DNA of 40,021 bases from Bacteroidota bacterium (GTDB taxonomy: Bacteria; Bacteroidota; Bacteroidia; Flavobacteriales_C; GCA-002722245): assembly GCA_026390935.1 (NCBI GenBank), contig JAPLEZ010000064.1:1-40021 (forward strand), written 5' to 3'. The translations under genes were made by a program, and so were the position numbers. The notes beneath the pieces were generated by a model, which saw only the letters and a program-made list of their open reading frames with translations, had not been told where the DNA came from and ran no database searches. Below are positions 1-40,021 of the stretch, in pieces; positions within the stretch are counted from its first letter, which is position 1; each line of letters opens with the position of its first letter.

Positions 1-7
1 CATCATC

Positions 8-355
8 TCAAAAAAAAGGTTTTCCATCTAACAATACCTTCTTTACATATTCACCTTGCGCTTTCAGCACGCCATTTTCCAAAGAAATTCCTGGCATTTT
101 TTTAGCCAGCTCTTCCACCGTTGCATCAACATTAGTTTTGTATGAAGACGCGTTGTATTGAATGGTATCGTTTTTAGTGACTACACCAACAGCGCGATTG
201 ATTTTAATTGCTTCTGTAGTAATCGTTTTTACTGAATCTTTCTTATGAATTGAAGTTGTATCTAAACTATCAATCAATTCTTTCTTCTCAGTTGCCACTT
301 GCGCGAAAGCATGAATTCCAATCAGTAAAAAAAAGAGAATCAGGTTTACTTTCAT
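8..355 (-). CDS. N-terminal part of an outer-membrane receptor-like protein, cut by in-frame TGA
   Basis: The product begins with a signal peptide (MKVNLILFFLLIGIHAFAQ) at the ATG at 355. An upstream in-frame ATG at 442 would run translation through a terminator hairpin, so 355 is preferred. Residues 60-115 read like the plug segment of Bacteroidota TonB-receptor or outer-membrane beta-barrel proteins: a DTIQYNAS-type strand, then VEELAKKMPGI, AQGEYVKKV and DGKPFF. In this family the last motif normally continues GDDP. Here the next codon is TGA (8-10) and the codons after it are GAT GAT (Asp Asp), so frame is kept and only the Gly codon (GGA) appears changed to TGA. The 115-residue product would have no barrel. 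The usual N-terminal carboxypeptidase-regulatory-like domain is also missing. The rest of the gene lies outside the window, so whether it is a pseudogene or a base-call error is open. Confidence 0.6.
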   Translation of the reverse strand: MKVNLILFFLLIGIHAFAQVATEKKELIDSLDTTSIHKKDSVKTITTEAIKINRAVGVVTKNDTIQYNASSYKTNVDATVEELAKKMPGISLENGVLKAQGEYVKKVLLDGKPFF

Positions 356-384
356 AATCGCAAAGGTAAGACTCCTAACGAAAA

Positions 385-427
385 AAAAGATTAAAAAAAA
401 TGTCACCTGTGGGGCAGGTGACATTTT
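385..427 (-). terminator. perfect 13-bp intrinsic terminator or attenuator
   Basis: Arms at 397-409 and 415-427 are exact complements (stem AAAATGTCACCTG, loop of 5). Read on the minus strand, the hairpin runs straight into eight T and then another T-rich stretch. It stands between a promoter at 564-595 and the receptor ATG at 355. Confidence 0.8.
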
Positions 428-557
428 AGAGGGATAAAACAATAAACAACTTTATAAGGACAAAATCTCTTTTCAGCCTATTATTTAGCTTACAACTTGA
501 GTAATAGAAAGAACGTTTATGAACCGAAAATCAAAAGTGCCTTACAACTTTAACCTA
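388..557 (-). ncRNA. candidate small RNA or attenuated 5' leader (about 170 nt)
   Basis: No plausible ORF lies between the receptor start (355) and the rpoD terminator (773). On the minus strand this interval has a good Bacteroidota promoter (564-595) and, about 150 bases downstream, a perfect 13-bp hairpin with a run of T (385-427). Promoter, gene-free body and intrinsic terminator together are what a stand-alone small RNA looks like. The alternative is a regulated leader for the receptor gene, with the hairpin as attenuator, because the receptor ATG lies 42 bases beyond the hairpin. The body contains a repeated octamer, GTTGTAAG, but I found no long end-to-end pairing that would suggest 6S RNA. 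The 5' end is estimated from the promoter. Confidence 0.35.
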
Positions 558-563
558 GTGCTG

Positions 564-595
564 CAAATGTACATAACGTTTCCCTATGAAAGCAA
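564..595 (-). promoter_or_regulatory. Bacteroidota-type promoter, minus strand
   Basis: On the minus strand TACATTTG (571-564) matches the -7 consensus TAnnTTTG exactly. TTG (595-593) sits 21 bases upstream as the -33 element. The expected start of transcription is near 556-558. Confidence 0.6.
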
Positions 596-772
596 GTTTT
601 TTTTACCAAATTTTCGTTCATCCTTGAATTAACTAGGAAAAAAACGTTTTAAAATAGATTACGTTTTCTAAGTAAAAGTACGTGCTGCATATTTCGTTTC
701 CACAAAATATTATTTAGAACAGACTGATATTGAGTAGCGTAAATAAGTCTGCCAAGAAGCTCAAAAAACAAA

Positions 773-802
773 AAAGCCGTTCGTTATCAAACGATCGGCT
801 TT
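773..802 (-). terminator. rpoD terminator
   Basis: Arms at 773-785 and 790-802 pair over 13 positions with one mismatch and a 4-base loop. On the minus strand the hairpin is followed by a T-rich tract, 17 bases after the rpoD stop codon. Confidence 0.8.
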
Positions 803-818
803 AATAAAGTACAGTAGC

Positions 819-1682
819 TTAACCTAAATAAGACCTTAGCAATTTGCTTTTGGTATGGTGTTTCAATCTTCGGATGGCTTTTTCTTTGATTTGGCGCACA
901 CGTTCACGTGTCAATCCATGTTTATTGCCAATTTCTTCCAAAGTATAAGCATGAGGTAAGCCTATTCCGAAGAACATTCTTAGCACATCAGCTTCACGTT
1001 CGGTTAAAGTAGAGAGTGATCTTTGTATTTCGGCGTGCAACGACTCAGAAATTAATTTTCTGTCGGCAGTTGGAGAATCATCATTTTGAATAATATCAAT
1101 CAAACCATGATCTTCGCCTTCCTGAAAAGGAGCATCCAAAGAAGTGTGTCGGCCCGAAATGCTGATGGCTCCCACCACCTCATCAATCTCCATTTCCACT
1201 GCTTCCGCAATTTCTTCCACAGTTGGTTCTCTTTCTAGTCGTTGTTCCAGATCAGAGATACCTTTTTTAATTTTTGTAAGATTACCTACTTTATTCAAAG
1301 GCAAACGAACCATTCTGCTTTGATCGGCAATAGCCGCAATGATAGATTGGCGAATCCACCAAACGGCGTAGGATATAAATTTAAAACCTCTTGTTTCGTC
1401 GAATCTTTGTGCCGCCTTAATCAAACCTAAGTTTCCTTCGTTGATCAAATCGGGTAATGACAATCCTTGGTTTTGGTACTGTTTCGCTACCGAAACCACA
1501 AAACGAAGATTCGCTGTGGTTAAGCGTTCTAGCGCTTGTGCATCGCCGGCTCTGATTTTAACAGCCAATTCTACTTCCTCCTCAGAGGTAATCAATGTTA
1601 CTTTACCAATTTCCTGCAAATACTTATCTAAAGTAATGCTATCCCTGTTGGTGATGGACTTGGTAATTTTCAGCTGTCTCAT
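819..1682 (-). CDS. rpoD: RNA polymerase primary sigma factor, RpoD/SigA type
   Basis: The protein directs RNA polymerase to housekeeping promoters. It is 287 residues, the usual length of the Bacteroidota primary sigma factor, which lacks the long region 1.1 and the insert of the E. coli protein. Region 1.2 starts near DSITLDKYL. Region 2 is nearly canonical ([29 protein letters not shown], then [15 protein letters not shown], the part that opens and reads the promoter -10/-7 element). Region 3 follows ([12 protein letters not shown]). Region 4 ends in [17 protein letters not shown], the helix-turn-helix that reads the upstream element. A TATTTTTG box on the minus strand at 1725-1718 could be its -7 element, though no upstream TTG is at proper spacing. 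It has its own terminator at 773-802. Confidence 0.97.
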
Positions 1683-1809
1683 AGGTACTCAATGAATTTG
1701 TGGCAATTTACGCAAATCAAAAATAGGTATGCAAATTATTTTTCTTTATATAGCGTTCAAAAATTATTTAAACAGAATTTGTTAAGAACTTATTAAATTA
1801 AGGGACGAT

Positions 1810-2673
1810 ATGAAGAAAATCATCTTAGCACTATTCCTAATTCCAGCACTTTACGCCCAAGCGCAAGTAGCTGAAAACCCTTTTGAACAATACGGACCAT
1901 TTCAAACCAAAACACTTGAATCGTTTGCGGAAGCCACGAAATCGGCGGATGATGTATATAAGCTGAAATCAGAAAATGAAGATTTAAGTAAGGATATTCA
2001 AAAGATTGAGCGACTCAGCCATTTGCAGGTTTTACTTTTACAAAACAATAAATTAAATGCTTTGCCTAAAGAAATTGGCGCTTTAAGCAGCTTGCTGTAT
2101 TTTCAAAGTGCACAAAATGCACTTCAGCAACTTCCAGCCGAAATTAATCAATGGCGAAATCTATTAGTATTAAAACTCTTTCAAACATCCCTCGACAGTT
2201 TGCCCTCCGAGATTGCTGCATTACAAAGCATGCACACTTTGGAAATTCAAAGCAACGAAGCAGATACTTTCCGACTGAGCGCAGCATTATCGAAATTGCC
2301 CCAGTTAAAATCGCTAACCGTATACAACACCAACCTGATGGGCTTTCCGCGCGCGGTGACCAACTGCCTTCACTTGAAAGAGGTATATCTGGTTTCCTGT
2401 AAAATCAAAAAAATATCCTCTATGATCAGCAATCTGCAAGCATTGCAAATACTAGTGTTAGAGGGGAATTCCATTGAAGTGCTTCCCCCAGCATTATTTG
2501 AAATGACACAACTCAAATCGTTGTCGCTCAAAGGAAATTTGTTGAAATCGGCACCTGAAGCACTGGCCCAATTGAAGAATTTAGAAATTCTTGATTTGAG
2601 AGGAAATGACATTCCATCAGCGGAAATTGAAATTTTGAGGGCTTTGATGCCAGAGTGTAAGGTGTTGTTTTAA
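1810..2673 (+). CDS. secreted leucine-rich-repeat protein
   Basis: This is a 287-residue protein with a signal peptide ending near YAQAQ, so it is exported, probably to the periplasm or surface. From about residue 70 to the end it carries leucine-rich repeats of about 23 residues: LSHLQVLLLQNNKLNALPKE, LRNLLVLKLFQTSLDSLP-like units, LQILVLEGNSIEVLPPALF, LKSLSLKGNLL and LEILDLRGNDI. The LxxLxLxxNxLxxLP pattern is that of the bacterial/plant-type LRR, a binding scaffold whose ligand cannot be read from sequence. It is divergent from rpoD and convergent with the cupin gene. Its TAA shares a TTAA (2670-2673) with the cupin stop codon on the other strand, so no terminator separates the two. Confidence 0.85.
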   Translation: MKKIILALFLIPALYAQAQVAENPFEQYGPFQTKTLESFAEATKSADDVYKLKSENEDLSKDIQKIERLSHLQVLLLQNNKLNALPKEIGALSSLLYFQSAQNALQQLPAEINQWRNLLVLKLFQTSLDSLPSEIAALQSMHTLEIQSNEADTFRLSAALSKLPQLKSLTVYNTNLMGFPRAVTNCLHLKEVYLVSCKIKKISSMISNLQALQILVLEGNSIEVLPPALFEMTQLKSLSLKGNLLKSAPEALAQLKNLEILDLRGNDIPSAEIEILRALMPECKVLF

Positions 2674-3224
2674 AACTTCACATATTTCTCAATCAGCTTT
2701 TTATCCAAGCCTTTTTCCACTGCCTTTTTCGCTTGTCTTCTCAAAATAAATTCAAAAATGCTCATCCAGCCAGGCAAATTACTTTCGCTGATATCAAAAA
2801 GCCAGGCCAACGCCAGCTTATCTTTGGGAAAGCCATTGCTTTTGGTTTCTCCATCCCGTGCCAAGCCATAACCTATTTGCAATGCATGCTCAAAGCCTTT
2901 ACTTGCCGGTCGCAATTCCACACGAAATTTACAAACCTTATCTGAACTATTGAAAAAACGATGATTGATGTATGGCTCTGCTGTAGCACCTTCAGAAGGG
3001 AATAGCACATGTATTTTTTTCCCCAATTGCACTTTTAACTCGCCTTCCAAACAATCAAATTTTTCGGAATAAGTCTTATGAAAATGTACGCCTACTCCAC
3101 CTTTTGGTGCCAACTCCACCTCAACCAAAGTGCATTCTCCATTTGTTTCCTCGGAAGTCTTTAAAAACGTAACGTAATCCTTTTGAATGGGATTATAAAT
3201 GCGTCGTAGAGTTTGTGTTTCCAT
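2670..3224 (-). CDS. cupin-domain protein
   Basis: The 184-residue product has no signal peptide. Residues 30-105 form a cupin beta-barrel: VELAPKGGVGVHFHKTYSEKFDCLEGEL holds motif 1 (GxxxHxH, then E/D and G), and a weaker motif 2 follows around AEPYINHRFFNSSD (H then N). The His pair and Glu would bind a metal in the usual cupin way. The C-terminal 70 residues are helical, with a hydrophobic and Trp-rich stretch (ALAWLFDISESNLPGWMS). Substrate is unknown; many such stand-alone cupins act on small molecules or only bind them. It follows the lipoprotein gene at 3-bp spacing, so the two are probably co-transcribed. Confidence 0.75.
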   Translation of the reverse strand: METQTLRRIYNPIQKDYVTFLKTSEETNGECTLVEVELAPKGGVGVHFHKTYSEKFDCLEGELKVQLGKKIHVLFPSEGATAEPYINHRFFNSSDKVCKFRVELRPASKGFEHALQIGYGLARDGETKSNGFPKDKLALAWLFDISESNLPGWMSIFEFILRRQAKKAVEKGLDKKLIEKYVKF

Positions 3225-3227
3225 GAT

Positions 3228-3929
3228 TTACTTAATCGAGTTACAATCAAACTTATCCGATTTTACTACCCCACCGCCATTTACAATTGTGAAATCAGTA
3301 ATTTTAATTGAAGTTATACCACTAATTGCAGTTGCATTATTGTTGCCCAATTGAAAACCCACTTGCAAAGCATTCGAAGAAAATGAAGAGCTTACCTTTG
3401 CGGTATCTGTTCCGGAAATAGTAGTCACAGTAAGCAATTTTCCTAGTCTCTTCATATTAAAAGTGCCGCTGGTAGAAGTGCTGCTTTTCAACACTATGTG
3501 CGAATTATCGCTACCAGTAGAATCAACCACAGCGCTAATTCCAACAACTGGCAAAGTTCCAATTCCTGCTGTGCAACGATTACCAGTTGCACCTAAAGTA
3601 TCTGTCACCGCCAATTGAACATATCCTCCCACACCTGTGCCACTTTCAAAATTCTCATAAGAAAAAGTAGCTTCAAAATCTCCTGAAATACCGTTTTGAT
3701 AAATGGTGAGCGGCACCGAAGAAGCAGCGGTGTTGGTGGACGACAAAAGTAAATAGCCTCCTGATATGCTGGCGCTAACGCTGGCACCAACAGATTTTTT
3801 CACTGTCCATACTTTAGCGCAAGTATCAATATTGTTGTCATCAACATTGTCATCTACGTTTTTCTTTTCACAAGAAAATAAAGCCAGGCAAGCGATTGCC
3901 AATCCTAAAAAAATCTTTGTTTGTTGCAT
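3228..3929 (-). CDS. lipoprotein of unknown function
   Basis: The 233-residue product has a lipoprotein signal (FLGLAIACLALFSC, lipobox LFSC with Cys near residue 20), followed by Lys-Lys and an Asp/Asn-rich linker. The mature part is rich in Ser, Thr, Gly and Val and reads as a beta-sandwich: alternating hydrophobic strands such as DFEATFSYENFESG, YVQLAVTD and FNMKRLGKLLTVTT. The last pattern (mKRxGxxltvT) and the FEatfsYenF strand resemble concanavalin-type jelly-roll lectin/laminin-G folds. This is my inference and no catalytic motif is visible. It sits 3 bp upstream of the cupin gene, in one operon. Confidence 0.65.
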   Translation of the reverse strand: MQQTKIFLGLAIACLALFSCEKKNVDDNVDDNNIDTCAKVWTVKKSVGASVSASISGGYLLLSSTNTAASSVPLTIYQNGISGDFEATFSYENFESGTGVGGYVQLAVTDTLGATGNRCTAGIGTLPVVGISAVVDSTGSDNSHIVLKSSTSTSGTFNMKRLGKLLTVTTISGTDTAKVSSSFSSNALQVGFQLGNNNATAISGITSIKITDFTIVNGGGVVKSDKFDCNSIK

Positions 3930-3974
3930 ATAGTCTACTGTATATAATTAAATGTAAAAAGAACAGAGCGCTTC

Positions 3975-4005
3975 CAAAAAAAAAGCACGCAGAAAACTGC
4001 GTGCT
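3975..4005 (-). terminator. purL terminator
   Basis: Perfect 9-bp stem AGCACGCAG/CTGCGTGCT (3984-3992 and 3997-4005) with loop AAAA. On the minus strand it is followed by a run of nine or more T and lies 31 bases after the purL stop codon. Confidence 0.85.
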
Positions 4006-4035
4006 CAGAATTTTTTAATGATGTTTCATCAAAAA

Positions 4036-6276
<2,241 letters not shown>

Positions 6277-6363
6277 AATTTTCTAGAAAAGGCTAAAATA
6301 ACTATTGTTCTTGTAAAAAAAGAGGGTGTTTAAAATTTATTCAGAATTCTTTACTGATTAGTC

Positions 6364-6475
6364 ATAGATCCTGAAACAAGTTCAGGATGACATTAGCTGG
6401 CACTGCCTGAAGAAGAGATTCCGCTTGATCGAATTTGGTTCACATTTGTCATCCTGAACTTGTTTCAGGATCTAT
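6364..6475. repeat. pair of inverted palindromic intergenic repeats
   Basis: Two 29-base copies lie in opposite orientation at 6364-6392 and 6447-6475, exact reverse complements of each other, with 54 bases between. Each copy is itself a palindrome (ATCCTGAA-acaag-TTCAGGAT). Translated, the unit gives the phrase CHPELVSGS that often appears in spurious ORFs. The arrangement resembles a REP/BIME-type mobile repeat. It sits in a gene-poor stretch (6277-6705) between purL and a glycosyltransferase. Confidence 0.85.
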
Positions 6476-6569
6476 TACTCGAAAGTTGAAAAACCGGCAA
6501 TTTTCATTTTTTAACAAATTGAAAAACAATAAGGCAGGTTTATTGATCGTATTAATAAAAACTAGTCAT

Positions 6570-6704
6570 ATGAAAGATATAGGAATAATGCTAATGGCAA
6601 AGCTTCTGGAACTTTTCTCTTGGAAAGATCAACAAGAACTAAACAATCAAAAAAACATTCATCCGAGAAATATATTGAGTGAGATTAACAGTGGGTATGA
6701 GTAA
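6570..6704 (+). CDS. possible small protein, 44 residues
   Basis: An ATG at 6570 opens a 44-codon frame, MKDIGIMLMAKLLELFSWKD and onward, with an amphipathic N-terminal helix and a charged tail, ending at TGA or TAA within the last bases before the glycosyltransferase stop. A longer version from 6435 would be translated from the palindromic repeat and is not credible. There is no recognisable ribosome binding site, promoter or family. It may be chance. Confidence 0.2.
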   Translation: MKDIGIMLMAKLLELFSWKDQQELNNQKNIHPRNILSEINSGYE

Positions 6705-6705
6705 G

Positions 6706-7827
6706 CTAAATTGTTTTAGAAAACTCCACCACTCTATCCGCTAATTTCCCCCATGATCTCTCCTGCTTAGTGGCAGCAATATTTTGCTGGAAAGTGGATT
6801 TTAAATCTTGTTGAAAATATTGTTCAACCGATTTCCAAACTGCAGCAGCAGAAACTTCTTCGGTAATCATTCCAGTTTTTCCATTTTCTACTTCTTCAGG
6901 CAAACCGCCTACATTGGTGACTATCATGGGCAAATCAAAATGCATGGCGATAGACGCAATTCCGCTTTGGGTAGCACTTTTGTAGGACAACACACAAACA
7001 TTAGAAGCCGAAAATAAAGTAGGCACTTCATGATCGTCGATGTAGCGTATAAAATCAACTACATTTTTTCCCTGTGCTTTCAAGGCATCCAGCGCAGGCT
7101 GGTATTTCTCAAAATCTTCGTAAGGTTCTCCGGCAATGATTAAAGTATAATCGGAAGTCGCATTTTTAAAGGCCTCTAATAAAATATCCAAACCTTTATA
7201 ACCACGGATAAATCCGAAAAACAACAATACTTTCTGCTCTTTTCCAATGTTGAGCTTGGCGCGTGCAGCAGCTATCTCTTCTTTTTTTCCAAAGTGATCG
7301 TAATAGGGATGTTGGTGCAAAATGTATTTCGCATCGGGCTTCAGACTTAACAAATCTTTTTTTACCGATTCACTCATCACTACAAAACCATCACAACGAT
7401 TTAAAAAATATTTGGTGAGTGGGATATGGTAAAAGTGCTTTTCGTGGGGAATGACATTGTCTAAAATAGCAATGGACTTAGTATTCTCCTTCATTTTTCC
7501 GGCAACCGCTCCCAAGGATGGTGCGAAAAAAGGCATCCAGTATTTCATTAATAAAATATCTGGTTGAATTGCATTAATGGATTTTGCTGTAGCGCCCAAA
7601 GTCAAGGGATTGATAGTGTCCAGCAACTGCTCTGCCGGAATAGGATCAGCAATGTCTTTCTCTGTCACCATTTGTGTTTTTCCAGGAAATAGAATTTCAG
7701 GATATTGTCTTGTGAAAGTGAATGCTTTAATCTGATGATCCCTTTCCAATGCACGATACAAAGAAGCGTTAAACTGCGCAATACCGCCACGAAAAGGATA
7801 AAACGTTGAAAGATAGGCTATCGTCAA
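6706..7827 (-). CDS. glycosyltransferase, GT-B fold, family 4-like
   Basis: The 373-residue protein probably transfers a sugar from an activated donor during cell-envelope or polysaccharide synthesis. The N terminus YLSTFYPFRGGIAQF is the GT4 acceptor-side start (phPxxGGIaqf). The C-terminal half carries the donor-binding Rossmann fold: VLLFFGFIRGYKGLDILLEAF, LIIAGEPYEDF, VDFIRYIDDHEVPTLFSASNV, and SGIASIAMHFDLPMIVTNVGGLPEEVENGKTG, the nucleotide-sugar (Ex7E-like) region. No membrane segment is seen. No other polysaccharide gene is adjacent, so the acceptor cannot be named. Confidence 0.9.
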   Translation of the reverse strand: MTIAYLSTFYPFRGGIAQFNASLYRALERDHQIKAFTFTRQYPEILFPGKTQMVTEKDIADPIPAEQLLDTINPLTLGATAKSINAIQPDILLMKYWMPFFAPSLGAVAGKMKENTKSIAILDNVIPHEKHFYHIPLTKYFLNRCDGFVVMSESVKKDLLSLKPDAKYILHQHPYYDHFGKKEEIAAARAKLNIGKEQKVLLFFGFIRGYKGLDILLEAFKNATSDYTLIIAGEPYEDFEKYQPALDALKAQGKNVVDFIRYIDDHEVPTLFSASNVCVLSYKSATQSGIASIAMHFDLPMIVTNVGGLPEEVENGKTGMITEEVSAAAVWKSVEQYFQQDLKSTFQQNIAATKQERSWGKLADRVVEFSKTI

Positions 7828-7870
7828 AACATAAAATTTAAGATGGTGAAATTAAGAATAAGTAGTGAAA

Positions 7871-10279
7871 CTACCTGATCAAAGTGACCTTACCGAACTC
7901 CTGAACTTTTTCCGACATATTTCCTCGGAGCGGACGAGTATAGGTATACATGTAAACATACACTCCCTCGGGCTGCATAGTGCCATCGGCCGCTTTACCG
8001 TCCCAAACCACGTTGCTTTCCGAGCCTTTTTGGTGGTACATTTCATGTCCCCATCTATCAAAAACAAAAAAATCAAAATCCTCTATTGCCCATGAATAAG
8101 AAATTTGAAAATTTTCATTTACTCCGTCACCATTCATTGTAAAGGCATTAGGCGCATATACAAAGTACTCCGGTTTCACATAAATTGTTTTAGCAAGCGT
8201 ATCACTGCAACCATTGGCCGCAGTGACATACTGAACAACTTTATTGTAGCCAGTGGTTGGAAAATCGTACGTGAAACTGCATTCTGGTGAAGCAAATAAA
8301 AGTGTTCCCTTCGGGTCAAAAACATCCATATGGCAAGTATCAGCAAAAAGTGGATTTCCTTGAAAAACAACTGTGGGTTCCAGCATATCTACCTCATCAT
8401 TGCTGACAGTAAAATCGGCTATTGGAGTAGGTAAAATTGTTACGTGATTGATTGCAGTATCCATATCACTGCACATGCCATAATTAGTCACTTTTAAGTA
8501 CACATCATAAGAACCTGTATTTGCAAAGGCAAGCACGCTATTTTTTCCTGCTTTCTCCTGCCCATCAGAAGTTGACCACACATACGATACTGAATCTGCT
8601 ACTGATGAAATGTCTTTGGGAGTATGATAAAATATCGGGCATTTATTATAAGACAATGAATCAATACTAGCCACTGGATTAGGCAAAACCGTTACTACAA
8701 TGGTATCCTTTGCCTTGCACATTCCATTGTCGGTTTCTACAACATAATTGACAACGCTTTTTGTTCCGCTGTTGTTGGTTAAAGTCAGACTCGGCTGAGA
8801 GATCGCCGAATTATTCAAACCCGCTATTGGCGACCATTTATAAGAATATCCGGCATTTGCCAAATCACCAATAAGAACCGCCGGACCACTGCAGTAGCGC
8901 ATGTCTTTACCAGCGTTAGGTTTTTTGTTGTTCACCACCGCCCTCACTTTACCTTGCACTGGACCTTGATGACAGTGATCATTTACCGTGAAAAAATAAT
9001 TGGTAGAATTCCAACCCGGATTCACAGTGATTGTGTTTTGATTGCTGCCATTGGCAGTCCAGGTAAGAACAGGCGATGCTCCTCCTGCATATTTCGCCGT
9101 AATATCTATCGTTCCACCACAGAATACCGTATCGTAATTAGCAACAGTAATTGGCAAAAGATCTTTGAAAACGTAGTGAAGCGTATCATTTCCACAGGCT
9201 GAATTCTTCATGATAATATCCAAAAACTCATTGTTGTCACCTAAATTGTCTTTCAGCGGTCTTACAACAAAACTTGCGGTGCCATTGGGTTTCACAACAA
9301 TAGAATCGGGCAATTTGGTAAAATCAATTCCGTTGATGGCACTTCCTTGAAGTATCAATGGCAACTTGCCAATATTCTTTTTAGAAGAACTCATTTTAAT
9401 ATCCACCACCACGCTGTCACATCCTTCATACAACTGATCAAAGGGATTAGTGCCTATTTCATGCACAGAAAATTCGTTGGAGAAGAAACTTCCACCTTCC
9501 AAAAATACTGCAGAATCATAAATCCCGTCAGATACATCTGCAATAGCAATTTTCATGTGATACTTTAATCCGGGCGTAACAGCACACTTAGCGGCAAGTG
9601 GACGGGTGAAGCCGTCGAATTGAATAACTTGATTATTCGTGAATTGCGGAGTTCCGGGATCTCCGGTTCCGTTATCGATGTACAAATTTGAATTTTTAAT
9701 ATTATTGATCGTATTCACACTAGTTGGAGTTGACGTTCCAGGCGTAAGAGCAATGTTTTTCGAATTGTTGCTGTAAGGACCACTGATCCCCGGACCACTT
9801 ATAAAAAATCCAAAAACATCATTAAAGCCCGAATTCACGAACTCCAAATATTCTTCTGAAGCAAAAACATAATTGATAACCACTGAATCAGTCACTGCAA
9901 CAAAATCAAATTCAAGCACCGCTGCATCATGTGTAGGGGATGAAATTGCATCCAAATCACCATCACCAGGAAGTCCCATCGACATCCCAGAACTCTTAGT
10001 ATTATTTGGACCAACAGCATTTTTTATATCTCCCGAGCTAAGCATAATTCCTGCTTTTAAGCCCACATTAGCTTTTGTGCTATTGAAGGAACCCAACATA
10101 CTGTTGTCACCCGTGAATTTTAAATTGCTTACTTGGATTTGCGGACAAAGTAAAATAGTGCGCACCAAAGCGCTTGGATCCCCCTGACCAGTTTGCAATT
10201 GCGCCTGAGCACATAATGCCCCTACTAACAAAGAGGTCAAAACAAATATTTTTTTTATGTGCTGAAAATTTATGCGCAT
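7871..10279 (-). CDS. secreted choice-of-anchor-L protein with type B T9SS sorting domain
   Basis: This is an 802-residue exported protein. The signal peptide ends near GALCAQAQ. Residues 35-265 form a choice-of-anchor-L domain (ALVRTILLCPQIQVSNLKFTG start, LEFDFVA, VFASEEYLEFVNSGFNDVFGFFISGPG, AIADVSDGIYDSAVFLEGGSF). A beta-rich middle follows, with PKD/Ig-like segments (YKWSPIAGLNN, DSVSYVWSTSDGQ). The last 90 residues are the type B C-terminal sorting domain: VYAPNAFTMNGDGVNENF, FDFFVFDRWGHEMYHQ, VVWDGKAADG and PEGVYVYMYTY. Type IX secretion uses this domain to carry the protein across the outer membrane. It is expected to be released or attached to the cell surface, often as an adhesin-like protein. 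Confidence 0.93.
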   Translation of the reverse strand: MRINFQHIKKIFVLTSLLVGALCAQAQLQTGQGDPSALVRTILLCPQIQVSNLKFTGDNSMLGSFNSTKANVGLKAGIMLSSGDIKNAVGPNNTKSSGMSMGLPGDGDLDAISSPTHDAAVLEFDFVAVTDSVVINYVFASEEYLEFVNSGFNDVFGFFISGPGISGPYSNNSKNIALTPGTSTPTSVNTINNIKNSNLYIDNGTGDPGTPQFTNNQVIQFDGFTRPLAAKCAVTPGLKYHMKIAIADVSDGIYDSAVFLEGGSFFSNEFSVHEIGTNPFDQLYEGCDSVVVDIKMSSSKKNIGKLPLILQGSAINGIDFTKLPDSIVVKPNGTASFVVRPLKDNLGDNNEFLDIIMKNSACGNDTLHYVFKDLLPITVANYDTVFCGGTIDITAKYAGGASPVLTWTANGSNQNTITVNPGWNSTNYFFTVNDHCHQGPVQGKVRAVVNNKKPNAGKDMRYCSGPAVLIGDLANAGYSYKWSPIAGLNNSAISQPSLTLTNNSGTKSVVNYVVETDNGMCKAKDTIVVTVLPNPVASIDSLSYNKCPIFYHTPKDISSVADSVSYVWSTSDGQEKAGKNSVLAFANTGSYDVYLKVTNYGMCSDMDTAINHVTILPTPIADFTVSNDEVDMLEPTVVFQGNPLFADTCHMDVFDPKGTLLFASPECSFTYDFPTTGYNKVVQYVTAANGCSDTLAKTIYVKPEYFVYAPNAFTMNGDGVNENFQISYSWAIEDFDFFVFDRWGHEMYHQKGSESNVVWDGKAADGTMQPEGVYVYMYTYTRPLRGNMSEKVQEFGKVTLIR

Positions 10280-10369
10280 CTATTCATATACTCAACAACA
10301 ACCTTGCCTAAAACTATAACCCTAAAACGATTTGAAAGTTACACTATTGCTCAGATAGAATTTACCCTT

Positions 10370-10936
10370 TTATTCTGTGAAAACCAAACCTAAAAATTTA
10401 TACCATATCAACCCCAACAAAATCCCTAAAACAGCACCACCAATGACATCCGTTGGATAATGCTGTCCTAAATATATTCTACTAAAACCAATGACTGAAG
10501 CCCAAATCAAACCAACTCCCAACCACCATTTGCTTCTTTGGTAAAACAGCAAACCAAAAAAAGTCGCCAATCCAAATACATTTGAAGCATGCGAAGACAC
10601 AAAACCATATTCACTACAACCTGCTCCTGGCTGCAATCTAACATCAAATCCGAGCTGCGCTTCTGGTCTGCATGGACGATAACGCTGCACTGATTTTTTC
10701 AAAACCTGCGACGAAATTTGGTCTGTAGAAGCAACAAGCAAAGCTACGGCGAGCAATACCCACAATGATTTTACGCGGAATAAGTAAACCAGATAAATAA
10801 CTATAGAGATATAAAGAGGAAGCCAAAACAAGCCACCACTAGCACAACGCATGAGAAAATCCATGGCATCAGAATATAAATCCTGATTGATGAACCGGAA
10901 CAGTTCCTTGTCCCATTGGATAATAGTTTCCATCAT
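10370..10936 (-). CDS. PAP2-family membrane phosphatase
   Basis: The 188-residue membrane protein has about five hydrophobic segments and all three PAP2 motifs: K80-x6-R87-P88 (KKSVQRYRP), SSHAS with His116, and SRIYLGQHYPTD with Arg153, His159 and Asp163. The two His residues and Arg form the phospho-His active site. Substrate is a lipid phosphate or diphosphate, most often undecaprenyl diphosphate or a phospholipid/lipid A phosphate in this family; which one is not decided by the sequence. The start may be at either of two adjacent ATG codons (10936 or 10933). It follows obgE by 22 bases, so it may be the last gene of an adk-obgE-PAP2 unit. Confidence 0.9.
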   Translation of the reverse strand: MMETIIQWDKELFRFINQDLYSDAMDFLMRCASGGLFWLPLYISIVIYLVYLFRVKSLWVLLAVALLVASTDQISSQVLKKSVQRYRPCRPEAQLGFDVRLQPGAGCSEYGFVSSHASNVFGLATFFGLLFYQRSKWWLGVGLIWASVIGFSRIYLGQHYPTDVIGGAVLGILLGLIWYKFLGLVFTE

Positions 10937-10958
10937 TTATTTAAAGATTGGAATTCTC

Positions 10959-11945
10959 TTATTTAAGCTCATTCCATAACAAATCCTTCAACTGCTTCAG
11001 ACCTTCTTTTTTCAAAGCGGAAATAAAAATATGCGGGACCTTCTTCGGCAATTCTTTTATTAACTCTTGCTTAAGCTCATCATCCAACATATCCGACTTA
11101 TTGATAGCCAAAACAATCTTTTTATCTAGTAACTCAGGATTGTATTCTTCCAATTCGTTGAGTAAAATCTCATACTCCTTCTTGATATCATTGCTATCAG
11201 CAGGAATAATGAATAGCAAAATTGAATTTCTTTCAATGTGTCTTAAAAAACGATGTCCGAGACCTTTTCCTTCATGCGCTCCCTCAATAATACCAGGGAT
11301 ATCAGCAACAATAAACGATTTATAATCTTGGTACTGAACGATTCCTAAATTGGGAACTAGGGTGGTAAAAGGGTAATCAGCTATTTCAGGTTTAGCGGCA
11401 GTGATCACCGACAAAAGTGTGCTTTTTCCAGCATTCGGAAAACCTACAAAGCCCACATCAGCCAATACTTTCAGCTCTAATATTTTCCAGTCGTTTTTTC
11501 CAGGCTCACCTGGTTGAAAATGCTCTGGGTTTTGATTGGTAGATGATTTAAAATTTGAATTCCCCATTCCGCCGCGACCGCCTGGAGCAATGACGTAGGT
11601 TTGACCTTCTTCTACAATTTCGCACTCCACTTCACCTGTTTCAGCATCCTTTACTATTGTTCCGAGAGGCACCTCTAAAATAATATCTTCACCGTTTGAT
11701 CCTGATTTATGACTGGAACCACCCGGACCGCCATTTTCAGCAATGATGTGCTTTCTGTATTTTAAGTGGAGCAAAGTCCAGTGCTGGTGACTTCCTTTCA
11801 AAATAATGTGTCCGCCTCTACCTCCGTTACCACCGTCAGGCCCACCTTTCGCAGTTACCTTATCCCTTAGGAAATGCATGCATCCCGGCCCTCCTGCTCC
11901 CGAACGGCAGCATATCTTCACGTAATCTATAAAGTTGTTTTCCAT
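10959..11945 (-). CDS. obgE: Obg-family GTPase
   Basis: This is a 328-residue ribosome-associated GTPase, involved in 50S maturation and stress control. The glycine-rich Obg fold covers residues 1-158 ([41 protein letters not shown]). The G domain has G1 [11 protein letters not shown]2 around [11 protein letters not shown]3 [10 protein letters not shown]4 NKSD and G5 SALKKEG. The protein ends soon after the G domain, so the variable C-terminal extension of some Obg proteins is absent. It lies 75 bases downstream of adk on the same strand, with a repeat unit (11951-11980) in the gap. Confidence 0.97.
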
Positions 11946-11950
11946 ATTGA

Positions 11951-12008
11951 GTTCAAAGTTACATGTTTAAAGTTCAAAGTAAGCTAACATTGAACTTTGA
12001 ACCTTCAA
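11951..12008. repeat. TTCAAAGT-type intergenic repeat, copy 1
   Basis: A 30-base unit (11951-11980) is matched at 28 of 30 positions by 33902-33931. It is built from short words such as GTTCAAAG, CATGTTTAAAG and TTCAAAG. The next bases (11989-12003) carry an inverted TTGAACTTTGAAC, so the segment can form a hairpin between adk and obgE. Related words also make up the large inverted repeat at 17438-17523. Confidence 0.8.
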
Positions 12009-12020
12009 CATCGAACGATA

Positions 12021-12599
12021 TTAGGCACTAACCCCATCAATCGCTTCACATAAAGATTCAAAAATTGAATCTACCGTGCCAACGCCTTCAATCGCCATAA
12101 ATTTGTTCTGTGCTTTGTAATAATCTTTCAACGGCAAAGTTTGCTCGTTGTATACTTTGATTCTATTTACAATCGTGCCTTGATCCTGATCATCTGCTCT
12201 GCCGCTCACAGCACCCCTACCCAACAATCTTGTAATTAATTCTTGCTCTGGAACCTCAAGTGCCAACATGCAAGAAATGCCTGTTCCCTTTTTTGTTAAA
12301 ACAGCATCCAAGGCTTTTGCCTGCGGTGTAGTTCTCGGAAAACCATCGAAGATAAATCCGTTTTTATTAACGCTTGAACTAATCTTATTGTCAATCATTC
12401 CAATCACTACCTCATCCGGCACCAGTTCTCCTTTTTCAATTAAAGCCTTTGCCTGTAATCCCAACTCTGTTCCAGCATTCATTTCTGCTCTCAAAATATC
12501 GCCTGTAGACAAATGCACCAAGCCATATTTTTCAAGTAATCTTGTAGATTGTGTTCCTTTTCCTGCGCCCGGAGGGCCAAATAATACAATGTTTAACAT
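12021..12599 (-). CDS. adk: adenylate kinase
   Basis: It converts ATP and AMP to two ADP. The 192-residue protein is of the short-LID class. The P-loop is GPPGAGKGTQS at residues 8-18. LSTGDILRAEM holds AMP-binding Thr and Arg, DGFPRT follows in the NMP-binding part, and GRGAVSGRADDQD is a short LID lacking the four-Cys zinc site of the long bacterial form. It is divergent from purK (68 bases apart). TATTTTTG on the minus strand at 12639-12632 may be a -7 element, though no TTG is at proper spacing. Confidence 0.97.
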   Translation of the reverse strand: MLNIVLFGPPGAGKGTQSTRLLEKYGLVHLSTGDILRAEMNAGTELGLQAKALIEKGELVPDEVVIGMIDNKISSSVNKNGFIFDGFPRTTPQAKALDAVLTKKGTGISCMLALEVPEQELITRLLGRGAVSGRADDQDQGTIVNRIKVYNEQTLPLKDYYKAQNKFMAIEGVGTVDSIFESLCEAIDGVSA

Positions 12600-12667
12600 A
12601 GCCTTAGTTTTAAAACAAGGCGCCTAATATACAAAAATAAGTCAATTGTTTTTCTATATTTGAACAC

Positions 12668-13810
12668 ATGGAAAAACCCTTTTACAAAGGATTAAAAATT
12701 GGTGTTTTAGGCGGTGGTCAGCTGGGAAGAATGTTATTGCAGAAATCCTACAGCTACAACCTAGAAATGGCTTTTATTGATCCGGATGCAAATGCTCCAT
12801 GCCGGGAAATCAGCAACTGGTTTTATAGAGGCGACCTCAATAATTTCAAACTGGTTTACGATTTTGGAAAAAAGTGCGATGTAGTCACCATTGAAATTGA
12901 AAATGTAAATGTTGAAGCCTTAGAAAAGCTGGAACAGGAAGGAATTAAAGTATTTCCTCAACCACGCTGCATTAAGATTGTTCAGGATAAAGGACTTCAA
13001 AAACTGTTTTACAAAGAATATTCTTTCCCTTCTTCCGACTTCTATTTGATTGAAAATAAAAAGGATTTGGAGCTTTTTAAAGATCAGTTACCAATCGTAC
13101 AAAAACTACGAAAAGGTGGATACGATGGGAAAGGCGTGCAAATACTGAAGAATGTTAGTGATTTCGAAAAAGCTTTCGACGGGCCTTGTATCCTGGAAAA
13201 ATTAGTCGATATAAAACAAGAAATTTCTGTGATTGCTTGTCGTGGTCAAAACGGCGATGTTAAAGCCTTTCCTCCTGTGGAAATGGAATTTAATCCTGAA
13301 GCGAATCTGGTAGAATTTTTATTTTCTCCGGCAAGCATCTCCAGCGAAATGGAAAAAGCAGCAATGGAGCTGGCAAAAAACATCATTACAAAACTTGACA
13401 TGGTGGGCATACTAGCAGTAGAAATGTTTTTAACTAAAGACAATGAATTGCTGGTGAACGAAATCGCTCCCCGCCCTCATAACAGCGGTCATCAAACCAT
13501 AGAAGGAAATGTTACCTCACAATATGATCAACTATTGCGTTGCCTAATTGGTATGCCACTAGGTAATACAGATATTACTATTCCTTCTGTAATGGTGAAT
13601 TTGCTAGGCGAAAAAGATTTCATGGGCTACGCAAAATATAAAGACATTGAAAAAGCTATGGCTATTGACGGCGTAAACATTCATATTTACGGGAAAGCAG
13701 AAACCAAGTCTTTTCGTAAAATGGGACACGTAACTGTGGTAGACAAGAACATAGAAAAGGCAAAAGAAAAAGCTAAAATTGTAAAAGACACTCTAAAAGT
13801 TATAGCATGA
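12668..13810 (+). CDS. purK: 5-(carboxyamino)imidazole ribonucleotide synthase
   Basis: This ATP-grasp enzyme (380 residues) carboxylates AIR with bicarbonate to give N5-CAIR, the substrate of PurE. The N-terminal Rossmann part has [14 protein letters not shown]. The ATP-grasp region has [29 protein letters not shown], and the metal-binding ...[28 protein letters not shown] at 12655-12662 matches a -7 element but ends only five bases before the ATG, so it would give an almost leaderless mRNA. Its stop overlaps the purE start by four bases (ATGA), which indicates translational coupling. Confidence 0.97.
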
Positions 13811-14307
13811 CCGCACAAGTAGGAATTATCATGGGAAGCCAATCAGACCTTCGAATCATGCAGGATGCCGCCGATGTTTTGAAGGAATTGAATATTCCAT
13901 TTGAAATGACAGTGGTTTCGGCTCACCGCACTCCAGAAAGAATGTTTGAATATGCCAAATCCGCTGCTGGCAGAGGTTTGAAAGTTATTATTGCTGGCGC
14001 TGGTGGTGCTGCGCATCTTCCTGGAATGGTGGCATCATTAACTGCTTTGCCTGTAATTGGTGTTCCAATCAAATCAAGTAATTCTATTGATGGCTGGGAC
14101 TCCATTTTATCTATTTTGCAAATGCCTAACGGCGTGCCTGTTGCTACAGTTGCCTTAGATGCCGCTAAAAACGCGGGCATCCTTGCCACTCAAATCATTG
14201 GCTCGTCAGACGCCGCCGTATTACAAAGAATGATCGACTTCAAAGAACAACTAAAAGAAAAGGTTATTCAATCAATTCCTGAAGTTGAAAAAGGAATTAA
14301 AAAATAA
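13807..14307 (+). CDS. purE: N5-carboxyaminoimidazole ribonucleotide mutase
   Basis: The 166-residue class I PurE converts N5-CAIR to CAIR. The active-site signature [15 protein letters not shown] and [15 protein letters not shown] (catalytic Ser and His) are intact, followed by [14 protein letters not shown] and the [18 protein letters not shown] loop. The start codon overlaps the purK stop (ATGA), so the two sequential steps are made together. Class II PurE enzymes act directly on AIR and CO2 without PurK; the purK neighbour and the SDLRIM motif support class I. Confidence 0.97.
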
Positions 14308-14350
14308 GTATTGTATCCATTATTGAGTGTTACCGTAGAAGAACTCCAAT

Positions 14351-15172
14351 ATGAAGATACCGCAAATAACACTTCTTTCTTTTTTTACAATACTAACAAT
14401 GCTTTCCTTTGATTCGGGAGAGAACTCAAAGGGCAATTTAAAAGTTGGTGAAGTAATTGAAAAAACCATCGCTTCCATCAAAGCAAGCAACACGATGACT
14501 TTTACTTTTTCCAAATCAGAACGGATAAATGGAAAAATGGCTAATGGATCCAGTGAAATCAAATTAGAAAACAATCCTTTCAAATTATATCTCAAAACAC
14601 TTGGCCCTGAAGGAGGTAAAGAATTGCTATATACCACAGGCGCCAATGGAAATAAAGCAGTAGTAAAACCCAATTCATTTCCTTATGTCACTTTAAAGCT
14701 GGACCCTTTTGGATCTTTACTGCGAGAAAAGCAGCACCATACCATCTTTGAAATCGGCTTTACTTACTTTGGAAAAATAATGACAGCGTATTCTCAAAAA
14801 ATAAATTTCAAATACAAAGATTATTGCGTGATTGATGGGGACATTGAGTGGCAAGGAAGAAAATGCATTTCAGTAACCTGCAACTATCCATCTTTTGCTT
14901 GGACATCCTACACAGTAAAAACAGACGAAACACTGACTAGTATTGCAAAACGCTTGTTGATTAGCGACTATATGATGCTTGAAAAAAATAATGCTACCGT
15001 AGATGATTATGACGACTTGGATGAAGATGAAGTGATCAAAATTCCTAATCTATACTGTAAGAAAATTACCTTTTATGTCGACAAAGAAAATTTTCTACCT
15101 ATACGCCAACTGATTTACGATGACGTGGGATTGTTTGAAGAGTATCAGTATCTTAAGCTGGTAACTCCTTAA
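14351..15172 (+). CDS. exported DUF1571-like protein with apparent nested LysM
   Basis: The 273-residue product has a weak N-terminal signal (MKIPQITLLSFFTILTMLSF). The frame of the protein matches what I recall of DUF1571/LolA-like proteins: FTFSKSERINGKM, PFKLYLKTLGPEGGKELLYTTG, and near the C terminus a KKITFYVDKENFLPIRQLIYDDVGLFEEYQY strand set. Between them, about residues 195-240, lies a segment that reads as a LysM repeat: YTVKTDETLTSIAKRLLISD, MLEKNN, then DEDEVIKIPNLY. LysM binds N-acetylglucosamine in peptidoglycan or chitin. The insertion would place a glycan-binding module inside a lipid- or lipoprotein-binding half-barrel. It follows purE by 43 bases and shares a TTAA with the stop of the converging deacetylase gene. 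Confidence 0.7.
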   Translation: MKIPQITLLSFFTILTMLSFDSGENSKGNLKVGEVIEKTIASIKASNTMTFTFSKSERINGKMANGSSEIKLENNPFKLYLKTLGPEGGKELLYTTGANGNKAVVKPNSFPYVTLKLDPFGSLLREKQHHTIFEIGFTYFGKIMTAYSQKINFKYKDYCVIDGDIEWQGRKCISVTCNYPSFAWTSYTVKTDETLTSIAKRLLISDYMMLEKNNATVDDYDDLDEDEVIKIPNLYCKKITFYVDKENFLPIRQLIYDDVGLFEEYQYLKLVTP

Positions 15173-16182
15173 TAGGCCCAATACTTAACCTTTATCTTTT
15201 TTCCGGGCAATACGTTTGCATAAACCCATTCTCCATTGGCTGAAAAAGTGAAGTCCACTTTCAAACCGTCCTGCCGTATTTCCATATGACAATCGGGATT
15301 TCTCATTTTAATGGTTAGTTTTTGATTGTATATCAAAGGATCCAGAGGAGATTCTAAAATAAATTCCATTTTACTTTTCTCCTCCTTCAAGATCTTTATT
15401 GTACATGCTTTTTTTTCCTGATGGTATTTTACAGCCGAAGCGAGCGCAGTAATCCAAATGGAATCCTCTCTTGATTTTAAAGTATCCAGCATTCCTGTCA
15501 AAAACTCCTCAGGCATAGCATCCCATCCTTTTTCAATTTTATCGTTGTACACTGAATGCATCATAAAAGTGAGCATTCCTCCGCCTGCTTCAGCATAATC
15601 CAGCCATTGCACAATTTTCTCCAAGGTTACTATGTGCCAAACCCGCACTGTACTTATTCTGTAGTAATCCAAACTATCCAAAACAAAATCATATGAAATA
15701 TTATTTTCATTGAATGGATTGACTGTTCTAGCGGCAATGTGCTCTTTTTTAACCATATCAATTACCTCATTGCTCTTAGTTCCCATTGGATAAGCAAAGG
15801 TGAGGCATTCAGCACCTGGAACTGAATCCATGATAATTTTTCTTGCGTCATCAATTTCGGCTTTGGCCTTTTCAAGGGATATTGAAGGAAGACTCGGATG
15901 TGTTATGGTATGATTAGCAATTTCACTTCCATTGGCTTGCGCAACCCGCATTTGATCAAAGAAATCCCTGCGCCACTTTGCACCTTGAACGCTTACAAAG
16001 AAAGTTGCTGGCAACTTTCTTTTCACAATTGCAGGAACCACAATCTTTTCATGTCCCTCCAACCAATCATCAAAAGTCATCACCACAGCGCACTTCTTAT
16101 CATCATACCAATTGGTAACTTCAATTTGACCAAATAGTAAGTTTGTGCTAACGGAAAGAAGTAGAAACAGAAATATCTTCAT
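15169..16182 (-). CDS. secreted polysaccharide deacetylase (NodB homology)
   Basis: This is a carbohydrate esterase family 4-type enzyme, removing acetyl groups from an amino-sugar polymer. The signal peptide is MKIFLFLLLSVSTNLLFGQ, starting at the ATG at 16182. An in-frame upstream ATG at 16206 falls inside the rplI terminator and is rejected. The NodB core has CAVVMTFDDWLEGHE (catalytic and metal-binding Asp pair), PATFFVS, and IANHTITHPSL, the HxxxH metal site. LTFAYPMGT and FMMHSVYND supply the later motifs. The last 70 residues form a beta-rich C-terminal piece. The mature length is about 319 residues. Which glycan it acts on is unknown. Confidence 0.88.
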   Translation of the reverse strand: MKIFLFLLLSVSTNLLFGQIEVTNWYDDKKCAVVMTFDDWLEGHEKIVVPAIVKRKLPATFFVSVQGAKWRRDFFDQMRVAQANGSEIANHTITHPSLPSISLEKAKAEIDDARKIIMDSVPGAECLTFAYPMGTKSNEVIDMVKKEHIAARTVNPFNENNISYDFVLDSLDYYRISTVRVWHIVTLEKIVQWLDYAEAGGGMLTFMMHSVYNDKIEKGWDAMPEEFLTGMLDTLKSREDSIWITALASAVKYHQEKKACTIKILKEEKSKMEFILESPLDPLIYNQKLTIKMRNPDCHMEIRQDGLKVDFTFSANGEWVYANVLPGKKIKVKYWAY

Positions 16183-16197
16183 TTTCAAAAAATAAAA

Positions 16198-16225
16198 AAG
16201 CCCCACGATGAATATCGAGGGGCTT
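16198..16225 (-). terminator. terminator of the rpsF-rpsR-rplI operon
   Basis: Arms 16198-16209 and 16214-16225 pair at 11 of 12 positions with loop GAAT. On the minus strand a T-rich tail (TTTTTTATTTTTT) follows. It lies 21 bases beyond the rplI stop. Confidence 0.85.
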
Positions 16226-16245
16226 CCAATAAAATTTTTGTTTTC

Positions 16246-16692
16246 TTATTCAGCTACAACTTCAAAAGCAAACTTAGCTGTTACTTCACGGTGTAATTTA
16301 ACCTCCGCTTCGTAAGTACCAAGAACTTTGATGCCGCCACCCAGGATTTTGATAGTTTTTCTGTCTACCTCAACACCTTGAGCTTTCAACGCATCACCAA
16401 CTTGTACGTTGATTACTGAACCAAATATTTTTCCGCTTTCGCCAGCTTTAGCACCAACTTTAACGGTTAAAGCTGCTAATTTAGCCGCTAATGCTTGCGC
16501 ATCTGCTTTCGCTTTTTCGTCTTTTTTAGCTCTTTGTTTTACGTTTTCTGCATGTACTTTTCTTGCAGAGCTCGTAGCCAAAACAGCATATCCTTGAGGA
16601 ATCAAGAAGTTTCTGCCGTATCCTGGCTTCACTGTAACAACATCATCTTGAAATCCAAGAGGCTGTATATCTTTTTTTAAGATCACTTCCAT
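16246..16692 (-). CDS. rplI: 50S ribosomal protein L9
   Basis: This 148-residue L9 binds 23S rRNA at the base of the L1 stalk. The N-terminal domain is canonical (MEVILKKDIQPLGFQDDVVTVKPGYGRNFLIPQGYA), the middle is the long Lys/Ala-rich connecting helix, and the C-terminal domain follows (GKIFGSVINVQVGDALK). The ATG at 16692 is chosen over the TTG at 16698, which would add Met-Ala ahead of the conserved start. It is the last gene of the rpsF-rpsR-rplI operon. Confidence 0.97.
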   Translation of the reverse strand: MEVILKKDIQPLGFQDDVVTVKPGYGRNFLIPQGYAVLATSSARKVHAENVKQRAKKDEKAKADAQALAAKLAALTVKVGAKAGESGKIFGSVINVQVGDALKAQGVEVDRKTIKILGGGIKVLGTYEAEVKLHREVTAKFAFEVVAE

Positions 16693-16701
16693 GGCCAATT
16701 C

Positions 16702-16968
16702 TTATTTTAAGTTATCTGCAACGAATGGCAACAACGCCAATTGTCTTGCTCTTTTGATTGATTGAGATACTTTTCTTTGAAATTTCAAAGATGTACCTGT
16801 AAGTCTTCTAGGAAGAACTTTACCTTGTTCGTTCAAGAAACGCATCAAATAATCAGGATTTTTGTAATCCACATGTTTGATTTTGCTTTTTTTGAAGCGG
16901 CAATATTTATCTTTTTTTACCTCAATTGAAGGAGGTGTAAGATATCTGATATCTGACTCTGCTGCCAT
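16702..16968 (-). CDS. rpsR: 30S ribosomal protein S18
   Basis: An 88-residue small-subunit protein that pairs with S6 on the platform. The conserved core is intact: [23 protein letters not shown], then [34 protein letters not shown]. It lies 4 bases after rpsF and 9 bases before rplI on the same strand. Confidence 0.97.
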
Positions 16969-16972
16969 GTTA

Positions 16973-17332
16973 TTATGCTTTTACTTCTTCTTTTTTAGAC
17001 TTATTTACCGACTTTCCTCTGAACTTGTCATTGAAAGCTACTGCATGATCATCAAGATTAACCGTTAAGAAACGTAATAATCTCTCATCTCTCTTATAAG
17101 CAAGTTCCAATTCTGCAATTACAGAACCTGGACCTTTGAACTCGATCAAATGGTAAAAACCAGTTGATTTCTTCTTTACCGGATAGGCCAGTTTCCTTAG
17201 GCCCCAATTATCCTGGTGAACGATTTCAGCACCTTTTTGTTTTAAAAGGTTAACATACTCATTCACTGTTTCTTTCAGTTGCTCATCTGAAAGAACCGGC
17301 GTCATCACAAAAATTGTCTCGTATTGACTCAT
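16973..17332 (-). CDS. rpsF: 30S ribosomal protein S6
   Basis: A platform protein of 119 residues, dimer partner of S18. It begins [18 protein letters not shown]; the ATG at 17332 fits the family start, and an ATG two codons upstream (17338) is the alternative. The core motifs [24 protein letters not shown] and [19 protein letters not shown] are typical. It is the first gene of the operon, with a strong promoter about 50 bases upstream (17382-17412). Confidence 0.97.
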
Positions 17333-17381
17333 TACCATTCAGTTTTAAAAAATTCATCCCGCCTCAAAAAAAAGCGGAGGG

Positions 17382-17412
17382 CAAAAATACAAAAGAATTT
17401 GTTACAACCAAA
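17382..17412 (-). promoter_or_regulatory. promoter of rpsF operon and short structured leader
   Basis: On the minus strand TTTG (17412-17409), 19 bases, then TATTTTTG (17389-17382) matches the Bacteroidota consensus at both boxes with proper spacing. The start should fall near 17376, giving a leader of about 40 nt. This leader can form CCGC-loop-GCGG (about 17360-17380), with a CCG word as in the S6:S18-binding leader motif known from many bacteria. That match is loose. Confidence 0.7.
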
Positions 17413-17437
17413 TCTTTTTAAAAGTTTAATGTTCAAA

Positions 17438-17523
17438 AGTTCAATGTTTAAAGTTCAATGTTCAAAGTTATTATAGTGTTCATAACTAGCTATCTTTGAA
17501 CATTGAACTTTAAACATTGAACT
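17438..17523. repeat. perfect 30-bp inverted repeat, 26-base loop
   Basis: Arms 17438-17467 and 17494-17523 are exact reverse complements. The arms are made of the same words (GTTCAATG, TTTAAAG, TTCAAAG) as the repeats at 11951-11980 and 33902-33931. The right arm ends 17 bases before the dnaX ATG (17541), so the dnaX mRNA leader or promoter region contains it. No T-run follows, so it is not a simple terminator. Confidence 0.9.
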
Positions 17524-17540
17524 CTATATTTGCTTTCAAA

Positions 17541-18665
17541 ATGGATTCCTTTGTAGTATCAGCGCGGAAATACAGGCCAGCAACCTTTGATCAGGTGGTG
17601 GGCCAATCCTCTATTGTATCTACATTAAAGAATGCTATTCGCAGCAAACAGGTAGCTCAATCTTTTTTATTTTGCGGTCCCCGCGGAACAGGAAAAACTA
17701 CTTGCGCAAGGATTTTAGCCAAAACCATCAATTGCATGAACCTCACTTCAGAAATAGAGGCCTGCAATGAATGTGAGTCTTGTAAATCCTTTGATTCCGG
17801 ACAATCATTAAATGTATATGAACTTGATGCAGCATCCAATAACTCGGTTGACGATATCCGTAATCTGGTCAATCAAGTGCGCATCGCTCCACAAATTGGA
17901 ACTAAGAAGGCCTATATAATAGATGAGGTTCACATGCTCTCTCAATCAGCATTCAATGCTTTTTTGAAAACCCTAGAAGAACCGCCTGCTCACGCTGTGT
18001 TTATATTGGCCACCACTGAAAAGCACAAAATCCTGCCAACGATTCTTTCTCGTTGCCAGATTTTCTCTTTTAATAGAATCACCGTTAACGACATCGTTCA
18101 GCATCTGGAAAAGATTGCGAAAAAAGAAAACATCGCTTACGAACCCGATGCTTTACATATAATAGCGCAAAAAGCCGATGGCGGATTAAGAGATGCGCTA
18201 TCGATTTTTGATCAACTGGTGACATTCTCCAATAAAAACCTTACTTATCAATCGGTGATAGGTTCATTGAATGTACTGGATTCCGATTATTATTTCAAAG
18301 CGACGAATTTCCTGATTCAAAAAAATATACCAGAAAGTTTAATGTTGTTGAATGAGGTTTTGGCAAAAGGCTTTGATGAGCACAACTTCGTTCTGGGCTT
18401 AGGTGAACATTTCCGAAACTTATTGTTGTGCAAAAACCCTGTAACCACAGGAATTTTAGAAACTTCAGAAAAAAATAAAGCACTATATTTAGAACAAACT
18501 GCTAAGTGTTCCGACGATTTTTTATTGTGCGGACTGGAAGTAGTTAACGATAGCGACATTCAATACAAAGCCAGCAAAAACAAGCGTTTGCTGATAGAAC
18601 TCTGTCTTTTGAAATTGTGTTCAGAAAACCTTTCTGATCTTAAAAAAAAAAGCTTCGCCGATTGA
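17541..18665 (+). CDS. dnaX: DNA polymerase III gamma/tau, frame-0 (gamma-like) product
   Basis: This is the clamp-loader ATPase. The ATG at 17541 gives MDSFVVSARKYRPATFDQVVGQ, the normal N terminus; the TTG at 17517 lies within the inverted repeat and is rejected. Walker A is GPRGTGKTT (residues 46-54), the zinc site has CNECESC plus an upstream Cys, Walker B is IIDEVHML, and LKTLEEPPAHAVFILATTE and the SRC arginine-finger motif follow. Domain III continues to LCLLKLCSENLSDL, then reaches the A10 run and stops at TGA 18663-18665 after 374 residues. Domains I-III are complete, which is what an E. coli-like gamma protein has. The rest of the usual DnaX continues in the -1 frame. Confidence 0.93.
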   Translation: MDSFVVSARKYRPATFDQVVGQSSIVSTLKNAIRSKQVAQSFLFCGPRGTGKTTCARILAKTINCMNLTSEIEACNECESCKSFDSGQSLNVYELDAASNNSVDDIRNLVNQVRIAPQIGTKKAYIIDEVHMLSQSAFNAFLKTLEEPPAHAVFILATTEKHKILPTILSRCQIFSFNRITVNDIVQHLEKIAKKENIAYEPDALHIIAQKADGGLRDALSIFDQLVTFSNKNLTYQSVIGSLNVLDSDYYFKATNFLIQKNIPESLMLLNEVLAKGFDEHNFVLGLGEHFRNLLLCKNPVTTGILETSEKNKALYLEQTAKCSDDFLLCGLEVVNDSDIQYKASKNKRLLIELCLLKLCSENLSDLKKKSFAD

Positions 18666-18693
18666 GAATACCGCTGCCTAAAATTCAGGCAGC
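18642..18693 (+). promoter_or_regulatory. dnaX: A10 slippage site with downstream stem-loop in dnaX
   Basis: Ten A lie at 18642-18651. In frame 0 the run reads AAA AAA AAA AGC, then stop at 18663. The heptamer A AAA AAA (18644-18650) permits a -1 shift, after which reading continues AAG CTT CGC CGA. A perfect 7-bp stem GCTGCCT/AGGCAGC (18673-18679 and 18687-18693, loop of 7) begins 22 bases past the heptamer, longer than the usual spacer of a stimulatory hairpin. A run this long also favours RNA-polymerase slippage, as known for Thermus dnaX. Confidence 0.65.
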
Positions 18694-19255
18694 AGCACCG
18701 GCAGTTAAAAAACCTGTACCAACAACACCAACTTCATCAGCACCAACTCCTCCTGCGGCAGAAGCTGTCCTCAGCGAAAGACGACCTTCCCCTGCGCGAT
18801 CCAAGATTCCACTAAAATCGGTAAGTATTGGAAAAATACTTCGACCAGAAGTGGAAGAAAAAAAGGAAGAAGCACAAAAAGAAATATTAAGAAATGATTT
18901 CTCTGAAATTGATTTACTTGCCACTTGGAACGAGTATGCTGAACAAATTAAAAACTCTGACCTCGATATTTACACCACGCTCACTAAAAACGCACCCAGC
19001 TTAAAAGACAAAACCATTGAGCTAAAAATATTCAACAAGGCCCAGGAACATGATATTTCTGAAATCAAAGCAGATTTGCTTTCCTTCATCAGAAACCGAT
19101 TGAATAATTACGAAATAAGCTTGATCACCTTCATTGAAAAAGGCGCAGCAGAAGAAGGCTTATACACTTCTGCCGACAAATACAAAAAGCTGGTGGAAAA
19201 AAATCCGCTGCTGGAAGAGCTGCGCAAAAAACTCGATCTCGATCTTGGATTTTAA
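18650..19255 (+). CDS. dnaX: tau-specific C-terminal region of DnaX, -1 frame
   Basis: Reading from AAG at 18650 in the -1 frame gives about 200 residues to TAA at 19253-19255. The first 60 are a Pro/Ala/Thr-rich linker (VKKPVPTTPTSSAPTPPA), like the hinge before the polymerase-binding part of tau. The remainder, LLATWNEYAEQIKNSDLD to NPLLEELRKKLDLDLGF, reads as the C-terminal helical domain of Bacteroidota DnaX. Joined to the upstream frame by a -1 shift the product has 571 residues. The only independent start is a TTG at 18662, so separate translation from there is an alternative. No start signal or gene boundary is visible, which favours the fused product. Confidence 0.8.
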   Translation, partial: KLRRLRIPLPKIQAAAPAVKKPVPTTPTSSAPTPPAAEAVLSERRPSPARSKIPLKSVSIGKILRPEVEEKKEEAQKEILRNDFSEIDLLATWNEYAEQIKNSDLDIYTTLTKNAPSLKDKTIELKIFNKAQEHDISEIKADLLSFIRNRLNNYEISLITFIEKGAAEEGLYTSADKYKKLVEKNPLLEELRKKLDLDLGF

Positions 19256-19258
19256 AAA

Positions 19259-20587
19259 ATGGAAGTGCTCGTCACCATATCATGGTTAGGTATTATAGGA
19301 CTAGCAATCTGGAAACTACCTTTTTTTTCAAAATTCGGACTGAAAAGAAAAACTGTTTTAATAATATATCTCTTGCATGTTGCAGCTGGTGTGGCACTCA
19401 GCCTCATATACACTATCATTTATCCACAACGCAACTTAGCCGACACGTTCAAATACTTCGATGACAGCGTGCACATCTATAATTTGCTTTGGGAATCGCC
19501 AGCAGATTTTGTGCGAATGATTACAGGCTACCATTGCGACAATATTCATCTCAAACCAGTGTATGATAAAATGTACAATTGGTACGTTTTAAAAACCAAA
19601 TATTTGTACAACGACAATCGCACGATGATTAGAATTAACGCGGTAATGATGATTTTCTCCGGTGGATTTTATTACGTACACATTCTGTTTTTTTGCATGA
19701 TGTCTCTCTTGGGGAAATTGTTTATTTTCAAAGCTTTTCAAAATCTTTTCCAAGACAAAAAGAATCTCCTATTTATTGCCATTTTTCTAATTCCATCAGT
19801 GCTATTCTGGTCGGCAGGAATATTAAAAGAAGGCTTTCTTTTTCTGTTGATGGGACTGTTCATTTGTGGTTTTGAAAGATGGTCGGATCAACCGAAATCA
19901 CTGAAGTATCTAAGCTTGATTTTACTCACATTGTTCGGCTTATTCTTTGTGAAATTTTATGTTGCCATTGCACTATTGCCTGGATTATTTTCTGTTTTTT
20001 GGATCAAGCAAAAAGCATATCGAAAACCGTTTTTAAAAACCACCATAGTGCATTTATCCTTTGTTGCTGCGGCCGTGGCTTTTCATATCATTAGTCCCTT
20101 CCACTCTTTTTTAAACGGTTTACAATGGCAAAAAAGAAGTTTTTACGGATTGGCAGAATCAATGAATTCGGGAAGTGTAGTGCACACCATGGAACTGCAC
20201 GACAATTTTTTAAGTTTTTTCTCAAATGTTCCTGAAGGCTTGTTCAACGCATTTTTTCGACCATTTATTTGGGATGCGCTACATCCTTTTTCCCCTGTTG
20301 TGATGGCTTCTGCGTTAGAAAATATTTTATTCCTTGCTGTATTTATTTTGACGATTATTTGGTTCAAAAAACCCGACTCAAAAAATGCTGCTTACATTTT
20401 CTTCTTCGCATCTTTTACTTTGATTCTTTTTACTTTATCAGGAGTTGTTACGCCTATCATTGGCACGCTGGTGCGCTACAAAATGCCAGCATTGCCATTT
20501 ATGCTGATGATGTGTTTTTTATTGTGGGATAAATCTCGTTATGAAAAAACAAAATTGTGCGGATTCATAGATAGTATGGTCTTGTAG
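19259..20587 (+). CDS. polytopic membrane protein, possibly a GT-C-like glycosyltransferase
   Basis: A 442-residue protein with about ten hydrophobic segments, not recognised with certainty. After two N-terminal helices a non-membrane loop follows (YPQRNLADTFKYFDDSVHIYNLL), then helices through FLIPSVLFWSAGILKEGFLF and GLFFVKFYVAIALLPGLF. The acidic loop after the first helices (ADTFKYFDDS) and the PSVLFWSAGILKEG element resemble large polymer- or lipid-sugar transferases of the GT-C type seen in Bacteroidota. This is an inference from layout only. It starts 3 bases after the tau stop. Its TAG (20585-20587) overlaps the first base pairs of a 24-bp palindrome. Confidence 0.6.
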   Translation: MEVLVTISWLGIIGLAIWKLPFFSKFGLKRKTVLIIYLLHVAAGVALSLIYTIIYPQRNLADTFKYFDDSVHIYNLLWESPADFVRMITGYHCDNIHLKPVYDKMYNWYVLKTKYLYNDNRTMIRINAVMMIFSGGFYYVHILFFCMMSLLGKLFIFKAFQNLFQDKKNLLFIAIFLIPSVLFWSAGILKEGFLFLLMGLFICGFERWSDQPKSLKYLSLILLTLFGLFFVKFYVAIALLPGLFSVFWIKQKAYRKPFLKTTIVHLSFVAAAVAFHIISPFHSFLNGLQWQKRSFYGLAESMNSGSVVHTMELHDNFLSFFSNVPEGLFNAFFRPFIWDALHPFSPVVMASALENILFLAVFILTIIWFKKPDSKNAAYIFFFASFTLILFTLSGVVTPIIGTLVRYKMPALPFMLMMCFLLWDKSRYEKTKLCGFIDSMVL

Positions 20588-20637
20588 AGACGCAAAATTT
20601 TGCGTCTCTTTTATTTAAGACGCAAAATTTTGCGTCT
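20586..20637. repeat. tandem palindromes between convergent genes
   Basis: Two copies of a perfect palindrome with core GACGCAAAATTTTGCGTC lie at 20586-20609 (24 bp) and 20618-20637 (20 bp). Each would make a strong hairpin in RNA from either strand and could terminate both converging genes. A half-copy (AGAGACGCAAAAT) occurs at 32817-32829. The left copy holds part of the stop of the membrane protein and the right copy encodes the last codons of the dihydrouridine synthase. Confidence 0.9.
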
Positions 20638-21628
20638 CTACGGAAGAAAACCCTTGATATTTCACCATTACCTCATTCAACACTTCTTCAATATCCTGAG
20701 GATTATCGAGTGTTACCATTTTCAAACGATATTCTTTAATATTAGGATATCCTTTGAAATAATTGGTGTAATGACGGCGCATTTCAGCAATTCCTAAGGT
20801 TTGACCCTTCCATTTGATGGATTCACGCAAATGAAATTTACACGCTTCTACTCGCTGCTCAATAGTAGGCGCTGGAAGGTGCAAACCGGTTTTTAAAAAA
20901 TGTTTTACTTCTTCGAAAACCCAAGGATGACCAATGCTGGCGCGACCAATCATGATGCCATCAACGCCATACCTTTCTTTGTACAATTTTGCTTTTTCCG
21001 GGGAATCAATATCACCATTTCCAAAAATGGGAATTTTCATTCGCGGATTGTTTTTTACTTCACCTATCAAAGTCCAGTCGGCATCTCCTTTATACATTTG
21101 CACTCTTGTTCTTCCATGAATTGACAAGGCTTTGATTCCTATATCCTGCAAACGTTCTGCAACATCAACAATGTGTTTTGATTTTTCATCCCAACCCAAA
21201 CGCGTTTTCACGGTAACAGGCAATTTAGTGGATTTCACGATTTGCTCAGTGAGGCGCACCATTTTAGGTATGTCCTGCAAAATTGCCGCTCCACCTCCCT
21301 TACAAACAACTTTCTTTACCGGACAACCAAAATTTATATCAATTAAGTCGGGATTGGCTGCTTCTACAATCTCGGCAGCTTGCCCCATCGCTTCTATGTC
21401 GCCACCAAAAATCTGAATACCTATTGGTCGCTCTACTTCAAAAATATCTAGTTTCTGTCGGCTTTTAAACGCATCACGAATCAATCCTTCAGAAGAAATA
21501 AATTCCGTGTACATCAAATCCGCACCGTGTTTTTTACACAACAAACGGAAAGGTGGATCACTCACATCTTCCATCGGTGCCAGCAACAATGAAAAATCAG
21601 GCAGCTCTATATTTCCTATCTTTACCAT
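20615..21628 (-). CDS. dusB: tRNA-dihydrouridine synthase, DusB-like
   Basis: This FMN enzyme reduces uridines in tRNA. The ATG at 21628 gives MVKIGNIELPDFSLLLAPME, the family start; the longer frame from 21736 would overlap the CPBP gene's start. The protein is 337 residues. Key parts are LLAPMEDVSDPPFRLLC (flavin phosphate side), DINFGCPVKKVVCKGGGAAIL with the catalytic Cys in KKVVCKGGG, VKTRLGWD, LSIHGRTRVQMYKG and GNGDIDSPEKA, IGRASIGHPWVF. The last residues SVETQNFAS come from a palindromic repeat, so the C terminus may be a recent change. It is divergent from the CPBP protease with 25 bases between starts. Confidence 0.95.
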   Translation of the reverse strand: MVKIGNIELPDFSLLLAPMEDVSDPPFRLLCKKHGADLMYTEFISSEGLIRDAFKSRQKLDIFEVERPIGIQIFGGDIEAMGQAAEIVEAANPDLIDINFGCPVKKVVCKGGGAAILQDIPKMVRLTEQIVKSTKLPVTVKTRLGWDEKSKHIVDVAERLQDIGIKALSIHGRTRVQMYKGDADWTLIGEVKNNPRMKIPIFGNGDIDSPEKAKLYKERYGVDGIMIGRASIGHPWVFEEVKHFLKTGLHLPAPTIEQRVEACKFHLRESIKWKGQTLGIAEMRRHYTNYFKGYPNIKEYRLKMVTLDNPQDIEEVLNEVMVKYQGFSSVETQNFAS

Positions 21629-21653
21629 AAATGCAAAAGTATAGATTTTTAAA

Positions 21654-22640
21654 ATGACACGCCCCTTTCTTACAAATTCACCGTCATGGCTGAAGTTAGC
21701 TATACTAATAGGACTCTTCTTTTTGGTATCCACCATCCTATTTTTAGGAATTGAATTGTTCTTCCAGTATTTCTTCGACTTCCAGTTCTTTGCCTACAAT
21801 GAAATCATTGTACAGCTCACCGAAATGAGCAGAGGAACAGGCTTGAGTCCCGACGAAGCCGCTAAATACGGATATGAATTATTACCCCAATACGTTCCCA
21901 ATTATCAACATGTAGAGTATGCCAAATGGTACTTGATACTCAGCAGTCAACTGCCCATTTTAATAACTGGAATTTTATATCTGTGGATAGTGTACAAAGA
22001 GCCAACAAAGGTGCTTTCCGAAAACAAAGCCAATTGGAAAATGTATGTGTTGGCAACGCTATTGTTTTTTTTAATTATGCCTTTGGTAGGCTTTATTGGC
22101 GAATGGAATCAAAATATTTATATCCCATTTCCAAGCCTTCAAAATTATTTATTGGACAGTGAAATTAAAAGCGGGATATACACTTTGAGCTTCACCGATA
22201 TGAATTCCACGGGAGAACTTTTGATCATGATTTTTTTCATCGGAATTATCACTGCCATTGCCGAAGAATTGGTTTTCCGTGCAGGTTTGCAAAACATTTT
22301 AGTACAAACAAAAATGAATCCTCACATCGCTATCTGGCTAGGGGCAACGCTTTTTAGCATCATGCATTTTCAGTTTTACGGATTCTTTGTGCGTTTATTA
22401 CTGGGCGTATTGCTTGGCTATTTATATTACTGGAGCAAGGATATACGTACCAGTATTATTGCTCATGCTTTCAACAATAGTTTGGCGATGATACTAGCTT
22501 ACAACATAGGAAAAATAAATGATGAACTTCCAGACGAAAGCAACTACATTGTATTGATCCCTTCTGCAGTTTTGGCTGCTGCTGTTATTTGGGGAATCAA
22601 TAAGTTGAGAACAACAAACCTTACTTCCCTAAGGCAATAA
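21654..22640 (+). CDS. CPBP-family intramembrane metalloprotease
   Basis: A 328-residue membrane protein of the CAAX-protease/bacteriocin-processing family. Eight or so hydrophobic segments surround the conserved abi motifs: EELVFR (Glu204, Glu205 and Arg209), MHFQF with His238, and HAFNN with His271 and Asn274/275. The Glu and His residues form the metal or catalytic centre. Its role in this lineage is not known; in other bacteria such proteins process peptides or give self-immunity. The 3' end overlaps the converging NAD-binding gene by 20 bases. Confidence 0.9.
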   Translation: MTRPFLTNSPSWLKLAILIGLFFLVSTILFLGIELFFQYFFDFQFFAYNEIIVQLTEMSRGTGLSPDEAAKYGYELLPQYVPNYQHVEYAKWYLILSSQLPILITGILYLWIVYKEPTKVLSENKANWKMYVLATLLFFLIMPLVGFIGEWNQNIYIPFPSLQNYLLDSEIKSGIYTLSFTDMNSTGELLIMIFFIGIITAIAEELVFRAGLQNILVQTKMNPHIAIWLGATLFSIMHFQFYGFFVRLLLGVLLGYLYYWSKDIRTSIIAHAFNNSLAMILAYNIGKINDELPDESNYIVLIPSAVLAAAVIWGINKLRTTNLTSLRQ

Positions 22641-23286
22641 TGTCTTTTCCTTCGAGGATTTTTCTTTTTTCAGAAATATTTGCAGTGTTGATCATTGCCT
22701 TTCCCATTTCTTGTAAAGTGCAGAATGCACCAGGAAACAATGCTCTTCCAATGGGAAACATCCAATTGATATATGCATAAAATTTATGCGTGTTTTTTAA
22801 TCCTTTGATGGGTTTTATGAATCCCGGACGAAAGCAAAACACTTTTCCGAAAGGTAATTTCATCAAATCATTTTCTGTTTTCCCTTTCACTCGCGCCCAC
22901 ATGGATCTTCCCTTTTCAGTGCTATCTGTTGCCACTCCCGAAACATAACAAAAAGTCATTTCGGGATTGATTTTACTTAAAGTTTCACCAAAACCCATCG
23001 TGAGTGTATAAGTTAATTTGGTGTAAGCATCTTCCTTCATTCCGATAGAAGAAACACCTAAACAAAAGTAACATGCGTTATATCCTACCAATTGATTTTC
23101 GATTGGGGAAATATCAAAAAAATCACTGTGGATGATTTCCTTCAATTTCGGATGTGTAACGCCGCTTGGTTTTCTGTTGATGATCAAAACCGCTTCTACA
23201 GCATCGTTCTGCAAGCATTCGTGTAAAACCCCTTCTCCCACCATTCCGGTGGTGCCTGCTATAATGGTTCTTATTTTTGCGCTCAT
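22621..23286 (-). CDS. NAD(P)-binding epimerase-like protein
   Basis: A 221-residue Rossmann-fold protein of the atypical short-chain dehydrogenase type. The N-terminal TIIAGTTGMVGEGVLHECL is the nucleotide loop (GxxGxxG). CYFCLGVSSIG, then FCYVSGVATDSTEKGRSMWARVKGKTENDLMKL with Ser/Lys in the catalytic region, and FRPGFIKP complete the pattern of NAD(P)H-binding YwnB/HTATIP2-like proteins. Substrate unknown. Its ATG overlaps the stop of the upstream 111-residue gene by four bases (ATGA), so the two are co-translated. Confidence 0.8.
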   Translation of the reverse strand: MSAKIRTIIAGTTGMVGEGVLHECLQNDAVEAVLIINRKPSGVTHPKLKEIIHSDFFDISPIENQLVGYNACYFCLGVSSIGMKEDAYTKLTYTLTMGFGETLSKINPEMTFCYVSGVATDSTEKGRSMWARVKGKTENDLMKLPFGKVFCFRPGFIKPIKGLKNTHKFYAYINWMFPIGRALFPGAFCTLQEMGKAMINTANISEKRKILEGKDIIALGK

Positions 23287-23618
23287 ATTGCTCTCATTTT
23301 ATTTCCTTTCGGATCATGCGTCACTTCTGCCAAACCAAGTTTTTCCATAAGTGGTGGCAAGTACATTCCAAATCGTCCTCGCAAACCTTTTTTCAAGCCG
23401 TACCAACCGCCAACAGGATTCTCTGTTGATCTTCCCCAGGCTTCCACAGTTCCTTCCTTAGCAGGTTTTTGCTCATCAGCACTTCCAAGCTCCATCCAGT
23501 CACCATGCTTTTTAAGCATTGCATGCAAATCAGCAATGCAACGATAATCATAATGTAAAATGGTTTTTCCAACTGTACACACTAAAATATCTTTTCCATC
23601 CTTTATATCCATGCGCAT
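23283..23618 (-). CDS. small conserved protein, N terminus apparently cut by a TAA
   Basis: From the ATG at 23618 the product is 111 residues: MRMDIKDGKDILVCTVGKTI, GDWMELGSADEQKPAKEGTVEA and GWYGLKKGLRGRFGMYLPPL. I do not know a function. The same frame is open upstream for 15 more codons reading NPTQLKTPPLTSEYT, then hits TAA at 23664-23666, and before that reads MKTKIGTK from an ATG at 23690. The joined sequence looks like one protein of about 135 residues with a single stop where GAA (Glu) would make sense. I chose the downstream ATG as the start of the intact frame. It forms an overlapping ATGA pair with the NAD-binding gene. Confidence 0.6.
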   Translation of the reverse strand: MRMDIKDGKDILVCTVGKTILHYDYRCIADLHAMLKKHGDWMELGSADEQKPAKEGTVEAWGRSTENPVGGWYGLKKGLRGRFGMYLPPLMEKLGLAEVTHDPKGNKMRAI

Positions 23619-23726
23619 GGTATATTCGGAAGTAAGTGGTGGAGTTTTTAATTGAGTTGGATTTTACTTGGTACCAATTTTCGTTTTCATATATGCTGGT
23701 TTAAGTTATGTTATTAAAGGAAATTA

Positions 23727-24227
23727 TCACTTCATTTCTTCTACGTCCACAAGTTTCTCTGCCGAGGATTTTCTTCCCCCTCCTTCCAAATTCACTTTTA
23801 CTCTAGCCCACTTCACTTTTATTTTTTTTCCTTGATAAGACGGATTCACTTCCATACTTCTCAATAATCGTCTGTTGCCGCTAAAATCTAAAACAAAAAA
23901 TGTTGCGGTATCACCATTGAGCTTCTTCATGTTAAAATGCAAATAATCTCCCCATTCCATGTTGAGAAAAGTTCCGGTAATTTCTCCTTCTTCCAATAAT
24001 TCTTCTGGTGCATCATCTCCAATAGTTTTCTTTTCAGGATCACTTTCTTTTTTCACAGTATCAACTAACAAATCTGAACTAGCTGACTGAATGGAGTCTA
24101 CATGAACAACAGGATGAGGGGCAACACTTTCTTCTTTATTCTGTTCATCGCATGACAGCAAAAAGAAAAAAGATGCAATGACAAGAAAGCTAGAAAAACA
24201 CTTATTTATAATGCAAGTTATATTCAT
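23727..24227 (-). CDS. lipoprotein of unknown function
   Basis: A 166-residue product with lipobox LLSC (FLVIASFFFLLSC) and acidic linker (VKKESDPEKKTIGDDAPEELLEEGE). The C-terminal 80 residues (GTFLNMEWGDYLHFNMKK, ATFFVLDF, YQGKKIKVKWARVKVNLE) read as a small OB-fold-like beta barrel. There is no catalytic signature. It is upstream of the 111-residue gene by a short gap on the same strand and may begin that operon. TATATTTG on the minus strand at 24270-24263 fits a -7 element, but no TTG is at proper distance. Confidence 0.6.
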   Translation of the reverse strand: MNITCIINKCFSSFLVIASFFFLLSCDEQNKEESVAPHPVVHVDSIQSASSDLLVDTVKKESDPEKKTIGDDAPEELLEEGEITGTFLNMEWGDYLHFNMKKLNGDTATFFVLDFSGNRRLLRSMEVNPSYQGKKIKVKWARVKVNLEGGGRKSSAEKLVDVEEMK

Positions 24228-24299
24228 AATTTCGTTCGAAAGCCAATGGGTTAAATGACAATCAAATATAAAACAAAAAGAAGGAGATGGATTAAAACA

Positions 24300-24331
24300 A
24301 AACGAGAGTGTCTTTTAAAACACTCTCGTTT
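24300..24331. terminator. 12-bp hairpin, terminator-like on the minus strand
   Basis: Arms 24300-24311 and 24320-24331 pair exactly (AAACGAGAGTGT/ACACTCTCGTTT), with T-rich sequence after the stem on the minus strand. It follows directly after a possible tRNA 3'-end remnant (24333-24350) in that direction, as the tRNA-Ser terminator does at 26779-26814. Confidence 0.6.
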
Positions 24332-24332
24332 C

Positions 24333-24350
24333 GTTTCTGCGGACTCGAAG
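24333..24350 (-). other. possible remnant of a tRNA 3' end (att-like)
   Basis: The minus strand reads CTTCGAGTCCGCAGAAACG. The intact tRNA-Ser and its flank read TTCGAATCC, then ten bases (CGCCCTCTCC), then GCAGAAAGG. The first is the second with one change and the ten bases removed, between two TCC words. With 18 bases, chance cannot be excluded. If real, it marks the far edge of an insertion at the tRNA. Confidence 0.3.
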
Positions 24351-24509
24351 GTAAATGATTTGAGTAATCTGTTGAAGGATCTGGAACTTTTAAGTTCTTT
24401 TCATGATGATGGCATCGGTTAAGAGAGTTTATGGTTTTGTAAAAAATGCAAAACGTTCGAAATAACGGATAGTTCTTTTTAGAAATTTTATACCCTTATT
24501 GTTTTTAGA

Positions 24510-24564
24510 AAAGCATTTTACGGCTATGCTTTCGTGTAGACTCTCGAATACACTAAAAGCATAG
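24510..24564 (+). promoter_or_regulatory. mutually exclusive hairpins upstream of the ATPase gene
   Basis: The gene-free stretch 24228-24640 ends with three arms that compete. AAAGCAT (24510-24516) can pair with ATGCTTT (24526-24532). The longer CTATGCTTTCGTGTA (24524-24538) can pair with TACACTAAAAGCATAG (24549-24564). The second hairpin is stronger. The layout looks like an RNA switch or operator, 77 bases before the ATPase start. No clear promoter is seen: TAATTTCG near 24628 is a partial -7 match. Confidence 0.3.
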
Positions 24565-24640
24565 ATAATATTAGTGGTGAAAATCCTAAATAATAGCTAC
24601 AATTGTAGATTAATTGCAAATAATTATCTAATTTCGGATT

Positions 24641-25924
24641 ATGTTATTGGAATTAAAAATAAAGAACTTTAGATCCATCAAGGAATGGCAGAGTTTTACA
24701 ATGCTGGCTGAGAACAAAGTAAATGAACTGGAAGAAACCGTGTTCGAAAAAGAAGGGCATAACGTATTGACTTCGGCTGTGATTTATGGTAGGAATGCTT
24801 CGGGGAAAAGTAACATTCTTAGAGCTTTTAGCGCATTTCAATATATGGTATTGAGGTCTGCCGAATTTAAGGTAGAAGAGAAGATTATATCGTATGAACC
24901 TTATAAGTTAGATATCAATTTTAAAGATCAGCCTACTGAGTTTTATATTGACTTCATAGCTGGCGATGATATACGTTATATCTATGAGATTGGAATAAAT
25001 TTAAATGAAGTTGAATACGAAGTCTTAAAATTTTATCCAAAATCACAACGAGCAATTTTGTTTGAAAGAAGAAAGGGGAATGAAACAAAGTATGGTGAAT
25101 ATCTCACAGGAAAGAAGAAGGATATTGAGGAAAAACTTTATCCGAATCAGTTATTTCTTTCTAAGGTTGGGATGGATAAATTACAGGTTCTAAAAGAAGC
25201 ATATCTATTTTTCTCTAAAAAAATGTTCGCTTCAACCTTTCATGACACAGAATATGATGAATTGTTAATCCAACTTTTCACAAATAAAATGGCAAAGAAT
25301 GAAGTTTCTCATTTTAAGGAAAATATTAATAGTTTGATGAAGGTTGCAGATACAGGTATAGACTGTATTAATATTACAGAAGAAGATATTAATTTTGATA
25401 GTTTACCTGCTGAAATGTCAGATGAGAAAAAAAAGGAATTAGTTGATAGGTACAAACACAAGATTCGAACCGTACATAAACAATTTAACGGTGAAGAGGA
25501 AATAGGAACAGTTGAATTTAGACTTCACGAAGAATCGACCGGAACAATCAAGCTGCTAGCTATGGGCGGCTTAATACTGGAAGCATTAGCAGATGGACAA
25601 GTCCTAATTATTGATGAATTAGATAAAAGTTTACATCCTAAGTTAACTAGAGCATTAATTCAAATTTTTAGCTCGAAAAAAAGAAATCCTAAAAATGCTC
25701 AATTAATTTTTGCCACTCATGATGTCTCTTTGCTGAATAATGAATTGTTCCGTCGCGATCAAATTTGGTTTGCTGAAAAAGAATATGAGGGATGTAGTCA
25801 TTATTACGCCATTTCTGATATTCCTGGTGTAAGAGCAAATTCACCTTTTGAAAAGTATTATATGTCCGGAAGACTGGGAGCAACACCTGTGATTAATGAC
25901 AACAAATTGAATTTTCAATTCTAG
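24641..25924 (+). CDS. AAA/ABC-type ATPase, RloA-like, candidate defence protein
   Basis: A 427-residue ABC-like ATPase of the AAA_15/AAA_21 type that pairs with RloB-like partners. It starts MLLELKIKNFRSIKEWQSF, the typical OLD/RecF-like first strand and loop. Walker A is GRNASGKSN (residues 50-58). Signature-like STGTIKLLAMGG lies near residue 297, Walker B LIIDELDKSLHP near 322, and the H-loop ATHDVSLLN near 357. A helical insert lies between Walker A and the signature. Members of this group sense or process DNA in defence systems such as PARIS and in RloA/RloB pairs. The stop TAG overlaps the GTG start of the next gene by one base, so they are one unit. The flanks are gene-poor and AT-rich. 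Confidence 0.85.
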   Translation: MLLELKIKNFRSIKEWQSFTMLAENKVNELEETVFEKEGHNVLTSAVIYGRNASGKSNILRAFSAFQYMVLRSAEFKVEEKIISYEPYKLDINFKDQPTEFYIDFIAGDDIRYIYEIGINLNEVEYEVLKFYPKSQRAILFERRKGNETKYGEYLTGKKKDIEEKLYPNQLFLSKVGMDKLQVLKEAYLFFSKKMFASTFHDTEYDELLIQLFTNKMAKNEVSHFKENINSLMKVADTGIDCINITEEDINFDSLPAEMSDEKKKELVDRYKHKIRTVHKQFNGEEEIGTVEFRLHEESTGTIKLLAMGGLILEALADGQVLIIDELDKSLHPKLTRALIQIFSSKKRNPKNAQLIFATHDVSLLNNELFRRDQIWFAEKEYEGCSHYYAISDIPGVRANSPFEKYYMSGRLGATPVINDNKLNFQF

Positions 25925-26550
25925 TGACAAGGTATAGAGGACATAGAAAAGCTATTTCATTTAATAAACGAGGACTAATTCTTTGTGAGGGAGAGACTGA
26001 AGAAAATTACTTCAAAGGACTTGTGACACAGGAGAAATACAGAAGGAAATTTCAGTCAATTGATGTTAATATTTTCAAACCAAAAGATCACTCTCCCGTT
26101 GGCTTGGTAAACAAAGCTAAAGAGCTTAGTGATGTTGCTAAAAAGGAGGATAATCCATATGATTTTGTTTGGGTCGTTTTCGATAGAGATGGCCATGCAA
26201 AACTACCTGAAGCCTTTGAACTAGCCAGAACTTCAAATCCTGAAATAAAGATTGCATATACAACACCTTGCTTTGAGTATTTTGTTCTTCTTCATTTTAA
26301 GAAAACAACAAAACTCTTTAATAAGTGTGATGACGTGATATCGCAAATAAAAAAAGAGGGGCTTCCAGATTATCAAAAAGCAACAGACCTTTTTGATTTA
26401 CTCAGTGAACATAAAGATACTGCCGTTCTCAATGGTGAATGGGTTATTAATCAGTCTAAAGATGACATGAAGGCTGGAAAAAAGGTTTATGAGCTTTCAG
26501 CATATTCCAACGTGCACGAACTGGTACAGTTTCTATACAGCCTACTTTAG
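25924..26550 (+). CDS. rloB: RloB-family protein, TOPRIM-like candidate nuclease
   Basis: A 208-residue partner of the preceding ATPase. The start is GTG at 25924, overlapping the previous TAG by one base. It has EGETEENYF at residues 22-30 (the first acidic TOPRIM-like motif), WVVFDRDGH near 83-91 (second acidic motif), and TTPCFEYFVLLHF at 113-125, the hallmark PCFExxLLHF of RloB proteins. RloB is found with RloA near restriction-modification loci and resembles the TOPRIM partners of PARIS-type antiphage ATPases. Inference: the ATPase senses a trigger and RloB is the effector. No restriction-modification genes are nearby. Confidence 0.85.
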   Translation: MTRYRGHRKAISFNKRGLILCEGETEENYFKGLVTQEKYRRKFQSIDVNIFKPKDHSPVGLVNKAKELSDVAKKEDNPYDFVWVVFDRDGHAKLPEAFELARTSNPEIKIAYTTPCFEYFVLLHFKKTTKLFNKCDDVISQIKKEGLPDYQKATDLFDLLSEHKDTAVLNGEWVINQSKDDMKAGKKVYELSAYSNVHELVQFLYSLL

Positions 26551-26778
26551 TAACTGCGAACGAGCGGCCTTGAGCAAATGCTCATACTCCCAATATATTT
26601 TTGCACCCTATCTAATTATATTAGGAGTTTTTCTAAAAGGGATTCAAATACTTAATTTATTGGTAAAGAGTACTTTATTAAAATACGGTGAATTCACTCA
26701 AAAAAGTTCGAACATCAATTTTCTAAAAATGGCATTCTATGCAAATCAACAATAGCAATGGATTGCAGAGAAAATTAA

Positions 26779-26814
26779 AAAGGGACTTTACATTTTTAAT
26801 TGCAAAGTCCCTTT
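26779..26814 (-). terminator. tRNA-Ser terminator
   Basis: Perfect 11-bp stem AAAGGGACTTT/AAAGTCCCTTT (26779-26789 and 26804-26814) with a 14-base loop. On the minus strand it lies 3 bases after the tRNA 3' end and is followed by T-rich sequence. The region between it and the RloB stop (26551-26778) shows no gene. Confidence 0.8.
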
Positions 26815-26817
26815 CTG

Positions 26818-26905
26818 CGGAGAGGGCGGGATTCGAACCCGCGATACCCTTTAGGAGTATACACGCTTTCCAGGCGTGCTCCTTAAACCACTCGGACACC
26901 TCTCC
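26818..26905 (-). tRNA. tRNA-Ser(GGA)
   Basis: The 88-base gene folds as a class II tRNA. Acceptor stem GGAGAGG/CCTCTCC, discriminator G, D arm GTCCGAGTGGTTTAAGG, anticodon stem CACGC/GCGTG with loop CTGGAAA (anticodon GGA, reading UCC and UCU), a long variable arm (ACTCC...) and T arm CGGGTTCGAATCCCG. The 3' CCA is not encoded; CAG follows. The next gene upstream on this strand ends at 26976 with a hairpin between, and the minus strand has TATTTTCG near 26952-26945 as a possible -7 element. Confidence 0.97.
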
Positions 26906-26913
26906 TTTGGTGG

Positions 26914-26939
26914 AAAAAACCCTTGAGTCCAATCAAGGG
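26914..26939 (-). terminator. terminator of the tonB operon
   Basis: Stem CCCTTGA/TCAAGGG (26920-26926 and 26933-26939), loop of 6, followed on the minus strand by six T. It lies 37 bases after the TPR stop and 15 bases before the tRNA 5' end, so it may also fall in the tRNA precursor. Confidence 0.7.
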
Positions 26940-26975
26940 GGCACGAAAATACAAAAAAATTATTGGATGTAAATT

Positions 26976-28574
26976 TTAATGTTTGGCTTCCTTGCTTGCC
27001 ATAAAAGTTTTGGCAGAAGCATTTTCAGGATCCAACTCCAAAACCTTGGTATAATAGTTTTTTGCCGCAACAAAGTCCTTATTAACCACATGATAATAAC
27101 CCATATACGAATAAGCCTCAATTAAATCCTTTTTGTTTTTCACTACATCAACTTGTGCTTTTTCAATAAACGTTTCATAGAAAGGCTTGGCAACAGCAGT
27201 TTTTAAATCGGGATCAAGTTTTGAATTGGAACGCGCCCTCCAGAAATAACCAATTGGCAATTCAGGTTTTGCTTCCACAATTTTGGCGAAAATAGAATCT
27301 GATTTTGTGTATTCTTTATTGAAATAATATGATCTTCCCAAAGCGTTGAAATCATTAGTTGATCCACCATTTCGCAATAAAATTCGTTTTTCAAAAGCAG
27401 CAATCGCCTGCGGATATTGTTTCAATTTATAATGCACTGTTCCCAATTCATTGTACAAATCAATTTGAGTGGAATCCAAAGCTATTGCTTGATTAAGAGT
27501 GATGATGGCCAGCGAATCTTGTCCGGTTTTCGATAATAATTTACCCAAGTACTGGTAATCGGAAGGAAGAACTTTGATTTTGATTTTGCTCTGATCTACT
27601 CTGGCAAAAAACTTATGTATGTTGATTAATCCAGCTGCATAATCTGCAGTTTCATAAAAGGAGTATCCCAGTAAACGGTAAAGCACAACTTTTGAAGTAT
27701 CCTTCTTTTGTATTTCATTAATTTCAGAAATAGCGCTAGCATAATCCTTATTTAAAAAAAGAAAGGAAGCGTATCGAATGCGCGCACTTAAGTTGTTGTT
27801 GAGTTGCAAGTATCTTTTGTATTGCGCAATTGCTAGTTCAAATTTTTGCGCATTATAGTAAAACTCAGCTTTTTCACGGTATGCCGGTGCAAAGGTAGAA
27901 TCAATGGCGTTGGCTTTTTGGTAATAATCGAAAGCCAAATCAAAGTTGCGGGCTCTTCCATAAAGTTGTCCGGTTCTCAAAAGCGCCTTAGCCGAAGTAG
28001 GATCAAGAGCACTTGCTTTTTCGTAATAAATAACTGCCTGCGAACCATTTGCTTGTTCCAAGAAAGCATCTCCCATTAAAATAAAAATCTCGGGATTCTT
28101 AGGTTCCTTTTTAGCTGCAATATTCAAAAGAATAAGCGCCTCATTTAGATTTTTTTTGTCGGCTTTTATATACACTTCTGCGATCTTTAATAGAACTGTT
28201 GCGTTTTTCGACTTCGATAATTCCTGCGCTTTGCTGAAAGACAACTTTGCTGTGGAATCATTTTTATACCAGAGCACTTTTCCTAAACCCACATAATTCA
28301 ATGGATTTTCCGGCGCCACTGCTATTCCCTTTTGAAAAATGATTTTAGCCGAATCCGGGTTTTCCATTCTGAAGAAATTTTCCCCCTGATAAAAATAATT
28401 ATCGCCGTTCAACGGTTCAGCATTGATTAATTTACTGAAAGCACCTTGTGCGCTTTCATACAATTCATTGTCGCTCAATTTTATAGCATCATTCAATGTT
28501 TGTGCTGAAATAGCTGTTGCTGAAAAAGCAAGAAATGCTAACGAGTAAACTGAAATTTTAAACCAATTCTTCAT
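26976..28574 (-). CDS. exported tetratricopeptide-repeat protein
   Basis: A 532-residue protein with signal peptide ending at ATAISAQ. It contains about a dozen TPR units from residue 30 to the end (for instance NYVGLGKVLWYKNDSTAKLSF, ASALDPTSAKALLRTGQLYG, IDLYNELGTVHYKLKQYPQAIAAFEKRI, VNKDFVAAKNYYTKVLELDPENA). TPR arrays bind peptides, so it is a periplasmic or outer-membrane scaffold. It is the last gene of the tonB operon, its start overlapping the preceding stop by four bases (ATGA). Position in that operon suggests it works with the TonB machinery or the PstS-like lipoprotein. Confidence 0.9.
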   Translation of the reverse strand: MKNWFKISVYSLAFLAFSATAISAQTLNDAIKLSDNELYESAQGAFSKLINAEPLNGDNYFYQGENFFRMENPDSAKIIFQKGIAVAPENPLNYVGLGKVLWYKNDSTAKLSFSKAQELSKSKNATVLLKIAEVYIKADKKNLNEALILLNIAAKKEPKNPEIFILMGDAFLEQANGSQAVIYYEKASALDPTSAKALLRTGQLYGRARNFDLAFDYYQKANAIDSTFAPAYREKAEFYYNAQKFELAIAQYKRYLQLNNNLSARIRYASFLFLNKDYASAISEINEIQKKDTSKVVLYRLLGYSFYETADYAAGLINIHKFFARVDQSKIKIKVLPSDYQYLGKLLSKTGQDSLAIITLNQAIALDSTQIDLYNELGTVHYKLKQYPQAIAAFEKRILLRNGGSTNDFNALGRSYYFNKEYTKSDSIFAKIVEAKPELPIGYFWRARSNSKLDPDLKTAVAKPFYETFIEKAQVDVVKNKKDLIEAYSYMGYYHVVNKDFVAAKNYYTKVLELDPENASAKTFMASKEAKH

Positions 28575-29503
28575 ATGCCTGTATTTATTTGTATTAATCT
28601 TGGCGGGAGGGTTACTGGAACCAATCCCGACTTTAAAATAATTCTCTGACCTTTATCTCCGGCCACAAATGCGGCAAAGCCTGTGCCAAGTCCGGCGCGT
28701 GCCTCCCTGTTCACTATATATACCTTCCTGCACAAAGGATAAACACCTTGTTTAATGTAATCCTGGCAAGGAATGTAGTACTCTTTTGTTTCCGCTGCCG
28801 ACAAAGCTACTACTTTAATTTTTTTTAGAAGCCCTAGCATTAAAGTATCATCTCTATCACTGATCCAATTGAATCCAATAAATCCTATGGCTCCCTTGTT
28901 TGCAGCTACGTAATCCACCACTTCCCTATTGGAATTGGCGGCAAAACAATTTTTAGGAAATGTAACAGTACCTAAAAAAGTTTCCTGAATCAGGCGAGCA
29001 TTGCCTGAGCTCTTATGGTCGAAGACAACTTCAATCTCACCCGAAGAAGATTTCGCATTCAACTGATTCCAATTGGTTTTTTGTCCCGAAACAATATCCT
29101 TCATTTGATTCATGCTAAGCGCTGCATCACTATTGTCAGGATGAACAATTACCGCCAAAGCGTCATAGGCAATTTGCAAAGTACTTGGGTGCAATTTGAT
29201 GCTTTCAAAATATTGCAATTCTTTTTTATTCAGCTCTCTGCTCATCACAATCAAATGAGCCGAATCATTGAGCAAATCTTTTATAGCCTCACCTTCTGGT
29301 TTATAACGAGCATTTATTTTAGCATACTTATAGAAGGAATGGAAAGCATATAATTCGGCTTCAATAATTGGCGTGAAGGAATCGTCAACGCTTATGCTAA
29401 TTTCTCCCTGAGTGGGATTATCCAATGGCTTTGAAACTTCTTCATTACAAGCCAGCAATGTCAAAAGAAAAAAATTAAACGCTATGAATTTAATTTTCTT
29501 CAT
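28571..29503 (-). CDS. PstS-like phosphate-binding lipoprotein
   Basis: From the ATG at 29503 the product is 310 residues with lipobox LLAC (MKKIKFIAFNFFLLTLLAC). The ATG at 29566 would add 21 residues lacking any signal and is rejected. It has periplasmic binding protein type 2 motifs: ISVDDSFTPIIEAELYAF, VMSRELNKKELQYFES, the KTNWNQL element, and GSGNARLIQETFLG-like KSSGNARLIQETFLG, as in PstS. No pstC/A/B genes are near, so transport is not its obvious job. In this operon it follows exbB-exbD-exbD-tonB and the small membrane protein, which suggests an envelope ligand sensor or binding role. Confidence 0.8.
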   Translation of the reverse strand: MKKIKFIAFNFFLLTLLACNEEVSKPLDNPTQGEISISVDDSFTPIIEAELYAFHSFYKYAKINARYKPEGEAIKDLLNDSAHLIVMSRELNKKELQYFESIKLHPSTLQIAYDALAVIVHPDNSDAALSMNQMKDIVSGQKTNWNQLNAKSSSGEIEVVFDHKSSGNARLIQETFLGTVTFPKNCFAANSNREVVDYVAANKGAIGFIGFNWISDRDDTLMLGLLKKIKVVALSAAETKEYYIPCQDYIKQGVYPLCRKVYIVNREARAGLGTGFAAFVAGDKGQRIILKSGLVPVTLPPRLIQINTGI

Positions 29504-29708
29504 CGCTACTTTCTGGACGTTTGTAGAAAAACAAACGGTAAAATTTAAAGATGGCGTACAACACAATTATACCTGCAAGTATGCTTCTATTGGGTTGTTT
29601 CAACTCTGCAACAAAATCATCAGAAAAAAACAAAACCACAGCAACGGCAAGATATACAAATATCATAACGATACTAAAGTAATACAAGACGTTTTTGAAA
29701 CTGTTCAT
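29490..29708 (-). CDS. small membrane protein of the tonB operon
   Basis: A 72-residue product with two hydrophobic segments (FSIVMIFVYLAVAVVLFF and SILAGIIVLYAIFKFY) and an acidic tail ESSDEEN. No family is recognised. It lies 5 bases after tonB, and its 3' end overlaps the start of the PstS-like lipoprotein gene by 14 bases. Such tight packing supports a real gene of the same operon, perhaps a small subunit of the Exb/Ton complex, which is inference. Confidence 0.7.
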   Translation of the reverse strand: MNSFKNVLYYFSIVMIFVYLAVAVVLFFSDDFVAELKQPNRSILAGIIVLYAIFKFYRLFFYKRPESSDEEN

Positions 29709-29713
29709 TGGGA

Positions 29714-30532
29714 TTATTCTTCTGACGGGTCAGGAAAAACTAAAGGAACTCTAAGAGCTGACGAAGTTATTTTTCCATTATACATTGCAGGGGTCCACTT
29801 TTTTTTACAAGACTTTATTACCCTAATGGCTTCAGCATCCAAAACCTTGTTACCACAACTTATATTTATTGTAACATCAACCAATTCACCGGATGCTGAT
29901 ATTTTAACCAATACTTCTATCCCATTGTTAATTTCCTCTACAGAAATAAGGTTTTTATTAAAATTATCCATTACAAAGTCCCCGAAACCTTCAGGTACTT
30001 TTGCATATTTATCTACTCTTATAGGATAAGATTCTACTGTTCCACCACCAATAATATCATCTGTCTGGTCAACATTCAAATCATTGACGTTATCATCTCC
30101 AGCAACAGTTTTTTCTCCAATTTTTTTATCGTCGAGTTGGGTTTGAGCTACAGGTGGCTCTTTCACTTCCTCCTCTGTTGGCTCAGGAATAGTAAATTTT
30201 ATTTTTGCAGCAATCAATGGTTTTTCAATGGGTTTATTCATCGGCAAAACTTTAGGCTTAGGGAGAGCTTCCAAAGTTATTTCCGTAATTACTACATCAT
30301 CGTCTTTTGGTTTTTCCACTACCTCTTCAAACATTGTATTTAGTAATGGAATAAGAACAGCAGCAGTTAAAATAAAAGCAGATATTGAGATTCCAATCAA
30401 TAAAGACAAGTTGTATTTTTTGCGGATAACATAAGCGCCATACTCCTTGTTTTTGTTTTCAAAAACAAGTTCATTTCTTCCTTCCGATACTACGTTGTCC
30501 CAAGAAGGAACAAGCGGTTGGTTTTGCTCCAT
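29714..30532 (-). CDS. tonB: energy transducer TonB
   Basis: The 272-residue TonB couples the proton gradient to outer-membrane transport. The N terminus NELVFENKNKEYGAYVIRKKY is the Bacteroidota TonB leader, followed by one membrane segment (LLIGISISAFILTAAVLIPLL). A Pro/Lys-rich periplasmic spacer follows (PKPKVLPMNKPIEKP, PEPTEEEVKEPP). The C-terminal domain has VLVKISASGELVDV and NKVLDAEAIRVIKSCKKKWTPA. The gene is directly after exbD (3 bases apart). Confidence 0.95.
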   Translation of the reverse strand: MEQNQPLVPSWDNVVSEGRNELVFENKNKEYGAYVIRKKYNLSLLIGISISAFILTAAVLIPLLNTMFEEVVEKPKDDDVVITEITLEALPKPKVLPMNKPIEKPLIAAKIKFTIPEPTEEEVKEPPVAQTQLDDKKIGEKTVAGDDNVNDLNVDQTDDIIGGGTVESYPIRVDKYAKVPEGFGDFVMDNFNKNLISVEEINNGIEVLVKISASGELVDVTINISCGNKVLDAEAIRVIKSCKKKWTPAMYNGKITSSALRVPLVFPDPSEE

Positions 30533-30535
30533 GAC

Positions 30536-31153
30536 TTAGTTATTAATCTTTTTAAGTGCCGCCTTATCAAGGGGCGACATGTCGATCACCGCTTTTTTAT
30601 CAACCTCACAAATATTCAATTCGTCCATTACATCAACTACACTTTTGTATTTTGTTTTATCGTTGGTCTTCACAATTACATACAAAGCGTCTCTGTCGCC
30701 CTTCACCTTTTGTTCAGTTTGTTTATAAGTACTGTCGGCAATTGTTCGTTTTTCCCTTTTAGCTCTCAAATCGTTCATTTGAGTAATTACCTTTTTATTC
30801 TTGTCTAAGAGAATTTTACGCAAACCATTGGAAGCATATGTGGTTGAATCAAGTCTTGTATCTGCCTTCATCACTCCGTAATAGAAATAAATCACACCCT
30901 TTTTATCGGTTAGCAAAAGTGTCATTGCAGTTTGATCTTCAACCTTGGTTTTATTTTTATCGTCTTTCGGATCAACGGGCATATTGATGTCCATTGTTTT
31001 TGGTTTTCCAAAAGTAGCTGTTAAAACGAAGAAGGTGAGTAACAAGAAAGCAAGGTCAACCATAGGTGTCATATCCACCTTGGTAGAGCTTTTTTTAGCC
31101 CTCTTCTTCTGGTGTTTTCCACCGCCACCTTCGCCTGTGTTCAATTCAGCCAT
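30536..31153 (-). CDS. exbD: ExbD-family biopolymer transport protein, second copy
   Basis: A 205-residue ExbD/TolR protein. A Lys-rich cytoplasmic start (GGGKHQKKRAKKSSTKVDMTPMVDLAFLLLTFFVLTA) leads into the single helix with the conserved Asp (MTPMVDLAF) that carries protons with ExbB. The periplasmic part (VIVKTNDKTKYKSVVDVMDELN) is longer than the E. coli protein (141 residues), with a charged insert around residues 95-140. It follows the first exbD by 9 bases. Confidence 0.92.
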   Translation of the reverse strand: MAELNTGEGGGGKHQKKRAKKSSTKVDMTPMVDLAFLLLTFFVLTATFGKPKTMDINMPVDPKDDKNKTKVEDQTAMTLLLTDKKGVIYFYYGVMKADTRLDSTTYASNGLRKILLDKNKKVITQMNDLRAKREKRTIADSTYKQTEQKVKGDRDALYVIVKTNDKTKYKSVVDVMDELNICEVDKKAVIDMSPLDKAALKKINN

Positions 31154-31162
31154 TTCGCTTCT

Positions 31163-31795
31163 TTATTGTTTTCCTTCCAAATCAGTAATTAAACTAAACG
31201 TATTCACATTCACTTCCTGAAATACTTTCATCACTTTTCTTACAGTAGCGTAATTTGTTTCAGAATCACTTTTGATAGCATACTTCAATCTGTCAGGCTC
31301 CTTTCCATTCTGCTCTGCAATATTCGCGTCTACAGCTCTACCAAACAAAATCCAATCATACAATTCATTGTTTAAAGAATCATATGGAATACCATTAGTT
31401 GCTTTATCCATTCTTATTCTTTCCGCTTTATCAGCGGCGAGGTATTGCTTCAAATTCGCAGTCGGCATGCCAACATCTTTCATCAAAACAAATTCCTTTA
31501 TTTCCTTCTCGGTAAAAGCTACCTTGTATCGTGCGGCAATATTGTCCAAAACCTTTCTTCGTACGTTCTGGTCATCAATATTGTAAAACACTCTTCCTGC
31601 TGTATCAACAGTTACCATCATTACATTATCGGGTAACAATTTATCAGAAACTGAAGAAGGAGTGTCGACCACCACTGCTTGTTCAGTGCGAAAAGTGGCA
31701 GTCAACATAAAAAAAGTAACCAGCAAAAAAGCCAGATCCACCATGGGCGTCATGTCCAGGCTGGGATTGCTTCGTGGTACTTTAATTTTAGGCAT
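31163..31795 (-). CDS. exbD: ExbD-family biopolymer transport protein, first copy
   Basis: A 210-residue ExbD/TolR protein with MTPMVDLAFLLVTFFMLTA (proton-carrying Asp) and a periplasmic domain ending AIKSDSETNYATVRKVMKVFQEVNVNTFSLIT. A long insert (about residues 60-160) lies between helix and domain. Two ExbDs per ExbB is common in Bacteroidota operons. It lies 25 bases after exbB. Confidence 0.92.
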   Translation of the reverse strand: MPKIKVPRSNPSLDMTPMVDLAFLLVTFFMLTATFRTEQAVVVDTPSSVSDKLLPDNVMMVTVDTAGRVFYNIDDQNVRRKVLDNIAARYKVAFTEKEIKEFVLMKDVGMPTANLKQYLAADKAERIRMDKATNGIPYDSLNNELYDWILFGRAVDANIAEQNGKEPDRLKYAIKSDSETNYATVRKVMKVFQEVNVNTFSLITDLEGKQ

Positions 31796-31820
31796 AACTT
31801 AGTATTGAACTTTTTAAAAA

Positions 31821-32627
31821 TTAATTTTTTGCTGCAATAGTTTTAGAGATGCTGAATCCAGCTTCATCCATACCGTAAGTAATTGCGTCAATTTTAGTAG
31901 TGAAGAAGTTGTACGCAATGATAGCCAAAGCAGAAGCGATGATACCTAATGCCGTATTGATCAAGGCTTCAGAGATACCAGTTGCCAAAGCAACGGTGTC
32001 GGGAGAACCTGCGTTAGCCAAAGCCGAGAAAGATTTGATCATCCCCAATACAGTACCGATCAAACCAATCAGCGTTGCAATAGATGCACATGTTGAAAGG
32101 ATCACTAAGTTTTTTGAAAGCATTGGCAATTCAAGAGCAGTAGCCTCTTCCACTTCTTTTTGTATCGCTGCAATTTTCGCTTCTTTATCTAAAGTGGAGT
32201 CCTTATCAACCGATTTGTATTTTTCTAATCCTGATTTAATAACGTTGGCCAATGAACCTCTTTGTCTGTCGCACTCAGCAATTGCCATATCCACATTTCC
32301 TGAGCTGATCATGTTTCTGATGCTACGAACAAAAGTTTCGATTCTTCCTCTTCCTTTAGCGCGGGAAACTGTGATGAATCTTTCGATAGAGAAAGTGATT
32401 ACCAATAAATTGATGGTAATTAAGATTGGTACGATTTGTCCACCTTTATGAACTATACCGAGGAAATTTCCAGGAAGTGGATTATTGTCGGGATTGCCAC
32501 CTTCAAAGTTGGCAGGATTTCCTAAAACAAAATGGTAAACGAGGTAAGATACCACCAGCGCAAGGATTATAACTATGGACGCAAATCCTGATTTAAGCGC
32601 TCCTACTAATGAATTTTCGTTGTTCAT
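31821..32627 (-). CDS. exbB: ExbB/TolQ/MotA-family proton channel
   Basis: A 268-residue inner-membrane channel that drives TonB. Helix 1 is SIVIILALVVSYLVYHFVL, helix 2 VPILITINLLVITFSIERFITVSRA, then a cytoplasmic region with GNVDMAIAECDRQRGSLANVI and KEVEEATALELPML. The last helices have STCASIATLIGLIGTVLGMI and GISEALINTALGIIASALAIIAYNFF, the proton-pathway segment. It is the first gene of the operon exbB-exbD-exbD-tonB-small protein-PstS-like-TPR. No clear promoter is seen upstream (32628-32873). Confidence 0.95.
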   Translation of the reverse strand: MNNENSLVGALKSGFASIVIILALVVSYLVYHFVLGNPANFEGGNPDNNPLPGNFLGIVHKGGQIVPILITINLLVITFSIERFITVSRAKGRGRIETFVRSIRNMISSGNVDMAIAECDRQRGSLANVIKSGLEKYKSVDKDSTLDKEAKIAAIQKEVEEATALELPMLSKNLVILSTCASIATLIGLIGTVLGMIKSFSALANAGSPDTVALATGISEALINTALGIIASALAIIAYNFFTTKIDAITYGMDEAGFSISKTIAAKN

Positions 32628-32816
32628 ACTATTGATTTTAACGTTTTTGAAAATCTTTATTTATCAATCTCTTCACCAAATTTCCCTCCTATCATTCAAG
32701 ATGGTAAAAGTCGATTTCTCGTGTTTATTTAATGTTAACTCGGTGTTATCTAATTTAAAACTTTACTGGCCGAAAATAGTAAATCTCTTTTAAATTTCAG
32801 CCATGAAATTCGGTTA

Positions 32817-32829
32817 AGAGACGCAAAAT
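32817..32829. repeat. half copy of the GACGCAAAAT palindrome
   Basis: The 13 bases AGAGACGCAAAAT match one arm of the tandem palindromes at 20586-20637. The second arm is missing. Nearby TAGGTGAA and TTCACCTA (about 32831-32871) form a long-looped inverted pair of unknown use. The gene-free stretch 32628-32873 shows nothing else. Confidence 0.5.
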
Positions 32830-32873
32830 GTAGGTGAATATTTTATTGGAGGACAAATTATTGTTTCACCTAA

Positions 32874-33893
32874 TCACACCGTAACTTCACCGCGGATAGA
32901 TTTTCGCAGCAAAGCTTTTATTTCTTCAGGGGATTCGCAATTGGCCAAAACATGCATCATTTTGGTTACTGCAGCGGCAGAAGTAATGTCTTTGCCCGAA
33001 CATACATCGAGGGCTTTTAAATCTTCGCTGGTGGCATATCTGCCCAACTCAACGCTTCCCATGATACACTGCGTCACTACCAATACATGCACACCTCGTT
33101 CGGAAAGTCGCTTCAATCCCGCAATAAGGTGCTTGTCTTGAGGAATATTTCCAGTGCCGTAGGTCTCCAGAACCAATCCTTTCAAATATTGATTGTCAAA
33201 AACACTTTGAAAAACCTTGGCCGAAAATCCAGGGAAAACCTTTAAAAGAGCAACATCGGCGCTGAGCTTCGATTTATACGAAAAGGATTTGTTTGCCTTG
33301 CGGAGTTCAGCATCATTCAATTTAAAATGAATCCCAACTTCGGCTAGAGCTGGGAAATTAGGAGAAAGAAAAGCATCGAAATTTTCGGAATTTGCTTTTA
33401 TGGTTCTGTTGCCGCGAAACAAATGATTTTCAAAATAAATGGCCACTTCAGGAATCATTGATTTCTCCTCCGCATCAGTCATACAAGCCAATTCAATGGC
33501 TGTTAATATATTTTCTTTGGCATCAGTTCTTAAATCACTGATAGGCAATTGTGAACCAGTGAAAATCACCGCTTTCGACAAATCATCAAACATGAAACTC
33601 AATGCTGATGCGGTGTAAGTCATGGTATCGGTGCCATGCAACACCACAAATCCAGTATATTTCTCATAATTGTCGGCAATGATTTGTCCGAGCTTTTGCC
33701 ATTCTTGCGGACCAACATTTGACGAGTCCAAAGGCTTTTCAAAGGCCACCGAATCAATTTTGAAATCAAAGCGACTCAATTCAGGAATAGATTTCAGCAA
33801 ATTCTCAATGTCGAAAGGCAAGAGCACACCAGATCCAGAGTTCATCATTCCTACGGTTCCGCCGGTATATATAATTAAAACAGATTTGCTCAT
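32874..33893 (-). CDS. ansA: type I L-asparaginase
   Basis: The 339-residue protein hydrolyses asparagine to aspartate and ammonia. It lacks a signal peptide, as for the cytoplasmic type I enzyme. The first catalytic Thr is in VLIIYTGGTVGMMNS (TGGTxG), the second in FVVLHGTDTMTYTASAL (HGTDTM with Thr-Asp), and GSQLPISDLRTDAKENI follows. The C-terminal part (VHVLVVTQCIMGSVELGRYATS) completes the active-site lid. It lies 24 bases after the tatD start region and shares no operon partner beyond TatD. Confidence 0.95.
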   Translation of the reverse strand: MSKSVLIIYTGGTVGMMNSGSGVLLPFDIENLLKSIPELSRFDFKIDSVAFEKPLDSSNVGPQEWQKLGQIIADNYEKYTGFVVLHGTDTMTYTASALSFMFDDLSKAVIFTGSQLPISDLRTDAKENILTAIELACMTDAEEKSMIPEVAIYFENHLFRGNRTIKANSENFDAFLSPNFPALAEVGIHFKLNDAELRKANKSFSYKSKLSADVALLKVFPGFSAKVFQSVFDNQYLKGLVLETYGTGNIPQDKHLIAGLKRLSERGVHVLVVTQCIMGSVELGRYATSEDLKALDVCSGKDITSAAAVTKMMHVLANCESPEEIKALLRKSIRGEVTV

Positions 33894-33901
33894 AAAAAAT
33901 A

Positions 33902-33931
33902 GTTCAAAGGTGCATGTTTAAAGTTCAAAGT
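33902..33931. repeat. TTCAAAGT-type repeat, copy 2, overlapping tatD end
   Basis: It matches 11951-11980 at 28 of 30 positions. Its right part supplies the last tatD codons (Asn-Phe-Glu-Leu and stop from ...AACTTTGAACTTTAA on the minus strand). Confidence 0.8.
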
Positions 33932-34691
33932 TGAAAACCTCTTTGGCGTTTTGTGTTGTTATTTCGGCTACCTCATCTAAAGAGATGCCATAAATTTCCG
34001 CCAATCTAATTGCTATTAATTTAACGTAAGAAGATTCATTTCGTTTTCCACGGTGTGGAACCGGCGTTAAATAAGGCGCATCGGTTTCAATGACTATGTG
34101 TTTGATGTCGATTTCCTGCAGCACTTTATCCAGTCCGCTATTTTTAAAAGTCACTACGCCACCAATGCCTATTTTAAATCCATAGTTGATGACTTTCCTT
34201 GCATCATCGGCATTTCCCGAAAAACAATGAAAAATTCCTTTTAGTTGAGGACGTGATACTTCATCCATAATTTCATAAATCTCTTTTAGGGAATCTCTCG
34301 CATGGATCACAATGGGAAGATCCAGTTCCAAAGCCCAATCAATTTGTCGACGAAAGGCTTCTTGCTGCTGCGCATAAAATGTTTTATCCCAATAGAGGTC
34401 AATGCCTATTTCACCAACCGCAACGTAATTTCCACTGCGCAATTCTTTTTCAATAGTATTTAATTGCACTTCAAAATCATCTTTTACATAGCAGGGATGC
34501 AGTCCCATCATTGGAATAAAAAGCAGAGGATCCTTTTGCACCAAAGCTTTCAAATCCGCAATTGACGGCACATCCACATTGGGCAAGTATATTTTAGAAA
34601 CACCATTTTCCTTTGCTCGGGCAATGACAGCATCAATGTCGACTTGAAAATCTTCCTGATAAATATGTGCGTGCGTGTCGATCAAGTTCAT
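33918..34691 (-). CDS. TatD-family metal-dependent DNase
   Basis: A 257-residue TIM-barrel hydrolase of the amidohydrolase superfamily. Metal and catalytic motifs are all present: DTHAHIYQEDF, VGEIGIDLYWD, VIHARDS, GIFHCFSGNADDA and VIETDAPYLTPVPHRGKRNE. Such enzymes are 3'-5' exonucleases or deoxyribonucleases with divalent metals, linked to DNA repair or cell death. The last residues (FNFEL) come from an intergenic repeat. It is divergent from the glycosyltransferase gene by 29 bases, with TAAATTTG on the minus strand at 34703-34696 as a possible -7 element. Confidence 0.93.
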   Translation of the reverse strand: MNLIDTHAHIYQEDFQVDIDAVIARAKENGVSKIYLPNVDVPSIADLKALVQKDPLLFIPMMGLHPCYVKDDFEVQLNTIEKELRSGNYVAVGEIGIDLYWDKTFYAQQQEAFRRQIDWALELDLPIVIHARDSLKEIYEIMDEVSRPQLKGIFHCFSGNADDARKVINYGFKIGIGGVVTFKNSGLDKVLQEIDIKHIVIETDAPYLTPVPHRGKRNESSYVKLIAIRLAEIYGISLDEVAEITTQNAKEVFNFEL

Positions 34692-34720
34692 AAATCAAAT
34701 TTAGGTTTTATCTTTAAGTC

Positions 34721-35692
34721 GTGAAGAAATTCCTCATTATAAGATTCAGTTCCATTGGAGATATTGTTTTAACCTCGCCTGTGGTGCGTTGTTTGAAGAA
34801 AAAATTTCCGGATAGTGAGATTCATTTTCTCACTAAAACTGTCTTTAGTTCTATTGTAAAAGAAAATCCGCACATCAGTAAAGTATATGGAATTGAGCGT
34901 TCTCCGAAGGAAGTGATGGACGAGCTCAAAAAAGAAAATTACGATCACATCATTGATTTGCACAAAAATCTTCGATCGAAAAAAGTGATTTTTGCTTTGC
35001 ATGCAAAATCTTCTTCTTTCCCGAAACTCAACGCCGAGAAGTTTTTGATGGTGAAATTCAAGATGGACGTGCTGCCTAAAATTCACATAGTTGATCGTTA
35101 TTTCAAAGCAGTAGAAGAACTAGGCGTGTTAAACGACAAAGAAGGTTTGGATTATTTTATACCTGAAAAAGAAATTTTCCCTGAAAATTTACCCTCGGTA
35201 TACAACGTATTAGTTGTTGGAGCTGCGCATGCCACCAAAACGATGACAGAAGAGCAACTCATTCAAATAGCTAGGAGCAGCAAGCTTCCACTAGTACTGC
35301 TTGGTGGCAAAAAAGAAGCAGAACTTGGAGCACGTATCACAAAACAATGTGGAAGCAATGTGCACAACCAATGCGATAAAGGAAGTCTTCACCACTCGGC
35401 TTTGATCATTAAAAACGCTGTGACTGTAATCACTCCCGACACAGGAATGATGCATATTGCTGCAGCTTTCAAAAAGAAAATCATTAGTGTTTGGGGGAAT
35501 ACCATTCCGGAATTCGGGATGTATCCTTACTTGCCAAAGAATCCTGAGTTGTACAAAATATTTGAAGTGAAGGAACTGAGCTGCAGGCCTTGTTCAAAAA
35601 TTGGTTATAGAGAATGTCCGAAGGGACATTTTAAGTGTATAAAGGATATTGATTTGCAGGGAGTAATTGAGGAAATGAACAGAAAGAATTAA
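34721..35692 (+). CDS. glycosyltransferase family 9 (heptosyltransferase-like)
   Basis: A 323-residue GT-B enzyme of lipopolysaccharide core type. The start is GTG. The N-terminal domain has IRFSSIGDIVLTSPVVRCLKKKFPDSEIHFLT (family 9 signature) and the C-terminal domain VITPDTGMMHIAAAFKKKIISVWGNT (donor site Asp-Thr-Gly-x-x-His). A Cys-rich tail CRPCSKIGYRECPKGHFKC is also typical. It probably adds a sugar to lipid A-linked oligosaccharide; the acceptor is not readable. It converges with the response regulator gene. Confidence 0.9.
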   Translation: MKKFLIIRFSSIGDIVLTSPVVRCLKKKFPDSEIHFLTKTVFSSIVKENPHISKVYGIERSPKEVMDELKKENYDHIIDLHKNLRSKKVIFALHAKSSSFPKLNAEKFLMVKFKMDVLPKIHIVDRYFKAVEELGVLNDKEGLDYFIPEKEIFPENLPSVYNVLVVGAAHATKTMTEEQLIQIARSSKLPLVLLGGKKEAELGARITKQCGSNVHNQCDKGSLHHSALIIKNAVTVITPDTGMMHIAAAFKKKIISVWGNTIPEFGMYPYLPKNPELYKIFEVKELSCRPCSKIGYRECPKGHFKCIKDIDLQGVIEEMNRKN

Positions 35693-35726
35693 ATCCCTCT
35701 TGCCATCGCACAGAATTCCATCGCAC

Positions 35727-35748
35727 TCTCCCTTTTTTCAAAGGGAGA
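35727..35748. terminator. bidirectional hairpin between convergent genes
   Basis: Arms TCTCCCTTT (35727-35735) and AAAGGGAGA (35740-35748) pair perfectly. Outer words TGCCA and TGGCA extend the symmetry. It lies between the family 9 glycosyltransferase stop (35692) and the response regulator stop (35773) and may end both, though the T-run is weak. Confidence 0.5.
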
Positions 35749-35772
35749 AGTGGCAGAACTCATGAATTTTCA

Positions 35773-36468
35773 TTAGCCTACAGTAAGCTTAAACCCTCTT
35801 CCATGCACATTCACAATCTCAATTGTTGGATCGTCTTTTAAGTATTTTCTCAGTTTGGTAATGTACACATCCATGCTACGTGCGTTGAAATAGCTATCGT
35901 CTTTCCAGATGTGGTTTAAAGCAATTCCACGCTCCAACACCGCATTTACATTATCACTCAGCATTTTCAACAATTCCGATTCTTTGCTGGTTAACTTGCT
36001 ATCACCAGCCGGACCTTTAAGCAGTTGGTGATCGTAATCAAAATGATATTTACCAATATCGAAATGTTTTTTCTCAGTGTTTTGAACTCCTCCTGTAGAT
36101 CGGCGCAACACGGCCTGAATGCGTGCAGAAAGCTCTTCCATAGTGAAGGGCTTTGTGATATAATCATCGGCACCCGAGCGGAAACCTTCCAACTTATCTT
36201 CTTTCAGCGAACGCGCGGTTAAAAAGATGATAGGAATCTGTTTGTCGGTATTGCGAATTTCTTTGGCCAAAGTGAAGCCATCTTTAATTGGCATCATCAC
36301 GTCGAGCACGCACATGTCGTACTTATTCTGCAAAAAGGCTTTTATTCCTTTATCGCCGTCTACTTCCAAAGTAGTGTCGTAGCCTTTGGCTATCAAATAA
36401 TCTTTTAAAAGATTACCTAAGTTTTTATCGTCTTCAACCAATAAAATTTTAATTTTTTCAGTGCTCAT
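35773..36468 (-). CDS. OmpR-family response regulator
   Basis: A 231-residue two-component regulator. The receiver has KILLVEDDKNLGN (acidic pocket), the phosphate-accepting Asp56 in CVLDVMMP, ITKPFTMEEL with the conserved Lys, and SGADDYITKPF. The C-terminal winged helix starts near residue 135 (KLTSKESELLKMLSDNVNAV) and ends ITKLRKYLKDDPTIEIVNVHGRGFKL, the DNA recognition helix and wing. Its start overlaps the end of the sensor kinase gene by 11 bases, so the pair is co-transcribed and coupled. Confidence 0.95.
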   Translation of the reverse strand: MSTEKIKILLVEDDKNLGNLLKDYLIAKGYDTTLEVDGDKGIKAFLQNKYDMCVLDVMMPIKDGFTLAKEIRNTDKQIPIIFLTARSLKEDKLEGFRSGADDYITKPFTMEELSARIQAVLRRSTGGVQNTEKKHFDIGKYHFDYDHQLLKGPAGDSKLTSKESELLKMLSDNVNAVLERGIALNHIWKDDSYFNARSMDVYITKLRKYLKDDPTIEIVNVHGRGFKLTVG

Positions 36469-37933
36469 AATTTTCTTTTTTTGGGATGAATATGCTAAAT
36501 GTTGTTCCTTGATTCAATTGACTTTTAACCTGAATTTGACCGTTGTGCTGATCAATAATCGCTTTCACGTAACTTAAACCTAAGCCAAAACCTTTCACAT
36601 CGTGAAGATTCCCGGTAGGTACTCGATACAATTTTTCAAATATTTTTTTCTGGTCTTCTTTACTGATACCAATCCCATTGTCGCTAACGTAAATCGCCAT
36701 TCCGCCTTGCACGTTGCGGGTGCTAATTTGTATGCTTGGTTTTTCCTTACAATACTTGATTGCGTTATCAATTAAGTTATACAGCACATTGGTAAAATGA
36801 ATTCTGTCGACTTCTAACATTGAATCAGTGGCTGTAAAATCAGTATGAATTTCACCTTCCTTGGCATCTAACTGTACATGACTTCTATCAACCACCTGCT
36901 GAATGATCTGGTGAACATCCAGTGCAATTTTATTGAGTTTAAAATCGGGCCTGTCCCAAACTGCCGATTGTAACACATTTTCCACTAAAACGCCCAAACG
37001 TTTATTTTCTTCATTGATCACTTCCACATAATGATCGAGTCGCTCCTGGTTTTTCGGAATGTCTTTGTCCTTTAAAACTTCACAGGCCAATGATATAGTA
37101 GAAATAGGAGTTTTCAACTCATGTGTCATATTATTGATGAAGTCATTTTTCACGATAGCCAATTTCTTTTGATTGAAAATGATATTCAAACTGTACCAGA
37201 AAACAAAAATGATGGCTGCTATAAATAAAGCAGAAACCACCATCACGCCACTCATCGATTTTAATAAAAACCCTTTTTCTCTTGGGAAGTAAACACTTAA
37301 ATAACTTGGATACATGGAGAATTCACCGGGGAACATTTTAATTTTATATGGTGTGCTGAATAAATTATTGTCGATTGCCTTCTTTTCTTTTAGCAATACA
37401 CCGTGGGCCTGAGAAACCACGCCATAATAAAAATCAGTGTTGATTCCTTCGTGCAAAAATTCTTCTTCTAATAAAAGTTTGATGATTTCGGGATCTATTC
37501 TCTCCTCTACTTTCAGTTTTTGCATGTTCATCAAATCGTTGATGATATCAGTCACCATGTTCGATTTTTTTGCAAACTGATCGATCACTGCCTCTACACT
37601 TCCGGCATTAAATGTTGCAGTACTTTTATCTTGCAAACATTTTTCCACCACTTGAGATCGACTTCTTTTTATGATCGTTCCGTCACTGGTAAGGTATTCG
37701 GAAATATCGCCCTTCTTATTAACAGTAGCCGGAACATCAAAACAACAAGTGTCATTGCTTCCGTTTGCTTCAATGATGAGTGCCGACATGTCGCCAACAG
37801 CCATTCCGCTTAAACGATGATTTTTTATGTAATTGGCTGCTTCAATTTTTTCAGTTTTGTAAACCACATTAGACAAAGCCCTACCCACGTTTTCCTGAAA
37901 CTGTTGTTCTTTGATTCCCATGGCATTGTGCAC
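36458..37933 (-). CDS. sensor histidine kinase, N-terminal helix cut off by in-frame TGA
   Basis: The frame from GTG 37933 gives 491 residues: a sensor region, one membrane helix (SGVMVVSALFIAAIIFVFWYSLNII, about 228-250), then HisKA with NNMTHELKTPIS (His near 271), N-box NLIDNAIKYC, and ATPase motifs DNGIG and GFGLGLSYV. A kinase of this layout needs an N-terminal helix too. The same frame upstream reads, from a GTG at 38014, MKQQYIKTLVLIMAIALVG, then LSAIQIY, a TGA (37934-37936), and VHNAMGIK. In this family the motif is IQIYW-V-NA, so the Trp codon (TGG) appears as TGA. The whole gene is 518 residues if Trp is read. As written the sensor domain lacks its first membrane anchor. Confidence 0.85.
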   Translation of the reverse strand: MHNAMGIKEQQFQENVGRALSNVVYKTEKIEAANYIKNHRLSGMAVGDMSALIIEANGSNDTCCFDVPATVNKKGDISEYLTSDGTIIKRSRSQVVEKCLQDKSTATFNAGSVEAVIDQFAKKSNMVTDIINDLMNMQKLKVEERIDPEIIKLLLEEEFLHEGINTDFYYGVVSQAHGVLLKEKKAIDNNLFSTPYKIKMFPGEFSMYPSYLSVYFPREKGFLLKSMSGVMVVSALFIAAIIFVFWYSLNIIFNQKKLAIVKNDFINNMTHELKTPISTISLACEVLKDKDIPKNQERLDHYVEVINEENKRLGVLVENVLQSAVWDRPDFKLNKIALDVHQIIQQVVDRSHVQLDAKEGEIHTDFTATDSMLEVDRIHFTNVLYNLIDNAIKYCKEKPSIQISTRNVQGGMAIYVSDNGIGISKEDQKKIFEKLYRVPTGNLHDVKGFGLGLSYVKAIIDQHNGQIQVKSQLNQGTTFSIFIPKKENYEH

Positions 37934-38094
37934 TCAATAAATTTGGATAGCACTTAAACCAACCAGAGCGATTGCCATAATGAGAACCAATGTTTTGATG
38001 TACTGCTGTTTCACGAGTGTTGCGGTTGAGCGATAAATGTACGCTAAAAGAAACAGCCGTGAAAAAGGCTTAACAATAATTAGGAGTTGAATTT

Positions 38095-38343
38095 TTAATT
38101 CAGATATTCAACAGCAATAATGTCTTCTTTCTTGAAGACGTGCTTTAATCTTTTAATTGCTTCTAAAAGCACTGCAGGGTTCGACTGGTTGAGTTTTCTC
38201 ATTTCGCTGGAGTCGGCAAAATAATAATCCATTTTACGCTGCTTATTATTATAGATGGCCCAGATAACACCAAACATTTTCATTCCGTTTTTGAATTCGA
38301 TTCTCGGATATCTGTATTTGTAGTTTAAATTGAAATCTTCCAT
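38095..38343 (-). CDS. small protein of unknown function
   Basis: An 82-residue basic protein, MEDFNLNYKYRYPRIEFKNG and onward, with no signal peptide or membrane helix. Residues 1-45 read as beta strands (PRIEFKNGMKMFGVIWAIYN) and 50-80 as helix and strand (VLLEAIKRLKHVFKKEDIIAVEYL). The frame looks real from its composition, but I do not recognise it. It lies downstream of a repeat and upstream of no clear partner. Confidence 0.55.
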   Translation of the reverse strand: MEDFNLNYKYRYPRIEFKNGMKMFGVIWAIYNNKQRKMDYYFADSSEMRKLNQSNPAVLLEAIKRLKHVFKKEDIIAVEYLN

Positions 38344-38496
38344 AAAAGTGCATTTAAGTTGAACTACTATTGTGACAACAATTACTATGCTATAATATAC
38401 GAATGGAAGACGCGCACGTTGTGTAAAAACTACGTGTTTTTACGAACAAAAAAAGGAAGTCGGTTGATAACTCCGGGAGAAATTTCTCAGGAAATT

Positions 38497-38594
38497 AATT
38501 TCCCACAGATCCCACAGATTTTCAAAGAAGCTGCATCTGTGAACATCTGTGGAATCTGTGGGATCTGTGGGATCTGTGGGATCTGTGGGAAATT
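38497..38594. repeat. 9-bp tandem repeat array with inverted arm
   Basis: Five copies of a nine-base unit (ATCTGTGGG or ATCTGTGGA) lie at 38545-38589. Two inverted copies (CCCACAGAT) lie at 38502-38519. Arms 38497-38519 and 38572-38594 pair perfectly over 23 bp. In the plus direction it encodes CGICGICG, a shadow ORF. The stretch 38344-38595 otherwise has only a small GTAAAAAC/GTTTTTAC hairpin (38423-38443). Confidence 0.9.
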
Positions 38595-38595
38595 T

Positions 38596-38988
38596 TTATT
38601 TTTCTAAAATGCTTTTGATATCAGGGCGGAAATAATTGGGCCCTTTCAACACCTTTCCATCTTCACGATAAATAGGTTGGCCATTAGCATCCAGTTTCGA
38701 CATGTTGCTATTTTGAATTTCGTTGAATACTTCTTCAATCTTGTATTGCAAGCCGTGTTTTAAAAGAGTTCCGAATAATATATAAAGCTGATCTCCCAAT
38801 GCATCTGCAATTTCAACGATATCACCATTGTTGGCAGCTTCCAGATATTCTTCATTTTCTTCACGCAGCAAGTTGTAGCGCAGCAAAATTTCATCCTTGC
38901 TTAAATTCGTTGTAGGAGCTTCGTTGTTTTGAATTTTAAAAGCCTCATGAAAAGCTTTTACTTTATTGATATTGTCGAGTAAGGACAT
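38596..38988 (-). CDS. MazG/PRA-PH-like nucleoside triphosphate pyrophosphohydrolase
   Basis: A 130-residue all-alpha NTP pyrophosphatase. Helix 1 is VKAFHEAF, the acidic metal motif is LLREENEEYLEA (ExxE), then IVEIADALGDQLYILFGTLL (ExxD). The tail KLDANGQPIYREDGKVLKGPNYFRPDI is typical of phosphoribosyl-ATP pyrophosphohydrolase-like proteins of Bacteroidota. It hydrolyses a nucleotide triphosphate to monophosphate and pyrophosphate, perhaps cleaning damaged nucleotides. It follows the 123-residue gene with a 4-base gap. Confidence 0.88.
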   Translation of the reverse strand: MSLLDNINKVKAFHEAFKIQNNEAPTTNLSKDEILLRYNLLREENEEYLEAANNGDIVEIADALGDQLYILFGTLLKHGLQYKIEEVFNEIQNSNMSKLDANGQPIYREDGKVLKGPNYFRPDIKSILEK

Positions 38989-38992
38989 ACTT

Positions 38993-39364
38993 CTATTTTA
39001 AGGTGATATCTTTTAGCACAGCAGGAACATCTTTTAAATCGAAGAAAAAACCCTGCGCAAAACCAGCATCCCAAATTTCAATTTCGGGCAAAAGTTCAAC
39101 ATGAACCGTTTCTTCATCACCTTCTGTTTCTCGCTCCAAACAATCAATGAGCGATTTTGAAATCACAATTTCTTCTTTGAATTTACTTCCCTCAACAGTA
39201 ATTATAGTGCATTGCGGAATATCAAAAACCTCAGCGTTGCCTTCGGCATCAAACAAAGAAAGTTTAAAAATAGCTTCGTCTTTTGTTGTTATTGAATTGA
39301 CCTCTTCAGATGGATCGGAAGAGAAAGAATGTTCACCAGAATTGATCAGAATTTTTGCCTTCAT
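38993..39364 (-). CDS. conserved hypothetical protein, 123 residues
   Basis: No family recognised. The sequence is acidic and rich in beta strands (AKILINSGEHSFSS, EAIFKLSLFD, CTIITVEGSKFKEEIV, VHVELLPEIEIWDAGF). It lacks a signal peptide. It is 4 bases ahead of the MazG-like gene and shares its promoter (39379-39411), so the two form an operon. Confidence 0.6.
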   Translation of the reverse strand: MKAKILINSGEHSFSSDPSEEVNSITTKDEAIFKLSLFDAEGNAEVFDIPQCTIITVEGSKFKEEIVISKSLIDCLERETEGDEETVHVELLPEIEIWDAGFAQGFFFDLKDVPAVLKDITLK

Positions 39365-39378
39365 GCGTATATTTTTTC

Positions 39379-39411
39379 CAAAGATAAGCTAAAGAGCAAA
39401 AAAAACGGCAA
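39379..39411 (-). promoter_or_regulatory. promoter of the 123-residue and MazG-like genes
   Basis: On the minus strand TTG (39411-39409), 22 bases, then TATCTTTG (39386-39379) fits the Bacteroidota consensus. Transcription would start near 39373, a leader of about 9 bases. The TTG lies inside the terminator of the upstream secreted-protein gene. Confidence 0.45.
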
Positions 39412-39431
39412 TAAGAATTTATTGCCGTTTT
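39402..39431 (-). terminator. terminator of the second secreted-protein gene
   Basis: Perfect 13-bp stem AAAACGGCAATAA/TTATTGCCGTTTT (39402-39414 and 39419-39431), loop GAAT, followed by T-rich sequence on the minus strand. It lies 20 bases after the secreted-protein stop. Confidence 0.85.
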
Positions 39432-39450
39432 AAAATTGAGTTTAAAAAAC

Positions 39451-40021
39451 CTATTGTGCGTTCAGCACTGTGATGTATCCTGTTTGTTCGTAGGATATTT
39501 TAGAAGAATCATTGTAGCGAACTATATAATAATAAGTTCCCGATGGCACCAAAGCGCCCTGGAAAGTGGCATCCCATTTTGGAATAACATCTTTCGATTG
39601 GAACAGTTTAATTCCCCATCTGTTGTAAACCACAAAATTCACCCAAACAATATTGTCGATCACGCCCTTGTAATTGCCGTTATCAATAGGAATGAAATCT
39701 TTCAAACAGGGTGTAAAAATATCGTTAGTACCATCGCTATTTGGTGTGATCACGTCGGGAAAACACAAAGGAGTTGGTTCACAAAATTCTCCAACAAATA
39801 AGGTGTCTGAATCAATACAATTAAATTGATTGCCCACTGTTACCGATACGTTGCCAATGGCATCAATGAATGTAGTGTCAACTGTTGAGCCTGTTGACCA
39901 CAGCACTGATGAAAAGCCAGCAGGTACCGAGCCCGACCAAATTTCATGACCTGTAAAGCAAACCGTAGTATCATTCCCCAAATTCACCTGAGGAGCAGGA
40001 TTAACATTCACTTGCACTGTA
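39451..40021 (-). CDS. secreted protein with type B T9SS sorting domain, 5' end outside window
   Basis: The frame is open to the window edge, so only the last 190 residues are seen. They show a repeat-rich beta part (NPAPQVNLGNDTTVCFTGHEIWSG, LWSTGSTVDTTF), then LCFPDVITPNSDGTNDIFTP, the start of the type B sorting domain, FVVYNRWGIKLFQSKDVIPKWDATFQG, PSGTYYYIVRYND and a final GYITVLNAQ. A separate signal and N terminus lie beyond the edge. Function is surface or secreted, cargo of type IX secretion. PKD-like VNLGNDTTVC is typical of Bacteroidota adhesins. Confidence 0.93.
   Translation of the reverse strand, partial: TVQVNVNPAPQVNLGNDTTVCFTGHEIWSGSVPAGFSSVLWSTGSTVDTTFIDAIGNVSVTVGNQFNCIDSDTLFVGEFCEPTPLCFPDVITPNSDGTNDIFTPCLKDFIPIDNGNYKGVIDNIVWVNFVVYNRWGIKLFQSKDVIPKWDATFQGALVPSGTYYYIVRYNDSSKISYEQTGYITVLNAQ

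Follow-up and report, generated by a model that had tools for sequence, protein, structure and literature searches.

Genes and promoter elements at the rpoD locus

At one end of the window (i.e. the whole stretch of DNA that was analysed, 40,021 nucleotides in length, which corresponds to the entire contig C34), a gene for an extra RpoD-type sigma factor (paralogue a; positions 819-1682, minus strand) is located directly upstream of a segment predicted to specify a small RNA of about 165 nt (393-559, minus strand), and this is followed by the gene for an outer-membrane receptor (8-355, minus strand). The RNA lies downstream of the same rpoD gene, and in the same direction, in all five genomes of the genus, and the order of a divergent leucine-rich-repeat gene, rpoD and the small RNA is also the same in all of them. 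The sequence-only reading had pointed to the rpoD neighbour and asked if it is conserved; the adjacency holds in 5/5 genomes, but that reading had missed that this rpoD is an additional, genus-specific paralogue. Each genome of the genus carries three RpoD-type genes, which in the genome studied here are found at positions 819-1682 (minus strand) of the window, G000:C35:24739-25599 and G000:C129:2791-3657. In a phylogenetic tree, copies b and c group with the RpoD and the second RpoD of the sister genus, respectively, and copy a forms a branch of its own, which among the genomes sampled is present in this genus only. The sequences of copy a are 93-100% identical within the genus and show about 71% identity to copy b. 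As the helix of region 4.2 is almost unchanged in paralogue a, a different promoter preference for it is not evident.

The promoter of the predicted RNA contains a -7 box, TACATTTG, of the Bacteroidota type TAnnTTTG (564-571, minus strand), which is present in 5/5 homologues at a constant distance from the RNA, and a -33 TTG (593-595, minus strand) located 21 bases upstream of it, which is found in 4/5 genomes and is absent in G004. An exact -7 box with a TTG at this spacing had been described earlier, and both elements were again read at 571-564 and 595-593. In Flavobacterium, the -7 box occupies positions -12 to -5 (PMC9723704), and from this placement the start of the RNA is computed at about position 559, within two bases of the start at 557 that was proposed earlier. 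A sigma-70 scan does not cover Bacteroidota promoters and it is thus uninformative for the promoter of this RNA.

While the two promoter boxes were correctly recognized in the sequence-only reading, an array of GGAAACG boxes in the same region was overlooked. One of these (box D; 577-583, minus strand) lies between the -33 and -7 elements, and it is invariant in all five genomes, in each of which five bases separate it from the -7 box. Of the others, box A (GGAAACG; 695-701, minus strand) is likewise invariant in 5/5 genomes, box B, (G)AAAACGTAAT (662-668, minus strand), is conserved, and box C (640-646, plus strand) is an inverted copy which reads CGTTTTT on the minus strand, has the form CGTTTC in the relatives, and retains its position in the upstream alignment. 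The combination GGAAACG-N5-TAnnTTTG has the RNA locus as its sole location in each genome of the genus, the remaining matches having a shorter spacing. The pattern formed by boxes A and B also occurs once per genome, at the RNA locus, and the reversed control gave zero matches. Based on its sequence, the array looks like a dedicated operator.

Architecture and conservation of the predicted RNA

When each of the five sequences was folded alone, a common plan was obtained, viz. an unpaired 5' tail, a long stem, a large loop containing the core, a U-rich 3' tail and a terminator. The 5' end is formed by 15 invariant bases, CACTAGGTTAAAGTT (546-560, minus strand), which are identical in 5/5 genomes and largely unpaired. 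The long stem (452-547, minus strand), which is closed by UUGUAAGG (547-540) and CCUUAUAA (459-452) and shows 11 pairs changed on both sides, holds in its apical loop region an invariant 20-base core, TATTACTCAAGTTGTAAGCT (487-506, minus strand), which is the longest invariant run of the region and a candidate seed. It is followed by a conserved, unpaired U-rich 3' tail (429-451, minus strand) with CCCUC and the third copy of a GUUGU motif, of which there are three copies in four genomes and two in G003. The intrinsic terminator (397-427, minus strand) is a perfect 13-bp stem with the loop CCCCA, in which 4 pairs have changed on both sides, and the T run consists of eight T at 400-393, four of which belong to the stem; a perfect 13-bp hairpin followed by eight T was thus found as earlier described. 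At two other loci of the genus (L050:1501-1612 and L051:1501-1602), a 3' module consisting of CCCUUUAAAAA, a hairpin with a C-rich loop and a T run is also seen, and this hairpin module is possibly a common terminator style of the genus.

The unpaired stretches of 15 and 20 bases are invariant and the stems between them vary by paired changes. In total, 15 of 44 pairs have changed on both sides, a number that was reached in none of 500 shuffles, with controls in which the structure was slid giving 2-4; this covariation was scored on the same five sequences that also yielded the structure. Of the 31 bases around the core, 77% are invariant across the five genomes; the corresponding values are 48% at the end of the rpoD coding sequence and 9% in the gap that follows this gene. 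It had been argued earlier that the strength of the promoter and the terminator speaks for their use; that the region is more than a chance occurrence is shown by its presence in five genomes, with invariant -7 and GGAAACG boxes and compensatory changes in the hairpin.

The stretch earlier described as gene-free over some 150 bases extends to about 165 bases lacking a conserved ORF, as no reading frame conserved across the five genomes was found within the interval. If the locus were a gene for a small protein, then short frames such as those seen in single genomes could represent it; however, no frame is common to the five, and the changes in the stems obey the rules of base pairing rather than those of codons, so that this explanation can scarcely be entertained.

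Distribution and relationship to known RNAs

In a DNA search, each of the other four genomes of the genus that were examined gave a match to the region (E values 4e-79 to 2e-24), with no convincing match in other relatives. The -7 box and box D, the hairpin and the covarying stems are retained in 5/5 genomes of the genus, which answers the earlier question of their conservation in related genomes. When 395 genomes of the class, representing 197 genera, were searched with a covariance model constructed from the five sequences, these five were the sole matches, and none was obtained in the 390 genomes outside the genus; as strict filters on large sets can miss weak relatives, the restriction to the genus holds at this sensitivity. 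The small RNA was also not found in the viral contigs or plasmids searched, and a search of named genomes recovered the four known relatives, an unrelated chance match in Campylobacteraceae, and nothing else. Weak model matches elsewhere (L047-L051; 27-32 bits) were considered as possible relatives and rejected, as they consist mostly of the terminator part alone. A record titled Chryseobacterium gleum isolate LE-02apr19-18 contains a contig with identity to G001 and groups with the genus, and it is probably mislabelled.

The sequence-only reading could not match the RNA to a known family, and an Rfam search, both at the gathering cut-offs and at E 5, likewise assigned none; a match to BTnc231 was weak (16.9 bits versus a cut-off of 80.4). 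The RNAs GibS and FopS from Bacteroides, in which an unpaired, conserved 5' seed mediates the pairing at start codons (PMC7366714, PMC11697453), resemble the RNA described here in being intergenic, in having their own promoter and terminator, in their size (about 65-145 nt) and 5' single-stranded seed, and in being restricted to a genus or family. However, the Rfam models of GibS and FopS do not match this RNA, which differs from them in its lack of any Rfam match and its other promoter boxes, in being present in a single copy adjoining a sigma factor gene, and in carrying an invariant loop on a long covarying stem. Rfp18 from Flavobacterium is similarly a structured small RNA of Bacteroidota that is conserved within a genus and for which base pairing by a stem-loop is predicted (PMC9723704); the comparison with it is by description rather than by sequence, and the RNA reported here is missing from the remaining genomes searched within the class. 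Like 6S RNA and 6S-Flavo (RF00013 and RF01685), the RNA has a stable stem with a large conserved unpaired part, and its link to a sigma factor is by gene position; however, it shows neither a match to these covariance models nor a central bubble, and the neighbouring sigma factor is an extra one that is not clearly the main one. The RNA most likely represents a new genus-specific family of a known kind of small RNA. It adds an undescribed RNA family for freshwater Bacteroidota, a phylum in which knowledge of small RNAs is scarce beyond Bacteroides and Flavobacterium.

Interpretation of the locus

Besides a 170-nt RNA, the sequence-only reading had proposed a leader that controls the downstream gene by attenuation. 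If the transcript were a leader of this kind, then the gene following it should remain the same and be dependent on it. The receptor does follow the RNA in four of the five genomes, in which it lies on the strand of the RNA and begins about 205-220 bases past the RNA start; however, in G001 another gene is found at this place. This gene (L041:5324-5776), which directly follows the small RNA and replaces the receptor, encodes an unrelated glycine-rich RNA-binding protein with an RRM domain. Further, a separate -7 box, TACCTTTG (361-368, minus strand), belongs to the receptor and lies just before its ATG at 355, and an intact TAnnTTTG occupies the equivalent position in G002 and G004, with G003 showing a degraded form, TATCTTCA, there. 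The terminator is also perfect in all five genomes, and the predicted folds show no apparent competing antiterminator. A conserved linkage to a gene lacking a separate promoter, as is expected of an attenuator, is thus not seen, and we regard control of the receptor by attenuation as very improbable. The receptor itself had been described as interrupted, but no biological interruption is present: its frame matches the intact homologue in G002 and is disrupted only within its final few bases, where the contig starts (window base 1 being contig base 1), and the interruption is most simply explained as a contig-end effect. The N-terminus of this receptor falls short of that of the G002 homologue by about 60-80 residues.

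The 170-nt RNA, the other alternative in that reading, fits the conserved promoter, fold, terminator and rpoD neighbour, together with the lack of a conserved ORF or Rfam match. As its own promoter and its own intrinsic terminator are present in five genomes and no frame is conserved, the locus has the features of an intergenic small RNA, and we infer that it probably specifies a stand-alone small RNA (about 165 nt) whose transcription is regulated and which most likely acts by base pairing with mRNAs; the case for this is drawn from five sequences of one genus. According to this interpretation, RNA polymerase would start near 559 from the Bacteroidota -7 box and stop at the terminator at 427-393, and a putative regulator acting on the GGAAACG array, which has one box within the core promoter and the others 80-140 bases upstream, would switch the RNA on or off. 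The transcript would then fold as a long covarying stem presenting the invariant loop (core 506-487), with tails beside the stem, viz. the invariant single-stranded 5' end and the U-rich 3' part, and its pairing with mRNAs would most likely take place through the loop and the 5' end. A regulated promoter, invariant single-stranded seeds, a covarying scaffold and a terminator together point to the anatomy of a trans-acting small RNA. In a search for complements of the core allowing up to 3 mismatches in 20, scattered single sites but no target with long complementarity were found, and the duplex energies with the start regions of the three rpoD genes and of the neighbouring genes did not exceed those of shuffles.

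The RNA could instead bind a protein, so that the repeated GUUGU(AAG), which occurs in the 5' tail, the loop and the 3' tail, serves to titrate an RNA-binding protein, e.g. of the RRM type, rather than to pair with mRNAs. Three copies of GUUGU in four genomes exceed chance (shuffles 0.0015-0.01 per genome), an RRM protein gene directly follows the RNA in G001, and RRM proteins of Bacteroides are reported to bind single-stranded stretches of small RNAs (PMC11697453). However, this motif was picked after the sequence had been inspected, G003 has just two copies of it, and the RRM neighbour is seen in 1/5 genomes, and hence titration is considered unlikely. If the RNA were to act in the manner of 6S RNA, by binding RNA polymerase with the neighbouring sigma factor, then its constant adjacency to an extra principal sigma gene, the large conserved region inside its long stem, and the lack of a 6S match in a search of the lineage would all be accounted for. 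The missing 6S constitutes weak evidence, as RF00013 has a low sensitivity for this phylum and the matches to RF01685 elsewhere in the class are all below the cut-off (such sub-cutoff matches to 6S-Flavo are seen in some members of the class and none in this genus). As the RNA matches neither model even at E 5, is confined to one genus, and has a large loop at the end of the stem instead of a bubble flanked by two arms, a 6S-like function appears quite improbable.

Two features of this small-RNA family are uncommon, viz. its invariable association with an extra principal sigma factor and its unique box array. It is conceivable, though rather unlikely, that the extra RpoD paralogue and the RNA form a genus-specific regulatory pair, in which the RNA, driven by the array, would be the dedicated partner of the sigma factor, either in a 6S-like manner or at the level of mRNAs. 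The pairing with a sigma factor gene and a control array found only at this locus provide a testable entry to the question of how this lineage gained a new regulatory module.
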